Assembly: GCA_015232855.1 (NCBI GenBank)
Contig: JADFYW010000003.1
Location: forward strand, 1 to 64,000
Length of the DNA stretch: 64,000 nt
Direction of reading: 5' to 3'
Source: Fibrobacteria bacterium
Lineage (GTDB): Bacteria > Fibrobacterota > Fibrobacteria > UBA11236 > JADFYW01
The notes under the pieces: model-generated
The model's input: only the letters and a program-made list of their open reading frames with translations
Databases searched by the model: none
Told to the model about the DNA's origin: nothing
In this document: in pieces, positions 1-64,000 of the stretch
How positions within the stretch are numbered: position 1 is the stretch's first letter
How the letters are laid out: the number at the start of each line of letters is the position of its first letter
Translations under genes and position numbers: made by a program

Positions 1-2
1 AT

Positions 3-1430
3 GTTTTTGCTAAAAATGACAAACTCATTAATCAATGGGTTTTTGTAGTAAATTCCAATCTGATAGAGAAATATTTTGACTATTGTAGAAACTCTCCTTT
101 TACCAATGAAATTATTAATAGCACGATTGTTTTATCTGGCGACGTGGTAACAGCGGTTCAGAAAATCACCTTATTAGACAAAGGTGTTTTTCTGGTTGTG
201 GATCCCGATACGCCGCAATTAGCGGTCAGAGAAAAAATAAATTGGCTCATTGCCCAGAAATATCGTTCAATTACTCATAGTATGCTGGTGACCCGGTTGA
301 ATTCAGAATTCAAAAATCACCAGCAACATGTGAAAAGTCAAAGTAATCTTTTACAAATGGCTGTACATGATTTACGCTCTCCACTTTCAGCCATGATTTG
401 CTATTCTGAGCTATTGATGGATGGCTTCCTTAATGATATTAAAGAAAAGGGCATTAATCCCATTAATATCATCCATCAAAACTGTCAATTCCTCATTGAT
501 ATGGTTAATGACCTTCTGGATTTGGCCCAGTTGGAAGCAGGAAAAAAGAAGCTTAAATTATTACGAACGAACTTGGTTACGATCATTAAAAAAGTGATCC
601 GTTCTCTCGATGGCCTTACCAGAGCGAAACATATTGTAATAATAACAGATTTTGAAAATATTCCGGATTTTTTTGCTGACACCCAAAAAATGGAACGAGT
701 AGTCATTAATCTTCTTGGGAATGCGATTAAGTTTACAAAATCGAATGGAACCATCCACATTAAATGTTCCAAAAAGGGGAATTTCATTTCCCTGGCTATT
801 CAAGATACCGGCCCGGGCATATCTAAAAAAGATATCAATAAAATTTTTGAAAAATTCAATATGGGTAATGGGAGTAAAATTTCAGGTAAAGGACATGGGC
901 TTGGTCTCGCTATAACGCGCTCGTTTGTTGAATTACATGGTGGTAGTATTTTTGTTGAATCAGAAAGGCACAAGGGGTCCACCTTTGTGGTGCATTTACC
1001 CATTGAAAAACGATTAGAATCTCATAATGTTTATGCTGAAAAACGAAATTTAATTTTTGATATTGCACAAGATATTAAAGGTTTAGAGTCCCTTAATAAG
1101 CTTGCTAATGCTCCTGTAAGTTATTTTACTTCAGACAGGGATTTAATGAGGGAACTGCCAGATGTAGGAGTATCTTGTTTTATTATTAATGAATCATTTG
1201 AGTTTGGTTCCTTAAGCAGACGTTTTTTCTCTATTATTTTACAGGGTCGTATGAGCCATATACCCTGTGTTGTGCTCATCCCATCGCAGCTTACTTCGGA
1301 AGAAAGTGAAATGTTTAAATATTTAAATATTTTTTTTCTTAAAAAGCCGATAACTATATTAAAACTTAAATCTGAAATAACCAAAATGCTTGAAAAAGAG
1401 AGGCGAAAAGAACTCGCTATACAGTTGTAA
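3..1430 (+). CDS. Sensor histidine kinase (HisKA + HATPase_c) with degenerate receiver-like C-terminus; 5' truncated by window
   Basis: Frame is open from nt 3 into the listed ORF (no stop before GTG 144). H-box 'LLQMAVHDLRSPLSAM', N-box 'ERVVINLLGNAIKFTK', G-boxes 'DTGPGIS', 'GKGHGLGLAIT'. Confidence 0.9.
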   Translation, partial: VFAKNDKLINQWVFVVNSNLIEKYFDYCRNSPFTNEIINSTIVLSGDVVTAVQKITLLDKGVFLVVDPDTPQLAVREKINWLIAQKYRSITHSMLVTRLNSEFKNHQQHVKSQSNLLQMAVHDLRSPLSAMICYSELLMDGFLNDIKEKGINPINIIHQNCQFLIDMVNDLLDLAQLEAGKKKLKLLRTNLVTIIKKVIRSLDGLTRAKHIVIITDFENIPDFFADTQKMERVVINLLGNAIKFTKSNGTIHIKCSKKGNFISLAIQDTGPGISKKDINKIFEKFNMGNGSKISGKGHGLGLAITRSFVELHGGSIFVESERHKGSTFVVHLPIEKRLESHNVYAEKRNLIFDIAQDIKGLESLNKLANAPVSYFTSDRDLMRELPDVGVSCFIINESFEFGSLSRRFFSIILQGRMSHIPCVVLIPSQLTSEESEMFKYLNIFFLKKPITILKLKSEITKMLEKERRKELAIQL

Positions 1431-2749
1431 TGATAAAATTTAATAGAAATTCATTATCCTATAAAACCACACTTATCTATATCGTGATGGGTGTAATAAT
1501 AATCTCGATTTTTAACTTCATTATTTGGGAAAATCAGTCTGATCTCATCATTGAAAATCAGAAATTAGTAGTGGAATCGATATCTCAAAAGCTACAGAAA
1601 CTGGTACGCAGCCATTCCCAGGAACTAAGTTATGATAAAGACATTAATGTATATGAAAAAATGGCAAAAGAAGCTGTTAATAAGGGAATCATACAAACTG
1701 TTGTCTATTCTGAAGGTGGAACCGTTATCTATAAACAACAGGGCGAAACCCTAAAACAAGACTATAGTGACATTGAATTGGTTCTCATAAACAGATGTAT
1801 TGTCAGATACGAAATCGAGAATAAGCAATTTTTACACCGAACAGATGTTTCCCGCAGTGTATTGGTACTTTATATTCCTTCTCCGTTGCCAGGGAGTTCT
1901 GAACTGGTAGTTACTAAGTTTACCTTACCCCTATTTGAATTGGCAAAAAAACGTGATGAAGTTCTTCTTATTTGTTTTATAGTAGCACTTGTGGTTGCAG
2001 CGCTCCAGTTGCTAATGGCATTGTTCCTGAGCAGAATAATTATTTCGCCTATTACTAAACTGGTGCAAATGACGAAAAAGGTTTCTCAAGGTGATTTGAC
2101 ACAGCATATCACTTTGAAACAAGAGGATGAGATCGGTATATTGGCAAATGCTTACAATGATATGGTGGTGAATCTTGACAAAATGCAAAAAGAGGCAAAG
2201 GGTGCCAACCCCCTGTCTGGTTTACCAGGAAATCTTGCTATTATGCGGAATATTGATGATCGGTTAAAAGTAAAGGCCGAAACAGCGATCATATACGGGG
2301 ATTTGGATAATTTTAAAGCCTATAATGATACCTATGGACTGAATAAAGGGGATGAAGCCATTTTACATTGCCGGGATGTTTTTTTGACGGGGGCCAAAGA
2401 AGACGGTGATCCATCCACTTTTGTTGGGCATGAAGGTGGAGATGATTTTGTAATTGTCACGTCGTTTGCTACCTGGGAAAATTTATGTAAAAAAATTATT
2501 GCGGAATTTGATAAGGGAGTACCCCGCTTTTACAGCGAGGAGCATGTCAGACAAGGGTTTATTGATGCCAAGGACCGACAGGGGAACGCTGTTCGTTATC
2601 CACTCATGAGTCTCTCTCTTGCAGTTGTGAGTAATCATTTCAGATCAGCAGAAGATCATCGTATCTTAATAGCGTGGGCTGGTGAAATGAAAAAAGTGGT
2701 TAAAAAAATGCCGGGGAGTGCATACGCTATTGATAAAAGGCGGTGTTAA
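1430..2749 (+). CDS. Membrane HAMP-GGDEF-like protein (GGDDF variant)
   Basis: Two TM segments, HAMP 'SRIIISPITKLVQMTKKVSQGDLTQHI', 'NPLSGLPGN...YGDLDNFKAYND...GHEGGDDFVIV'. Start overlaps preceding stop. Confidence 0.85.
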   Translation: MIKFNRNSLSYKTTLIYIVMGVIIISIFNFIIWENQSDLIIENQKLVVESISQKLQKLVRSHSQELSYDKDINVYEKMAKEAVNKGIIQTVVYSEGGTVIYKQQGETLKQDYSDIELVLINRCIVRYEIENKQFLHRTDVSRSVLVLYIPSPLPGSSELVVTKFTLPLFELAKKRDEVLLICFIVALVVAALQLLMALFLSRIIISPITKLVQMTKKVSQGDLTQHITLKQEDEIGILANAYNDMVVNLDKMQKEAKGANPLSGLPGNLAIMRNIDDRLKVKAETAIIYGDLDNFKAYNDTYGLNKGDEAILHCRDVFLTGAKEDGDPSTFVGHEGGDDFVIVTSFATWENLCKKIIAEFDKGVPRFYSEEHVRQGFIDAKDRQGNAVRYPLMSLSLAVVSNHFRSAEDHRILIAWAGEMKKVVKKMPGSAYAIDKRRC

Positions 2750-2750
2750 T

Positions 2751-4496
2751 ATGCCTAAACGTTTGCATACATTTCTTGGAGAGTTCTTTTATACATTGAA
2801 TCCCATCCTTTTAGTGGTTGTTTTTGTGCTTTTCAGTGCTTATATCAATAATGTGATTATTAAATTCAGGCTTGCGGAATTTGACAATGCACTTACCACC
2901 ATTTCCAACAAAGAAAATACTGGCCATACTATCGATATGTTATCCCGGTTTAAACTTATTAGAGAACGTATTGAAAAACCTGAGGAAACAAGCGAGAAAT
3001 TAAAAAAAGAAATTAAGTTTCGCTCTTTGTCACAAAACAAACTTTTTGACCAGCAGCCCGTACAGTTTACTCGTTCTGATAAAGTGGCAATCAAAGTGAT
3101 TTCAGGAATCAGATCTCTTTTAGGCAAAGAAAAGATAAATATTAATCAGAAACACAATGATACTGAAGAACTGGAAGAAGCATATTTTTATGAAAAGAAC
3201 CGTCGTTATGACAATGCAAAAAATATTTATGAAAAAATATTGATGAAAAAGGACTTGCCCACTAATTTGCGGTCTACTCTTTTACTTCACCTCGGTTTTT
3301 GTAAGGCAACTTTGGGTCAGTATGCACCGGCCCAGAAAAACCTGACGGATATAAAACAGGTAAAGGAATTCCAGGGCAGTTATAACTGGAAGGTCGCTCA
3401 CAAATTATCTAATGAGATTGCTGAACTTGAAAAAGAATTTATTAAACTCCAGCTTAAGCCTGAAAAAACAAAATCTGCTCAGGGTAAACAGATGTATCTT
3501 CTTGGCAACTACAAACAAGCAATAAGCATATTATCAAGTGAAATAAATACGGCCCCCATTTCAGTAACAAAAAAAGCGGAGAGTTATTATCTGTTGGGAA
3601 GAGCAAATGAAGATTTGGGTGAAGAATCTGAGGCGGTCGCCCAGTATAAAAAAATAATCCAGGCCGCTCCCAAGTCTGAGTGGGCTAAAAAAGCCAATAG
3701 AAGATTATACGTTCTGGGCAAATTTTATACAAAGAATGAGGAACTCAGTAAAATTGCTGCTGAGAATAGTAAATATTATGGCGATACCTCTCTGATCAAA
3801 GATTTGGAAGTGTATGAAAAAATTGTAGCCAAGTCTAAAAAGATGGCTAGTGATACCAGTAAATCACCATTAGCTTCTTACGTAAAGAAAAACATCGATA
3901 CCCTTACATCTACGGATACGAGTAAATCAGATTCTTTGAGTACTCCTGAGTCCTTTTCCGCTTTGTCGGTTACTTCTGATTCATTGTCTCAGAAAAAACG
4001 GGTTGAACATGCTAAAAAGACCGATCCTAAAGTGAAAAAAATTATGAATATGCTCGAAGAGCTTCGTATACCTCAATCAACAGATAACGATGAGCCAGAA
4101 GAAGAGCAGTTATTATCTGTAGTGGGAGAAAGAACGAACGAAGAACTACAAAAAAAAGAAAGTATTATCTCGGATCCCATTAGGACAAAAGATGTGTTTT
4201 CAGTAATAAATGCCAGGAGTGGCGAACTCAAATACTGTTTTAAAAAGTGGAAAAGAAAAGGTGTAATTGTAGGTGGTAGGCTTACTCTAAAAATTAACAT
4301 TTCTGCTGCGGGAAATATTGTCTCTGCTGAAATTATTAAAAAAGATAAAGGTGTTGAGCATGATGCCTTTGAAACCGAATTGTTAAATAAGATAAAAAAA
4401 TGGAAATTTAGACCTGTTGAAGCTAAAGACCCCGAAATTTCAATTACCTTTCCTGTCACTTTTTTATCAAGAGACATAAGGAACGTGAATAAATAA
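2751..4496 (+). CDS. N-terminally anchored TPR protein with TonB/AgmX-like C-terminal domain
   Basis: ATG at 2751 (listed ORF starts earlier at GTG 2718), preceded by aaaggcgg. TPR-like repeats; C-term 'GRLTLKINISAAGNIVSAEIIKKD...KKWKFRPVE...ITFPVTF' is TonB_C/AgmX-like. Confidence 0.75.
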   Translation: MPKRLHTFLGEFFYTLNPILLVVVFVLFSAYINNVIIKFRLAEFDNALTTISNKENTGHTIDMLSRFKLIRERIEKPEETSEKLKKEIKFRSLSQNKLFDQQPVQFTRSDKVAIKVISGIRSLLGKEKININQKHNDTEELEEAYFYEKNRRYDNAKNIYEKILMKKDLPTNLRSTLLLHLGFCKATLGQYAPAQKNLTDIKQVKEFQGSYNWKVAHKLSNEIAELEKEFIKLQLKPEKTKSAQGKQMYLLGNYKQAISILSSEINTAPISVTKKAESYYLLGRANEDLGEESEAVAQYKKIIQAAPKSEWAKKANRRLYVLGKFYTKNEELSKIAAENSKYYGDTSLIKDLEVYEKIVAKSKKMASDTSKSPLASYVKKNIDTLTSTDTSKSDSLSTPESFSALSVTSDSLSQKKRVEHAKKTDPKVKKIMNMLEELRIPQSTDNDEPEEEQLLSVVGERTNEELQKKESIISDPIRTKDVFSVINARSGELKYCFKKWKRKGVIVGGRLTLKINISAAGNIVSAEIIKKDKGVEHDAFETELLNKIKKWKFRPVEAKDPEISITFPVTFLSRDIRNVNK

Positions 4497-4744
4497 TTCT
4501 TCCCAGGGTGGATGGGATTTTCAAGTAATGAAATTGAAAAAAATTAATAAATTCTTACAAATCATCCAGATAGGTGTGTTAATTTGGATGAGTTGGCTAC
4601 TGTGGAAGGGTGTGGGATTTTTATTCCAGACATTCTGATTCTTTATACAATTATTTTTTTTCTTTTAGTGTACAAAAAAAGCTTGACAATAGCTGTTCTC
4701 AGAATATATTTGGCAATATCTGCACATTTAAAAGGACTGATATA

Positions 4745-4957
4745 GTGATAAATAGTGAAGAATGGCAAACAGGAAGACGTCCCAAAAGCGACGACTTTGA
4801 TGATTTGGACCCTAATCACGATGGTTTTGAGGGTGAAGGTTCGTTTGACTCATACGAAGAAGAAGAAGAAAATGAGGAGATAAACCTCGATAATCCGGAT
4901 TTCCAAAAAGGGGAAATGTGGAATGATTATGCAGATGACCTTGATTTTGAGGAATAA
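4745..4957 (+). CDS. Small highly acidic protein of unknown function
   Basis: GTG at 4745 with upstream AAAGGA; Asp/Glu-rich 70 aa. The listed ORF start at 4610 is probably too early. Confidence 0.5.
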   Translation: MINSEEWQTGRRPKSDDFDDLDPNHDGFEGEGSFDSYEEEEENEEINLDNPDFQKGEMWNDYADDLDFEE

Positions 4958-4978
4958 TCTATAAAGGTCACTACTCTT

Positions 4979-6955
4979 TTGCGCTTCACATTTTTACCAG
5001 GCTCTCTATTTTGCCTGATTATATCTTTTGTTTTAATTCAGTGCGCTGGCTCTGATTCGCAGCCTAAGATAGGTAACACTGCTATACCTATTTCCGATTT
5101 GGAAAATAACAAAATTTTTTTATCAGAAATTGATGAATTTGTTGAAGTGGGAAAAAGCTTTCTTCAGGATTCTTTATGGTTTGAAGCTCAAATAAGTTTT
5201 GACAGTGCGCTTTCGTATCTTACCCAAGTTGAGGCTCTGGACTCTCTTGATTCTCTTTCATATGTGATGCTCCAAAAATATCGGGAAGAGATTTATAGTA
5301 TGTTAATCCGGGCTATTTCGCATTCTTCGCACTTACAGATTGCGTATACATGGACCCAGCTGTGGGATCAGGAAATCGAAAAGGTTAGTGATTCCAAAAT
5401 AGATTCCATCAAGGAACTTTCAACTGGTTTTCAGATACAAACATTTGGTTTACCCATTACGCCTCCACTTAATTCACGCATACTTTCCGCTATGGCAGTG
5501 TTAACCGGCCCGGGTCGCCCATACTTTCAGAAATGGCTAAACCGAAAAGGTAAATATCAGCCCATCATTGAAAAAAAACTTCGCGCTAATGGATTGCCAA
5601 AGGAACTTATTTATTTGGCAATGGTGGAGAGTGGTTTTAGTCCCTGGGCCTGGTCTCAAGCTCAGGCTTGTGGTATCTGGCAGTTTATCAGTGAAACGGG
5701 AAAGAGGTATGGATTGGAGATAAACTGGTGGATTGATGAACGCCGTGATCCTGAGAAGGCAACAGACGCTGCAATACAATATCTAAAAAAATTATTTCAA
5801 TATTTTGGAAATTGGAATATGGCTATGGCTGGATATAACTGTGGTGAAGGGCGTATTTGGAGACAACTCAAAAAAGATAGTACACTCTCTTTCTGGGATA
5901 TGGAATTACCAAAAGAAACTATGAAATATGTTCCAAAAATTCTGGCGGCCATGATTATTGGTGAAAATCCAAAACAGTTTGGATTTACTATTGTGCCGGA
6001 AGAGCCTGTTCCTTATGATACGATAACGGTCCAACATTGTCTTTCTCTTTCAACGATTGCCAAAATGTTAAAAGTTGATGACATGGATGTTAAACACTTG
6101 AATCCGGAATTAAGGCGCTGGTGTACTCCTCCTGAAACCAAATCATATGTATTGAAGATTCCTCTGCATACCCGGGGATTATTTGTAAAAAAATATGCAG
6201 TGATGGATAAAAACAATTTAATCAGCTGGCACAGGCATAAAGTCTCTTCTGGAGAAACACTCGGTCATTTGGCTGAACGTTATGGTGTTCCAGTGCGGGC
6301 CATCAAACATACCAATAATCTTCGAGGAAATCTTATTCGAATTGGTCAGTCTTTAATAATTCCCATACCCTCATCAAAAAACACCTCATTTTCAAATATC
6401 ACAAATCCTCAACCTGTCAATCGTCCAAGACGTACTTCCCCCTCGACGCCTCTGAACTATACCGTAAAAAGTGGAGACAACCTATTTGATATTGCCCGAA
6501 AATATGGTACGTCAGTCACTGGTATTATGCAATTAAATGGGCTGAGTTATAAATCTATTATCCGTCCTGGTCAGAAGCTCAAGCTTCTTCCCTCAAAAAA
6601 ATCCGGCACCGTAACTGCAACTTCAGCAGCTGATGAATCTGCAGACAATTTTCGTTCCTACAAGGTGCGAAAAGGAGATAACCTGATAGGTATCAGTAAT
6701 AAACTTGGTGTTACAGTGACCCAATTGAAAAAGTGGAACAGGTTAAAGGGAAGTAGGATAAAGGCCGGACAAATATTACGGTATAAAGTTTCTGGTTCTT
6801 CTTTATCCTCACGAGTGGTTTATTACATTGTTAAAAAAAATGATAACTTATGGGATATTTCCAGGAAGTTTAAAACAAGTGTAGAGAGTATTAAACAATT
6901 AAATAATCATCTTCCAAAGCTATTGAAACCCGGTATGAAAATCAGGGTAAAATAA
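4979..6955 (+). CDS. mltD: Membrane-bound lytic murein transglycosylase D-like, SLT domain plus four LysM repeats
   Basis: 'ELIYLAMVESGFSPWAWSQAQACGIWQFI', 'MAGYNCGEGRI'; four LysM modules. Lipoprotein-like N-terminus 'LIQCAGSD'. Confidence 0.9.
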   Translation: MRFTFLPGSLFCLIISFVLIQCAGSDSQPKIGNTAIPISDLENNKIFLSEIDEFVEVGKSFLQDSLWFEAQISFDSALSYLTQVEALDSLDSLSYVMLQKYREEIYSMLIRAISHSSHLQIAYTWTQLWDQEIEKVSDSKIDSIKELSTGFQIQTFGLPITPPLNSRILSAMAVLTGPGRPYFQKWLNRKGKYQPIIEKKLRANGLPKELIYLAMVESGFSPWAWSQAQACGIWQFISETGKRYGLEINWWIDERRDPEKATDAAIQYLKKLFQYFGNWNMAMAGYNCGEGRIWRQLKKDSTLSFWDMELPKETMKYVPKILAAMIIGENPKQFGFTIVPEEPVPYDTITVQHCLSLSTIAKMLKVDDMDVKHLNPELRRWCTPPETKSYVLKIPLHTRGLFVKKYAVMDKNNLISWHRHKVSSGETLGHLAERYGVPVRAIKHTNNLRGNLIRIGQSLIIPIPSSKNTSFSNITNPQPVNRPRRTSPSTPLNYTVKSGDNLFDIARKYGTSVTGIMQLNGLSYKSIIRPGQKLKLLPSKKSGTVTATSAADESADNFRSYKVRKGDNLIGISNKLGVTVTQLKKWNRLKGSRIKAGQILRYKVSGSSLSSRVVYYIVKKNDNLWDISRKFKTSVESIKQLNNHLPKLLKPGMKIRVK

Positions 6956-6991
6956 TTGTCTAACAACCTTCTCTAAATAAAAGGAGCTGCG

Positions 6992-7912
6992 ATGAGTCGT
7001 TTTTTAAAGTGGGTAACGATTCTGGGAATAATATCCTTTATTTGCATTGTTATTTGTTTTAGTTCCTTTTTTCATATGGTATCAGGTTTGACAGGTGAGA
7101 ATTTTGCCTTTCAATATGCTGAAAAACGAAAACATTTGGTGGTTTTAAAAATTGAGGGTCCAATTTTGGAAGCTGATGTTTTTTTAAAGCATCTGGGGTA
7201 TATAAAAGAGAATACCAGTTGTCAGGGAGTGCTGGTACGACTGAATTCCCCAGGAGGAGCAGTGGGGGCCTCCCAGGAAATCTTTCAGGCGTTACGAGAC
7301 CTTCGTTCAGAATCATTTAATGTGGTAGTGAGTATGGGTAATACAGCGGCTTCCGGGGCTTATTATATCGCTCTGGGAGGGGATAGGATATTTGCCAGCA
7401 GGGGTACTATTACCGGAAGTATAGGGGTGATAGCCAGGTTTCCGGAGGCGGTACAGCTCTTTAAAAAGCTGGGGGTTTCCATGAATGTGGTATCTAGCGG
7501 AAAATTGAAAGATGCAGGAAGTATGTTTAAAAAGGCTACCCGGGAAGAGAAGGCATATCTTCAGGCAGTGGTTGATGATACCTATAGCCAGTTTATGGAG
7601 GATATTTTAGCCAACCGGGCTCTATCCCGGGAAGATTTAGAACCATTGGCTGATGGACGAGTATTAACCGGACGGCAGGCACAAAGTGCCGGACTGATCG
7701 ATACTCTGGGGGGCTTGCGAGAAGCAAAGCTCTATTTAGCTGAATTGGCGGGTATTGAAGGTACTCCTCTTTTTGTTGAGGCACAGGGGCAGAAAACCTG
7801 GATAGATCGTCTGTCCAGTAAAACAGATGTTGGTCATGAAGCTCTTTTAAGTCATATTAATAAAATAACCAGTGCAGGCTTATTTTATCTATGGCCATTA
7901 GGTGTCTTTTAA
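6992..7912 (+). CDS. sppA: Signal peptide peptidase SppA (S49 family)
   Basis: 'VRLNSPGGAVGASQEIFQAL', 'MGNTAASGAYYIALGGDRIFASRGTITGSIGV'. Confidence 0.93.
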   Translation: MSRFLKWVTILGIISFICIVICFSSFFHMVSGLTGENFAFQYAEKRKHLVVLKIEGPILEADVFLKHLGYIKENTSCQGVLVRLNSPGGAVGASQEIFQALRDLRSESFNVVVSMGNTAASGAYYIALGGDRIFASRGTITGSIGVIARFPEAVQLFKKLGVSMNVVSSGKLKDAGSMFKKATREEKAYLQAVVDDTYSQFMEDILANRALSREDLEPLADGRVLTGRQAQSAGLIDTLGGLREAKLYLAELAGIEGTPLFVEAQGQKTWIDRLSSKTDVGHEALLSHINKITSAGLFYLWPLGVF

Positions 7913-7970
7913 TTATTGAAAATGGTATGCTGAAGATAAGCATTTTTGTAAACTATTTTTAAAAGGGAAG

Positions 7971-10900
7971 GTGCCGATTTTCATGAAATGCCTAAAGAAT
8001 ATATCCAGCCAAATTAATTCCGGATTAATTCAGGTTGTATTTTATATTCTCCTTCCACTTAGTGTTTTTGCTGCATCAATAGAAAGTATTAAGGATGAGC
8101 GGGGACGTTTGTCTTTTACTCTACTGCAAGATGGATTTAGCCTGGTTGAATCTACAAATGGGTCGGTTCTGTTGTGTGAAGGATGCCTGGGGTCTCCACG
8201 CACCGGAGAACCGGATAGACCTTATTTTTCTTTTACGGTTATAAGTTCTCCTGACACAAATAGTGTACCACAAATAAAGATTACGATAACAGAAGCAGGG
8301 GCTTATCCAGTTAAAACTTCTCCTTCCCCTGTTCCCGAGTATCTATCTCCCTCTGAGCCTCGTTATGTACGGGATAATGAAAGCTATCAGCAAGCTGCAA
8401 AGATTAACCCTGTTGTGGGCAGCATACGTTGGATGCGTGGTGTCCCGGTGCGTACCATTATGGTGCCCCTTGCCAGTTGGGATGCTCTTGCAAAGCAATT
8501 TAAAGCTATACATATGATGACGGTGACCGTTAGTTTTTCCGGAGTACAGCCACAAGCTATCCCCGTTCCTCTTCCTGGGGTCTTTTTGAAAAGTCTCTTT
8601 AATCCTATAGGAGGAGGTTATCTGATAACCCGGGCTGCAGACGCACTGAGCAAAAAATCCGCCAGTGTGAGGAGTGTTGATTTGGAACCGTATTTACTTA
8701 AAATCCAGATTGGGGATACGGTGGTGGGAAGCCAGGATGAGGATGGTGTATACGAATTAGCTTATGATCTTATTAGAGAAGCTGGTATTGATAACGACTT
8801 CAAGCAAAGCATTTTGGCGGCACGGGTGGAACATATACGCTTGTTTACTGGGACCGGTGGGGTGCTACCAGATGCCGTGGAAGGTATGCCCACAGGGGGA
8901 ACCTTAAGGGAAATTCCAATGGAAGTCTTTGATAATAATAATAATGGAATATTTGATGAGGGTGATGTTATTCGTTTTTATGCTCATGGTACCAGTCAGT
9001 GGAAAGTATTACCTGGAAATGTCATTTCAGATACCGTTCCGGTTAATTACCGTTATGAGGTGAACCCCTATTCCTTTTATAACTATTATTTTTTGGAATT
9101 TTCTACGACATCGACAAATGGAAAACGGATTCCCACTCTTTCTTCTCCTTCTTCGGGTACGGCGCATTCTGAAAGCTGGTCATATGTAAGAGCAGAAAAA
9201 GAGACCGGAGTTGCAGCATGTGACCCTTCTGGTGCACTGGATGATGAGACGGGAAGGTACTGGCATTGGTTCCTGGCAGATCCTGATATTTGCGCAGCAT
9301 CAAAAAACCGGACTTTTTCCGGGGGACAGCTTCGATTACCCTCCGATGTCCTACCCGATTATACTTCAGGAAAGCCTTTGTATTTAGGTGTTTATTTAGC
9401 AGAGCCCAATACTCAGGATCTTTTTGATATTACATTTTCTAATGGAACGGCAGAGTTTCTTTCGGGATTTAGACCTGGGAATGGAGCCTTTTACCGGTAT
9501 GAAGGTAGTATAGATCCTGATGATTTTAGATTTGAGTCTTTATCCTGGAGAGCTAATAAAATTAATGTTGGTTTTGATGGTTATTCTGTTGTTTATTACC
9601 GGGCCCATAGAACAGTACAAAATCCAGTAACGATTTTCCCCGTTTCTTTTGGGGACAATTGTAAGTATGTCTTTTCAAAACTTGAGGACAACCGGGTTGC
9701 TCTAAAACTTGTTGACAATATAGCGGTTGGGAAATTGAAAATCTCTAACAATGCTTTTACTGATAACGCTGAACAGAGTGATAATGTGAAGTATTTTTTG
9801 TACCCAAGGGAGGATGTTCAGACTGTATTGGCTGAGCAGTTGTTCGTAGATACCCTTGTACCACCAGAAGGGGTATTGATGGATCTCAACTCTGGCGATA
9901 ATATTGCGCCTGAGTATATTATTATCTCGCCAGGGGCCTTGATACAGGAAGCGCTGGATTTAAAAATATTCAGGCAGCAAAAAGGCAGTAATGCCCTGCG
10001 AACTGCAGTAGTTAGGACAGAAGATATATATCGGCAATTCTCTAGTGGGAGACTGTCTCCCATTGCTATAAGGGATTTTATCAGATGGGCCTATAATGGC
10101 TGGAATACGTCTTCTTCTTCTGATACTGTGCTAAAATATGTCACTCTCTTTGGGGATGGATATTATGATTACCGGAACATAAAAATACCAACTTCAAAAG
10201 GACTTAATTACATACCCCCTTTTGAAAACGGGGCGCGCTGTACCGATGATTTCTTTGTCTATCTTGATGTGGATGATATTATACATTCTAGTGCTCAAAT
10301 AGATGTAAGTATTGGGCGGATTCCTGTGGGTTCTCAAATTGAGGCACAGGGGTATGTCGAAAAAATTAAAAAATTTGAAGATCCCTCTTTTGCCGGACCC
10401 TGGCGGAATACCTTTATATCAACAGCGGATGATAACCATCAGCGGGGTAAAATCGATGGGATACCGCATACCAATTATGCAGAAAATATTGTTAATAAGG
10501 TGCAACAGAAAATAATCGGTATGTATGTTGAAAAAGTATATTTGCTTGACTATGAATCTAATTTTTCTTATTCAAAACCTGAAGCTGCCCAGGATTTGCT
10601 TAATCTTTTAAACCAGGGGGCACTGGCCGTGAATTATTTCGGGCACGGGTCATATGATGTGTGGGCTGATGAAGGTTTGATGGTTTTACGTAAAACACTT
10701 CCCAAGCTTACCAATAATGGTAAAAATGGTTTGTATTCGGCCTTTTCCTGTACGGTAGGTCGTTTTGAAAAATACCATGAAGAAGGTATGAGTGAGACAC
10801 TGGTAAGTACTCCACAGGTTGGGGGAATTGCTGCTGTTTCAGCCAGTAGAGAAACCTATGCTGGTCCTAATAACAACCTCGCAACGAAGTTTTTTGAAAA

Positions 10901-12173
10901 AGCTTTTGAAATAACACCAGATGGTGAAACATTCCGATTGGGAGATGCGCTCCGAATGGCCAAAGCCACTGGTAACATTATCAATAACGAAAAGTATCAC
11001 TTGTTTGGAGAACCGGTTACCTTCCTTAGAAAGCCATCTCTTACTATTTCTTTTTCACAGCTTCCTGATACTATTTCCAGTATGGATTGTGGAACAATTA
11101 TAGGAACGGTAAAGGGTGGTTCTGGTGAGGGACATATCCAGGTTAAGGTGTTTGGTGCCGGTATGGAAAAAGCCTTTAACATTGAAGGACAACGTATGTT
11201 TCAGAGGGGGGAGCTTATTTTTTCCAATACCGTACCGTATAAAAACGGGTTATGTACTCTTAAATATATATTCAAGGAAAGATTGCCTTTTGGAGATACC
11301 ACTGCGGTGATAAAAGCTTTTGCCTGGGACGCAAACAAAGAATTGGAAGGGTCCCTTGAAGTTCCTGACATTATTGTACACGGTGAAAAAAATAATTGTG
11401 ATATAAGTGACACAGATGGTCCTGCTATCCGTATTTCTGGATGTAACAGAAGTCAGACTTCGTCAATAGATTTCCCAAAGGATATAAAGATAGCTCTCCC
11501 ATATTGCCTGGAAATTGTTGTAACAGACAGTACCGGAGGCGTTTCATCTGCTGAGCTGCCTGATGAAGGGACCACTATAGAAGTGTATCAGAAAAAAGAC
11601 GGTTTTTTATCGCTACTCGAAAGCCCGTCTAAACCTTCTTTGGGAGATGATGGTTTCGTACAAAAAACATTTAAATGGAACTTGCCTTCTGACATGCGTC
11701 CGGGGCAATATTTATTGAAGATACGTGCTCAAGATGGTTTCGGTAATGTAAGACAACGTAACCAAAATTTTGAAATTTCTACTAAATCCGAATTTAAGGT
11801 GTATAAAGTCATAAATGCTCCCAATCCTGTCCGGAAACAGGGAACCTGCTTTTATTACGGAGAAGTTGCTGAACAAAGCACAGGTGAATTCTATGTAAAA
11901 GAAGAGGAAATAAAGGCTGAAATCATGATATTTAATCAGTCAGGATATTTGGTAAAGCATTTACGAGATGTATTGCCTCGTACAGAACTCAGTAAAACTG
12001 ATGAACAGAGTTGTCGAGAAAGAAATGCCTGGTGGGATGGAAGAGATCACTGGGGACAAAAACTCGGAAACGGGACTTATTTTTATAAAGTCAAAATAAC
12101 GCAGAAATCCCTTGAGGAAAACAGCGAAACGAAAACAAGCACTCTACAGAATGTACTGGCTATTAGCCGGTAA
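7971..12173 (+). CDS. Peptidase C25 (gingipain/PorU-like) protein with C-terminal FlgD-Ig-like domain
   Basis: 1400 aa; 'ALAVNYFGHGSYDVWADEG' and 'GLYSAFSCTVGRFE' match the C25 His and Cys regions; C-term 'NAPNPVRKQG...WWDGRDHWGQKLGNGTYFYKV'. Alternative ATG at 7983. Confidence 0.87.
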   Translation: MPIFMKCLKNISSQINSGLIQVVFYILLPLSVFAASIESIKDERGRLSFTLLQDGFSLVESTNGSVLLCEGCLGSPRTGEPDRPYFSFTVISSPDTNSVPQIKITITEAGAYPVKTSPSPVPEYLSPSEPRYVRDNESYQQAAKINPVVGSIRWMRGVPVRTIMVPLASWDALAKQFKAIHMMTVTVSFSGVQPQAIPVPLPGVFLKSLFNPIGGGYLITRAADALSKKSASVRSVDLEPYLLKIQIGDTVVGSQDEDGVYELAYDLIREAGIDNDFKQSILAARVEHIRLFTGTGGVLPDAVEGMPTGGTLREIPMEVFDNNNNGIFDEGDVIRFYAHGTSQWKVLPGNVISDTVPVNYRYEVNPYSFYNYYFLEFSTTSTNGKRIPTLSSPSSGTAHSESWSYVRAEKETGVAACDPSGALDDETGRYWHWFLADPDICAASKNRTFSGGQLRLPSDVLPDYTSGKPLYLGVYLAEPNTQDLFDITFSNGTAEFLSGFRPGNGAFYRYEGSIDPDDFRFESLSWRANKINVGFDGYSVVYYRAHRTVQNPVTIFPVSFGDNCKYVFSKLEDNRVALKLVDNIAVGKLKISNNAFTDNAEQSDNVKYFLYPREDVQTVLAEQLFVDTLVPPEGVLMDLNSGDNIAPEYIIISPGALIQEALDLKIFRQQKGSNALRTAVVRTEDIYRQFSSGRLSPIAIRDFIRWAYNGWNTSSSSDTVLKYVTLFGDGYYDYRNIKIPTSKGLNYIPPFENGARCTDDFFVYLDVDDIIHSSAQIDVSIGRIPVGSQIEAQGYVEKIKKFEDPSFAGPWRNTFISTADDNHQRGKIDGIPHTNYAENIVNKVQQKIIGMYVEKVYLLDYESNFSYSKPEAAQDLLNLLNQGALAVNYFGHGSYDVWADEGLMVLRKTLPKLTNNGKNGLYSAFSCTVGRFEKYHEEGMSETLVSTPQVGGIAAVSASRETYAGPNNNLATKFFEKAFEITPDGETFRLGDALRMAKATGNIINNEKYHLFGEPVTFLRKPSLTISFSQLPDTISSMDCGTIIGTVKGGSGEGHIQVKVFGAGMEKAFNIEGQRMFQRGELIFSNTVPYKNGLCTLKYIFKERLPFGDTTAVIKAFAWDANKELEGSLEVPDIIVHGEKNNCDISDTDGPAIRISGCNRSQTSSIDFPKDIKIALPYCLEIVVTDSTGGVSSAELPDEGTTIEVYQKKDGFLSLLESPSKPSLGDDGFVQKTFKWNLPSDMRPGQYLLKIRAQDGFGNVRQRNQNFEISTKSEFKVYKVINAPNPVRKQGTCFYYGEVAEQSTGEFYVKEEEIKAEIMIFNQSGYLVKHLRDVLPRTELSKTDEQSCRERNAWWDGRDHWGQKLGNGTYFYKVKITQKSLEENSETKTSTLQNVLAISR

Positions 12174-12178
12174 CATTA

Positions 12179-12838
12179 CTAATTATACTTTCGCATAACG
12201 CCTATAACGCGACCTGCTATATGGAAATCAGGTGTATTTTGTTCGATTATAATAGGGCCGAAGGCAGAATTGGCAGGTTCAAGCCTTACTCTGCCGTTCT
12301 CAGGGAAAAAATATTTAACGGTGGCTTCATCTCCGATGATGGCTACTACAATTTGTCCCTTTTCAGCATCCGCCTGGTGTCGGGCAAAGATTAAATCACC
12401 ATTAAAAATACCAGCATCTTTCATACTTTCACCTTTTACTCTGAGGGCAAGTACATTTGACTGGTTCATTATAAAATCTTTATCCACCACTACGGTCCCT
12501 TCCAGGTTTTCTACTGCTAAAAGTGGAGTACCGGCTGCAACACGTCCTAATATTGGAATTTCAACAATATTAGAATTGGATTGAGAAAGGGATTTAACCT
12601 TATTCTTGTTTATTTGTGGAGAAATTATATCGATTCCTCGGGATAATTTGGGAGTACGGCGTATATACCCCTTTTTAATAAGGGCTGAAAGTATGCTTCT
12701 AACGCCATTGGTGGATGATATATTGAATTTTATACCAATTTCACGGACTGTAGGGGGACGTCCACCATCATCTAGACAGGACTTAATGAATACAAAGACT
12801 TCATTTTGTCTTTGGGTAAGAGGTCTACTTTCTGTCAT
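12179..12838 (-). CDS. lexA: LexA repressor
   Basis: N-terminal wHTH '[25 protein letters not shown]', cleavage region '[11 protein letters not shown]', Ser/Lys dyad 'GESMKDAGI', 'GDEATVKYF'. ATG at 12838 has SD gaggaggaag. Confidence 0.93.
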
Positions 12839-12872
12839 GGCTTCCTCCTCAGGTAGTGCCGTCTTAATATAG

Positions 12873-12902
12873 TGCACAAAGGTTCAGTTGTCAAGATGTG
12901 CA
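12873..12902. promoter_or_regulatory. Candidate LexA autoregulatory operator
   Basis: Perfect inverted repeat TGCACA-N18-TGTGCA immediately upstream of lexA. Confidence 0.4.
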
Positions 12903-12950
12903 GTATCTTTTTGTTTGAAGAACTGGGTTGGCTTTTGTATTTTCCCAAAG

Positions 12951-13148
12951 ATGATACTTATTAAATTTGCGGCTGGATTTTCCATTCTTTTATTTTTTGC
13001 CATGGTTATGGCAATCATAAGCCGCTTAAATAGCCTGTCTTCGCAAATAGACAGGATTTCTGGAAAACTGTCTCAGGCCATTAAAGATGAGACTGCTCTC
13101 AATTCCAAAAAGGTAGAAGATATATCAAAAAAAGAAGTATCAAAATAA
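12951..13148 (+). CDS. Small membrane-anchored protein, unknown
   Basis: ATG 12951; one N-terminal TM then charged coiled-coil-like tail. Confidence 0.5.
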   Translation: MILIKFAAGFSILLFFAMVMAIISRLNSLSSQIDRISGKLSQAIKDETALNSKKVEDISKKEVSK

Positions 13149-13216
13149 CATTACTTCTACTAAAAAAAGGCATGGAGGAGAGTATACAATACACACCTAA
13201 TCCGTGGAGATAAAAA

Positions 13217-13858
13217 ATGGATACAAGTCAAATGACACTACTTGCTATTTTAGCAATAAACCTAATACTACTACCCCTGAATATTTTCTTTCTTATCAGG
13301 TTAAATCTTCTTAAGTATCTTTTAGAACAGCCAGTTGTAAAAAAAATGCCCCTTAATATAAAATTAAAACAACATCGAGTTGATAGGAAATCTTCTTCAG
13401 ATAATAAATCAAAGAGCAGCCGTCCCAGACCTTCTAATAATCGCACCAAAGGTGGCAGCAGAGATACTCGAACCGACAGAGGCCCCAAAGGAAGAAACGG
13501 TAGAGTTGCAAAAGGCCCTCATTCACAACAGCCAAAGGTAACGGTGAGTACAAATGAGGCTGCAAAAGAAACTCAAAATAAAGAAGTGGAAAATAAAATA
13601 ATAGATAAAAAGGAAATTAAAACAGAAAATAAAACAGTAACTAAAACGGAAACTAAAACAGAAGCGACTTCAAGACCTTCTTCAAACGGTGGACGCAGAC
13701 CTTTGGGCGTTAAGGCAGAATTAAATAATTCAGTTGAAGCACCAGTTGTTAATAAACCAGAAATAAGCAAACCAGAACCGGCACTTACTGCTCCAGTGGA
13801 ACAAATTCAACATGGGCGCCGCATTAAAGTTAAGAAAAAACCAACTTTTGAAGATTAA
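13217..13858 (+). CDS. Membrane-anchored protein with basic, low-complexity disordered tail
   Basis: N-terminal TM 'LLAILAINLILLPLNIFFLI' then R/K/G/S- and KTETKTE-rich sequence; SD gtggaga upstream. Confidence 0.6.
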   Translation: MDTSQMTLLAILAINLILLPLNIFFLIRLNLLKYLLEQPVVKKMPLNIKLKQHRVDRKSSSDNKSKSSRPRPSNNRTKGGSRDTRTDRGPKGRNGRVAKGPHSQQPKVTVSTNEAAKETQNKEVENKIIDKKEIKTENKTVTKTETKTEATSRPSSNGGRRPLGVKAELNNSVEAPVVNKPEISKPEPALTAPVEQIQHGRRIKVKKKPTFED

Positions 13859-13866
13859 TTAGTTCG

Positions 13867-14026
13867 TGTTCAAAATAGACCATTTTAACAACCCAGTCAT
13901 TCCAGCTTGTCTGGAATCAAATAATGGTGCTTGTTAAAATGGCCCAAAATAGCTGATTTTAACTTGCATATACATCTGATTCCGGACAAGCCCATACTAT
14001 GACGTCAAAACCAACTATTTTGAACA
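13867..14026. repeat. Palindromic MITE-like element (diverged third copy of the paired-palindrome family)
   Basis: 12/12 terminal inverted repeat TGTTCAAAATAG / CTATTTTGAACA; internal GTCATTCCAGCTTGTCTGGAATC ... GATTCCGGACAAGCC..ATGAC. Confidence 0.6.
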
Positions 14027-14261
14027 GAAATTGATTAGTAGATATTTCGATTAGACTTTTTAGTACTCAATCCTGCTTTGCTCTTCGAACTTCATAGAAG
14101 AGCAGAGCATAAGTTTCATTTAAGCGGATGTAAGCGCACCGCTTAATTTAGATTTATCAAACAGCTTTTCGAACAGCAAGGGTATGGTTATATATAAACT
14201 TACTTGTCTGGATTAGAAAATTACGCTCTCTTAAAAGAGTTTTCTTCTGAATAGGGAATAA

Positions 14262-15311
14262 TTATTTAAACAGATTTCCCTGGTTGTCTTTTGTAGCATT
14301 GTCAGGAATCGGAAATCCCAAATGGGTATACGCCGAACGAGTTGCCACACGGCCACGTGGCGTCCGTTTTAAAAGTCCGCACTGTATAAGATAGGGCTCA
14401 TATACTTCTTCCAGAGTTTCAATTTCTTCTCCAACTGCGGCTCCTAGAGTAGTTAGGCCCACGGGTTGACCATCGAATTTTTGCATGATGGTATTTAGTA
14501 TTTTTCGATCCATTTCATCAAGCCCCAGACTATCTATCCCAAGCATATCCAGTGTCTTTAAGGCAATGGCTTCATCTATGATACCTTTACCCCTTACCTG
14601 TGCCACGTCACGGCATCTTCTGAGAATGCGGTTAGCTACACGTGGGGTGCCGCGACAGCGGCCGGAGATTGAGGAAATTCCTTCGGGAGTATATTCGGTG
14701 CCAAGAATATTAGCTGAGCGAGTTAATATCTGTTGAAGGTCCTTTTTTGTATATGGGTTCAGTCTGAAAGATAGTCCAAATCGATCTCTTAATGGAGATG
14801 TTAACATTCCACTCCTGGTAGTAGCGCCCACAAGGGTGAATTTTTTTAGATCCAGCCGGATGGATTCCGCCGATGGACCGGATCCCAGGATAATATCAAT
14901 TTTATAATCTTCCATAGCAGGATAGAGATATTCTTCGACAATGCTTTTAAGCCGGTGTATTTCATCGATAAAAAAAACATCTTTACCACCCAGATTGGTT
15001 AGCAAACTGGCAAGTTCCGAAGGCTTCTCTAAAGTTGGACCTGAAGAAACAGACAATTTACTATCCATACTGTTACTGATTATATGAGCCAGTGTTGTTT
15101 TTCCAAGACCAGGGGGGCCGGATAAGAGTACATGATCAAGAGGCTCATTTCTTTTTTTTGCGGCTTCCAGATATATTAACAGGCTATTTTTAAGTTTATC
15201 CTGTCCTATAAATTCATCCAGAGTTGTAGGCCGGAGAGAGTATTCTTGATCCGTGTCATCCCCATACTGTTCCGGAGAAATAACCCTGTCATTTTCAAAG
15301 TCGCCCATCAT
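14262..15311 (-). CDS. ruvB: Holliday junction branch migration DNA helicase RuvB
   Basis: 'LRPTTLDEFIGQDKLKNSL', Walker A 'GPPGLGKTTLAHI', Walker B 'FIDEIHRL'. Confidence 0.98.
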   Translation of the reverse strand: MMGDFENDRVISPEQYGDDTDQEYSLRPTTLDEFIGQDKLKNSLLIYLEAAKKRNEPLDHVLLSGPPGLGKTTLAHIISNSMDSKLSVSSGPTLEKPSELASLLTNLGGKDVFFIDEIHRLKSIVEEYLYPAMEDYKIDIILGSGPSAESIRLDLKKFTLVGATTRSGMLTSPLRDRFGLSFRLNPYTKKDLQQILTRSANILGTEYTPEGISSISGRCRGTPRVANRILRRCRDVAQVRGKGIIDEAIALKTLDMLGIDSLGLDEMDRKILNTIMQKFDGQPVGLTTLGAAVGEEIETLEEVYEPYLIQCGLLKRTPRGRVATRSAYTHLGFPIPDNATKDNQGNLFK

Positions 15312-15320
15312 ACTCCAAAA

Positions 15321-15917
15321 TTATAAAAGTTTGAGTGCTTCTGGTATGGTTTGGCTGGTAGTACTTTTTCTGTCTAATGCATCATAGGCTTTTTCAGCTG
15401 CAGTTTGAGCTGATGATTCTTTGACTCCAAGGGCAATTAAGGCCTTGATGGTATCGGATAATGTTTTGTCATAGCTCTCAAATTTCTGAGTTTTGGCTTG
15501 TTCTGTAATTTTTAGTTTTGAAAAAGGACTTCTGAGGGACGCGACCATTACTTCAGCAGTTTTTTTACCGATACCTTTTAGTGCGGTGAGTTGCCTGATG
15601 TTTCCATTAATAACTTCACTTACCAATGCCTCAGGCGCAATCTCTGATAGCATCCTTAGAGCAATTTTTGGACCAATTCCAGAAACGGTTATAAGCCTAA
15701 GAAATACTTCCTTTTCAATTTCAGAAAGAAATCCGTATAGCTCCATAATGCCTTCTTTTACATGAAGGTAAACGGGAAGGGCAATTTCTTCCTGAATGTT
15801 AGCGCATTTTTCGGATGTTCTTACCGATACGTTAACCCCATAGCCAACCCCATTTACATCAATGAGTAAATGAATGGGGTCTTTCTGGAGAAGTATACCT
15901 TTTAAAAATTCAATCAC
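15321..15917 (-). CDS. ruvA: Holliday junction DNA helicase subunit RuvA
   Basis: 'VSGIGPKIALRMLSE', 'LKGIGKKTAEVMV'; adjacent to ruvB and ruvC. Confidence 0.96.
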   Translation of the reverse strand: MIEFLKGILLQKDPIHLLIDVNGVGYGVNVSVRTSEKCANIQEEIALPVYLHVKEGIMELYGFLSEIEKEVFLRLITVSGIGPKIALRMLSEIAPEALVSEVINGNIRQLTALKGIGKKTAEVMVASLRSPFSKLKITEQAKTQKFESYDKTLSDTIKALIALGVKESSAQTAAEKAYDALDRKSTTSQTIPEALKLL

Positions 15918-15939
15918 AATACTTAAAGGTAAAAAATGA

Positions 15940-16413
15940 TTAGTGTAACTGTCTGACTAAAAAACAATAGGCTATAGCCAGGGCATCTGAAGCGTCAGAT
16001 GGCTTGGGAGGATGTTTGAGGTGTAATCGTTTTTGAATCATAAAACTAACCTGGTCTTTGGTAGCTTTTCCAACCCCAGTGATAGTCTTTTTAATGAGAC
16101 GGGGTTCGTATTCATGGATCTCTATACCGAAAAGATTTCCTACAGAAATAATGGCTCCCCTTGTCTCACCAAGAACCAGTGCAGCTTTTGGGTATTTTGC
16201 TACAAATGCAGTTTCAATGGCAAGATAGGATGGTTTATAAATTCTAAACAGTTCTGAGAGTTTTTCAAAGATGGTTTTCAGCTTATTTGGTAGAGAATCT
16301 GTTCTTTTGGTTTGAATAATTCCGTATTCCAGTACTTTTATTCTCTTTTCTGTTTTTTCAAGAAATGCATATCCGGTCTTGTTGGAGCCGGGATCGATAC
16401 CCACACTAATCAA
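15940..16413 (-). CDS. ruvC: Crossover junction endodeoxyribonuclease RuvC
   Basis: 'ISVGIDPGSNKTGYAF', 'LAIETAFV', 'PSDASDALAIAYC'. Likely TTG start at 16413 overlapping the yebC stop. Confidence 0.93.
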   Translation of the reverse strand: MISVGIDPGSNKTGYAFLEKTEKRIKVLEYGIIQTKRTDSLPNKLKTIFEKLSELFRIYKPSYLAIETAFVAKYPKAALVLGETRGAIISVGNLFGIEIHEYEPRLIKKTITGVGKATKDQVSFMIQKRLHLKHPPKPSDASDALAIAYCFLVRQLH

Positions 16414-17152
16414 GGTCTTCCAGGTCTTTGTCGTCAAACTCTGCGTTAACAAATACGTTTTGAACGTCATCTTCCTCATCCAGAAGATTCAGAAAATTCA
16501 AGGCCTTTTTAGCAATGTTACTCTCTACTTTTATAGTGTTTTGAGGAATTCTGCTGATTTCTGCTGATGTTGTTTCTAATTCTTTTTTGGTTAGAGCTTC
16601 CATAACTTTTGAAAAATTATCCTGCTCCATAGTAATCCGGTATTCCTCTCCACTGGAATCTAAATCTTCTGCTCCGGCTTCTATTATAAGATCTAAAAGC
16701 ATTTCCTCATCTATAGCTTCTTTTGATAATGTGATAACACCCTTGGTATCAAACATCCAGGCAACTGAACCCGGTTCAGCCATGTTTCCCCCATTTTTCG
16801 AGAAGAGGTTTCTGATATTGGCAACAGTTCTGGTTTTATTGTCTGTCATACAATCTACCATTATAGATATGCCACCGGGACCATACCCTTCATAAGTTGG
16901 CTCAAAATAAGTTACTCCTTCAAGCTCGTTAGCACCTTTTGCAATAGCTGTTTCTATATTTTTTGCAGGCATATTAGCACTTTTTGCTTTGAGAACAGCA
17001 GTTTTTAGTCTTGCATTGGCACTGATATCGGAACCGCCCATCCTGGCGGCTACTGTGACTTCCCGAATAATACGGTTAAAAACCTTGGCTCGGGCGCCGT
17101 CAATGCGGGCTTTTTTTCTTTTGGTTGTGGCCCATTTTGAGTGTCCTGACAT
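16406..17152 (-). CDS. yebC: YebC/PmpR family protein
   Basis: 'MSGHSKWATTKRKKARIDGARAKVFNRIIREVTVAAR', 'YEGYGPGGISIMVDCMTDNKTRT'. Confidence 0.96.
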   Translation of the reverse strand: MSGHSKWATTKRKKARIDGARAKVFNRIIREVTVAARMGGSDISANARLKTAVLKAKSANMPAKNIETAIAKGANELEGVTYFEPTYEGYGPGGISIMVDCMTDNKTRTVANIRNLFSKNGGNMAEPGSVAWMFDTKGVITLSKEAIDEEMLLDLIIEAGAEDLDSSGEEYRITMEQDNFSKVMEALTKKELETTSAEISRIPQNTIKVESNIAKKALNFLNLLDEEDDVQNVFVNAEFDDKDLEDLD

Positions 17153-17205
17153 ATCGTATCCTTGTAGTTATTTATTTAAAAAAGCTGTTTCTTTTATTAA
17201 TATAC

Positions 17206-18696
17206 TCAGTTCTGCTGAGATTTAAAAAAATTAATTATTGCTCCAGCTAGTTTTTCAGCGATTTCATTTTGTCCCTTTGATGAAACAATAAATTTTCTGT
17301 CTTTTTCATTGGTGATAAACCCCATTTCAAAGAGAACCGCCGGCATAAAGGTACCCATAAGAACAAAAAAACCTGCCTGGTGAGCTCCGGTTCTATGTTT
17401 TCTCATTTCACTTTTTTTAAATGAGTCTACGATTTTCTCCGCAAATCGTTCGCTTTGATGACTGTAAAGGTTTAATTCATGTTCCAATAGTATCCATTCT
17501 ACTGCAGAAATTTCAGTTTTATTCTTTTGCTTTTTGGTTTTATTAAGAGCTTTGTTTTCACGCCGTGCGAGCATCTTATCTTCTTCACTTTCTCCAGCTC
17601 GTAAGATGTATGCAACATACCCGTTTATTTCCTTTAACCTTTTTTTTGAGCCTTCAATGGCATTGCAGTGTAGACTGATAAAGAGGTCTCCTCCGTGTTT
17701 AGCTGCAAAATCAGGCCGCTCTGACAAAGGAATGTATACATCCTTTTCACGGGTGAGCAGTACGTTAAATCCCTTTTTCGTTAGTATGCGTTTTAGTTTT
17801 GTACCAGTTTTGAGTACAATATCTTTTTCGAAATTTCCTTTAAATACTGCTCCGGGATCCTTGCCGCCATGTCCTGGGTCAATAATTATTGTTCGTTTGT
17901 TATAAGCGGGTTTTTTAATTTTAACTTCTGCTTTTTTTTGCTTTTTCTGAAGGGGCTTTCGAATTGAAACTGAAAACTTTTTTTCTGCTGCGATATAATT
18001 TGTTTCAATAGTATCAACTTCATTAGGTATATATAATGTGATTTGAGCGTGGTTCTTTTCCTGAACTGTTAATATGGATTTAACAAGTCCCTTTTCTTGT
18101 TTGGATTTTACTATCTCGGGAGAGAGAATGCCTTTATTAATATTTATAATGTAATGGGGCGGGACCCACAGAATTTTATGCTTAAGTGCTTCTTTAACCT
18201 GGATATCAATTAAGCATCCGTTTTGTAAATCTGTTTTTACAATGTTAAGAATATTGCCATTTTGTAGATAATGTTTCAGCCGGTTAGAATCCGGAGCATA
18301 TTCAAGTTGGTCGGGAAATAACTGATTATAAATTGGAATGAATGTGTGGAGAGGTATAAAAATGTCATTGGCTGATTTCCGTACAGGATACGTAAGATTA
18401 AGTACGGTTTGGTATTTTCCAATACTTATATAAGGGTTATCAACGGTAAAATACCATTTCCTGTTGGTATTATCGTTAATGATAAATTTTTGAGCATGGG
18501 GGATTACTGCTCCGGAATCATTAAAAAGATATTGTAAACCACTAACCGAAAAATAAACACAGTTATCAAAAACGGTGTCTGTTATTGTTTTGTATTGATC
18601 GACAGAAGTATTAATGGGTTGTATTTGGATTGCTCGTACCGGAGTAAAAACAATAAGCAGACAAGAAAGAAAAAGTATGTAAGTTGCTATTTTCAT
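17206..18696 (-). CDS. N-acetylmuramoyl-L-alanine amidase (Amidase_3)
   Basis: 'TIIIDPGHGGKDPGAVFKG', 'DLFISLHCNA', 'VLFEMGFITNEKD'; signal peptide. Confidence 0.92.
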   Translation of the reverse strand: MKIATYILFLSCLLIVFTPVRAIQIQPINTSVDQYKTITDTVFDNCVYFSVSGLQYLFNDSGAVIPHAQKFIINDNTNRKWYFTVDNPYISIGKYQTVLNLTYPVRKSANDIFIPLHTFIPIYNQLFPDQLEYAPDSNRLKHYLQNGNILNIVKTDLQNGCLIDIQVKEALKHKILWVPPHYIININKGILSPEIVKSKQEKGLVKSILTVQEKNHAQITLYIPNEVDTIETNYIAAEKKFSVSIRKPLQKKQKKAEVKIKKPAYNKRTIIIDPGHGGKDPGAVFKGNFEKDIVLKTGTKLKRILTKKGFNVLLTREKDVYIPLSERPDFAAKHGGDLFISLHCNAIEGSKKRLKEINGYVAYILRAGESEEDKMLARRENKALNKTKKQKNKTEISAVEWILLEHELNLYSHQSERFAEKIVDSFKKSEMRKHRTGAHQAGFFVLMGTFMPAVLFEMGFITNEKDRKFIVSSKGQNEIAEKLAGAIINFFKSQQN

Positions 18697-19142
18697 CGGT
18701 TTGTTAATTTGATGGCCCGTGCCATTTCTCTGTTTGCTTCCTGTTTTATTTTGTCCTGCCGCTTATCAGATTTTGCTTTACCTTTACATACGGCTATCTC
18801 AAGTTTTATCCACCTGTCTTTAAAATATATCTTCAAGGGGATTACGGTAAGCCCATCCCGATTTACCGCCTGGGAAATTTTTCTGATTTCAGATTTATGA
18901 ACAAGGAGCTTTCTTTGGCGAGTGGGTGAATGATTGCAGCGGTTTCCCTGGTCATATTCAGGTATTAGGGCATTTATTAAAAATAATTCATTATGCTTTT
19001 CAACAACAAAAGCCTCATTAAGGGAGATACGGCTGGCCCGGATTGATTTTACTTCCGTACCCTGCAGACAAATACCCGTTTCATATTTGGTAATAACATG
19101 GTAGGAATAATGGGCTTTTTTATTTGTTGCAATGATTTTCAT
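18693..19142 (-). CDS. smpB: SsrA-binding protein SmpB
   Basis: 'NKKAHYSYHVITKYETGICLQGTEVKSIRASRISLNEAFV', 'KSDKRQDKIKQEANREMARAI'. Confidence 0.97.
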   Translation of the reverse strand: MKIIATNKKAHYSYHVITKYETGICLQGTEVKSIRASRISLNEAFVVEKHNELFLINALIPEYDQGNRCNHSPTRQRKLLVHKSEIRKISQAVNRDGLTVIPLKIYFKDRWIKLEIAVCKGKAKSDKRQDKIKQEANREMARAIKLTNR

Positions 19143-19334
19143 GTTTATTGGGAATCAAAAGAACGTAAGGAAAGTCTTATCATATACAAAGCTACTTTAT
19201 TATTCGGTGATGTATCATCCTGATTGTTCAGTTTACCAGGTCAGTTGAATTCACAGATATTATATGCTAAACATAAACAAGCCTGCATATATGTGGCAGA
19301 CCTGCGTAAATTACGGGAACCGTTTATAGGTGCG

Positions 19335-19619
19335 TTACTGGTTTAGTCTTTTTACCAGTTCTTTGCTAGCCTCGAAGATGGGCTTAAGACCAGCTTCCAC
19401 AAAAACAGGTTCTCCTGTACGGGGGTTTCTGGCCTTTCTTGCTTTTTTATGTTTGACTTTAAAACGACCAAAACCTCTTATTTCGATGTTTCTGCCGCTC
19501 TGGAGAGATTGACCAATAGTATCCAGTAAACATTCTACCACAATTTTTGTGTCAACTTGAGTGATACCGGTTTGCTCAGCTATGGTTTCTACTATTTCTT
19601 TTTTTGTAACGTTTGCCAT
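19335..19619 (-). CDS. HU/IHF-family DNA-binding protein
   Basis: 'GRNIEIRGFGRFKVKHKKARKARNPRTGEPV'. Confidence 0.95.
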   Translation of the reverse strand: MANVTKKEIVETIAEQTGITQVDTKIVVECLLDTIGQSLQSGRNIEIRGFGRFKVKHKKARKARNPRTGEPVFVEAGLKPIFEASKELVKRLNQ

Positions 19620-19690
19620 GATGATTCCTGTGTATAATCTTTGTAAGTCATTATAGATAAATGATTAATATAAAAAAAGCTATGTGGATT

Positions 19691-21067
19691 TCAAGATGTG
19701 GCAGGTAAAACTTTTAATTTATATAAAACCGTCTTATTATTGGGATCCAGCTTAAATGCCTTTTTTAAGTGAAAAACAGCATCTTCAAGGAGTTTAAGGT
19801 GCTCAAAGGCTGCTGCAATCTGGATATGAGCCCGAACATGATCCTGGTCCAGTTCAATTACTTTACTTAAATACCGAATAGCTTCTTTAAATTGCCTGTT
19901 TGAATTAAGAAGAACTCCTATTCGGAAATTAGCTTTTATATGGGAGGGGTTATGAGTTATTGCATTCTGGTAGGCCTTAAAAGCTTCTCTTTGAAGCTCT
20001 CTTTTTTTATGGATGGTATTTTCATAATAAGAACCCGACATTATAAGTTCACCCAGATTGTACCAAGTATTAAAGTCTTTAGGATTTAGAAAAAGTGCAG
20101 TTTCATATTCTTTTTTAGCCAGCTTGTCCTTGTTCAGATAATAGTAGACTGCACCGAGATGTCCTCTCACTTTTGGGTTGATAGGGTCGAGTTTTACACA
20201 TTTCTTAAAATAACTGAGGGCATCGGCGTAGTTTCCTTCAAGTTTGTGTTTCCTACCCATTTGAGAGAGGGCCGGTACGTAATTAGGATTTATGGTTAGA
20301 GCCTCTTGAAGATATTTAGCATTGCCTGCTTTTCGGGTTTTTGTTTCAATGTTAATAGTACCTAAAGCGGTTAGTAATTCCAGACTTTGTGGTGATTTCT
20401 TAAGGTAGCTTTCACCAAGTTCCAGGGAATTATTCACTTCTCCTGTACGGTATAATGCCTGAATTTCTATAGCTTGAATTTCTGTATTATCCGGGTTAAA
20501 AGACAGCGCTGCTCTGGCCTTTTCCAGGGCGGTTTTATATTCACCCAGACCTAAATTTATTTCTGTGATTTGTCTGAGAAAATTACTGTCAGATTCATAA
20601 GTGTCAGTGATGTATTGGCTATGTTTATAGGATTCAAATAACTTTCCATTTTTAAAATATATTTCCATTAATTTTTTATGAGCCAGGGCCGTTTCTCCAG
20701 TGGCAATGTCTTTTGATTGAATAAATTCCGGCTCGAAATTTTCTCGGGAGGTTGAGAGTTGCGTACCTTCAGTATCAGAAGAAGATGATTTTGGTAGGGA
20801 GTCATCCTGGGTGAAGGCTTCTGCGGTTAGCTGTTCCTGGGTTGTGTCATTCCACCGAAAATAGGCAATGAAAACAAAGAAAAAGAGGATATAAGTCAGA
20901 AATGCTACAATAGCGAATAACTTAATTGTTCTTTTATCTGTTTTTGACCAGATTTCAGCAAGTGGAGTGAAAAAGCGCTGAATGCCCGGGGGAAGTTTAA
21001 TCGCCTTAAAAGGTTTTATCAGTATTTCCGTAATTTTAGACACATTAAAGTATCGGATTATTTTCAA
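19691..21067 (-). CDS. Membrane-anchored TPR protein
   Basis: N-terminal TM then multiple TPR units (e.g. 'PALSQMGRKHKLEGNYADALSYFKKCVKLDP'). Confidence 0.85.
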   Translation of the reverse strand: MKIIRYFNVSKITEILIKPFKAIKLPPGIQRFFTPLAEIWSKTDKRTIKLFAIVAFLTYILFFFVFIAYFRWNDTTQEQLTAEAFTQDDSLPKSSSSDTEGTQLSTSRENFEPEFIQSKDIATGETALAHKKLMEIYFKNGKLFESYKHSQYITDTYESDSNFLRQITEINLGLGEYKTALEKARAALSFNPDNTEIQAIEIQALYRTGEVNNSLELGESYLKKSPQSLELLTALGTINIETKTRKAGNAKYLQEALTINPNYVPALSQMGRKHKLEGNYADALSYFKKCVKLDPINPKVRGHLGAVYYYLNKDKLAKKEYETALFLNPKDFNTWYNLGELIMSGSYYENTIHKKRELQREAFKAYQNAITHNPSHIKANFRIGVLLNSNRQFKEAIRYLSKVIELDQDHVRAHIQIAAAFEHLKLLEDAVFHLKKAFKLDPNNKTVLYKLKVLPATS

Positions 21068-21191
21068 TAAAATTTGATTAAAAAAACTGTTTGAATATAC
21101 GTATGTGGTATAGGGAAGCTGCTAATGATGATGAAAATAGAAAAAATAGCCCAAAAACATGAAAAAAAGGACTTTTCTTTGTCTTTACCTT

Positions 21192-21956
21192 TTATAAAAG
21201 GGAAAAATTATTTTGTCTATTGAGTTCATATAGCATAATTGAAAGGGCTACGCTTGTATTATACGAATGAGTCTTTGATGAAATAGGGATTTTTACCATG
21301 ATGTCACAAGTCCTTTTGATATGTGGAGGAATGCCCTTATCTTCTCCGCCTATTACAAGAATTGTGGGAAAATTATAACTCGTTTCGTGAATAGTGACTG
21401 GGCTATTTTCTTCAAGACCGATAATTTTAAATCCTTCGTCTTTTAATTGATTAAGCTCTTCTTCAGGATTGTTTACCCTGCAAATGGAAATAATCTCTGC
21501 TGCACCAGCGGCTGCTTTTGCTGCAGTTGCGGTAAGCCCACAGGTTCCTTTGTTTGGGAACATTACGGCCTGGGCTCCCAAACCTGATGCTGAGCGTATA
21601 CATGCTCCGAGATTTCTTGGATCTTCAATAGCAGCGGCAAATACGATAAAAGGAGTTTCCCCTGATTTTATCTGTTGTATAAGTGATTGACGTATTTCCT
21701 GCCAGTCATCCAAAGATCTGCTGTTGCAAAAAGCAAGAATTCCCTGATGTCTGTTTCTGTACCAGTTATCCAGTTTGGACATGGGCAACTGATGCACACG
21801 TATTTTTAATTGGTCAGCTATTTTTTGCAGAGCAAATAGTTTTTTATTACCGCTGTCTTTTTGAAAAACGAGATGGTTTATTTTGTCGGGAGAGTTTTTT
21901 AAAAGAGACTCAACGGGATTAATACCTGCTATGATACTTGTTTCTTCGGTAGCCAT
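21192..21956 (-). CDS. rlmB: 23S rRNA (guanosine-2'-O-)-methyltransferase RlmB-like (SpoU/TrmH)
   Basis: 'GINPVESLLK', 'EDPRNLGACIRSASGLGA', 'VIGGEDKGIPP', 'VKIPISSKTHSYNTSVALSIMLYE'. Confidence 0.9.
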   Translation of the reverse strand: MATEETSIIAGINPVESLLKNSPDKINHLVFQKDSGNKKLFALQKIADQLKIRVHQLPMSKLDNWYRNRHQGILAFCNSRSLDDWQEIRQSLIQQIKSGETPFIVFAAAIEDPRNLGACIRSASGLGAQAVMFPNKGTCGLTATAAKAAAGAAEIISICRVNNPEEELNQLKDEGFKIIGLEENSPVTIHETSYNFPTILVIGGEDKGIPPHIKRTCDIMVKIPISSKTHSYNTSVALSIMLYELNRQNNFSLL

Positions 21957-21963
21957 AAGGACC

Positions 21964-23130
21964 TTATTTTTTATGTTCCAGAATATTTTTCATGAATTGA
22001 ACAAAGAGGTATTCTGAATCTCTGGGGCCGGGTGATGCTTCAGGGTGATATTGAACGGAAAAAACAGGAAGCGTTTTGTGGCGAATACCCGCGACTGTGT
22101 TATCATTTAAATTTATATGGGTTATTTTAAGTATTGATGTATCGATACTGCCAGGATCAACCGCAAAACCATGGTTCTGTGAAGTGATTGCAACTTCTCC
22201 TGTTTCCAGGTTCTTGATGGGATGATTAGCTCCTCGATGTCCGAACTTCAGTTTGAATGTTTTTGCTCCCAACGCAAGGCTGAGGAGTTGGTGACCCAGG
22301 CAAATACCAAAAATAGGAACTTTACCTATAAGTTCGACTATCGTTTCCTGGGCATATTTTATGGGTTCGGGATCTCCGGGACCATTTGATAACATTACTC
22401 CGTCTGGTTTGAGAGCCATAATATCTTTAGCTGAAGTGGTTGATGGAACCGTTATAAGGGTAGCGCCCAAAGAATGTAACTTACGCATTATATTTAGTTT
22501 GACACCAAAATCAATGGTTACGATGAGAGGTTTTTTACTATCCACATCCATGGATTCGAGCTTTTTAAAGCAGAGGTCATACTCATCTTCGGTCCAGTTG
22601 TATTGTTCTTTGGTGGTTACCGTTGTTGCGAGATCCTGGCCGGTCATTTGGGGAACTTTTTGTGCCCTTTGGATTATTTCTTCCTTGTTATAGGTACCCG
22701 TTGCCAGTATTCCGGTGAGGGCGCCTTTTTCTCTAAGGATACGAACTAACTTGCGGGTATCAATGTTTTTAATACCAGGAATATTATTTTGACGTAGGTA
22801 TTCGGAAAGCGTTAAAATGTTTTCTTTATCATATCCCTGTCCGTTACGATAATTCGATGGCCATTCACTGCAGTTTTTTACAATAAAACCTGAGGCCTGG
22901 ATGGCGTTAGATTCAATGTCTGTAATGTTTACACCATAATTACCGATTTCCGGATAAGTCATAGCGACAATTTGCCCGGAATAAGACGGGTCTGTCAAAA
23001 TTTCCTGGTAACCGGTCATGGAGGTGTTAAAACATACTTCGCCTTCGCAGGTGTTGTCTGCTCCGAATGAAAGTCCTTCAAAGACGGTACCGTCCTCAAG
23101 GGCTAAAATTGCTTTGGTACTTTTTGTCAT
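21964..23130 (-). CDS. carA: Carbamoyl-phosphate synthase small subunit
   Basis: 'ALEDGTVFEGLSFG', 'FNTSMTGYQEILTDPSY', GATase triad 'FGICLGHQLL' and 'VQYHPEASPGP'. Confidence 0.97.
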   Translation of the reverse strand: MTKSTKAILALEDGTVFEGLSFGADNTCEGEVCFNTSMTGYQEILTDPSYSGQIVAMTYPEIGNYGVNITDIESNAIQASGFIVKNCSEWPSNYRNGQGYDKENILTLSEYLRQNNIPGIKNIDTRKLVRILREKGALTGILATGTYNKEEIIQRAQKVPQMTGQDLATTVTTKEQYNWTEDEYDLCFKKLESMDVDSKKPLIVTIDFGVKLNIMRKLHSLGATLITVPSTTSAKDIMALKPDGVMLSNGPGDPEPIKYAQETIVELIGKVPIFGICLGHQLLSLALGAKTFKLKFGHRGANHPIKNLETGEVAITSQNHGFAVDPGSIDTSILKITHINLNDNTVAGIRHKTLPVFSVQYHPEASPGPRDSEYLFVQFMKNILEHKK

Positions 23131-23144
23131 AATAATGGTTTCGG

Positions 23145-23909
23145 TTAAAGTTCCAGGTTGATAATTCGTTGGTCAGATATAATATAATCCATTTTTTGGT
23201 CATGGCTTTGCTGGGGAATAGGCTCCAGGGCTATTTGGTTATCAAAACAGATACCCAGACGTTTGCCTGGTTGTTTTTCCAGGTACTTATCATAATAGCC
23301 TTTTCCTCTACCAATGCGGGCTCCGTTTTGGTCAAAACATCGCCCTGGAATCAAAAATAAATCAGGAAGACAATCTGGTTCAACTCTATGGCTATGATCC
23401 GGTTCTAAAATATCAAAGGCGCCTTTTATGGTGTCTTTCTCCAGGTCTTCAATAATGGCAAAATTCATTTCTGCTTCGATAATATAGGGTAAAAGAAGTT
23501 TTTTGCCATCTTTTAAAATTTGAGATATCAATGCTCTGGTATTGAGTTCATCTGAGAGGCTGACATAGGCACCGATATATTCGGCTTTTTTATAAATCGG
23601 GAAATCAGAAATGAGTTTAACAATATTTTCTGAGGCATCAGCCTTTGTGTCTTCCTTAAGCTCTGCAACCCTGGTTCGTCCCCAGGTGCGCCAACGTTTG
23701 ACCTCTTCTTGGGTACTGGTTTCTTTTTCTTTTGTTTCTTCCTCTTCGAGCAGGGAATTGAATTGATAACGCAAATCTGATTGCATGCGGTAAAATTTGG
23801 TACGGAGAGAACGGATCCACCTCAGGGCTTTACTGATTTGCTTGACATCAAAACTGACGAGAACAAGTCCCAGGACAATTAAAATTTCTGCAATACCAAA
23901 AGAGGTCAT
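23145..23909 (-). CDS. TatA/B-like N-terminal domain fused to 5-formyltetrahydrofolate cyclo-ligase
   Basis: N-term 'FGIAEILIVLGLVLVSFDVKQISKALRWIRSLRTKFYRMQSDLRYQFN' is TatB-like; C-term 'FLIPGRCFDQNGARIGRGKGYYDKYL' is the 5-FCL signature. Start overlaps tatC stop by 4 bp. Confidence 0.85.
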   Translation of the reverse strand: MTSFGIAEILIVLGLVLVSFDVKQISKALRWIRSLRTKFYRMQSDLRYQFNSLLEEEETKEKETSTQEEVKRWRTWGRTRVAELKEDTKADASENIVKLISDFPIYKKAEYIGAYVSLSDELNTRALISQILKDGKKLLLPYIIEAEMNFAIIEDLEKDTIKGAFDILEPDHSHRVEPDCLPDLFLIPGRCFDQNGARIGRGKGYYDKYLEKQPGKRLGICFDNQIALEPIPQQSHDQKMDYIISDQRIINLEL

Positions 23910-24637
23910 GAAGTGATGTTTTTTTTACCGGTTAAATAGGATATGAATATGGACAGGCCGTATATGAGTATAAGTGGAACTGCTAATAAAACCTGGGTTA
24001 CCGGGTCTGGGGGGGTGAGGAAAGCAGCTGTCACAAAAATTATAATGATGGCATAACGGCTAAAAGACCATAACATTTTTGCATCAACCAGCCCAAGTCG
24101 GGTGAGTGCAAAAGAAATAATGGGCAATTCAAAAGACGCACCAAAAGCGATAAGTACTTTGAGAATAAAACTAGCATATTCCCCCTGACGCCAGCTAGGG
24201 GTGATGTCACCAAGTGTATAATTCGCAAGAAATGCAATGCCGTAGGGTAATACGGTAAAATAACAGAAGGCTGCTCCTCCCAGGAAAAGCGCAACAGAAA
24301 AAAAGAGAACGGGGATTATCATTTTCTTTTCTTTTTCAAAAAGCCCGGGGGCAATAAAACGCCAAATGTGCCAGAGTACAATAGGGGAGGATATCACGAT
24401 TCCTGAAATAATAGCAACTTTTATACTGGTGATAAAAGCTTCAATTGGAGCAGTATTGATGAGTTGGACATCGGTATTTTTTAGAGGTTGGGTGAGAAGT
24501 GCCCATATTTTCCGCCAATAAATATATGAACCGATAGAAGCTATAACAATTGCAAGAGAAGCATATATTAATCGGGAACGTAGTTCCCGTATATGGTCCC
24601 ATAAAGTCATTTCATTATTATCTGGCAGGCTTTTCAT
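23906..24637 (-). CDS. tatC: Sec-independent protein translocase TatC
   Basis: 'MTLWDHIRELRSRLIYASLAI', 'IAPGLFEKEKK', six predicted TM segments. Confidence 0.96.
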   Translation of the reverse strand: MKSLPDNNEMTLWDHIRELRSRLIYASLAIVIASIGSYIYWRKIWALLTQPLKNTDVQLINTAPIEAFITSIKVAIISGIVISSPIVLWHIWRFIAPGLFEKEKKMIIPVLFFSVALFLGGAAFCYFTVLPYGIAFLANYTLGDITPSWRQGEYASFILKVLIAFGASFELPIISFALTRLGLVDAKMLWSFSRYAIIIIFVTAAFLTPPDPVTQVLLAVPLILIYGLSIFISYLTGKKNITS

Positions 24638-24713
24638 GACCAGCAGTAAATGTAATTAAATTGAATAGAGGAAAGAGCGGAGATATGAAATTTTAAGATG
24701 CATATACAGTAGT

Positions 24714-25850
24714 TCATTTTGAACTCAAAGCTTCTATCCATGGCTTAGAAAGCAAGGCTTTTTGCCAATTCATCAGCGAAGTGCCATTGTTAATGTTTTT
24801 TGGAGAACGTTTGGCTAGTTGGGCAAAATGGCCAATCGAATCTTTTGATGCCAATAATGAGGCAGGGAGATTCAATTTTCGGGCAATTTTGTCCCTGGTT
24901 TCTTTTAAAATGGTTACCACTTTTGGATCTGGGGAAGAAGTCTTGTGTGACGTTGATTTTATCCTTTTAGGCCAGTTTTCAGGTGGTATTTTTTCTGCAT
25001 GAATGATAGTTTCAAGTAAAGACGTTTTTAAAACGCTTTGGGTTTTTAATGGCAGTTTTTCCCAGGTGATATATTTGCCCTGGTTGGATGGAATAAGTGA
25101 TATCATATGCAACATGGCTTTGGTATTGAAAATTTTGTGAACAGGCTTGTTATTTTCTTTTGCCTGCTGATCTCTCCAATTCCAGACTTCTTTTAAGACA
25201 TTGAGCTGTCTTGAAGAAAAACGGTGTGAACCTTTGATACGCCAGACAGTCTCTTTATCAGGTTTCTGATAATACTGTGCTACTTCTATGAGGTGGTCAC
25301 ACCATTCTTGTTGCCAGGATAAGCGACCTAAATCTGAGAGTTCTCTGGAAAGATTTTCTTTTAGCTCAGGAAGAAAAAAAGTGTCTTTAGCGGCATAATA
25401 GAGCATTTCTTCTGAAATGGGTCTGATAGACCAGTCTGCTCGTTGATACTTTTTGTCAAGTTTAACATTGAAATATTGCTCTACCAGAGCGGCAAGGCCA
25501 AAAGCTTTTTTACCTGCGAGTTGAGCCGCAATCATGGTGTCAAAGATGTGAGATGGGGCAAAGTCGAATTTTTGATGGAGCATACGTAAGTCAAAATCAG
25601 AGCCATGTACTACGATCAGCTTTGGTTTTAGTGCTGCCAACAGGCCTTTGAGATTAATATCACTGATAACATCAATTAAGTAAGCTGTTTCATCTACCAG
25701 CAATTGGATCAATGAAATAGTAGTACCATAGTGATACATGTTATCAACTTCCATGTCGAAGTAGATCTCTTTGAGGGGCTTTATACGTTTTACCAATTGG
25801 TCAAGTTTTCTTTGCTTGTCTATGTAGATGCTTGGATAATTGGTTGTCAT
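24714..25850 (-). CDS. rnd: Ribonuclease D-like 3'-5' exonuclease (DEDDy + HRDC)
   Basis: 'IYFDMEVDNMYHYG', 'VHGSDFDLRMLHQKFD', 'RPISEEMLYYAAKDTFFL', HRDC-like region. ATG at 25850 preferred to 25889. Confidence 0.88.
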   Translation of the reverse strand: MTTNYPSIYIDKQRKLDQLVKRIKPLKEIYFDMEVDNMYHYGTTISLIQLLVDETAYLIDVISDINLKGLLAALKPKLIVVHGSDFDLRMLHQKFDFAPSHIFDTMIAAQLAGKKAFGLAALVEQYFNVKLDKKYQRADWSIRPISEEMLYYAAKDTFFLPELKENLSRELSDLGRLSWQQEWCDHLIEVAQYYQKPDKETVWRIKGSHRFSSRQLNVLKEVWNWRDQQAKENNKPVHKIFNTKAMLHMISLIPSNQGKYITWEKLPLKTQSVLKTSLLETIIHAEKIPPENWPKRIKSTSHKTSSPDPKVVTILKETRDKIARKLNLPASLLASKDSIGHFAQLAKRSPKNINNGTSLMNWQKALLSKPWIEALSSK

Positions 25851-25975
25851 GGTCAGGTAACAGAAAATCCTGGTAATAAAATAAGACACAGTTATTCTGT
25901 TTCAGCCTTTGAAATTAGTAAAAGAGTTCAAAGGTTTCTTCCCGAAAATTAAGATAATTAATTAATTTTCCCCCC

Positions 25976-26974
25976 ATGAATTTACGCTCACTTACTGGAA
26001 TCAAACCTACAGGTATGCCACATATTGGGAATTGGCTTGGGGCAATAAAACCAGCTCTGGAACTCACCAAAACCTATGATGCGCTTTATTTTATAGCGGA
26101 TTATCATGCGCTCACTATCACGCCTGCGCCTGAGGCCATGAAAAATGACACCTATTCTGTGGCTGCCACCTGGCTTGCTCTTGGATTAGACCCGGAAAAG
26201 GCTGTTTTTTATAAACAAAGTGATATTCCCCAGGTTTTTGAGCTCTGTTGGCTTTTGAATTGTTTTACTCCCAAAGGTTTTTTAAACCGGGCTCATGGCT
26301 ACAAAGATAAACTGGCAAAAAATAAGGAGCTTAAAAAAGATCCAGATGAAGGTATTAATATGGGGTTTTATTCCTATCCTGTGCTAATGGCGGCTGACAT
26401 TCTGCTCTTTTCAGCAGATGTGGTTCCTGTGGGTCATGACCAAAAGCAGCATCTTGAGTTTGCCAGAGATTTTGCTACCAGGGTTAATAATTTCTATCAA
26501 GTTGATTTATTTAAACTTCCTGAGCCTAGAATTACTGAAAATTCCCAGACAGTTGTGGGACTTGATGGTCGCAAGATGAGTAAAAGTTATGACAATACTA
26601 TTCCTCTCTTTTGCACGGAAAAGCAGTTGAAGAAAATAACAAACCGTATTATTACTAATTCTCAGGACGTGGAAGAAGCGAAAGACCCTGATAAAAGCAG
26701 TGTATTTCTCCTCCACAAAATTTTTCTTGATGATGCCCAGGCAGAAGATGTGAAAAAAATCTACACTGCTGGCGGTATGGGCTGGGGTAAAGCAAAGTCC
26801 ATGCTATTTGAAACACTCAATGAACAACTCAAGAATCCCCGGGAAGAATATAATCGTCTTGTGGCTGATACTGTGTATCTTGATGAAGTACTGAAAAAAG
26901 GTGCTGAAAAGGCAAGGGCTATTGCTGGTCCTTTTCTGGAGAAAGCCAGGAAAATTATTGGGGTTGCAAGCTAA
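25976..26974 (+). CDS. trpS: Tryptophanyl-tRNA synthetase
   Basis: 'LTGIKPTGMPHIGNWLGAIKP', 'YPVLMAADILLFSADVVPVGHDQKQHLE', 'GRKMSKSYDNTI'. Confidence 0.97.
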   Translation: MNLRSLTGIKPTGMPHIGNWLGAIKPALELTKTYDALYFIADYHALTITPAPEAMKNDTYSVAATWLALGLDPEKAVFYKQSDIPQVFELCWLLNCFTPKGFLNRAHGYKDKLAKNKELKKDPDEGINMGFYSYPVLMAADILLFSADVVPVGHDQKQHLEFARDFATRVNNFYQVDLFKLPEPRITENSQTVVGLDGRKMSKSYDNTIPLFCTEKQLKKITNRIITNSQDVEEAKDPDKSSVFLLHKIFLDDAQAEDVKKIYTAGGMGWGKAKSMLFETLNEQLKNPREEYNRLVADTVYLDEVLKKGAEKARAIAGPFLEKARKIIGVAS

Positions 26975-27037
26975 GCTGTAGGATTGTTTTCCAGTTGTGT
27001 TACATCCAAAAGTCTGGTTATAATTTCTCCCTAAATA

Positions 27038-28045
27038 CTACCAGTCGCTTCCGGATATTTCTTCTTCCGGTTTAATTAGTCTGGTAACTTCTTTTTTAAA
27101 ATCATCCAGGCCGGTGCCTGCCAGTGCGGAAGAAAGAATGACTGTACAACCCGCTTGATTAAATTCTTTTGGGATAGTGAACTCTCCCAAGTCGCATTTG
27201 TTTAAAAGAATGAGACGTGGTTTTTCGAGCATTGCCTTCTGGTATGTTTTTAATTCGTGAAGGAGTGCCTGGTATTCTTCCCAGGGTTTACCAAGACTAA
27301 TGTCTATTACAAAAGCAAGACAGGCAGTACGTTCGATGTGTCTTAAAAACTGATTGCCCAGGCCTTTTCCGGCGGCAGCACCTTCTATCAGACCCGGAAT
27401 ATCAGCGAGTACAAAACTGGGAATGGCCGAAATGGTATGGGTATCTACTACGCCCAGGTAGGGCTTCATAGTGGTAAATGCATAGTTAGCAATTTTTGGG
27501 GTGGCGTTGGACAAGCGGTTAATAAGGAAACTTTTCCCTGCATTGGGGTGTCCTACCAGCCCACAATCTGCTATTAGTTTGAGTTCAAGGAATATTTTCT
27601 TGTATTCGCCGGGTTTGCCTGGGGTAAAAAAGTCTGGAGCCTGATTGGTGGATGATTTGAAATTGTAATTTCCTTTGCCTCCGCTGCCTCCACGGGCGGC
27701 AACCCAGGTCTCCCCATGTTTATCGAGACTGTATATCGTGTCAACCGTATCAGAAGATTTTATTACTGTTCCGCAGGGAACTTCAACAATGATGTCTGCC
27801 CCATTTTTTCCTTTGTTACGGAAAGGACCACCTGGTACACCATTTTCTGTTTTGATAAAATGATTACGGTCGATGTCATACAATGTATGAAAATTGCTAT
27901 TGGCTTTGAGTATAATATGTCCACCCCTGCCCCCGTCACCTCCGTCAGGGCCTCCACGAGGCATATGTTTACGTCTTTGAAAACTTTTTGAGCCGTCACC
28001 ACCTTTACCGCTACGTAATTCAAGATAAGTTTCGTCCAGGAACAT
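27038..28045 (-). CDS. obgE: GTPase Obg/CgtA
   Basis: Gly-rich OBG fold 'RRKHMPRGGPDGGDGGRGG', G1 'GHPNAGKSFLIN', G3 'DIPGLIEGAAAGKGLGNQFLRHIERT', G4 'NKCD'. Confidence 0.97.
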   Translation of the reverse strand: MFLDETYLELRSGKGGDGSKSFQRRKHMPRGGPDGGDGGRGGHIILKANSNFHTLYDIDRNHFIKTENGVPGGPFRNKGKNGADIIVEVPCGTVIKSSDTVDTIYSLDKHGETWVAARGGSGGKGNYNFKSSTNQAPDFFTPGKPGEYKKIFLELKLIADCGLVGHPNAGKSFLINRLSNATPKIANYAFTTMKPYLGVVDTHTISAIPSFVLADIPGLIEGAAAGKGLGNQFLRHIERTACLAFVIDISLGKPWEEYQALLHELKTYQKAMLEKPRLILLNKCDLGEFTIPKEFNQAGCTVILSSALAGTGLDDFKKEVTRLIKPEEEISGSDW

Positions 28046-28106
28046 AATTGCCTTATAAAAGATTATGGGTAATTATAGTAATCATGAGTTGATTACCTTA
28101 AGCTTA

Positions 28107-29546
28107 TTAAGATTCCCTGATTTCTTTTAGGTCGATATTTAACTTTTTTACTTTATTGTGAAAAGCAGTGCGGGTGATTTTAATTGCTTTTGCTGCGTTA
28201 ATGATATTACCCCGTGACTGCTTTAAATGGTGGATGAGATATTTCTTCTCAATCGCTTCCATATGTTTTTTCATTTCTTTATGAGAAAGACTGTTTAGCT
28301 TATCCAATTCAGGTGAAGAGGCTCTGGACTTTTCCATTTGGAGATAGGTAGAAAGGTCCTCTTCAGTGATGGTAGAAGAAGATGAAAATGATATGGCCCG
28401 TTGGATAATGTTTTCAAGTTCCCGGACATTTCCGGGGTAATGATATGACTGCAGCAGCTTAAGTGCAGCTATGGAAAAACTCTTTGCTGGAGAATGCTCG
28501 CCATGTTTTTTAAGAAAATGATCCACCAATAACGGCACATCGGAGAGCCGTACTCTTAAAGAAGGAAGATTAATGGGAATAACGTTTAAGCGATAAAAGA
28601 GATCTTCTCTAAATCCATGGGTCTTAATGGCGTCTTTTAGATTCCGGTTAGTAGCAGCTATTATTCGAACGTTTACTATTTTGATTGTATTGTCTCCAAC
28701 CCGTCGTATTTCACGTTCCTGAATTGCCCGCAGAAGTTTACTCTGGATGCTTAAAGGTAAATCCCCAATTTCATCCAGGAAAATTGTTCCATTATTTGCT
28801 TCTTCAAATAATCCTATACGGTCGTTAATGGCACCGGAAAATGCACCTTTAACATGACCGAAAAGTTCACTCTCAATCAGACCCTCACTTATAGCACAAC
28901 AGTTAACACTGACAAAGCTTGATTTTTTATCAGATGAATGATTATAGATTGCACGGGCCACCAGTTCCTTTCCTGTTCCACTTTCGCCCTGTATCAGTAC
29001 ATTAGCGTGGGATTTCCTGGCTTTTTCAATAAGCATGTGGACTTGGCGGATTGGTTTTGAAGAGCCAACAATATTTGAAGCAGAGAATTGTTTCTCCACC
29101 ATTTTCCCAAGTTTGGCAATTTTACTCTTTAGTTGGAGTTTTTCGTCTGCTTGACTCAAAGCGATATTCAGCTGATCCAGGTTAACCGGTTTTAATAAAA
29201 AGTCATCTGCTCCCAGAGAAAGAGCCTTGCGGGCCATGCTAAATGAATCATTTCCTGTGAAAATAAATACGATTTTATCAGGATACAGACTTTTTATACG
29301 CTTAACCAAAGCAAAGCCATCCATACCTGGCATCATTAAATCGGTAATAATGAGGTCAAAATGCTCTTTTGCAATCATTTCAAGTGCAGTTTCTCCATCA
29401 TGGGCAACTGAGGCCTTATGGTTTATTGATGTTAGAATTTTTTTGAGACCGAGAGCACTGAGCTCCTCATCATCCACGATAAGGATAGCAAGTGGGTTTT
29501 TAGTATCTTCCGTTTTTTCGGGTGGTGATGGTGTGTTAGAAAGCAT
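28107..29546 (-). CDS. NtrC-family sigma-54-dependent response regulator
   Basis: REC 'LIITDLMMPGMDG', 'GESGTGKELVARAIYNHS', 'GAFSGA' sigma-54 contact loop, Fis-like C-term HTH. Confidence 0.95.
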   Translation of the reverse strand: MLSNTPSPPEKTEDTKNPLAILIVDDEELSALGLKKILTSINHKASVAHDGETALEMIAKEHFDLIITDLMMPGMDGFALVKRIKSLYPDKIVFIFTGNDSFSMARKALSLGADDFLLKPVNLDQLNIALSQADEKLQLKSKIAKLGKMVEKQFSASNIVGSSKPIRQVHMLIEKARKSHANVLIQGESGTGKELVARAIYNHSSDKKSSFVSVNCCAISEGLIESELFGHVKGAFSGAINDRIGLFEEANNGTIFLDEIGDLPLSIQSKLLRAIQEREIRRVGDNTIKIVNVRIIAATNRNLKDAIKTHGFREDLFYRLNVIPINLPSLRVRLSDVPLLVDHFLKKHGEHSPAKSFSIAALKLLQSYHYPGNVRELENIIQRAISFSSSSTITEEDLSTYLQMEKSRASSPELDKLNSLSHKEMKKHMEAIEKKYLIHHLKQSRGNIINAAKAIKITRTAFHNKVKKLNIDLKEIRES

Positions 29547-29686
29547 ATGAGTAAGTTTTTTTCAGGGATTGCTTATGGATGAATGTACCTTTGAACAGTT
29601 TTAACATATGTTTTTTTATGCTAGCCACCAAATTATCAAATTTTCGGACGCATTTCAGGATTACCAAATAGAGATTTTTTTTTATT

Positions 29687-30172
29687 ATGACAAATGGAGG
29701 CAACAAACTGCAAATGGAAAAACAAAAATTTAAAGAAAAAGTTCTTAAGGCCTTGCAGGATGATGATATATCCGCATTAAGGTTATTTGACAAGTTTCAG
29801 GCCTCAGATACTGATTTTTATGAAAAAATTGAGATGTCCCATGAGTTTATTGATTTACTTTCTTTTAAACTAAGAGAATCAAAATCTCAAATGAACAAAG
29901 AAATACTAGCTGCTTATTCATTTCGATTTTTGAAAAAGACCTTTAAAGATTTTGATTATAATAAAAAATTTATTACGTCTCAGTTTAAAACACTGGTTAC
30001 TTACTATAAAAACCAGAAAGATCTCGATAGTGCAATTGATGCTCTTGAATTTCTTATCATGCAAGGAATTGCAGATTCAAGTTCTAATGAATTTCATATT
30101 CAGCTCGATGATATGTATCGATTACGACTTAAACGCCAGAAAAAAGAGATCAGAAAGTCTAACCTGGACTAG
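29687..30172 (+). CDS. Hypothetical protein (161 aa)
   Basis: Helical, charged ORF; convergent to map, overlapping it by 4 nt. Confidence 0.6.
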   Translation: MTNGGNKLQMEKQKFKEKVLKALQDDDISALRLFDKFQASDTDFYEKIEMSHEFIDLLSFKLRESKSQMNKEILAAYSFRFLKKTFKDFDYNKKFITSQFKTLVTYYKNQKDLDSAIDALEFLIMQGIADSSSNEFHIQLDDMYRLRLKRQKKEIRKSNLD

Positions 30173-30918
30173 TCAAAATCCGTAAGGATTTCGACTCCCG
30201 TACCTGTTATCAATAATGTATGTTCAAACTGGGCAGAGAGCGAGCCGTCTGCTGTTATCACTGTCCAACCATCACTTAAAACACGAGTTTGATGTGAGCC
30301 CATATTTATCATTGGTTCAATGGTAAATACCATACCTTCCCGCATTTTTTCACCTTTTTTGCCTGACCGGTAATGAAGCACCAGAGGGTCTTCATGAAAA
30401 TAACGGCCAATACCGTGTCCACAATACTCACGAACGACACCATAAGCGTAATTGTCTGCAATGTCTTGGATTACCTCTCCAATTTCACCAAAATATGCTC
30501 CGGGCCTTACAATATCTATCGCAGCATTTAAACTTTGACGGGTTATGTCTACCAGTTCTTCAGCCTGGGAAGAAACCTCACCAATCATGAGCGTAAGTGA
30601 CGTATCGCCGTGGTAGCCTTCAAGGATGCAGGTCACATCAATATTTATGATATCACCATTTTTAAGAGTGTAATCTGAGGGAATGCCATGGGTTACAACA
30701 TTATTGACCGATGTACATACTGATTTGGGGTACCCACGATAATTGAGTGGTGCGGGAATGGCACCATTTTGAACGGTAATATTATGTACTAATTCATTAA
30801 TCTGGTTGGTAGTCACTCCCTCATGCGTAAATTCTGCAGCTGCTTTAAGGATGGTTGCTGCAAGGTGTCCGCTTTTCCGGATTAAATCGATTTCCTTTGC
30901 CGATTTAATTTTAATCAT
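30169..30918 (-). CDS. map: Methionine aminopeptidase type I
   Basis: ATG 30918 'MIKIKSAKEIDLIRKSGHLAATIL'; metal ligand motifs 'NIDVTCILEGYHGDTS', 'GHGIGRYFHEDP', 'VFTIEPMI'. Confidence 0.96.
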   Translation of the reverse strand: MIKIKSAKEIDLIRKSGHLAATILKAAAEFTHEGVTTNQINELVHNITVQNGAIPAPLNYRGYPKSVCTSVNNVVTHGIPSDYTLKNGDIINIDVTCILEGYHGDTSLTLMIGEVSSQAEELVDITRQSLNAAIDIVRPGAYFGEIGEVIQDIADNYAYGVVREYCGHGIGRYFHEDPLVLHYRSGKKGEKMREGMVFTIEPMINMGSHQTRVLSDGWTVITADGSLSAQFEHTLLITGTGVEILTDFD

Positions 30919-30931
30919 AATATTCCTGTAA

Positions 30932-32314
30932 TTATATTGCTTTCTTTTTTGAACGGGTGAAATTTGACCAGTAAAGTCGGTGTAGTAAAACTCCAAGAGT
31001 CAGTTTTGCATCATCTGATTTCATCAGGTGTTCAATTAAAGGAACCATACGTTTTGCATTTTCTACCTCAATCTTTTTACTGTCCCGTAATTCTTGTTCC
31101 AGTAAAATTGTGGTGCGTTCCTGTACTACCGCGTCGAGTTGAGCCTCGTCACCAAGTTCTTTTTTAATAAAATGTATACCAAATTTCTCACCGGTTTTTT
31201 TTAGAGCCATTTCTTCCATTCCCGTTACCAGCGAAATGGCGATACCTTTGAGTCCCGCCCGTGCGGTGCGACCGCTTCTGTGAACATATGTTTCAGGATC
31301 TTCGGGATGGTCGTATAATATTACATGGGAAAGGCCCTTGATATCTATGCCTCGTGCAGCCACATCCGTCGCTACCAGGAAACGGACCTTCCTGGATTTT
31401 AAATCTTTAAGAGTTCGTTCTCTGATGAATTGGGTTACATTACTTGAAATCATACCTGAAGATAGTCCACGTGCTTCAAGGTATTCATGAACGTACTGAA
31501 CATCTTTTTTCATATTGCAGAAAATAAGGGCCGAATCGGGGTTTTCAAATTCAAGAATTTTAAGCAGGGATTTGTCCTTATCCATCGAGCCTACGGAATA
31601 ATAAATCCGATCCATTTCAGCTACTGATTGTTCAGATGAACAGAGATTTAGAAATTGTGGTTTACGTAGAAACTCATTACCGAGCCTGCGTACGTTTACA
31701 GGCATTGTTGCTGAAAACATATATGAACATCTGTCTTTGGGAAGATATTTTTGGATACGTTTCATATCCGGGTAAAAGCCCATGGAGAGCATCTCATCAG
31801 CTTCATCAATAACCAGGTCTCGCAGGCAATTGAAATTCAATGTTCCCTTGATAAGATGATCTAAAATTCTGCCAGGCGTACCAATAACAACATGGGGACC
31901 ATCTTTGAGGGCGTCGAGTTGTTCCTTATATCCAACCCCGCCGTATATAGCGATGCTTTTGATATTTAAGCCATTGGCAATTTTGTTGAATTCATCATTT
32001 ACTTGTCTTGCGAGCTCCCTAGTGGGAACCATAACAAGTGTCTGGGGACTTTTAACGCTGGACTCCATGATTTGGAGGAGGGGAAGAGCAAATGCTCCTG
32101 TTTTACCTGAGCCTGTTTTAGCCTGACAAATGAGATCATTTGCCTTCAGGATATAGGGAATTGCTTTTGTCTGAACCTGCATGAGGTCTTCCCAGCCTAA
32201 TTCCTTCAGGGTTTTTTGTAATACCTCCGGTAAATCCGTTAATGCGTAATCTGGTAGGGGAGGTTGTGGTTCTATAATAGTTGGGGTCGCTTTTTCTTCT
32301 TTTTCAGGTGTCAT
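30932..32314 (-). CDS. DEAD-box ATP-dependent RNA helicase
   Basis: 'CQAKTGSGKTGAFALPL', 'PTRELARQV', 'DEADEML', 'SAT', 'VATDVAARGIDIKG', 'HRSGRTARAG'. Confidence 0.97.
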   Translation of the reverse strand: MTPEKEEKATPTIIEPQPPLPDYALTDLPEVLQKTLKELGWEDLMQVQTKAIPYILKANDLICQAKTGSGKTGAFALPLLQIMESSVKSPQTLVMVPTRELARQVNDEFNKIANGLNIKSIAIYGGVGYKEQLDALKDGPHVVIGTPGRILDHLIKGTLNFNCLRDLVIDEADEMLSMGFYPDMKRIQKYLPKDRCSYMFSATMPVNVRRLGNEFLRKPQFLNLCSSEQSVAEMDRIYYSVGSMDKDKSLLKILEFENPDSALIFCNMKKDVQYVHEYLEARGLSSGMISSNVTQFIRERTLKDLKSRKVRFLVATDVAARGIDIKGLSHVILYDHPEDPETYVHRSGRTARAGLKGIAISLVTGMEEMALKKTGEKFGIHFIKKELGDEAQLDAVVQERTTILLEQELRDSKKIEVENAKRMVPLIEHLMKSDDAKLTLGVLLHRLYWSNFTRSKKKAI

Positions 32315-32416
32315 AATTTTATAAGTTCCTTTTTCTACAGGGAATAATAATGGTTTCTTTCATTTTTTCAAAAGATTATTTGGTTTCAGTTGAAATATCT
32401 TCTGATTGAAAAAGGA

Positions 32417-33118
32417 TTATTCCACCATTTTGTCGATACGCTGCCGAATAAAAAAAGCAGCAACAGCAAAAGCTGAAGCAACATTCAGAGAAAATTTTCT
32501 CCCGTATAGGGGAATTGATACTGTTTTTTGACATAAACTTAGGATTTCAGAACTAATGCCACGCTCTTCATTACCCACCACCAGTATACCCTTGTCAGGA
32601 ATTTCTACCGGGTTATTGAGTAAAAATGGTTCTGCGTTTTCAGTAAGTTCCAATCCAAGTATGAATGTTTGATGCTTTTCACGTTCTTGTAACAGTAATT
32701 CATAGAGAGAAGACGTATAAGTAGTTGTGATCCAATTTTCTGTTCCCATGGCCGCAGATTGCAGGCTTTTGTTCTGTAGAGAGGGCGAAATACTATCGGG
32801 AATAATTACATTATTGAAACCGAAAGCTTCAGCAGATCTAATTATAGCTCCGGTATTATGTCCGGATCGTAAAGAATCAAGGGCAACAGACCAATTGATT
32901 GGTTTGGAAAGTGGCTTCGTTCTGTCTTTTGATACATATTGCAGTAATCCTTTTGAATGGCCACTGAGTTTGTTCCAATAATGATATTGATCATCCAATG
33001 GAGTCGAATCAGCTGTTTTTTGTTCTGGAGAAAGCCAGGAAAGGTAACGTGAATAGTCATCCAATGCCTGTTTGTGAGTATCCGGCTGTTCAAGATAGGC
33101 TTTAAGTAAGCCCGCCAA
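32417..33118 (-). CDS. TrmH/SpoU-family RNA 2'-O-methyltransferase
   Basis: 'LRSGHNTGAIIRSAEAFGFN', 'LVVGNEERGISSEIL', 'SIPLYGRKFSLNVASAFAVAAFF'. Confidence 0.9.
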   Translation of the reverse strand: MAGLLKAYLEQPDTHKQALDDYSRYLSWLSPEQKTADSTPLDDQYHYWNKLSGHSKGLLQYVSKDRTKPLSKPINWSVALDSLRSGHNTGAIIRSAEAFGFNNVIIPDSISPSLQNKSLQSAAMGTENWITTTYTSSLYELLLQEREKHQTFILGLELTENAEPFLLNNPVEIPDKGILVVGNEERGISSEILSLCQKTVSIPLYGRKFSLNVASAFAVAAFFIRQRIDKMVE

Positions 33119-33193
33119 ACGAGAAGCCTGAGTGTGCTCAGGCAGGGATAAAAATTTTTTTTGTGTAAACGAACTAATGTCGTCAGCCCTTGG

Positions 33194-34696
33194 TTATTGG
33201 GGCGAAGAAGCTCTTATCCGGCCTCGGTAATATTGGTAAATTGATACGGACCCAACTACTGAAAAACCTATAGCATAAAGCCCAAGGAAAGGCCCTACCA
33301 GGTATTTTTGAGCATGTATATATACAGCAAGCCCTGCAAAACAGTAAATGCCTAATAATAATTCAATGATGGAGCCATAAGGCAATGACTTTGTTCGGTA
33401 GCTGACCACAGTTTTGTCACCAGCTTTTGGAGTACGGATAAATGCACCCTTATTACCACTTAGGGCCGATAACACAGCCAAGGTATTGTTAAAAGCGATA
33501 CCTACCCCTACAGACATAAGGATGGGAATAGCAGGGATGCGCTTTTTCCAGTGAATATAAGAAACCTTTTGGGCTACCAGATATAGAGTAGATGGGGCCA
33601 AAGACGAAATCAGGATAAGAAAACAAAGTATCCCGAATGTCCAAGTCCCTAATTTTATAGGATAAAAAACAAGCAGGGGGCAGGCCAATAAGGCGGTAAT
33701 GAGCATTAGTGGGTGAATCATGTAATGGGTGGTGTGTAAAAAAGACTGAATTTTAACTCTAAGTGGAACTTTGGACATAAATACCTGAGGCAATAATTTC
33801 ATAGCAGTTTGAATTGAGCCCTTTGCCCATCGATACTGTTGGGACTTGAAAGCATTTATATTTGAGGGAAGTTCAGCCGGTACTACAACATCATACACGA
33901 ATTTCATCTTCCAACCAATAATCTGGGCGCGATAAGAGAGATCCATATCTTCGGTGAGTGTATCTCCCTGCCAACCTCCGGCCGTTTCAATTGCAGTTTT
34001 GCGCCATATGCCTGCGGTACCATTAAAGTTCATGAAAAGACGGCCCCAGGAGCGAGCAGATTGTTCTATTATAAAATGCCCGTCAATTCCAATAGACTGT
34101 GATAAAGTAAGGGGCGACTGGTTGGGATTGAGGTGCCCCCATCTGGCTTGAACCAATCCAATCTCCGGGTCTTTTAAAAGGAAAGGGACTGTTTTAAGGA
34201 GGTAATCTTTTGGTGGAACGAAGTCTGCGTCAAAAATGGCAATGAATTCTCCTTTACAATCCTGCATCCCATCATTTAATGCTCCAGCTTTATAATCGGT
34301 ACGAATAGTCCGTCTGATATGCTTGATATCATACCCTTCATTCCGTAATTCTTCAACTATTTTAGAGGCAATTTTATGAGTGCCATCGGTAGAATCGTCA
34401 AGGAGTTGGATTTCATGCTTATCTTTTGGGTATTCCATAGCGCATACGGCTTTAAGCAGTCTTTCCACCACATTTGCTTCGTTATAAATAGGTAGTTGTG
34501 TAGTAACCAGGGGCAAATTACGGTACCCATGCTTTCGGTAATAATGACGAATAGCTTTTTTGTCGTAAAGAACTTCTTTTCTTTTATTTCGGAGGAAAAT
34601 ACTGAGTAGCCAATAACAGTTTATTCCATAGGTAAAAAGGCCGATGGCTGCAACGACATAGAGTCCGAAAAGGATATCTAAAGGGTTAAATACCAT
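33194..34696 (-). CDS. Family 2 glycosyltransferase (cellulose-synthase/CslA-like, multi-TM)
   Basis: 'QLPIYNEANVVERLL', 'IAIFDADFVPP', 'TLTEDMDLSYRAQ', 'QQYRWAKGS' (Q/RxxRW). Confidence 0.93.
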   Translation of the reverse strand: MVFNPLDILFGLYVVAAIGLFTYGINCYWLLSIFLRNKRKEVLYDKKAIRHYYRKHGYRNLPLVTTQLPIYNEANVVERLLKAVCAMEYPKDKHEIQLLDDSTDGTHKIASKIVEELRNEGYDIKHIRRTIRTDYKAGALNDGMQDCKGEFIAIFDADFVPPKDYLLKTVPFLLKDPEIGLVQARWGHLNPNQSPLTLSQSIGIDGHFIIEQSARSWGRLFMNFNGTAGIWRKTAIETAGGWQGDTLTEDMDLSYRAQIIGWKMKFVYDVVVPAELPSNINAFKSQQYRWAKGSIQTAMKLLPQVFMSKVPLRVKIQSFLHTTHYMIHPLMLITALLACPLLVFYPIKLGTWTFGILCFLILISSLAPSTLYLVAQKVSYIHWKKRIPAIPILMSVGVGIAFNNTLAVLSALSGNKGAFIRTPKAGDKTVVSYRTKSLPYGSIIELLLGIYCFAGLAVYIHAQKYLVGPFLGLYAIGFSVVGSVSIYQYYRGRIRASSPQ

Positions 34697-34895
34697 TAAT
34701 GTTTTACCTGGGGATATGGAAGTTTAAATATAATTGACATTCTTGATTTTTACGAAATCCAGGAACCAATAATAACTTTATGCTACTTAACTCACAAGTT
34801 GAAAAATGCATGGATATACGTTTTAGTAATAAGCAAGTCTGCTTTTATGTAGCTAACCTTCGCCTAACTTTTTAAATTTATATATTTTGCAGTCT

Positions 34896-35450
34896 ATGGC
34901 GGATTTTCCTGAACAGCTTGGTGCGGGGTCTCATATTGGAGAGCTAGGTGCCGGTTCATTTCTGTTTTCGACTAATGCTTTAACTGACCCAAATTTCATG
35001 TCCACCGTGATTTTAATTTGCCAACACAGCGAAGATGGAAGTTATGGTCTGGTCCTTAACCGGCCTGCCCACATGCCTTTGTCAGAAATATTCAATTCTG
35101 TAGACAAATACAAAAATCAGATTAGGAGGGTGCATATTGGGGGACCGGTTCAGGGCAGTGAACTACAGATTCTCCAGGTTAGCGGTGAACCTGCTAAAGG
35201 TGCGCTAGAAGTCGTTGAAGGGGTCTATTTGGGGGGGTACTGGGATGACCTCGATAAAATTATTGAGTCGGATACCCGGCAGATAAGACTTTTTCTTGGA
35301 TACTCCGGATGGGGCGAGGGACAGCTTGCTGAAGAAATAAAGATGGGGGGCTGGGAAGTATATAATGCTGATGTCAAACGGGTGTTTACCGAAGAAGAGG
35401 ATCCCTGGATGCAGGGTCTGGATGCATTCAAAAAAAAATATTTTAATTAA
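34896..35450 (+). CDS. YqgE/AlgH family protein
   Basis: 'GSFLFSTNALTDPNFMSTVILICQHSEDGSYGLVLNRP', 'RVHIGGPVQ', 'LFLGYSGWGEGQLAEEI'. Confidence 0.95.
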   Translation: MADFPEQLGAGSHIGELGAGSFLFSTNALTDPNFMSTVILICQHSEDGSYGLVLNRPAHMPLSEIFNSVDKYKNQIRRVHIGGPVQGSELQILQVSGEPAKGALEVVEGVYLGGYWDDLDKIIESDTRQIRLFLGYSGWGEGQLAEEIKMGGWEVYNADVKRVFTEEEDPWMQGLDAFKKKYFN

Positions 35451-35453
35451 TTA

Positions 35454-36656
35454 TTAAGACGCTTCCCATCTGCCTGGCAGGGGAGTGCGACAATGGCCAC
35501 AACTGTTTTCTTTTACATTATATTTTGTAACCATGAATCCAATACGCTCAATAACGGTGTGTTTGCAGTGATGGCAAAAAGTGTGAGCTCCTGAACCATC
35601 GGGAGTGCGGTAGTTCCCAATATAAACGTAGCGTAGTCCTTCCTTCATTGCAATATTTCTTGCTTGTATGAGCTTGGACGGCGGCGTGGGCGGGAGATGC
35701 TTTAATTTATAACGTGGGGTAAAACGTGAAAAGTGTAGTGGTACTTCTGGCCCGAGGTTGTTTACTATCCATTTGCACATTTCTTGTATCATATCCATAT
35801 CATCAGAATAGGTTGGGACAATAAGGGTTGTTATCTCAAACCAGATGTTTTTTGCTTTCAGAAGTTTCAGGGTATCAAGTACTGGCTGTAATCTACCATA
35901 GTTTAACTTTTTATACAGGCTATCGGAAAAGGATTTTAAATCAATATTGGCTCCGTCAAGGTAATTGCAATAGTCTATTAACGGATCTGTATTTATATAG
36001 CCATTGCTTACCCAAACATTTTTTATGCCTTTTTTACGGGCAAGTTTAGCCGTATCCATCATAAATTCGTAAGTCACTGTGGGTTCATTATAGGTGTATG
36101 CTATTGAACTACAGTTGGCTTTAGCGGCATTCTCTATTGCCTGGGCTGGGAGCATTGAATAATGCATAAGGTCTTTTGGTTTTTTTTGTGAAAGCTCCCA
36201 ATTTTGGCAGTTTAGACATTGGAGGTTGCAGCCGGCAAAGCCGAGAGAAAACGCATTACTCCGGGGGTAAAAATGGTATAAGGGCTTTTTTTCTATGGGA
36301 TCAACGTGAACTGCTGAGGGATTTCCGTATACCAGGGAATATAATTTACCACCTTTGTGTACACGGACCCGACATTTACTACGGGATTCAGGCTCCATTT
36401 TGCATTTATTCGGGCAGAGTTGGCATTGGATGTTTTTACCTAATTTTAGGTAATGATAGGCCTCCTTTGACCATTCCCAGAGTTTTTCTGGAGCATCATT
36501 CTGAATAACCTTTTTTTCAGAATCGCCTGTTAGAATCTTATCCAAAAAGCCCGCATGTGCCCTGGTTCTCATTCCAAAAGAAAGTGCAGCTGCACTAGCC
36601 AGACAGGATTTACAAATCTGTCTGCGGGTAATAGGGTGCTCTTTGGATTCATTCAT
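35454..36656 (-). CDS. PflA-like radical SAM enzyme (AmmeMemoRadiSam type) with Tat-like leader
   Basis: 'GFAGCNLQCLNCQNW' (CxxxCxxC), 'YTYNEPTVTYEFMMDTAKLARKKGIKNVWVSNGY'; N-term 'TRRQICKSCLASAAALSFG'; extra Cys clusters at N- and C-terminal regions. Confidence 0.88.
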   Translation of the reverse strand: MNESKEHPITRRQICKSCLASAAALSFGMRTRAHAGFLDKILTGDSEKKVIQNDAPEKLWEWSKEAYHYLKLGKNIQCQLCPNKCKMEPESRSKCRVRVHKGGKLYSLVYGNPSAVHVDPIEKKPLYHFYPRSNAFSLGFAGCNLQCLNCQNWELSQKKPKDLMHYSMLPAQAIENAAKANCSSIAYTYNEPTVTYEFMMDTAKLARKKGIKNVWVSNGYINTDPLIDYCNYLDGANIDLKSFSDSLYKKLNYGRLQPVLDTLKLLKAKNIWFEITTLIVPTYSDDMDMIQEMCKWIVNNLGPEVPLHFSRFTPRYKLKHLPPTPPSKLIQARNIAMKEGLRYVYIGNYRTPDGSGAHTFCHHCKHTVIERIGFMVTKYNVKENSCGHCRTPLPGRWEAS

Positions 36657-36904
36657 TTTTTATGCCACCTTTTTAAGGTAAAATAGATATTAACAAGAGC
36701 GTGGATAATGAATGTTCCAATGGTAAATGGCATAAAAAACATGTGAATATGAGAATGAAGATCTGCTGTGGCAATAATTGCGGTCCATTGGTAATCCCCG
36801 GAAATTCCATAACCTGTAATGAAGAGGATCGGAATAAAAACCATAAGGCACCAACCGCTTATCCTGTTTAGCTTTCTTAAATAGTATTTTCTGTATTTTT
36901 TCAT
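36653..36904 (-). CDS. Small membrane protein with conserved-looking His residues (cytochrome-b/DUF4405-like, tentative)
   Basis: ATG 36904 overlaps preceding stop (ATGA); about 3 TMs with 'LHSHIHMFFMPFTIGTFIIHALVNIYF'; overlaps the next gene by 4 bp. Confidence 0.65.
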   Translation of the reverse strand: MKKYRKYYLRKLNRISGWCLMVFIPILFITGYGISGDYQWTAIIATADLHSHIHMFFMPFTIGTFIIHALVNIYFTLKRWHKK

Positions 36905-39012
36905 GAGAATTTCCAGAGTTTGAGAAAGCCCGTTAGTTTCACGCACAACAAAATAAATATGGTATTTTGAATCCCCAGAGTGGGAATGAATAATGCCGAA
37001 GTAAGAAGTGAGCCTATTCCTGCTCCTAGAAAATCAGCAGTATACAGACTGCTGGCACCAGGTGGTTTGTGGGCACAGCGGTATTGACCGGCCCAGGCAA
37101 ACTCACTTCCAGTTAGGGTTGCAGTGCAAAAAACCAATAGGAATAAAATAGTTTCCTGTTTCCAGAGAAGAGGGATGGCAGTGATGAAGATTAATCCTCC
37201 AATGGTTATTATTAATCCAAGTTCGAGATAGAGAAGTCTATTTTTTATTTTAATGATGCTGTTGTGATTTTTTCTGCTACTCAGATAGCTGCCTGCCGCC
37301 AGTCCTGTCATAAAGATGGTGATAAAGAGTCCGTATTTATAATACACATATCCTGAACTTGCTTGTGAAAGGATAATAAGGATAATTTCCATGGCAATGG
37401 ATATATATCCTGTTGTAAAGAGAACCGACTCTATCGGACGATAAAACAAAAAGAGTAAAAGGCTAACTGCGATAAGAAATCCCCAAAGCCAGTTGAAATT
37501 AACCTGGTGAAACAAGCCCCAGTATTTGAGTTGTGTCCGAAAGGCCGTGGGATAAAGATCCCGGTTAATTTCACCGGTTCCCTTAAGCATGTTGTTAATC
37601 TCATCAACCCTGTCTTTACTTAATTTGCTTTTCATATAATACTGGTTCATATATGACGTTTTTATTTGTTTACGGGTCAGTAAATCCGAAATAGAGTTTG
37701 TAAGTTTATGATTTGCTAATACAAATACCGTCTCCCCTCCAGGGTAAAGTTTAACATGGGAAAAAACATTTTTAGCAGTAGAATGAATTATCCGATATAG
37801 TTGGACAAGGGGTAAAGGGTAATAGTTTTCAGCACCGGGGAGCGTAAAACTAACAACACCTCCGGGATGTAATCTCTGTTTTAACGCTATGAAAAATTCC
37901 AGAGTATAGAACCTGTTCAATTGTATATTAACAGGAGCAGGTAATGCAATTATGATAGCATGATATTTTTTCTTTGATTCGTTTATAAACTTTCTGCCGT
38001 CGGTAATGTGTACTTCAACGTATTGACTGAAAGTAGTTGGTGCAAATTGCCTGGTTAGTTGTATTAGTACCGGATCCAGTTCAATATAGTCAATTTTTCT
38101 TACCGGGTATTTTTGTATTTCTTGAATAGCTCCCGTGAGTCCGCCTGAAATGAGCAAGACGTTCAGATTATCTTCTGACACTTGAGAAAGGCTGAAATGG
38201 ACGGTTTTTTCAGCTATGAGTTGGTTATGACTTGAAGCAAGTGGTACTCCATTTTCAAAGAAGTTTAATTGTTCTGCATCTTTGGTAACCACGAGTCTCC
38301 CATAGACGGATTCTTCTTTTTGGATGATATGTTGTGAGGGAAATAACCAGGAAATGGATGTCTCATCCAGCCCGAATCTGGTTGAAGCTATGACGAATAA
38401 AATTATAGCTATGATATAAAAAAATGTTTTTTTGTATTTGGATGTAATGCAAATGATGAGTGCTGCAGTGAGGTTCAACAGACAGGGGACATAGAGAGCA
38501 TTAAAAGAACTCATGATAAACACTAATAGAAAGCTGAAAAGAAGCCCGCCAAGGATGTCTCCCAGATTATCGACGAAGTATATTCTCCCAATATGCCTCT
38601 GTCCAGACTGTTTTTTAAAAAGGGCGCAGGCAATGGGAAGCAGGTAACCCGATAACAGGCAATAGGGGAACATAATGAGGAGTATCATCGGAAATAGTGT
38701 AAATAGTTCGAGAGTAGATCCGGGTAGTGCAATGGTATTGCGGAAAAGTCTTAATAGCAACAGTTGTCCAAAAGGAATAAGTGCGGTTAAGATGAGTGAA
38801 TGTACAAGTATAAATTTGATATGAAACTGGTAACGCCCCAGGAATGTTCCCACCCCGGTAAGGATAAGCCAGAAGGAAATGATGAAACCAATTACCAGTT
38901 CGTTACCCTGGTAGATGTTTAGAAGTTCTCGGGTTAGGGTTATCTGGGTTATAATCGACGAAATACCAAGGCAGCTAACTGCAATAAAGACAGGGAGACT
39001 GTTTTTACTCAT
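36901..39012 (-). CDS. Multi-TM spermidine-synthase-like (SpeE-like) fusion protein
   Basis: TM bundle + 'VLLISGGLTGAIQEIQKYPVRKIDYIELDPVLIQL', 'DGRKFI' + second TM bundle. Confidence 0.85.
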   Translation of the reverse strand: MSKNSLPVFIAVSCLGISSIITQITLTRELLNIYQGNELVIGFIISFWLILTGVGTFLGRYQFHIKFILVHSLILTALIPFGQLLLLRLFRNTIALPGSTLELFTLFPMILLIMFPYCLLSGYLLPIACALFKKQSGQRHIGRIYFVDNLGDILGGLLFSFLLVFIMSSFNALYVPCLLNLTAALIICITSKYKKTFFYIIAIILFVIASTRFGLDETSISWLFPSQHIIQKEESVYGRLVVTKDAEQLNFFENGVPLASSHNQLIAEKTVHFSLSQVSEDNLNVLLISGGLTGAIQEIQKYPVRKIDYIELDPVLIQLTRQFAPTTFSQYVEVHITDGRKFINESKKKYHAIIIALPAPVNIQLNRFYTLEFFIALKQRLHPGGVVSFTLPGAENYYPLPLVQLYRIIHSTAKNVFSHVKLYPGGETVFVLANHKLTNSISDLLTRKQIKTSYMNQYYMKSKLSKDRVDEINNMLKGTGEINRDLYPTAFRTQLKYWGLFHQVNFNWLWGFLIAVSLLLFLFYRPIESVLFTTGYISIAMEIILIILSQASSGYVYYKYGLFITIFMTGLAAGSYLSSRKNHNSIIKIKNRLLYLELGLIITIGGLIFITAIPLLWKQETILFLLVFCTATLTGSEFAWAGQYRCAHKPPGASSLYTADFLGAGIGSLLTSALFIPTLGIQNTIFILLCVKLTGFLKLWKFS

Positions 39013-39098
39013 AATGCTTTTTAATGGCTATCCTTTTTTGTCAATTTTGTAAAAAACCTGAATTAAAATTAGAAATTTTCTTAATTTTCGTGTTGATT

Positions 39099-39875
39099 AT
39101 GAATCAAAATGGGGTTATCAGTGAAAGATTGAATGGAATTTTGAGTATACTGATTCCCCCCATATGTCTCATTCGCAGTTGTTATCATAAAAGATGGAAA
39201 GGACTACCGCTTTGCCGTTCTTGCCTGAGAAAATTGCACCCGATACAAAAAGACGTTTGTCATCACTGTGGCGTACCTGAGTGTAACGATAGTCATGAAT
39301 TCTGGGAGTTTTCATTTGATCGTGTTCGCTCCTTGTTTCTCCTGGATCCTGTTTTGTCAGGAGTTATTCATGGATTTAAATATAATGGGTTGAAAAGAAA
39401 TGCTCGTTTCTTATCGGCTTTTGCCCGTTATCAGTATGGTCTTAAAAATTATATTGAGGAGTACGACAGCCTGGTACCGGTCCCTCTCCATCCTCTAAAA
39501 CAGCGTGAGCGTGGTTTTAACCAGGCGACGTTAATTGCCCGTTCATTGTCTTCTTTTTCAGGTGTTCGTTGTGATAAAACCAGCTTAAATAGACGAAAAT
39601 ACACAAAAACACAAACGCGTCTGTCGGGAACTGAACGGGTGGAGAATATTAATTCAGCATTTGTTCTGAATAGAAAGACTACGATCCAGGGCAAGAAACT
39701 GCTGTTAGTTGATGATGTTTTTACTACAGGGGCAACGTCGGAAGAATGCGCAAAAACACTTCTGACTGGTGGAGCTTCGTCCGTTGGCGTTATCACTCTT
39801 GCCAGGACGGGACTTAATACTGATGTGGACGATTATGGGCTAGAACTTGAGCTCGCAGGCTCCTTTCTTACATGA
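39099..39875 (+). CDS. comF: ComF family phosphoribosyltransferase-like protein
   Basis: Zn-finger-like 'CRSCLRKLHPIQKDVCHHCG', 'PVPLHPLKQRERGFNQA', PRPP motif 'LLLVDDVFTTGAT'. Confidence 0.93.
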   Translation: MNQNGVISERLNGILSILIPPICLIRSCYHKRWKGLPLCRSCLRKLHPIQKDVCHHCGVPECNDSHEFWEFSFDRVRSLFLLDPVLSGVIHGFKYNGLKRNARFLSAFARYQYGLKNYIEEYDSLVPVPLHPLKQRERGFNQATLIARSLSSFSGVRCDKTSLNRRKYTKTQTRLSGTERVENINSAFVLNRKTTIQGKKLLLVDDVFTTGATSEECAKTLLTGGASSVGVITLARTGLNTDVDDYGLELELAGSFLT

Positions 39876-39941
39876 ATCAGAGTGCAGAAAGTTGACTACT
39901 TAAAACCAAATTGAAAAAAAAGTTTTTTTTTGGAAAAAAAA

Positions 39942-39971
39942 TTGCGTACTTGCAGTAGAAAATTATATTAA
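39942..39971 (+). promoter_or_regulatory. Putative sigma70-like promoter with upstream A/T tracts
   Basis: TTGCGT-N18-TATTAA, preceded by A8/T9/A8 tracts (39913-39941); 31 nt before ATG 40002. Confidence 0.45.
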
Positions 39972-40001
39972 AATTATCTTAACAGCCAAAAAGGAGACAA
40001 C

Positions 40002-40340
40002 ATGGCAAAGAAAAAAGCAAACAAAAAAAAAGTAGCTAAGAAAAAAGTAGCCAAAAAAAAAGTGGCTAAGAAGGTCGTAAAGAAAAAAGTAGTTAAGAAA
40101 AAAGTAGCGAAAAAGGCTGCCAAAAAGAAAGTAGCCAAAAAAGTAGTTAAGAAAAAAGTAGCTACGAAAAAAACTGCTGCTAAAAAAAGTAACGCTCGGG
40201 TTTACACCGACGCTAAGAAAAAACAGGTTGTTGGATTCATTACGCAATTCAACAAGAAAAATAAAAAAGGCGGAATAGCTGCAGCTTCCCGTCGTTTTAA
40301 AATTCCTGCAACCACTATCAGAGACTGGGTTGCCAAATAA
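40002..40340 (+). CDS. Lysine-rich histone H1-like protein with C-terminal HTH-like segment
   Basis: SD aaggaga; repeats of KKKVAKK/KKVVKK, then 'VVGFITQFNKKNKKGGIAAASRRFKIPATTIRDWVAK'. Confidence 0.88.
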   Translation: MAKKKANKKKVAKKKVAKKKVAKKVVKKKVVKKKVAKKAAKKKVAKKVVKKKVATKKTAAKKSNARVYTDAKKKQVVGFITQFNKKNKKGGIAAASRRFKIPATTIRDWVAK

Positions 40341-41235
40341 TCAACTGATTGTTTGTACTCTAAAAAAACGGGGTCTTGTCCAAGGCCCCTTTTTTTATGG
40401 CTATTATTTATTTTCATTGCTATTTCTGTGCCCGCTGGCAGATTCCGCTGATGTAAACTATGCGTTTGGGTTTTTGAATGATAATTATACAAATACCATT
40501 GAGAACGGACGGACAGGCAGATATATCGGAGCAGATGATTTTCTGACGTTCTCATTATTTTCCTCATTACAATTCAATGATTATCAGGGATACCTCTTTT
40601 ATAATATTGTTACATCCCGGAAAAATAATTTCCGTTATGATTTATTGACTCTGGATGTTAATCGCAGGGTTCGTTACCGGGGAGTAGATTTTTTTCCGGG
40701 AATTGAAATCGTTGTTAAGGAAAATTTGGCCGGAGAAGTAATACAAAATCAATTTCATGATTTGATATCACTACCCAAAGTATGGTGTGACTATGATGGC
40801 CCCGCATTTGGGGCAGGGGTCCTGTTTGATGCCCGGTACTTGTTAAACACGCCTTTTTTTTCTTTTGATACCTTGAGTTTTTTTCTGGAAAGTCGTTTCC
40901 CGAGCGGAGTATTACCCATTAAAAGTGGAATGAACACTGGCTACTCCCTGAGTTGGAATAGAGTGAGTATTGAATGGATAGGTGGTTTTCGCTGGTATCC
41001 CGGTGAAGTGGAACATTATAGCGAATTGATTCGTACTGGAGTTTTTGGCGCTATGGGTATCCGCATTCGTTTCTATAGAAAGTTATTTTTACAAGCGGGC
41101 ATTGCACTGTTTCCTGTGCGGAACCTTGAAACAGATCCCCTCTATAAACCGAAAAACTTCAATTATTCACCTCAAATTTCCTGGTCACTGTCCAATTCGG
41201 TGCACTCATTAAGAAAAATAATCCGCTTTTTTTAA
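40330..41235 (+). CDS. Exported/outer-membrane-like hypothetical protein
   Basis: Signal-peptide-like N-term '...YYLFSLLFLCPLADSA' then aromatic-rich alternating beta pattern. Start codon uncertain (TTG 40330 overlaps previous gene). Confidence 0.6.
   Translation: MPNNQLIVCTLKKRGLVQGPFFYGYYLFSLLFLCPLADSADVNYAFGFLNDNYTNTIENGRTGRYIGADDFLTFSLFSSLQFNDYQGYLFYNIVTSRKNNFRYDLLTLDVNRRVRYRGVDFFPGIEIVVKENLAGEVIQNQFHDLISLPKVWCDYDGPAFGAGVLFDARYLLNTPFFSFDTLSFFLESRFPSGVLPIKSGMNTGYSLSWNRVSIEWIGGFRWYPGEVEHYSELIRTGVFGAMGIRIRFYRKLFLQAGIALFPVRNLETDPLYKPKNFNYSPQISWSLSNSVHSLRKIIRFF
40370..40396 (+). terminator. Rho-independent terminator
   Basis: GGGGTCTTG-TC-CAAGGCCCC followed by seven T. Confidence 0.8.
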
Positions 41236-41480
41236 AGAGATAGTGTTCTCCGCAGTTTCGTACCAAAGAAGTATTCAGTGCTCAGATTAACGAGGTGTGA
41301 GTCTTTTTTTGTTAAAAAAGGCTAAGTCGCAAACAAAAAATCTGATAACTGGAAGAGATACCTAATCTTGAACTGAGTTGCGCTTGGAGAAAATGCCGGA
41401 TTAGAATATCTTTTTGGAACCATCTCAGAGCTGGTTCACGCCTGACCTGTGCAGCTAAATAATTAACAGTGGAGGACTCA

Positions 41481-42857
41481 ATGCAGAAAAGACGTATACG
41501 ATTACATTCCGATGACCGGCCAAAACAATGGTACAATGTTCTGGCAGACATTAAAATGAATCCACCTCTGGGTCCAGACGGAAAGCCTATTGGTCCAGAA
41601 ATGTTGGCTCCGGTTTTTCCTATGAACTTGATTGAGCAGGAAGTCAGTACTGAGCGTTGGATTGATATTCCTGAAGCAATACAGGATGTGTATTCGATGT
41701 GGCGTGCTACTCCTCTTATTCGGGCGATAAACCTGGAAAGAGCACTCGGTACTCCCGCAAAAATTTATCTTAAAGATGAGAGTGTGAGCCCTGCGGGCAG
41801 TCATAAACCAAATACAGCAGTTGCCCAGGCCTACTATAATAAAGAATTTGGAATCAAACGCCTTACTACAGAAACAGGTGCTGGTCAATGGGGAAGTGCA
41901 TTGTCATTCTCCTGCTCTCAATTTGGACTGGAATGCGATGTGTATATGGTTCGTATCAGTTTTGACCAAAAGCCCTATCGTAAGACACTTATGCGCACCT
42001 GGGGGGGGAACTGTTTTGCCAGTCCCTCAGACAGAACTAAAGCTGGTCGAGCAGTACTTGAAAGAGACCCCAACACTCCTGGAAGCCTGGGCATTGCTAT
42101 TAGCGAAGCGGTGGAAGCTGCTGTTTCTGATGAAACTGGCCAAACTCGTTATTCTCTGGGTAGTGTTCTTAATCATGTGATGATGCATCAGACGGTTATT
42201 GGTCTTGAGGCTAAAAAGCAGCTTGAGCAGGAAGGTGTCTATCCTGATGTGGTTATTGGCTGCGCAGGCGGTGGCAGTAATTTCGCTGGTTTGGCTCTCC
42301 CTTTTGCTCATGATAAAATAAATGGTAAAGAAGTTGATATTATTCCTGTTGAGCCAGCAGCTTGTCCTACACTGACAAAAGCGGCTTTTTCGTATGATCA
42401 CGGTGATGAGGCGGGGTATACTCCTCTTCTTGCCATGCACAGTTTGGGCCATAACTTTGTACCTCCGCCTATTCACGCGGGTGGACTCCGTTATCACGGC
42501 ATGGCTCCCATTGTTTGTCAGCTTGTTGTTGAGGGTATTTGTCGGCCGGAATCAGTTAACCAGATTGAAGCATATACCGCGGGTTTACAGTTCGCGCGTA
42601 CCGAAGGTATTGTGACTGCTCCTGAAACCAATCATGCTCTGGCACAGGTGGTAAAAGAGGCTAACAAGGCCAAGGAAGAAGGTAAGGAAAAGGTTATCCT
42701 CGCTAATCTCAGTGGCCATGGTATGCTTGATTTAGGGGCTTATGAAAAATTCCTGGATGGGAAGCTTGAAGAAGTAGAGCTTCCTGCTGAAGTACTGGAA
42801 CGGGCTGCGGCAGTACTATCACAGTATCCTAAACCAGAAATTCTTAAGAGCAGGTAA
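41481..42857 (+). CDS. trpB: TrpB2-type tryptophan synthase beta-like protein
   Basis: 'GRATPLIRA'-like '[16 protein letters not shown]', PLP Lys '[13 protein letters not shown]', '[14 protein letters not shown]', '[11 protein letters not shown]'. ATG 41481 with SD ggagga. Confidence 0.93.
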
Positions 42858-42894
42858 CCAATATTATATACAATGTAAAAGTATTCGGTCGCGA

Positions 42895-42992
42895 GTTCTC
42901 AGTAGTCAGATAATTAATGGCTGCGCCTTTTTTATACAAGAAATGGCGTAGCCACAAGAATAAAAGCTGGTAACTGACGACTGATAACTGAT
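42895..42992. repeat. Interrupted palindromic repeat with ACTGA heptamers
   Basis: GTTCTCAGTAGTCAG / CTGACGACTGATAAC (13/15 inverted match) bracketing GGCTGCGCC...GGCGTAGCC; right arm is a 7-bp tandem. Confidence 0.7.
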
Positions 42993-43018
42993 TACAAAAA
43001 AAGGTGAAATACTCAATT

Positions 43019-43711
43019 ATGCCTGTTTTGCACATATTATCCATAGAAGATGAGCCTGATATTCAGGAGCTTATTCGCTATAACCTTAAAAAGGAAGGGT
43101 ACAAAGTTTCCACAACCCCTTCTTTTGATCCTGCTTCTGAAATTATCCGGGTTAACAAGCCCGATCTTATTCTTCTTGATCTCATGCTTCCTGGTTTAAA
43201 TGGGCTTGAAATTTGTAAGGTTTTGAAAAACAACGCTGACACAAAAGATATTCCGATTATAATGGTTACGGCCAAAGGTGAAGAAAATGATATTGTTACC
43301 GGTCTTGAACTGGGTGCTGAGGATTATATTCTTAAGCCTTTCAGTATCAAGGTGCTTTCTGCCAGAGTTAAAACAATTTTACACAGAACAGGGAAAACCG
43401 CTCCTGAACAGAAAATTGATACCTTAAAAATTGATGCCCTGGAAATCCATCCGGGCAGACATGAAGTACATTTGGACGGGAAGACTCTTGAACTTACGGC
43501 TTCTGAATTCAGTGCACTTTACCTTCTGGCGAATAAACCGGGATGGGTGTTTACCCGCCACCAGATTGTGGAAGGTATACGGGGAGATGATTATCCGGTA
43601 ACAGACCGTTCTATTGATGTGCTTATCGTTGGTCTCAGGCGAAAACTGGGGAATTACGGGAAAATAATCGCCACAGTACGGGGAATAGGATATAAATTTA
43701 TGGATGTATGA
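43019..43711 (+). CDS. phoB: OmpR/PhoB-family response regulator
   Basis: REC 'LILLDLMLPGLNG', winged-helix 'LTASEFSALYLLANKPGWVFTRHQI'; cotranscribed with a PhoR-like kinase. PhoB assignment is from context. Confidence 0.88.
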   Translation: MPVLHILSIEDEPDIQELIRYNLKKEGYKVSTTPSFDPASEIIRVNKPDLILLDLMLPGLNGLEICKVLKNNADTKDIPIIMVTAKGEENDIVTGLELGAEDYILKPFSIKVLSARVKTILHRTGKTAPEQKIDTLKIDALEIHPGRHEVHLDGKTLELTASEFSALYLLANKPGWVFTRHQIVEGIRGDDYPVTDRSIDVLIVGLRRKLGNYGKIIATVRGIGYKFMDV

Positions 43712-45486
43712 AAAAGATTCAGCTATTCTGGAATCTCTATCCCGCTTATTTCATAATTATTGTAATTGGCTTCGGCCTTACTATCTGGTTTTCTACCTAT
43801 ACCTACCGTCAGTTTTCATTTAACCAGACCAGGCAGGATATGGCCTCTATTGCGCGTATCAGTGCAGATAGAATTCAACAGGAACTCAAAACCGGGGCTT
43901 TGGATATCCCTGCTGGTATTTGTGAACACCTCAGTGTCCTTGCACAGGCACGGGTCACCATTATTGAAAAAACCGGGAATGTTGTTTGTGATTCAGAAAA
44001 GGACTCTGATGCAATGGATAATCATAAAGATAGACCCGAATTTATTGATGCCAGAGAAGAGGGTGAAGGAATGTCTATGCGTTATAGCAGAACCCTCAAC
44101 CAGGATATGATGTATGTAGCTGAACCTTTGATGTTTCACACTGGTTTTGAAGGAATAGTACGGATCTCCGTTCCACTCACTTCAATTCAAGCTGTACTCA
44201 ACAGTGTACGGAACAAGTTGCTCTTAGCAGGAGTATTCACCGCTATTTTTGTTGCTGTTATGAGTTGGTTTTTGTCCCGTCATATTATCAGACCTCTGGA
44301 ACAAATGCGGAAGGGTGCAGAAAATTTTTCTAAGGGTCTTTTTAAACATCGTATGCCTCAAACGGGTTCCGTTGAAATGTCAACTCTTGCTCATACCATG
44401 AATAATATGGCGGATGATTTGGGGAAACGGATGCGAACTATTCGCCAACAACGCTCAGAGCTGGACGCGGTATTCTCTTCCATGGAAGAAGGTGTGATTG
44501 CCGTTGATGAGGGTAATTGCATATTCACTTTTAACCCAAGCGCGGCAAAAATTTTAAACATTTCGCCTACTGATGCACTTGGGAAAAATATTTTAAAAAT
44601 TGTCAGGAAGACTCAATTGCTCGAAATGCTTGAGCGCATCCTTTCTTTTAAAGAAACACTCAAAGAAGATTTAATTTTTACTGCAGGGAATGAAGAACGC
44701 TATCTCCAGATTCACGGCACTCGGCTTTTAAATGAAGGGGGAGATAGTATCGGTGCTCTCATTGTAATGAATGATGTCACAAAACTCAAACAATTGGAGA
44801 ATATCCGGCGTGATTTTGTGGCTAATGTATCTCATGAGTTGAAAACTCCTATTACATCTATTAAAGGCGCAGTGGAAACTCTTAATGATGGTGCTATGCA
44901 AAACCCAAAAGATGCTGCACGCTTTCTTAAGATGATTGCTCAGAATGGGGAACGATTGCACCAGATTATTGAAGATCTGCTTAGCCTTTCTCGCATTGAG
45001 CAAAATTCGGAAGAAGGTAAAGTGGAACGGGAACCTACTTCTGTTCAAAAAATTGTAGAAAATGCGATTAACGCTTGTGATATGAAAGCTTTGAATAAGC
45101 ACATTCAGATAATGTCTGAATTTGAATCGGATTGTGAACTTCCGGTTAATCCACAATTGATGGAAGAAGCGGTTATTAATCTTATTGATAACGCTTTAAA
45201 ATATTCAAATGATAAAAAGACCATCAGGGTTAGGGTTACAGCACAAGATGGTGAATGCAGAATTTCGGTGATTGATCAGGGGTCCGGTATTTCAGACGAA
45301 CATCTCCCAAGGCTTTTTGAACGATTTTACCGGGTAGACAAAGCGAGAAGTAGAAAAATAGGGGGGACCGGTTTAGGGTTAGCGATTGTAAAACATATTC
45401 TCCAAGTCCATAAGGGTCATGTCTCTGTTGAAAGTGAAGTTGGGAAGGGAAGCTCTTTTACTTTGCATTTACCATTATTATCCTGA
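43708..45486 (+). CDS. phoR: PhoR-like sensor histidine kinase (TM-HAMP-PAS-HisKA-HATPase)
   Basis: 'RRDFVANVSHELKTPITSIKGAVETL', 'DQGSGISDEHLPRLFERFYRVDKARSRKIGGTGLGLAIVKHI'. 4-bp overlap with phoB. Confidence 0.9.
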   Translation: MKKIQLFWNLYPAYFIIIVIGFGLTIWFSTYTYRQFSFNQTRQDMASIARISADRIQQELKTGALDIPAGICEHLSVLAQARVTIIEKTGNVVCDSEKDSDAMDNHKDRPEFIDAREEGEGMSMRYSRTLNQDMMYVAEPLMFHTGFEGIVRISVPLTSIQAVLNSVRNKLLLAGVFTAIFVAVMSWFLSRHIIRPLEQMRKGAENFSKGLFKHRMPQTGSVEMSTLAHTMNNMADDLGKRMRTIRQQRSELDAVFSSMEEGVIAVDEGNCIFTFNPSAAKILNISPTDALGKNILKIVRKTQLLEMLERILSFKETLKEDLIFTAGNEERYLQIHGTRLLNEGGDSIGALIVMNDVTKLKQLENIRRDFVANVSHELKTPITSIKGAVETLNDGAMQNPKDAARFLKMIAQNGERLHQIIEDLLSLSRIEQNSEEGKVEREPTSVQKIVENAINACDMKALNKHIQIMSEFESDCELPVNPQLMEEAVINLIDNALKYSNDKKTIRVRVTAQDGECRISVIDQGSGISDEHLPRLFERFYRVDKARSRKIGGTGLGLAIVKHILQVHKGHVSVESEVGKGSSFTLHLPLLS

Positions 45487-45499
45487 ACTATAAAGAACG

Positions 45500-46915
45500 A
45501 TGTCTATTGTAAGCCAATTTATCGTGAATCATATGGTATTGGTTTATTTCTTTTACGGTTTGTCCTTCTTTTCCCTGGGCATATCAATACTTACTCAGAC
45601 CCGTAAAGGAAGTGCATTTAACTTTGGCGCAAACTTGTGGCTTTTGGGACTTTTTGGTCTGCTCCATGGCTTCAATGAGTGGATGGACATGCTCTTGTTG
45701 CTGGGAGAGTCGTATTGGAGCACGTCAGGGGTTACCATATTAGAGAATGTCCGCTTCTTTCTGGGAAAAATTTCATATATCTTTTTGTTTGAGTTTGGAT
45801 TACAAACCGTTGTGGTTTCGGAATTGCCTAAGCGAAAGGCAATCCTGACTTCTGTTTCTATGTATGCGTTCCTGGTAGCCGTGCTTTTTTGGAAGGGGAT
45901 CAGTTCTGGTTTTAGTGCCGCCTGGTTTGCGAATACCGATTTATTTATGCGCTATGTATTCGCCTTTCCCGGAGCCTTACTTACCGGGCTGTCCTTCTTT
46001 TTACAAAAAAAGGCCCGTGAGATAACCAGACTTAAAGAAAAACGGATTACGCACTGGTTCTCTGCTGCTGCAGTTTTATTTGTTCTTTATGCGGTGTTGT
46101 CGGGGCTTATTGTAAAAGGGGGAAACTTTTTCCCGGCAACCGTTTTGAATTACAGCAACTTTATAGCCCTCACGGGTGTCCCTGTACAGATATTCCGTGC
46201 CTGTTGTGCATTTGGTATTCTCTATTATCTCCTTCGCATTTTGCATATTTTTGAAATGGAAAAGTCTCAGAAATTAAAAGAGGCTTATGAAGAAGTTTTG
46301 AAAATTTCTACCCGGGAACAGGAACGGATTGGTCAGGAAATTCATGATGGCTTGTGTCAACAACTAACCGGCATTCTGTTTAATACTCAAATGCTAGAGA
46401 AAAAAATGGAGCAGGCTGAACCTGGTTATAACGAAGAACTGCATAAGTTGAACGGGTACCTTAATGATGCTATTTCAGATGCCAGACGGATGTCTAAACA
46501 TCTCTTTCCTGTAGAAATTGAAAAACACGGACTTGTATTTGCAATACGTGAATTTTGCCAGTCTATAAGCGTTATGCATAATGTGGTCTGCAAAGCAGAA
46601 ATTGAAGATACGGTTGAATTAAAAGACCATATGAAGGCAACTCATCTTTTTCGTATTGCTCAAGAGGCTATACATAACACGGTCAAACATGCCGGGGCTT
46701 CGGCTATAACGGTTACCCTTGCAGATATCGGACATGGTATACTGGAGCTTGTGGTTACTGATAATGGTATGGGAATAGCTGATGCCGATGAGCAACGTAG
46801 AGGGATGGGAATTACCATTATGCATTACCGGGCAAAGGTACTGGAAGGGACACTCCGCATTGAAGGAAATCCAAATGAAGGAACAAAGGTGATATGCAGG
46901 ATTACAAGCACATAA
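45500..46915 (+). CDS. Membrane NarL-type sensor histidine kinase (HisKA_3)
   Basis: 'EQERIGQEIHDGLCQQLTGILFNTQML', 'LVVTDNGMGIADADEQRRGMGITIMHYRA'. Confidence 0.93.
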   Translation: MSIVSQFIVNHMVLVYFFYGLSFFSLGISILTQTRKGSAFNFGANLWLLGLFGLLHGFNEWMDMLLLLGESYWSTSGVTILENVRFFLGKISYIFLFEFGLQTVVVSELPKRKAILTSVSMYAFLVAVLFWKGISSGFSAAWFANTDLFMRYVFAFPGALLTGLSFFLQKKAREITRLKEKRITHWFSAAAVLFVLYAVLSGLIVKGGNFFPATVLNYSNFIALTGVPVQIFRACCAFGILYYLLRILHIFEMEKSQKLKEAYEEVLKISTREQERIGQEIHDGLCQQLTGILFNTQMLEKKMEQAEPGYNEELHKLNGYLNDAISDARRMSKHLFPVEIEKHGLVFAIREFCQSISVMHNVVCKAEIEDTVELKDHMKATHLFRIAQEAIHNTVKHAGASAITVTLADIGHGILELVVTDNGMGIADADEQRRGMGITIMHYRAKVLEGTLRIEGNPNEGTKVICRITST

Positions 46916-47538
46916 TACTGGTTGACGATCATCCCATTGTCCGACAGGGGCTTAAACTGATTCTGGAACAGGAAAAGTCTTATTCCGTAGACTGGGAAGC
47001 TGAAGACGCTATGGGCGCTATTAACAGCATCAAACAAAACAAACCTGATATTGCCATCATTGATATTTCCCTTAAAAACATAAGTGGGCTGGAACTAATT
47101 AAATGGATTCAAAAGCTCGATTTTAAGGTGACAGTGCTTGTGGTGAGTATGCATGATGAGGCTATTTACGCTGAACGCGCTATTAAAGCAGGTGCTCGCG
47201 GTTATGTTATGAAACAGGAAGCTTCAGAAACCATTATTCAGGCCCTTAAGCAAATTGAGAAGGGTAAGACCTATATAAGTCAATCAATTAAATCACGACT
47301 TGATATGGATATGTTTCAGAAAAATGCGGTTACCCCTTATATCGGCGCCCTCACTGACCGGGAACTGGAGGTGTTCCAACTGTTTGGCCAGGGGTTTAAG
47401 GTAAAACAGATAGCCGAAAAACTACTGCTTAGTCCAAAAACAATTGAGACCCACCAATCAAATATTAAAGAAAAACTGCATTTGGATAGTGCTTCTGCCC
47501 TTACAAAAGCGGCTATTGCCTGGAATATGAATAAATGA
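46894..47538 (+). CDS. NarL/FixJ-family response regulator
   Basis: REC 'IAIIDISLKNISG', LuxR HTH 'LTDRELEVFQLFGQGFKVKQIAEKLLLSPKTIETHQSNIKEKL'. Confidence 0.96.
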   Translation: MQDYKHIILVDDHPIVRQGLKLILEQEKSYSVDWEAEDAMGAINSIKQNKPDIAIIDISLKNISGLELIKWIQKLDFKVTVLVVSMHDEAIYAERAIKAGARGYVMKQEASETIIQALKQIEKGKTYISQSIKSRLDMDMFQKNAVTPYIGALTDRELEVFQLFGQGFKVKQIAEKLLLSPKTIETHQSNIKEKLHLDSASALTKAAIAWNMNK

Positions 47539-47634
47539 GTAGGGGAAACCCCCTATAGTAATTGTCTTTTTGTGAACTACATTAATATTGTAATCAGTTC
47601 TTGTTCAGAATTGATGGCTTTGAATCTGTTTCAC

Positions 47635-47713
47635 TGTCATCACCCGGCTTGACCGGGTGATCCATCCAAAATCGATACTTTGATGGATTGCCCGGTCGAT
47701 CCGGGCAATGACA
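47635..47713. repeat. Paired palindromic intergenic repeat, copy A
   Basis: TGTCATCACCCGGCTTGACCGGGTGATCCATC ... GATGGATTGCCCGGTCGATCCGGGCAATGACA; two hairpins in inverted orientation. Confidence 0.85.
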
Positions 47714-47787
47714 TATTGCATAATCAAAAGCATTATTTTTGAAAGTCTTAACAAGGACTAATTCATTATTCAAATAATGGAGAAAAA

Positions 47788-49797
47788 ATGAAAGTTTCAG
47801 CCCGGGTATTATTTGGTTTCTGTGCAGCTGTGGTTTGCTTTCTTCCTTGCCTGGTGTTTTCCCAACAAGAAAAGCCAGAATCTAATATTCTCGAATTAGA
47901 AAAAAAAATAGTCTCTGCTACTCGTCATGAATCTTCTCTTAAAAAAACTCCATCAATCAGCCATGTTGTCACCCGGGATGATATTGAAAAAATAAACGCC
48001 CTGAAAACTTCAGATGTTCTTCAGTATGTTTCAGGGGTAAATATTGAAAGTGGAACCGGGAGTGGTGGTCCCTATAAAAAGAATATATCGGTGTCAGGTA
48101 TGCCAAATTATTATAACGTCGTAATGGTAAATGGTATGCGGATTCGTAGTTCTCATATCCAGACAGGGGTTAATATTGATCTGATTCCTGTGGCTTCTAT
48201 TGAACGTATAGAAATTATTAAAGATGCTTCTTCTGCCTTATATGGAAGTGATGCTTTAGGTGGGGTCATAAATATTATTACCAGAAAAGGAACAGCCAAA
48301 CAAAAAACCATGCTAGGCGGAGGTACCGGAACCTATTCAAGTTATAATGGTGAAGTCATGAGTCGCGGCAGTTCAAAATCCGGTAAGACGGCTTACAGTG
48401 TATACGCTGGTTATCAACGCTCAGACGGAGCTGATATCCTTGCACCGAAACATCGAATTGGCCATCTCGATTATCGGAAAACCTCAGGTCTTGCCCGGCT
48501 TGACTTTTACCCGATAGAAGATATGACTGTTTCCGGGTATCTGAACTTTTTAACCGATGATGCTGAATTTAGTGATGCAAAACTTACAACCAGAGACACA
48601 ACACTGGTTGCTCCTGATAGTTCAACATCAACCTGGTATCAGGTAGAAAATGAATATGAAATGAAGACAGCTTTAATGTTTATGCCAGGGCTTAATGCGA
48701 GTTATATGATTAATGATATGATAACCGCTCATCTGCAGGCCTATTATACTCATTGGGATGCTGAAATCAGCACTGAGCTTGATGAATTAGCATCACCTCG
48801 TTTGAGTTTTGATTTCAGGTTACCGGGAAACCTGGTGACAGTGGGTACCGAATATCTCTGGCGAAATTATTTTCGTGGCGGTATGCCGGATACTGCTGAT
48901 CAATATACCGTTTCTGGTTTTGTACAGGACCAGCTAACTTTGCTGGATTCATCACTTATTGCTCTCATTGCTTTACGGACTGATTATGTCGCCAATACGG
49001 GTAATGATGCCGTTAATAACGGGCCGGTATTTTCTCCCAAACTGTCTGTCTTATATAGACCCGTAAATTTGTTGGCATTGCGTTTATCGGCAGGGAGGGG
49101 ATTCAAAGCACCAACAGTGCAGGAATTATATGAACATAGGTATCATTTTGGCTCTTACCGCCTGGGAAATGCTGAATTGGGACCTGAATACTCAACTAAT
49201 ATAGCTGCCAGCTGCAGATTAGAGCCGCATCGGTTTTGGTATACTGAATTGAGTGGCTATTTTAATATGCTAGATGACATGATCGTTGTTGTTCCTATAG
49301 AAGAACAAATAGATAATAAAGTGACCTATAAGCGTTTTAATATGGAAGAAGGCTTTATTTATGGCGGAGAACTCCATGGTGGTCTTCGATTGGGAAATAA
49401 GCATCTTAGTGGTACCTGGGATGGCGGGATAGCTCTTTCCTATCAGTCAAGTGAGGATGATTCTCTTAATACCCTTTATCATCCAGGAATAAACTTTTCT
49501 TCTTCACTTACGATACGTTCACAAATTATGCATGATAGATATGCTACAGCTTTTATTGGTTATAATGGTGCTACTGGCCGAGAATATTGGAAAACCACCG
49601 AAACCGGAATCAACATAAATACAATTGAAAATCTGCATAACCTGAACGTGGGACTTAGTTTTGAATTACTGGAAAAGGCTGAGGTATTTGGTAAGCTGTC
49701 TAATATTCTTATGCGGGAACATGAGAGCTATGAAGATGTGCTGATGAAAATAGAGGGTGATATGGTTTGGGAGGCTGGTGTTCGAATTAAGATATAG
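47788..49797 (+). CDS. TonB-dependent outer membrane receptor
   Basis: Plug 'VTRDDIEKINALKTSDVLQYVSGVNIESG', 'IERIEIIKDASSALYGSDALGGVINIITRKG', beta-barrel. Confidence 0.95.
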   Translation: MKVSARVLFGFCAAVVCFLPCLVFSQQEKPESNILELEKKIVSATRHESSLKKTPSISHVVTRDDIEKINALKTSDVLQYVSGVNIESGTGSGGPYKKNISVSGMPNYYNVVMVNGMRIRSSHIQTGVNIDLIPVASIERIEIIKDASSALYGSDALGGVINIITRKGTAKQKTMLGGGTGTYSSYNGEVMSRGSSKSGKTAYSVYAGYQRSDGADILAPKHRIGHLDYRKTSGLARLDFYPIEDMTVSGYLNFLTDDAEFSDAKLTTRDTTLVAPDSSTSTWYQVENEYEMKTALMFMPGLNASYMINDMITAHLQAYYTHWDAEISTELDELASPRLSFDFRLPGNLVTVGTEYLWRNYFRGGMPDTADQYTVSGFVQDQLTLLDSSLIALIALRTDYVANTGNDAVNNGPVFSPKLSVLYRPVNLLALRLSAGRGFKAPTVQELYEHRYHFGSYRLGNAELGPEYSTNIAASCRLEPHRFWYTELSGYFNMLDDMIVVVPIEEQIDNKVTYKRFNMEEGFIYGGELHGGLRLGNKHLSGTWDGGIALSYQSSEDDSLNTLYHPGINFSSSLTIRSQIMHDRYATAFIGYNGATGREYWKTTETGININTIENLHNLNVGLSFELLEKAEVFGKLSNILMREHESYEDVLMKIEGDMVWEAGVRIKI

Positions 49798-49805
49798 CCG
49801 TATTG

Positions 49806-51332
49806 TTAAAAAAGCGAAACTTTCCGGTGAGTCTCTCCATAACGGTAAATATACACATCGTTAGGAACATCGCTCTTGTTTGCAATCCATACCCCTTTCG
49901 GAACTCCTTTATAAACCAGGGTCCCGTCTGTTTTGTATAGACGGAACAACTTTGAGTTGTTTTTAGGGAAGGAAAACCCCCGTCCATTAATTAATAAATC
50001 ATCAGTTTTAAATTTACTACGTTCCACATTAACTTCCAGTCGGTTTTTAACAATCTGAAACTGGTCCAACTGTGCACCAGTGCGGTCAATAAAACGGGAG
50101 GTTAATACCGTGTCATTGACGGTAAGTATAACTGTTCCGTACTTTATGTGTTTTACATACATCATGGGATGAAGGCTTCCTGAAGCAGAGAGCTTACTGG
50201 CACTTCCGGTTACTATATAGACAGTGCCTTCATGGGGGTTTATCATGGAAGATTTTCGGTATGCTCCTGTCCCGTCCGGGTCGCCTGAGCCGGGGTCTAA
50301 TACAACCGAATCCTTATTTTCAAAGTTACTTTTTGAATTACCATAGGCTCTATCAATATAGAATGAGCGCTCATAGGCATGGCTGTGGCCGGTGTATACG
50401 GCGTCAACACCATAATCTTCCAGGAGAGGGACAAAGTTTTCCCGCATCTGGTAGAGGTTACTTTCCTTATCTGAATTATGACTGCCGAAGGAATAGGGTG
50501 GGTGGTGGAAATAGGTGATAATCCAGTCTTGTTTGGTTGCTTTCAGGTCTTTTTCTAACCAGGTGTACATAGGTCCACCTATTGAACGAGCACTTTGCTC
50601 GGAATCAAGGGAAATAAAATGAATATTTCCGTAATCAAAGGAGTAATAATACTCGGTATTTGATGGAATACCGCCGGACTCTCCCTTTGTAGGATGAACA
50701 AAAGCCGCATGATAGGGGGCGGCGTCTTTGGTCAGGTTTTCGTGATTACCTATGGTAGACCAGCTGAAGTTAACGGACAGCGCTTCTGCAAACACACCAA
50801 AAAATTTACTGGTAAACTGCGCGTCAGTTCCATCATCATATGCATTGTCTCCGAGAAAGAGTATGCCATCCGCAGCATAGGAACCGCCATTTGCCAATTT
50901 GAATTGCTTACTGTTTTCGTATATTGCCCGGGAGGCATCACCGCCATCACCCACAACCCAAAAAGTATACTCCCCAGTCTGTCCTGGAGAGGGGTGGGTG
51001 ACAAAAAATTGTTCCAGTTCAAAATCGACAAGGGTATCTTTTTGTACAAATTTGTAATAATACTTTGTGTAGGGGATAATTGTAGAGTCATCCAGCGTTA
51101 AACAGGCGTCTTTTGAAGCCTCAGAAGGCCCGGACATCATATTGAGGTTGTCCGGGCTGGTGCCATATTTTATGCTGAATGCTTCTGGTTCACTATACCT
51201 CCAGCAAATTATTGCAGATTCAGGAGTACCCTGCTGTAAATAGGGATATCGTATGAACTGTTGGGCACACGATAAAGATACCAAGAGGAACGCTGTTACA
51301 TAGGCCAATCGAAAAAACACAGGTGAAATCAT
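49806..51332 (-). CDS. Secreted purple-acid-phosphatase-like metallophosphoesterase with C-terminal tail
   Basis: 'FWVVGDGGDA', 'LFLGDNAYDDGTD', 'TIGNHEN', 'IITYFHHPPYSFGSH', 'VYTGHSHAYER'; C-term 'LFRLYKTDGTLVYKG...GETHRKVSLF' resembles a T9SS sorting tail. Confidence 0.9.
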   Translation of the reverse strand: MISPVFFRLAYVTAFLLVSLSCAQQFIRYPYLQQGTPESAIICWRYSEPEAFSIKYGTSPDNLNMMSGPSEASKDACLTLDDSTIIPYTKYYYKFVQKDTLVDFELEQFFVTHPSPGQTGEYTFWVVGDGGDASRAIYENSKQFKLANGGSYAADGILFLGDNAYDDGTDAQFTSKFFGVFAEALSVNFSWSTIGNHENLTKDAAPYHAAFVHPTKGESGGIPSNTEYYYSFDYGNIHFISLDSEQSARSIGGPMYTWLEKDLKATKQDWIITYFHHPPYSFGSHNSDKESNLYQMRENFVPLLEDYGVDAVYTGHSHAYERSFYIDRAYGNSKSNFENKDSVVLDPGSGDPDGTGAYRKSSMINPHEGTVYIVTGSASKLSASGSLHPMMYVKHIKYGTVILTVNDTVLTSRFIDRTGAQLDQFQIVKNRLEVNVERSKFKTDDLLINGRGFSFPKNNSKLFRLYKTDGTLVYKGVPKGVWIANKSDVPNDVYIYRYGETHRKVSLF

Positions 51333-51369
51333 GCATTCCCCCTCATTTAAAAAAGAACCTCCAATGAAT

Positions 51370-51398
51370 ATTATAGGTTAACCGGAGGATTTAGACAA
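51370..51398 (-). promoter_or_regulatory. Putative sigma70-like promoter for the phosphatase gene
   Basis: Minus strand TTGTCT-N17-TATAAT, about 38 nt upstream of the start codon. Confidence 0.5.
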
Positions 51399-51452
51399 AG
51401 TAGTGGCTATTGTATATAAAGACCTTTATGATCTTTAAAAATTGATGTGATA

Positions 51453-52028
51453 TTAAAACGATATTTGTGAATGAAGTCCCAAAGCGACATTACCTGATTT
51501 TGTCAGCATAATAACCGGTTGTAAATCACCAGCATATTCCGGGAATTTTTTAATCAGTTTTTTTCGGAACTGATGAAACCGGATCCAGGACATTAAAGAA
51601 AATAATCCCGCTCCACCTCCTGTACCCCACATTACTGGTTTGGAAGGGTTATCAGAAATTACCTCTCCAAGGAGAATGGCACCACATACCATTCCACCTG
51701 CATACCATAACCAGCCATTAGGGGTGATTCTGGCGTAGGGTCCAACTGCGCTGTGCATGGCAAAACCGGCAAAACCATTGGTCGATACACCGGTTGTATA
51801 TACAATAGCCCCTGGCACAATAAGATTATTGTTTTTGAGCACCAGCCCGGTAATACTGAGGCCCGCACCGATCCAGGACACAAACTCAGCGCTTTGAGAG
51901 ACTATCTTGGCAGTATGAAACTGACTTTTCTGCTGGGAAAAATTCATTTTATCAAAACCATCTCGCTGACCAGATGCGAACAGAATACACAATAATGTTC
52001 CTAAGAGGGCATTTGATAAAATTTTCAT
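51453..52028 (-). CDS. Hypothetical membrane protein
   Basis: Signal peptide 'MKILSNALLGTLLCILFASGQRD' (ATG 52028) and several TMs. Confidence 0.6.
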   Translation of the reverse strand: MKILSNALLGTLLCILFASGQRDGFDKMNFSQQKSQFHTAKIVSQSAEFVSWIGAGLSITGLVLKNNNLIVPGAIVYTTGVSTNGFAGFAMHSAVGPYARITPNGWLWYAGGMVCGAILLGEVISDNPSKPVMWGTGGGAGLFSLMSWIRFHQFRKKLIKKFPEYAGDLQPVIMLTKSGNVALGLHSQISF

Positions 52029-52132
52029 AAGGCGCAATCCTTTGTAAGAATTACTTAAAAAGTAATAAATATTTCGCATAAGAGGCCTGAAAAGATTGCA
52101 CAGGTAGTGTTCTGTTTTGTTATTTTCTGAGT

Positions 52133-52318
52133 ATGAGATTAGATAAATCAGCTTATAGTCATAGCAACCAGAAAAGGCAAAATCTGGTTTTACTTAAACT
52201 TTCTGCTGAAGAACTTTTGCGTATGGGTATGGATTGGTCTCTGCGAGTTGCGGGATATGACCCTTTAAAGCCACCGAGAATGGATAAAAAGGCTTTTTCA
52301 ATGAGGAAAAGGGCTTGA
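52133..52318 (+). CDS. Small (61 aa) protein, partner of nucleotidyltransferase
   Basis: ATG 52133; stop overlaps TTG start of the next gene. Confidence 0.55.
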   Translation: MRLDKSAYSHSNQKRQNLVLLKLSAEELLRMGMDWSLRVAGYDPLKPPRMDKKAFSMRKRA

Positions 52319-52773
52319 ATCGATTATCACTGCCTCCGGACTTGCTTGATTTTATACGTGCCCTAAATAAAGCCAGAGTCAGATACTTACTTGTTGGTGG
52401 ATACTCTGTTATCCTATATGGTTATATGCGATCCACAATGGATATGGATATCTGGGTTGAGAAGTCAAAGACAAATTATATCAAACTCTGTAAGGCTTTT
52501 GAATTTTTCCAAATGCCCCTTTTTGATATGACTGAAGATAATTTTCTGTACAATCAAGAGTTTGATGTGTATACATTCGGTCGCCCTCCGATCCAGATCG
52601 ATATTCTTAATCAAGTAAAGGGACTTTCCTTTAAAACTGCTTGGGAAAATAGGGCTACTCGGAAAACCGATGGGGTCAATTTAAAACTCATTAGCAAAAA
52701 AGATCTTATTGTCGCTAAGAAGGCCGCAGGAAGATTTAAAGATCTTGACGACATAGAGAAATTAAATAGTTGA
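52315..52773 (+). CDS. Nucleotidyltransferase-fold protein (AbiEii/DUF6036-like)
   Basis: 'VRYLLVGGYSVILYGYMRSTMDMDIWVEKS' (GGxS...DxD), 'IQIDILNQV'. Confidence 0.75.
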   Translation: MNRLSLPPDLLDFIRALNKARVRYLLVGGYSVILYGYMRSTMDMDIWVEKSKTNYIKLCKAFEFFQMPLFDMTEDNFLYNQEFDVYTFGRPPIQIDILNQVKGLSFKTAWENRATRKTDGVNLKLISKKDLIVAKKAAGRFKDLDDIEKLNS

Positions 52774-52838
52774 TGTAAACAGACTATTTTATAGTACTCT
52801 TCATTGAAATTACGCTCAAAAATCAGGGCTAATAAATT

Positions 52839-52882
52839 TCTAATTCTATCCTAACAAGATTCTAACAAAACATATTTATAAT
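52839..52882 (+). promoter_or_regulatory. Putative three-unit Pho box plus -10 (porin promoter)
   Basis: TCTAATTCTAT|CCTAACAAGAT|TCTAACAAAAC (exact 11-bp period), then TATAAT at 52877-52882. Confidence 0.7.
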
Positions 52883-52916
52883 ACAAACAAAACAAAATTT
52901 GAATAGGACTGAAATA

Positions 52917-54023
52917 ATGAAGAAACAAATAATTAAACCAAAGGAAGTCAAATTGAAAATATTATTTATTATAGCAGCCATATTATTTACGGGTGCTATT
53001 GCTGAAGAGGTAAAAGAAAGTATCAAACTGGGCGGAAGTTTCCGTTACCGCCATGAAATGTTTATTATAGATGGGAAGGATAATCGCAATCGCCAACGTG
53101 TGGCAGCTAAAGCAAGTCTTAAAGCCAAAGTAGTTCCTTCTGTCAGTGTCAAATTTGAACTGGCCTCTGGTGGAGCAACGGCCCGTTCCGCAAATGCGAC
53201 TTTGGATAATGCCTTTACCAAAAAAGATTTGTTCATTAACCAGGCAAATTTTCACTGGGCACCTGAGTTTGGTCAAGGGCTTTCTCTTACTGGTGGTAAA
53301 ATGAAAAACCCTTTTGCCAAAGTAGGGAAAAGTGAACTGGTCTATGACAGTGACTTTGTACCTGAAGGTATTGCGCTTCAATATGCAAAAGACTATGGTT
53401 CTCTATCTGCCTTTATGAATGCGGCAGGTATCTGGGTTGAAGAAGAGAGTTCATCAGATGATGTAATGTTATATGCCGGGCAGTTGGGGGTATCACTACC
53501 TTTTGCTGACAAAAAGGCTGCTTTTACCATTGGTACAGGATATTATTTCCATGATGGGTTAAAGGGAACTGGTCCTTATGAAGAAGGTAAATCATTCGGG
53601 AATTCAGCAGATACAGCAAAAGCTCTTCTTGAAGATTACACTCCCTGGGAAGTGTTTGCAGAGTTGGGAATGAAAATCAGTGGCGTCCCTGCCAGTCTTT
53701 TTGGTCATTATGTACAAAACTTTGCAGCTGATGACGATAATGTAGGCTTCCTTGCCGGTGTCACTCTTGGCAAAGTAAAAAAACCGGGTTCATTAGGTTT
53801 CAGAGCTTATTACCGTTACATGCAGAAAGACGCTGTTTTTGCTCTTACCAGCGATTCAGATTTTGGTGGTGGCACAACGGATAATCAGGGTGTTGAGCTC
53901 AATGCAGATGTAGGTATTGCCAATAATATCAAAGGCAGTGTAACTTATTTTATCAATTCAGCCGGGCTTGATAATGGTACGAGTTATCAGCGTGGACAAT
54001 TTGATGTGAAGTTTACATTCTGA
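52917..54023 (+). CDS. Outer membrane porin (phosphate-starvation porin candidate)
   Basis: Signal peptide 'KILFIIAAILFTGAIAEE', beta-barrel pattern ending 'RGQFDVKFTF' (terminal Phe). Confidence 0.85.
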   Translation: MKKQIIKPKEVKLKILFIIAAILFTGAIAEEVKESIKLGGSFRYRHEMFIIDGKDNRNRQRVAAKASLKAKVVPSVSVKFELASGGATARSANATLDNAFTKKDLFINQANFHWAPEFGQGLSLTGGKMKNPFAKVGKSELVYDSDFVPEGIALQYAKDYGSLSAFMNAAGIWVEEESSSDDVMLYAGQLGVSLPFADKKAAFTIGTGYYFHDGLKGTGPYEEGKSFGNSADTAKALLEDYTPWEVFAELGMKISGVPASLFGHYVQNFAADDDNVGFLAGVTLGKVKKPGSLGFRAYYRYMQKDAVFALTSDSDFGGGTTDNQGVELNADVGIANNIKGSVTYFINSAGLDNGTSYQRGQFDVKFTF

Positions 54024-54080
54024 TAAACCAGGATTATTAAAAAAGAGGCAGTCCTAAAAGATAAAATAGGTGCCAGGCAC

Positions 54081-54185
54081 TGTCATTACCCGGCTTGACC
54101 GGGTAATCCATCCCAAATACATTGTAACAATCTTAACTTTTTTCTGGATGTTGGATAGATTGCCCGGTCACGCCGGGCAATGACA
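54081..54185. repeat. Paired palindromic intergenic repeat, copy B
   Basis: TGTCATTACCCGGCTTGACCGGGTAATCCATCC ... GGATAGATTGCCCGGTCACGCCGGGCAATGACA. Confidence 0.85.
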
Positions 54186-54210
54186 TATTACCTTTTCCGG
54201 CTGTGTTTTA

Positions 54211-54245
54211 TTCTGATAACTGAAAACTGATGACTGAATACTGTT
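54211..54245. repeat. 7-bp tandem repeat (NNCTGNN heptamers)
   Basis: TTCTGAT|AACTGAA|AACTGAT|GACTGAA|TACTGTT. Confidence 0.65.
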
Positions 54246-54255
54246 TTAACCAATT

Positions 54256-54299
54256 CCTAATTCACTTCTAACACAATCTTAACATTCCTATTCTATCAT
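54256..54299 (+). promoter_or_regulatory. Putative three-unit Pho box plus -10 (pstS promoter)
   Basis: CCTAATTCACT|TCTAACACAAT|CTTAACATTCC (11-bp period), TATCAT at 54294-54299; same geometry as 52839-52882. Confidence 0.72.
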
Positions 54300-54361
54300 A
54301 TCTACAAAACCTGAAAAGAACATTGTTAGTAAACCGAAAACCAAAAAAAGGAAATAAAACC

Positions 54362-55195
54362 ATGAAAAAAATGATAATCAGCGCAATGTGCATATTTTCA
54401 CTTACTCTCGCAGTTGCGGGGGAAAATCAATTGACCATTAAAGGTTCCGATACCATGGTGCATCTGGTGAGCGTTTGGGCAGAGAAATTTATGAAAGCAA
54501 ATGAGGGTGCGGAACTCTCTGTAACCGGTGGTGGTTCTGGTACTGGTATTGCGGCTCTTATTAATGGTACTACGGACGTTTGTGCGGCTTCCCGAACGAT
54601 TAAAGAAAAAGAAATAAAATTAGCTAAAAAACGGGGAACTACTCCAATGGAACATGTGGTAGCCAGAGATGGTATTGCAGTAGTTATCCATCCTTCAAAC
54701 CCGATTAATGAACTCACAATCGATCAAATCGGGAAAATTTACACAGGTGAAATTACCAATTGGAATCAGGTTGGTGGTGAGGACCACAAAATCCTTGTGC
54801 TTTCACGGGAATCAAGTTCAGGCACATATGTATTTTTCCAGGAACATGTATTAAAGAAACACGATTATACTCCCAAGGCCAGACTGATGCCTGCTACTTC
54901 TTCTATTGTTCAATCTGTTTCAACAGATAAATTTGCTATAGGTTATGTTGGTCTTGGTTATGCAGAAAAAGCTGCTGATAAGATAAAGGCCATCAACGTT
55001 AAGAATGACGCAAAATCACCAGCAGTGAAACCATCCGAAAAAACAGTTGTTGACGGTTCTTATTCAATCGCTCGCCCTCTTCATTTATACACCAAAGGCG
55101 AGCCAGAAGGGATCACAAAAAAGTTTCTCGACTATGCCTTTTCCAAAGAAGGCCAGAACATTGTTGTTGAAACAGGGTATGTAGCAGTCAAATAA
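54362..55195 (+). CDS. pstS: Phosphate ABC transporter substrate-binding protein PstS
   Basis: 'LTIKGSDTMVHLVSVWAEKF', 'GGGSGTGIAALINGTTDVCAASR', 'SRESSSGTYVFFQEHVL'. ATG 54362 with SD aaagga. Confidence 0.95.
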   Translation: MKKMIISAMCIFSLTLAVAGENQLTIKGSDTMVHLVSVWAEKFMKANEGAELSVTGGGSGTGIAALINGTTDVCAASRTIKEKEIKLAKKRGTTPMEHVVARDGIAVVIHPSNPINELTIDQIGKIYTGEITNWNQVGGEDHKILVLSRESSSGTYVFFQEHVLKKHDYTPKARLMPATSSIVQSVSTDKFAIGYVGLGYAEKAADKIKAINVKNDAKSPAVKPSEKTVVDGSYSIARPLHLYTKGEPEGITKKFLDYAFSKEGQNIVVETGYVAVK

Positions 55196-55212
55196 CAAAA
55201 GAAATAAAATAG

Positions 55213-56076
55213 ATGAAAGAAAAAATCGTAAAATATATCCTGGTAAGCGCTGCTTCTACCAGTATAATTATTGTCTTTCTGATTTTTCTCTTTCTTATAA
55301 AAGAAGCCGTTCCTTTTATTGAAGACCCGGGGATGTCCCATTTGTTTAAAAGTAAATGGAATCCGGTTTCTTTTTTTAATGAATCTTTTGGCTTATTACC
55401 CCTTATCACCGGTTCTCTGCTGGTCACCTTTATGGCCACTATCATAGCAGTCCCTTTCGGAGTGATTGCTGCGGTCTATATATCAGAAATTGCTGGTTCC
55501 CGTGAACGGGAAACCTTAAAACCCTTTATTGAATTGCTGGCCGGGCTTCCCTCGGTGGTACTTGGTTTTTTTGGGCTTATTGTTTTATCACCTATAATTA
55601 AAGAACTATTCCATCTCGATAGCGGACTAAGCGCATTAACTGGAGCGGTAATCCTTGCTATGATGGCAGTCCCCACGATAATTTCTGTTTCTGAGGATGC
55701 TATAAGGGGGGTACCCCTTGCCTATAAACAGGCATCCATGGCACTTGGGGCCACTAAGCTGCAGACCATTTGGAGAGTTATTGTTCCTGCTTCTTTGTCT
55801 GGTATTATTGCCGCTATTATGCTTGGTATTGGTCGGGTCATAGGAGAGACCATGGCGGTCCTCATGGTCACAGGCAATGCACCCCTGGTTACGCTCAACC
55901 CTTATGAATCTGTTCGCACGATGACTGCAACCATTGCGGGGGAGATGGGAGAGGTGCCCTTTGGCAGTGCTCATTACAGTGCTTTATTCTGGGTGGGAAT
56001 CGTTTTACTTCTTATGACCTTCTGCCTGGTAGTTATATCTCAGAAGGTTCTTAAAAAATACAGTTTTGAAGCATGA
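55213..56076 (+). CDS. pstC: Phosphate ABC transporter permease PstC
   Basis: 'ELLAGLPSVVLGFFGLIVL', 'GIGRVIGETMAVLMVTGNA'. Confidence 0.95.
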   Translation: MKEKIVKYILVSAASTSIIIVFLIFLFLIKEAVPFIEDPGMSHLFKSKWNPVSFFNESFGLLPLITGSLLVTFMATIIAVPFGVIAAVYISEIAGSRERETLKPFIELLAGLPSVVLGFFGLIVLSPIIKELFHLDSGLSALTGAVILAMMAVPTIISVSEDAIRGVPLAYKQASMALGATKLQTIWRVIVPASLSGIIAAIMLGIGRVIGETMAVLMVTGNAPLVTLNPYESVRTMTATIAGEMGEVPFGSAHYSALFWVGIVLLLMTFCLVVISQKVLKKYSFEA

Positions 56077-56924
56077 ATAAATCATTCTATGAAAATATGA
56101 TAGTCTGGGGCATGCGCCTCTTAACCTATTCGGTAGTATTCGTTGTTGCTTATATCATTCTCGATATTGTCTGGAAAGGCCTTCCTGTTATTAACTGGGA
56201 GTTTCTGTCAGCTTTCCCACGTAAAAGCGGAGAAGAAGGGGGGATCTTACCTGCAATTGCTGGGACGCTTTTTTTGGTGATGGGTACTATTCTGGTCGCG
56301 CTTCCTCTGGGAATGGCAAGTGCTATTTATCTCACTGAATATGCAAGACAAGGACGTTTTACTAATATCGTCCGTTTGGCAATTGTTACCCTTGCAGGTG
56401 TACCTTCTATTGTATATGGACTTTTTGGCCTTGGTCTGTTTGTGATTTTTTTAAAATTTGGAACTTCAATTGTGTCTGGGAGCCTTACTCTGGCTTGTAT
56501 GGTGCTGCCCATCATCATTGTGACCAGCGAAGAAGCCCTGAAGTCGGTACCTCAAAATTTGCGTGAAGGGAGTCTCGCCCTGGGTGCCACCAAATGGCAG
56601 ACTATATATAAAAACGTACTTCCCTATTCGATTCCTGGTATGTTAACAGGGTCTATCCTGGCTGTTGGACGGGCAGCGGGGGAGACTGCACCGATACTTT
56701 TGACAGCTGCTGCGTTCTTTTTGCCCCATTTACCCACCTCAATATTTGACCAGGTAATGGCACTACCTTATCACTTATATGTGCTTGCGACCCAGCATCC
56801 GGATATAGAGAAAGTGCGGCCCATGCAATACGGGACTGCCCTGGTATTAATAGCTCTGGTGCTGGGGTTTAATACAGTCGCGATATTTATGCGTATACAA
56901 CTTAGAAAAAAGTACAGATGGTAA
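56073..56924 (+). CDS. pstA: Phosphate ABC transporter permease PstA
   Basis: '[19 protein letters not shown]', '[20 protein letters not shown]'. Confidence 0.96.
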
Positions 56925-56931
56925 TATTATA

Positions 56932-57711
56932 ATGATAGTTCAAAAGACGATAATAGAAAACCCCAAAATACATTCACGGAATCTTAATTTTTATTATGGT
57001 GATGTACAGGCGCTTTTTGATATTAACCTCCAATTACCCGATAAGCTGGTGACAGCGTTAATTGGGCCGTCTGGTTGTGGGAAAAGTACTTTTCTAAGAA
57101 CACTGAACCGTATGAATGATATTATTGATGGAACCCGGGTTGAAGGTAAGGTAACCATTGATGACAAAGATATTTATGATAAACATGTGGATGTAGTCAA
57201 ATTGCGGAAACGTGTGGGAATGGTGTTTCAGAAGTCTAATCCTTTCCCCAAATCTATTTTTGATAATATTGCCTATGGCCCTAAAATTCATGGAACAAAA
57301 AGTAAAGAAGAACTTGCTCTCATTGTTGAAAAAAGTTTAAAGGAAGCCCTTCTTTGGGACGAGGTGAAGGACCGGCTTCATGTAAGTGGTCTAAGTCTTT
57401 CCGGTGGTCAACAGCAGCGTTTATGTATAGCAAGAGCTTTGGCGGTGAATCCTGAAATATTGTTAATGGATGAACCTACTTCTGCTCTTGACCCTCGTGC
57501 AACCGCGGGCATCGAAGAATTAATTCGGGAATTAGCAGGGAGTTACACTATTGTAATTGTAACCCACAATATGCAACAGGCAGCCAGGGTTTCAGATTAT
57601 ACAGCCTTTTTCTATGAGGGTAAGCTGATTGAGTATGATAAGACGAAAAAGCTTTTTACTACGCCGGCAGAAAAACAAACAGAAGATTATATTACCGGCA
57701 GGTTTGGTTAA
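56932..57711 (+). CDS. pstB: Phosphate ABC transporter ATP-binding protein PstB
   Basis: Walker A '[19 protein letters not shown]', '[16 protein letters not shown]', '[12 protein letters not shown]'. Confidence 0.98.
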
Positions 57712-57725
57712 CTAAAGGAAACAAT

Positions 57726-58379
57726 ATGAGTAATCATCTTCTCAGAGATATCCAGCATTTGGAAAAACGTATGCTCTATTTTTGTACGCTGGTTGAAGAA
57801 AACCTCACCCGGGCTGTTGAAAGTTTGGAAAAGCATGATGAAGAAAAGGCGATGATGGTAATTGCCCAGGAAAAGCAAATTGATAATCTTGAAATTGAAA
57901 TTGAGGAAGAATGTCTTAAAATCCTCGCCCTGCATCAGCCAGTAGCTAAGGATCTGCGCTATATTGTAGCGGTACTTAAGATAAATAATGACCTTGAACG
58001 TATAGGTGATATGGCGGCCCATATTGGAGAGCGCTTTTTGTCCCTTGGTTATTGTCTCGAAAAATCATATTTCAACAAACTCACTCAATGCGCCAGGGAC
58101 GTTAGAAGAATTCTGCATAACTGCCTGGATGCGCTCATTGGTCTTGATAAAGAATTAGCCCAACAGATTCTTCTCTGGGACACAGATATTGATACCTTCC
58201 ATGAGGAATTTTTTAACGAAATCCAGCAGGAAATAAAAGAAAACCCCCAGGATGTGCATGTACTGCTGAATCTCCTCTCCATTTCAAAGCAGCTGGAGCG
58301 CATTAGTGACCACGCGACTAATATCGCCGAAGATGTGATTTATCTGGTGGATGGAGAGATTGTGCGACACAGCGGTTGA
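57726..58379 (+). CDS. phoU: Phosphate signaling complex protein PhoU
   Basis: 'IDNLEIEIEEECLKILALHQPVAKDLRYIVAVLKINNDLERIGDMAAHI'. Confidence 0.96.
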   Translation: MSNHLLRDIQHLEKRMLYFCTLVEENLTRAVESLEKHDEEKAMMVIAQEKQIDNLEIEIEEECLKILALHQPVAKDLRYIVAVLKINNDLERIGDMAAHIGERFLSLGYCLEKSYFNKLTQCARDVRRILHNCLDALIGLDKELAQQILLWDTDIDTFHEEFFNEIQQEIKENPQDVHVLLNLLSISKQLERISDHATNIAEDVIYLVDGEIVRHSG

Positions 58380-58399
58380 TGGACGTTGTGCCTATTCGT

Positions 58400-59788
58400 T
58401 TAAAGCGGAAAACTGATAATACAGGTTGTTCCGTTATCTTGTAATACCTCAAAACATCCATGGAGTTGATTTGCCAGGATATTGATGAGTTTCATACCGA
58501 AGCCATCAGATGATGTATGTGTTTTATCTATCCCAACACCATTGTCTTTAATGGTAAGTTTCGCCTGTTTGGTATCCTGGATCAGGGTAATATTGATCTG
58601 TCCTTCTTCTCGGTTTTTGAATGCGTGTTTAAGGACATTGGTAAAAATTTCATTGATGATAAGGCCAAAGGGAATTAACACGTCAACATGAATAGGGAAG
58701 TCATCTATGGTTTTATTAATGGAAATGTTTGTGGTTTTTGGGAAAATTTTTATGGATTCTACAATGAGAGTGGAAATATATGCCTCTGAAGATATTTCGC
58801 TGATATTTTCAGAATGATGGAGTTTGTCGTATAAGGTGGTCATACTGGAAATACGGCTTTTAATGTCTTGTAAAACAGATACCGTTTCCTGGTTGGTTAA
58901 TGAATGCATATGGATTGATATCATTGAACTTAGGGTGTTCAAATTGTTTTTAACTCGATGGTGCACTTCTTTTAGCAGAGTTTCTTTTTCTTCCAGTAAA
59001 GCAGATATTTTTGATTCTGCCTGTTTGCGTTCAGTGATATCCTGCACGGTGCCAATGACATAGGCTGGTTGTCCTTCACTGTCGCGTACTGCCTTTGCAC
59101 GTTCTACGACATACCGAACTTCTCCATCGGGTCTAATGATGCGGTGGCCAATTTCCGTATCCAGTTCTTTTTTAAGCAGTTCTGCCCGCTTTGTAAGGAA
59201 CTCTTTAAGATCATCGGGATGAATGGTCTTTTCAAAATTTTCTGCAGACACAATAAAATTGTCTTTATCAACTCCGAAAATGCAAAAAATCTCATCAGAC
59301 CAACTGAGCTCCTCATTTTTAATGTCCCAGCACCAATGTCCGATATGAGCTATATTTTGAGCCTGGTTTAACAGTTTTTCACTGTGACTAACCCGGTTAT
59401 GTGCCTCAAACAGAGCATAGGCCATCTCAATTGAGGATTGTAAAACAAATTCCCCTGAAGTTTTCAGAACATAGCCGTATCGCGTAATTTCTTTGATGGT
59501 GTTTACATGTTCATCATCCGAATAAGCCGTAAGAAATACAATGGGTAAATGCCGTTTTTTTAGAATTTCTTTGGCTGCTTTGTGGCCACTCATGTCTTCA
59601 CCAAGATGAATATCCATAAGGATCAGGCTGATTTCGTTACTTTCATCCTTTTCAATAATATCAATGGCGTTTTTACCCGAATTAGCAATAATTACCTGAT
59701 AACCAAAGTTTTCGAGGGTCTGGGTCTCATAAAGGGCAATTATTTGCTCGTCTTCAACCAGAAGGATTGTTTTTGGTTGGGTTTTCAT
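58400..59788 (-). CDS. REC-PAS-HisKA_2-HATPase sensor kinase
   Basis: 'LILMDIHLGEDMSG', PAS 'WDIKNEELSWSDEIFCIFG', 'LLKEVHHRVKNNLNTLSSMISIH', 'KDNGVGID'. Confidence 0.93.
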   Translation of the reverse strand: MKTQPKTILLVEDEQIIALYETQTLENFGYQVIIANSGKNAIDIIEKDESNEISLILMDIHLGEDMSGHKAAKEILKKRHLPIVFLTAYSDDEHVNTIKEITRYGYVLKTSGEFVLQSSIEMAYALFEAHNRVSHSEKLLNQAQNIAHIGHWCWDIKNEELSWSDEIFCIFGVDKDNFIVSAENFEKTIHPDDLKEFLTKRAELLKKELDTEIGHRIIRPDGEVRYVVERAKAVRDSEGQPAYVIGTVQDITERKQAESKISALLEEKETLLKEVHHRVKNNLNTLSSMISIHMHSLTNQETVSVLQDIKSRISSMTTLYDKLHHSENISEISSEAYISTLIVESIKIFPKTTNISINKTIDDFPIHVDVLIPFGLIINEIFTNVLKHAFKNREEGQINITLIQDTKQAKLTIKDNGVGIDKTHTSSDGFGMKLINILANQLHGCFEVLQDNGTTCIISFPL

Positions 59789-59942
59789 AAAGATTATAAC
59801 GTTTCAAATTGAGAAACTTATAAGTAGAAATAGTTATTGTTTTGTAAAAATTCAATTAAAAATAAATTGGATTAATTAATAGCTGGTTTTTGACTAGCAG
59901 GAAACTGTCCAAAAACACTGAATTTTGAAAGAATGCGGGTAT

Positions 59943-62105
59943 TTATGCCGGAAGAGGAAATGACAAAGATATCTGTGTTCCTTGCATCTTTTTTATTTCT
60001 AACTCTCCATCAAGCTGGTGCAACAGTGCGGTGACAATATTCATTCCAATAGATTTTGATTTGCTGATGTCGAAATCTTTTGGCAGACCTATTCCATTAT
60101 CATTTACTTCAAGAACACCATGAAACTTGTTTTGAGTGAGGGAAATGCAGATACCACCACTCGTATTTTCAAGAAAAGCATGTTGTAAAGAATTGGTAAT
60201 GAGCTCAACCGCAATAAGGCCTACTGATATGGCAGATTGTACTGGTATGGTTATAGCGTCCAGTTTTTGCCTGATGGTTATTTCAGGGACCGTAACCGGA
60301 ATTCGGGAGATAACTCTGGTTAAATATTCATCTAGTTTTACGTCTGCGGTTGATTCAGAAGTGTAAAGCAGACTGTAAAGTTCAAATATAGCTGAAACCT
60401 TGGAGTCAATTTGCTCAAGGGCTGTTTTGGCTTCATAAGAAGCGTTTGCATTACTAGTGAGCCTGATGATGCTTAAAACCATAGAAAAACTATCATTGAA
60501 ACGGCGTTGGAGTTCGCGCAACAGACTTTGTTTCTCTTCAAGAGATTTTTCTATACTGACTTCTGCTTGTTTTCGAGCAGTAATATCTGTTAATATACCA
60601 TCGACATACAATATACCGTTTTTGGCATAACTTTTTATGGCCCGGTTATATACCCAAATCCAATCACCGTTTTTCTTTTTTACCCGGTACTCTAATTCAA
60701 AATTTTCCTCTTTAACAAATAGAGCTGAATAGGCATTGCTTACTTTTTGTTTGTCACTTTGGTGAATGATTTGAACCCAGAATACCTGTTTATCTTGATA
60801 CAGTTCATCTGGTGAGTATCCAAGAATATTTCTTATGTTTTTACTTATCCAGTACATGTTACCATTATAGTCCGAAGTCCAGGTAGCATCTGGAATGTTA
60901 TTAATGATAAGACGATACTGCTCTTCCCGTTCACTCAAGCGGAGTTCTGTTTCTTTTCTGGCGGTGATATCTTCATGGCTTCCAATCATAAAAATGCCTT
61001 TGCCCTGCTCATCCCTAGTCACTATTTTTGCCTTTGTGTGTACCCAGCAATAAGCCTCTTGTTTAGTCCGAAGACGGTATTGGTCTTCGTAAAAATCGGG
61101 TTTTGTTTTGAGGTATTCAGCAGCGCCTTTAATAGCCCGGTCTTTGTCATCAGGGTGAATAAGGTCGGTCCAGGCATCGATACTTGCGGGAAACTCATCG
61201 GGTTTGTAGCCCAGCATTGTATAGAAGCGAGGGCTAAAATTAATCTCATCCTTATTAAAATCCCAGGTCCAGATGCCGTCAGTTGTTGCTTCTAAGGTGT
61301 TTTTAAGCAGTTCTTCATGTTGTAGCCGTTTAGTGATATCGGATAATATTACAATGAAACCGGTTACCCCATCACGGGAATTGGACATATAGCTCCAGTC
61401 AATATGGATATCCAGGACTTCTCCGGTTTTTGTGATACTTTTAGCATTATAAGATTCCGGTTCAGGCCTCTCTTTTTTAACATATTCAAAATAAGCCTTG
61501 TTTTGCTTTGCCAATTTCGGAGAGGCAGACAAATCCCATAAATATTTTCCGATAATCTCTTCTTCGGTGTATCCCAGGAATTTACCGGGAGTGGGGTTAC
61601 TGAATAGAATTTTACCATTAAGGTCCGTAATGAGGATACCATAAGGGGAGGCGTCTACCAGGGTTTTATATTTTTCTTCACTTATTCTTAGAGCTTCTTC
61701 CTTTTCTTTTTCACTTATTTTTGCATTAAATAACTTGAAAGCCATTTTTATGGAAGTATTGAGAACCGCAAATCCAGTGTTTTTTATAACATAGCCGTAT
61801 GATGCAATTTTCTCTGTTTTTTCAACAGTTTCCTGGTCGGTATGGTTGGAAAGAAATACGATGGGTAGTTCTTTTTTTTGAAGGATTAATGCAGAGGCCT
61901 GGGTCCCATCCATGCCATCCCCGAGATCTACATCCATAATAATAAGGTCCAGTGATTGGTTTTCTTCAGTGATGGTAATAGCCTCTTCTCCACTGCCTGC
62001 TACAATCACCTGGTAGCCACATTCCTCTAGTCTTTCTTTTTGCTCCAGGGCAATAAGGATTTCATCTTCTACGAGGAGGATGATTTTATTTTCTGAGGTA
62101 GTCAT
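59943..62105 (-). CDS. REC-PAS(x3)-HisKA_2-like/HATPase protein lacking the canonical H-box
   Basis: 'LIIMDVDLGDGMDG', three PAS/PAC modules, 'LLRELQRRFNDSFSMVLSIIRL', 'VNDNGIGLPKDFD'. Confidence 0.9.
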   Translation of the reverse strand: MTTSENKIILLVEDEILIALEQKERLEECGYQVIVAGSGEEAITITEENQSLDLIIMDVDLGDGMDGTQASALILQKKELPIVFLSNHTDQETVEKTEKIASYGYVIKNTGFAVLNTSIKMAFKLFNAKISEKEKEEALRISEEKYKTLVDASPYGILITDLNGKILFSNPTPGKFLGYTEEEIIGKYLWDLSASPKLAKQNKAYFEYVKKERPEPESYNAKSITKTGEVLDIHIDWSYMSNSRDGVTGFIVILSDITKRLQHEELLKNTLEATTDGIWTWDFNKDEINFSPRFYTMLGYKPDEFPASIDAWTDLIHPDDKDRAIKGAAEYLKTKPDFYEDQYRLRTKQEAYCWVHTKAKIVTRDEQGKGIFMIGSHEDITARKETELRLSEREEQYRLIINNIPDATWTSDYNGNMYWISKNIRNILGYSPDELYQDKQVFWVQIIHQSDKQKVSNAYSALFVKEENFELEYRVKKKNGDWIWVYNRAIKSYAKNGILYVDGILTDITARKQAEVSIEKSLEEKQSLLRELQRRFNDSFSMVLSIIRLTSNANASYEAKTALEQIDSKVSAIFELYSLLYTSESTADVKLDEYLTRVISRIPVTVPEITIRQKLDAITIPVQSAISVGLIAVELITNSLQHAFLENTSGGICISLTQNKFHGVLEVNDNGIGLPKDFDISKSKSIGMNIVTALLHQLDGELEIKKMQGTQISLSFPLPA

Positions 62106-62408
62106 GAAAAGTCTCTATTTAGTAAAAACTAATATGGTATGTTCCATACACGTTAGTTTATGCAGACTGAAAAATAAAGCCAGATAATTATGACAATTTT
62201 GCAATTATATAAAATTTATTTCAATTCACATATTTTAACCGGGGATGTATGGCGATAAAATGAAAATGTGTTGAATTGAAAGAATGATAAGTCGGAAACT
62301 ATGGGTTTACTAAAGATTGAGATGTTTGAGAAGTTTGTGGTTTTCGTTAGAACGATATACTTGCTTAGTGTCTGGTACTTATGATGTTCAAAAAAAATAA
62401 AGCGGTTA

Positions 62409-63365
62409 CTAAAATTTATACCCGGCAAATAAGGTTAGTTGTAATTTTTTGGCATCATGTTTATTGGCTTCCTGACTGAATTTTTGGCCTTCATATTCGT
62501 ATATGACTCCTAAGCCTGCCACCACATGATAAACTGTAATTACTTGAAATGTTGAACGTACATAATAGCCGTATCCATTTGCCCAGCCGGATATGTTTGC
62601 TTCGTTGTAGTCCTGATGGAATTTTAGGTTGGCATAATTAGGGCCGAGAGCTATGTCGATTTTTCTGGTAGTGGTCAAATAATAACCCGCCCATAATGTA
62701 TAAATGAGGCCAGCGCGCAATACATAGCCCGTGTAGAGGTCTTTGGAACCATCATCGTCTGTAGAGGCTGAAGCAATTGTATACAAATCACCACCCAGTT
62801 CCAGGCCGAATGGGTTCAAGAGATACTTAAACATGACACCCATATTTGTCTTGTTTACGGAAGGGTCTGTATCAAGTCCGGTATTCCCCTGGTTTCCAGA
62901 AATGACTTTTCCGAGTGAAATGTTTAAATCAATTTCAAGGCCTTTGTTGTGGAGGGTATCCAGTTTTTTAACCGGGGTGTTGGAGATCATAAAAGAAACT
63001 GAATCTTTATATACATCAATATCTGCATAATAACAGGGACCGTATAGAATATTTGGCTTCTCAATGTTATACATATTACCAAAGGCCCAATTGTTGTCAC
63101 ATAAGGTCTTGATAGCAAATTGTTGAATGCCTAATTCTGTATGGCATTTATTTTCGATGGATCGGAATTTAATAGTTTTTACCTTAGAAACTGAATCAGG
63201 AATAATGGCGTTTTTAACAACAAAAGATTTGCAGTTATCATAGTTTGATTGGAGATTGGTTTCTACGGTGCCTTTGTGAATAGCACAGTTGTTTAACCAA
63301 AATAACAACGAGAATAAGAAGATAATTCTTCGTACGCATAATACCGTAAACCATTTTTTTTTCAT
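62409..63365 (-). CDS. Putative lipoprotein / outer-membrane hypothetical protein
   Basis: 'IIFLFSLLFWLNNCAIHKG' lipobox-like; barrel-like C-terminal half ending 'LQLTLFAGYKF'. Confidence 0.7.
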   Translation of the reverse strand: MKKKWFTVLCVRRIIFLFSLLFWLNNCAIHKGTVETNLQSNYDNCKSFVVKNAIIPDSVSKVKTIKFRSIENKCHTELGIQQFAIKTLCDNNWAFGNMYNIEKPNILYGPCYYADIDVYKDSVSFMISNTPVKKLDTLHNKGLEIDLNISLGKVISGNQGNTGLDTDPSVNKTNMGVMFKYLLNPFGLELGGDLYTIASASTDDDGSKDLYTGYVLRAGLIYTLWAGYYLTTTRKIDIALGPNYANLKFHQDYNEANISGWANGYGYYVRSTFQVITVYHVVAGLGVIYEYEGQKFSQEANKHDAKKLQLTLFAGYKF

Positions 63366-63492
63366 AGGCGTATCAATAAGCATAATCTTCCCCCCTCCCT
63401 TATTTTCTAAAACCGGAATGGTAAACCCGGGTATTACTACAAGATTGTCATTTTTCTTGATATTTCCAAGCTTTAAAGCAGGTATAAAAAAA

Positions 63493-63511
63493 GACGGTTT
63501 TCATAACCGCC
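63493..63511. terminator. Bidirectional Rho-independent-type terminator
   Basis: GACGGTTTTCATAACCGCC flanked by A7 and T6; lies 3' of the minus-strand CDS at 63535. Confidence 0.75.
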
Positions 63512-63534
63512 TTTTTTATTTGGAAAAGATTTCA

Positions 63535-64000
63535 TTATTCTTCAAGCCCGAGTACCTTTTTTTGAGGTTTATCGGGGGTAGTTCGGATACCCCAGCCCGT
63601 ATGGGTGTTGGGGACTACTCTGCCTTTGATGTCATACATAGATTTGGAATCCCGTATAAGGGGATTAGTCAGTTGAACTGATTTTTTCCTATACTCATTT
63701 GTGGCAGTAATGTCTGTGGTATCAATAGAAAAGCCTGAAGTACTATACTTTACTTCGCCTTCCGATACCCAGGCCATCATTACTTCGTTACCACGGCCTG
63801 TGACCGTACCCCAGGCTTCAATAGCGGTATTTGCATCTACATCTTTATTTGATTCCCAAGAGGAACCCTTGTTAATCAAATACATAACTTCGCCATGAGC
63901 TGCGGTATCCTGGATATTTGCCATAGAGGAATGAACAACAATGGTTTCGCCATTATCAGTAATAAACATGGTAGCAGGCCATCCATATTCAACAACACCG
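63535..64000 (-). CDS. Hypothetical secreted protein, C-terminal part (5' end beyond window)
   Basis: Frame is open to nt 64000 ('GVVEYGWPAT|MFITDNGE...'); C-term contains 'SMYDIKGRVVPN'. Confidence 0.65.
   Translation of the reverse strand, partial: GVVEYGWPATMFITDNGETIVVHSSMANIQDTAAHGEVMYLINKGSSWESNKDVDANTAIEAWGTVTGRGNEVMMAWVSEGEVKYSTSGFSIDTTDITATNEYRKKSVQLTNPLIRDSKSMYDIKGRVVPNTHTGWGIRTTPDKPQKKVLGLEE

Follow-up and report, generated by a model that had tools for sequence, protein, structure and literature searches.

Why would a subunit of a protein exporter and an enzyme of folate metabolism be made as one polypeptide? The question is raised by a gene in the stretch of 64,000 nucleotides from a Fibrobacteria bacterium that we analyzed here (the window; contig JADFYW010000003.1, positions 1 to 64,000). 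TatB is a core part of a universal exporter, and 5-formyltetrahydrofolate cyclo-ligase (5-FCL or MTHFS) is a universal one-carbon enzyme that catalyzes the ATP-dependent conversion of 5-formyl-THF to 5,10-methenyl-THF. A fusion of both connects protein export with one-carbon metabolism and makes 5-FCL a membrane protein. We found no description of a TatB and 5-FCL fusion in the literature; the parts are known, and their combination and phylum-wide history are new as far as the literature found goes. A first-pass annotation, made from the letters alone, had proposed a fusion of a TatA/B-like domain with a full 5-FCL, coupled to tatC, which would either hold the enzyme at the Tat complex or represent a derivative of TatB.

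The gene occupies positions 23145..23909 on the minus strand. As claimed initially, it is a single uninterrupted frame that starts with ATG, encodes 254 amino acids and contains no internal stop. The gene order on the minus strand is rnd, tatC, fusion, carA, rlmB. The RNase D-like rnd (24714..25889; DNA_pol_A_exo1 and HRDC domains) is a conserved upstream neighbor, separated by a 76-nt gap (24638..24713) from tatC (23906..24637; 243 amino acids, Pfam TatC 4.7e-70). This gap is the site of tatA in most relatives of the class, and the window carries no tatA. Downstream lie carA for the carbamoyl-phosphate synthase small subunit (21964..23130), the neighbor in the nearest relatives, and rlmB (21192..21956), the downstream neighbor in the class. 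Scanning the window against Rfam and for tRNA genes gave no match. Reading the window sequence, we found that the fusion ATG and the tatC stop have four nucleotides in common, the ATGA at 23906..23909 (minus strand; ATCACTTCATGACC). This overlap points to translational coupling and fits translation of the fusion by re-initiation at the tatC stop. A candidate internal start that might release a free 5-FCL appears unlikely from the sequence: M42, the sole methionine of the TatB part, has no Shine-Dalgarno-like sequence upstream, and internal methionine positions are not common to the relatives.

The C-terminal part was clear from family profiles. Residues 76-245 (23175..23684, minus strand), which contain GARIGRGKGYYDKYL, matched 5-FCL in Pfam PF01812 with 4.5e-35 (121.7 bits, cut-off 27) and in TIGR02727 with 9.4e-40 (136.5 bits, cut-off 84.9). 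In 59 sequences, R198, G200, G202, G204, Y206 and D207 were invariant and K70 and R74 nearly so. The predicted model matched solved 5-FCL structures, with a Foldseek value of 3.3e-17 to 2jcb and a TM-score of up to 0.89. Judged by its sequence, this region is a complete 5-FCL, as the first reading had it. With known 5-FCL enzymes (PF01812, TIGR02727; PDB 2jcb, 3hy6, 1sou) it shares the whole domain, the fold, the GxRxGxGKGYYD signature and the pair K70 and R74. In contrast to these enzymes, the fusion is anchored to the membrane N-terminally by TatB, and its 5-FCL helix 1 is predicted to be continuous with the TatB amphipathic helix.

The N-terminal part was less easily recognized. Residues 1-52 (23754..23909, minus strand) comprise a short N-tail, a transmembrane helix at about 6-19 and a basic amphipathic helix from residue 22; for residues 22-50, the hydrophobic moment of 1.33 was reached by only 41 of 5000 shuffles, and the net charge is +7. 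Taken alone, the window protein matched TatB profiles weakly over residues 1-67 (TatB_Rickett 1.2e-4, tatB 0.022), stayed below every TatB cut-off (19.5 bits vs 75 for TatB_Rickett) and had no TatB-type match in Pfam. With its relatives the assignment became unambiguous: NCBIfam tatB TIGR01410 was matched by 31 of 32 family members at E<=0.01, at best with 6.5e-13. Pfam TatA_B_E matched 22 of the 32; it does not recognize the domain of the window protein, and it fails on 10 of the 32 members, so that such genomes look in annotation as if they lacked TatB. When a profile of the 32-domain alignment was run against the PDB, TatB chains came first (9.4e-11, 1.2e-10 and 4.5e-10), whereas bacterial TatA chains reached 6.4e-7 at best (B. 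subtilis TatAd) and fell off to about 1e-3 or weaker. The only invariant column of this alignment is a glutamate within the first helical turn of the transmembrane segment, Glu8 in the window protein (codon 23886..23888, minus strand), which bears out the TatB-type glutamate seen initially and is equivalent to E8 of E. coli TatB. E. coli TatB binds TatC via E8, which bonds to T208 and Q215 of TatC in TatBC structures (PMC13323110). The window TatC keeps the equivalents of E. coli E15, F94, L99, E103, T208 and Q215, and M205 is replaced by alanine.

Set against known TatB proteins (TIGR01410; E. coli PDB 2mi2 and 9dzz, N. salsuginis 9e02), the fusion shares the single transmembrane helix, the glutamate near the N-terminus and the basic amphipathic helix; likewise, its gene adjoins tatC, and the partner TatC retains the polar site. 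It differs in carrying a folded enzyme where known TatB has a poorly conserved, largely disordered tail, and in the gene order, tatA-tatC-tatB here vs tatA-tatB-tatC in E. coli. A further difference concerns the Gly-Pro hinge between the helices. Its replacement by 'SFD', noted at first sight, was found in the window as SFDV; this loss, however, is not peculiar to the gene, since most fusions of the outer classes read FGSKELP, with GS at the hinge, and those of class Fibrobacteria have Asp, Lys or Ser before the proline. The hinge position is hence not absolute in Fibrobacterota.

The fusion is widespread in the phylum. A protein search found it in 9 of 10 genomes from the order of the window organism, and in a single genome from another family of the class, with copies that align from residue 3 of the window protein (residue 1 in one case); named copies include Fibrobacteres bacterium RYN_349 and RH-14apr17-165, and Fibrobacter itself is among the relatives. 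In surveys of the class (126 genomes) and phylum (168 genomes), full-length matches occurred in most families that retain tatC adjacent to the gene, and the phylum survey found them in other classes of Fibrobacterota as well. The proposed search of the phylum thus returned the same fusion in at least 45 other genomes, and a separate tatB in several genomes where the genes have parted. Among the best 80 matches listed in a scan of named sequences, none was a fusion from outside Fibrobacterota.

Almost everywhere it occurs, the N-terminal domain keeps company with tatC. Of 72 surveyed loci, 44 have tatC as the immediate upstream neighbor of the 5-FCL frame, and every one of these frames carries a TatB-profile match, which agrees with the coupling to tatC that the 4-bp overlap had suggested; starts of TatB-type N-termini usually overlap the tatC stop by 4, 1 or 8 nt. 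Where tatC is not upstream, the domain was found on 5-FCL in 1 of 28 loci (G145, with tatA directly upstream and tatC elsewhere). From this co-occurrence, and from free TatB proteins of about 52 residues encoded after tatC, we conclude that the domain is the whole TatB as the phylum uses it and that it goes with tatC and not with 5-FCL. Three kinds of sequence comparison, by profile, by synteny and by co-occurrence, identify it as the TatB subunit itself. Calling it TatA/B-like was therefore right as to the Tat family and too general as to the subunit, and of the two roles initially considered it is the TatB derivative that these tests point to. Among 61 relatives searched, the genomes with the fusion showed no second TatB, as TatB profiles matched only the fusion and the shorter TatA, apart from one weak match in G037. 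Likewise, each fused genome had one 5-FCL match, with the exception of G006, where it is split at a contig end. Median dN/dS was 0.08-0.23 for the N-terminal domain of Tat-linked fusions and 0.15-0.19 for 5-FCL, at dS values often near saturation; being well below 1 in every group tried, these values indicate that both halves are under purifying selection. In three loci of one genus (L034, L036, L038), an insert of 216-268 nt separates tatC from the fusion and the usual overlap is lost; in two of them it carries GGGCGTCGGGCGTC-type repeats.

How the two domains are joined can be judged from a structure prediction and from their spacing. AlphaFold2, run on 59 sequences (the window and named loci only, few of them fused), gave a model with a mean pLDDT of 93.4 in which a membrane helix (6-19) and a kink are followed by a single helix over residues 22-82 (23664..23846, minus strand) and then by the MTHFS fold. 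This helix would join the TatB amphipathic helix to 5-FCL helix 1 and includes the K70-x3-R74 motif. The region that had been called a charged linker does join TatB to 5-FCL, but it is modelled within the continuous helix. The linker is thus probably not floppy, in agreement with a fixed spacing: from the TatB glutamate to the lysine of the 5-FCL K-x3-R motif we counted a median of 63 residues (IQR 62-63, n=32), and in either deep clade most fusions have a distance of 62-64 residues. Such a near-constant length across the phylum argues for one ancient fusion event and not for repeated ones, as far as spacing can suggest it. A tree of the 5-FCL domain, with 176 columns too few for this purpose, left the deep forks unresolved, with outgroups intermixed, and did not distinguish one origin from two. 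In Fibrobacteraceae fusions (L042-L046, L183-L188), the junction has lost about 30 residues and with them the K-x3-R motif; here the TatB amphipathic helix may double as enzyme helix 1, or the enzyme may be altered, so that 5-FCL activity may differ in these proteins.

In some lineages the two genes have parted. A free TatB gene of about 52 codons that matches the TatB profile follows tatC, overlapping it or nearly so, in seven genomes in which the tat genes have moved from the 5-FCL locus (G045, G057, G133, G149, G150, G154 and G155); in G149 and G150, 5-FCL has a normal start. In G045 and G057, 5-FCL forms the C-terminal part of one protein with the RNase D-like product of the upstream gene (L047 3055-4854, L048 3542-5374), as it also does in G061 (L190). 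The enzyme was thus fused a second time, independently, once the tat genes had moved away. With fusions that formed, split and formed anew with RNase D, the phylum offers a set of natural experiments. In the genus Fibrobacter, 5-FCL carries a short N-terminal membrane anchor, e.g., MNMVTAIVAIILVMLVFGSSQIVELVLKKRR, that lacks the TatB glutamate and has no tatC nearby (L113 4866-5453, L119 4866-5453, L147 4872-5453; also L055-L062, L070, L192, L193). Some Fibrobacter species have no TatC at all, yet keep the anchor. It has a dN/dS of about 0.20 and an AlphaFold2 pLDDT of 53-64, and most of nine anchor sequences score above most shuffled controls against TatB, a weak likeness. Suggestively, the anchor could be a TatB relic that holds the enzyme at the membrane.

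We favor, with a probability of roughly 0.8, the reading that the fusion is an obligate bifunctional protein, the sole TatB and the sole 5-FCL, and that it has been kept as a by-product. For its parts, we infer a TatB function within TatBC, 5-FCL activity and a single origin. The transmembrane helix would use Glu8 to dock at the TatC polar site. The amphipathic helix would cover the mouth of the TatBC receptor on the cytoplasmic side and continue unbroken into helix 1 of an otherwise normal, cytoplasmic 5-FCL. With such an unbroken helix, as modelled, each TatBC receptor would bear 5-FCL domains on its cytoplasmic side. The protein would be made by re-initiation at the tatC stop. Most likely the fusion arose once, early in Fibrobacterota, when a stop was lost between a short tatB and the next gene, for 5-FCL, in a tat operon; loss of the stop after a 52-codon tatB would leave both functions. 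We propose that the fusion has been kept because the first ~50 residues are all that TatB requires, and because 5-FCL can bear a helical extension at its N-terminus. About 50 residues of E. coli TatB are indeed enough for export, and TatBC structures show disorder or mobility in the residues past the amphipathic helix (PMC9436932, PMC13323110, PMC13186574).

Alternatively, the fusion might be a functional tether, such that 5-FCL, or a folate or ATP state that is sensed, regulates or assists Tat export, or such that 5-FCL must be at the membrane. We regard this as unlikely. The fusion does persist across the phylum with fixed spacing, and the anchor on the Fibrobacter enzyme was kept though the tat genes left the locus, also in species without TatC. 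Moreover, quality control of folding has been assigned to the part of E. coli TatB outside the membrane (PMC9436932), and here 5-FCL occupies that very place. A phylum with a folded enzyme at the extrinsic part of TatB, together with relatives whose TatB ends right after the amphipathic helix, amounts to a direct evolutionary test of that part. However, the TatB domain and 5-FCL were separated several times; these lineages evidently manage with a 5-FCL that stands alone or is joined to RNase D, and their Tat systems with a free TatB of about 52 amino acids. Furthermore, we know of no metabolic link between 5-FCL and Tat.

Two-component TatAC systems consist of a bifunctional TatA and TatC (PMC13186574), and in the window genome, too, a single TatA/B-family protein was found beside TatC. 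The N-terminal domain could be a combined TatA/TatB of a two-component system after loss of tatA, a reading that we consider somewhat less likely than a tether. It would account for the absence of tatA from its usual site between rnd and tatC and from the 5.4 Mb assembly as a whole, in a genome that has TatC, the fused TatB and three proteins with twin-arginine signals (SRRNFIK and SRRAFLK in DUF362 proteins, SRRKFLK in a DsrO-like iron-sulfur protein). But the assembly is 79.7% complete, tatA may be absent by chance, and we therefore do not conclude that the window organism exports without TatA; its Tat system may be incomplete, or part of it may be encoded in the ~20% that the assembly lacks; tatA was present in all ten relatives of the same order. 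An enzyme of about 200 amino acids on each protomer should also hinder TatA-type oligomers, and the sequence is nearer to TatB than to TatA. Unlike the TatAC systems, the fusion combines a TatB-like protein with an enzyme, and its relatives have a separate TatA. That both would hold at once, with 5-FCL as a working part of the Tat receptor (e.g., by folate/ATP sensing or by a cargo check that replaces the TatB tail) and export by TatC and the fused TatB without TatA in the window organism, appears more doubtful still. Two objections that the first-pass annotation itself had raised carry far less weight. A membrane anchor unrelated to TatB and merely resembling it would explain the weak match of the window sequence alone and the missing hinge Gly-Pro, yet the profile matches of the family, the invariant transmembrane glutamate, the strict link to tatC and the free homologues after tatC speak against it, and we reject it as highly improbable. 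A sequencing or assembly artefact that joined tatB and 5-FCL is hardly conceivable, as dozens of independent genomes have an uninterrupted frame and a conserved junction length; the same architecture, with no stop between the domains, recurs in at least 45 further genomes of Fibrobacterota, which rules out a frameshift, and we found no point in favor of an artefact.

Some further loci deserve mention. The window genome contains genes for a DsrO/DsrJ/DsrK-like complex (L196 712-2988, minus strand), including the twin-arginine iron-sulfur subunit; DsrA had no match above the cut-off in this genome. Fibrobacteraceae have a separate tatA-tatC locus (L065, L066, L068), where the neighboring gene encodes a DUF362 protein that bears the twin-arginine signal MDRREFLK; no tatB adjoins this locus, and it coexists with the fused locus in Hallerella-like genomes (g8). 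In G007, an in-frame TAG within the 5-FCL domain (L037 3136-4038) leaves TatB intact and cuts the enzyme, which reflects either a sequencing error or natural decay. Finally, in G053 and G054 (L051 2052-4499, L052 3711-6083), 5-FCL forms the N-terminal part of a frame of about 800 amino acids.

Follow-up and report, generated by a model that had tools for sequence, protein, structure and literature searches.

The 64,000-nt stretch of Fibrobacteria DNA analysed here (the window) carries a porin gene followed by the pstSCAB-phoU operon, each preceded by an array of direct repeats on an 11-bp period, and we read both arrays, with a probability of about 0.92, as PhoB-type operators (Pho boxes) to which PhoB would bind at low phosphate, inducing the porin and pstSCAB-phoU together. 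Arrays with the same exact spacing stand before phosphate-uptake genes and recur in relatives and in other phyla; the arrays, their targets, their spacing and their multi-phylum recurrence together lead to this reading. In the mechanism that we propose, phosphate shortage would cause PhoR to phosphorylate PhoB, whose dimers, two to an array, would sit head to tail on the four 11-bp repeats, substitute for a -35 element and bring RNA polymerase to a -10 hexamer that begins 16 nt from where the last repeat starts. This would switch on the porin and the pstSCAB-phoU operon together and, as a consequence, more phosphate would enter across the outer membrane while high-affinity uptake would operate across the inner one. 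From the sequence we infer the identity of the regulator, its binding as the PhoB encoded at 43.0 kb, the direction of regulation and the substrate of the porin. The analysis offers a usable Pho-box pattern for little-studied phyla (three YYTAAY units plus TAnnnT at offset 16), would tie an uncharacterised Porin_5 protein to phosphate uptake, and opens a natural comparison for half-site choice by the helices of the OmpR/PhoB family.

Genes and arrays in the window

The porin, pst, phoU, phoB and phoR genes lie on the forward strand, on which the two arrays and their -10 hexamers are also read. The porin gene (52917-54023) was assigned by Pfam, its product matching Porin_5 (PF16930) and giving no match to PF07396 (Porin_O_P, the phosphate-selective OprP/OprO type). 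It is followed by pstS, encoding the phosphate-binding protein (54362-55195; ORF and Pfam), and by pstC, pstA, pstB and phoU (55213-58379), of which phoU was assigned by Pfam and the other three by matching the neighbours of pstS in other genomes. Pfam also identified the presumed regulator gene phoB (43004-43711; Response_reg and Trans_reg_C) and the presumed sensor kinase gene phoR (43708-45486; sCache-like, HAMP, PAS, HisKA and HATPase), so that a presumably cognate PhoB-PhoR pair is encoded at 43004-45486, in the same window as pst. An Rfam scan of the window returned no match.

Direct reading of the sequence combined with pattern searches revealed a four-unit array in the porin promoter (52828-52871), with units starting at 52828 (GCTAATAAATT), 52839 (TCTAATTCTAT), 52850 (CCTAACAAGAT) and 52861 (TCTAACAAAAC), and a putative -10 hexamer, TATAAT, at 52877-52882, whose first base lies 16 nt beyond that of the last unit. 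The pstS promoter has the same organization, with a four-unit array at 54245-54288 whose units start at 54245 (TTTAACCAATT), 54256 (CCTAATTCACT), 54267 (TCTAACACAAT) and 54278 (CTTAACATTCC), and a putative -10 hexamer, TATCAT, at 54294-54299, again at an offset of 16 nt from the last unit, counted start to start. The earlier note had located the arrays and the -10 hexamers correctly to the base; it had counted three units per array, and these three are present, but a fourth in-register unit lies upstream of each (52828 and 54245), making both arrays four-unit.

The consensus of the two arrays is YYTAAYA on an 11-bp period, that is, direct repeats of about 7 conserved bp as in Pho boxes, and the arrays replace the -35 at a fixed distance from the -10, with an offset of 16 at all three sites of this genome (the third is described below). 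Searching the window for three YYTAAY units on a period of 11 with at most one mismatch gave five matches, every one inside the two arrays, for 0.23 expected from shuffles, and none of 100 window shuffles reached five. In 2 Mb of first-order Markov sequence having the composition of each upstream region, two arrays arose, none of them with a -10 at offset 16. The window scan found no array before the window's own phoB, its metallophosphatase or its TonB receptor; the lack of one at phoB, where several relatives have an array, counts against the Pho-box reading.

Exact matches in the genome

Enrichment of the pattern at phosphate genes, for which the earlier note had proposed a genome scan, was found by pattern searches of the 5.38-Mb assembly (about 80% complete), with the reversed pattern as control. 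Three exact YYTAAY units matched five times in the assembly: three matches fall in the two arrays of the window, one on contig C27 and one on contig C255. When TAnnnT at offset 16 is also required, exactly three places remain in 5.38 Mb, before the porin, pstS and a PiT transporter, so that 3/3 exact matches with a -10 precede phosphate-uptake genes. The C27 array, read on its own strand, comprises the four units GTTAAGAATAT, TCTAATACAAT, CCTAACTAAAC and CCTAACATTAA, followed by TTTTTTAACTT with TAACTT at offset 16, and is directed towards the gene for the PiT-family phosphate transporter (PF01384); judged by its sequence, it is part of the same small predicted regulon as the porin and pstS arrays. 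The porin array has the highest score of the three sites, and its -10 is a perfect TATAAT. The C255 match was considered as a Pho box and rejected: it has no -10, a Laminin_G protein is encoded downstream, and it is probably due to chance.

With one or two mismatches allowed, the pattern was no commoner in this genome than its reversed control; only exact matches are therefore informative, relaxed ones were not used as evidence, and weaker members of the regulon cannot be listed by pattern search. The exact pattern of three units plus -10, 44 bp in length, searched over 12 genomes (about 60 Mb) gave a single further match, for none with the reversed control, and this site, before the porin-pstS pair of genome G045, is a four-unit array with its -10 at 16. 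Two findings, the exact-match sites at phosphate genes and the recurrence in related genomes of a porin gene immediately ahead of pstS, make it very likely that the porin is a member of the Pho regulon, as the earlier note had proposed.

The PiT transporter itself (L013 2617-4863, on C27; 748 aa) carries, C-terminal to its PHO4 domain, a long extension that looks like a helical domain of the PhoU type. Divergently from its gene, and sharing the intergenic region that carries the array, lie genes for a TatD-like hydrolase, a phosphodiesterase-family protein and a sugar-phosphate cyclase-like protein (L013 5100-8810), a set that we take to recall the ebo cluster.

Arrays in relatives and in other phyla

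Most genomes of the nearest sequenced family have a porin gene directly before pstSCAB-phoU, and upstream of this porin an 11-bp-period array built on another half-site, TGAAACA, in three copies; it occurs in 7/10 genomes, once in each and always on the pst contig, with no control matches. These arrays resemble those of the window in having three units on an 11-bp period before a porin that heads a porin-pstSCAB-phoU operon, and differ in their half-site, in a PhoB helix (VTVTRLREKI) that keeps R201 and in having no clear TAnnnT -10 at offset 16. Directly before pstS, most genomes of the same order have no array, because the array there precedes the porin and uses the other half-site. Of the porins found ahead of pstS in the same order, one is a Porin_O_P protein (PF07396, phosphate-selective) and another gave no Pfam match, the window's being a Porin_5 protein; porins of different families thus seem to occupy this position, and in several other phyla pstS is preceded by relatives of the window porin that are Porin_5-like.

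The sister class of the phylum, one member of which is named Chitinivibrionales and has a PhoB identical to that of genome G088, was searched for three YCTAAY units with at most one mismatch, and 18 sites were checked one by one. Seven of the 18 lead directly into genes for phoB, PiT (PF01384), Na/Pi cotransporters (PF02690, two), pstB, a Pst-type permease and a PstS-type protein. An eighth site is found at a distance of about 0.8 kb upstream of pstS. Control matches were about a third as frequent (7 vs 19), so several of the other ten sites are probably chance matches.

A PstS alignment used as query retrieved 80 loci from many phyla, and in this set YYTAAY arrays are repeatedly found close to pstS or phoB, for two control matches in all; many pstS loci of this survey have no such array, and five loci (L134, L147, L149, L153 and L209) have one before phoB. 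TAnnnT stands at offset 16 in 19 of 37 arrays, every other offset being represented at most 7 times and a second peak falling at 27 (16 + 11); leaving out this genome and G045, the count at offset 16 is 15 of 33. The box is therefore not lineage-specific, contrary to what the earlier note had suggested: YYTAAYA arrays of 11-bp period and equal -10 spacing stand before pst and phoB genes in many phyla, and boxes of this type are already published as cyanobacterial YTTAAYYW (PMC13226834, PMC1906773) and Bacillus TT(T/A/C)ACA (PMC6327384). The -10 spacing given in that note, in contrast, agrees with this independent multi-phylum test.

Could the repeats be bound by an OmpR/PhoB-family regulator other than the PhoB encoded at 43.0 kb, for instance a KdpE-like protein? 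KdpE itself recognises TTTA(T/C)A repeats, and the genome has 77 response-regulator matches, among which another OmpR-family binder is possible in principle. Half-sites within the family also resemble each other (PMC3264566), but every exact site with a -10 lies at phosphate-uptake genes, relatives with the same type of PhoB have arrays before phoB itself, and phoBR and pst share the window, which makes a different binder very unlikely. We consider it just as improbable that only the pstS array functions, the porin array being a decayed or accidental copy before a porin that is not phosphate-regulated: the porin does match Porin_5, outside the phosphate porin family, yet its array is the best-scoring of the three with an intact -10, and both G045 and the nearest family carry an array before a porin that heads a porin-pstS pair. 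As to whether the pstS array arose by duplication of the porin array, the two match poorly in their spacers when compared by eye. Chance repeats in A/T-rich intergenic DNA can be dismissed: relaxed matches are no commoner than reversed-pattern controls, but exact matches with a -10 occur only at phosphate genes (none in controls), shuffles give none, and the -10 spacing conserved across phyla, together with the controlled exact-match search, already contradicts this explanation.

Comparison with known Pho boxes

Read as PhoB-type operators, the sites are a known kind of Pho box (YTTAAY-type), which the analysis follows to a third target and into many phyla. The cyanobacterial SphR box YTTAAYYW consists of 8-bp repeats with 3-nt spacers, in two to four units overlapping or upstream of the -35 (PMC13226834; examples in PMC1906773). 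The arrays of this genome resemble it in their 11-bp period and TTAAY core, of which they share TAAY with the SphR-type half-site, and the pstS2 box of Synechocystis, CTTAATTCtatCTTAATTT, closely resembles that of the porin; they differ at unit position 2, which is C in 9/12 units of this genome (YCTAACA) and T in the cyanobacterial consensus, and in their presumed regulator, which falls in a PhoB clade of its own in a tree built without SphR itself. The Bacillus PhoP box is composed of four repeats on an 11-bp period. Its TT(T/A/C)ACA units form tandem repeats at or downstream of the -35 of phosphate-controlled promoters (PMC6327384); the arrays here have similar TTAACA-like tandem repeats, with a C at position 2 in most units and a regulator of a different lineage. 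The Escherichia coli PhoB box, CTGTCAT, is arranged as tandem 7+4 bp repeats that replace the -35 at a fixed distance from the -10 (PMC4415409, PMC1906773), a layout found again here. The two boxes differ in their core (TAACA here vs TGTCA), the YYTAAYA units of the arrays failing to match the CTGTCAT half-site consensus; in the gap from the last 7-mer to the -10, 9 nt here (8 if the unit is aligned as CTAACAn) vs 10 bp; and in the regulator, the PhoB encoded here lacking the base-contacting R201.

PhoB recognition helix and half-site variation

In E. coli PhoB, bases are contacted by T194, V197, R201 and R219 (PMC3264566). The recognition helix of the window PhoB, DRSIDVLIVGLRRKL followed by TVRG, has G at 201 (R201 in E. 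coli) and V at 200 (R200 in E. coli), and R219 is kept. These residue numbers come from an alignment to E. coli PhoB. Genome G045 encodes a PhoB of the R201 type. Helices of this V/A/T/L-G/S type form one clade in the PhoB tree (97/83), whose members come from Fibrobacterota, Zixibacteria, Neomarinimicrobiota, Ignavibacteria, a Planctomycetota member and others. In the genomes that yielded a PhoB together with an array, C occupies unit position 2 in 27/45 units with a PhoB of this type and in 0/30 with other PhoBs; a Fisher comparison of C:T at this position sets 27:15 against 0:27, but we make no use of its P value because units and sites within a genome are non-independent and the PhoB type is a single clade. 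The arrays that accompany the Ignavibacteria PhoB (VHIVSL) mix C and T at position 2, which calls for caution against a simple one-residue rule. As the clade has one origin and units within a genome are non-independent, the link between helix type and C at position 2 is a correlation, to be taken as a lead rather than a demonstrated code.

On the sequences compared, lineage variation is thus finer than the type of box: the nearest family uses TGAAACA, and C at position 2 goes with the PhoB clade lacking R201. A tentative scenario, to which we give somewhat less than even odds, is that this multi-phylum clade lost the base-contacting R201 (V/A/T/L-G/S in place of R-R), that its box shifted to C at position 2 (YCTAACA) and that the neighbouring family moved to TGAAACA, with repeat geometry and core targets remaining fixed. 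If true, these changes would together provide a natural series of regulator-operator co-evolution.

Other features of the locus

The PstS, PstC and PstA proteins (window 54362-56924) share about 60-78% identity with their counterparts in Zixibacteria, Neomarinimicrobiota, Phycisphaerae and others, but mostly 38-52% with those of the same class; being closer to other phyla than to the same class, they suggest either an exchange of the pst operon across phyla or an ancient, divergent copy of it. A heptamer, ACTGnnn, is repeated three or four times at 42973-42990 and 54219-54243, ahead of phoB and ahead of the pstS array, and at no other place in the window (3 matches vs 0.01 expected).

The gap between the porin gene and pstS (54023-54362) measures 339 nt, compared with roughly 45-90 nt in several relatives, and contains a converging pair of REP-like palindromes (54080-54186, outside the operator) as well as the separate Pho promoter of pstS; possibly a single operon was broken up by an insertion, giving two units under phosphate control, the porin and pst. 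The palindromes, GGATTGCCCGGTCnnnCCGGGCAATGAC, are found in the window at 47643-47714 and 54080-54186 and, with at most two mismatches, in 131 copies across the genome, with no control matches. Copies often form opposed pairs about 50-75 bp apart and show compensatory stem changes (TTG/CAA, TTA/TAA, TCG/CGA, TTC/GAA), and the genome encodes two Y1_Tnp (PF01797) proteins that could be RAYT-like.
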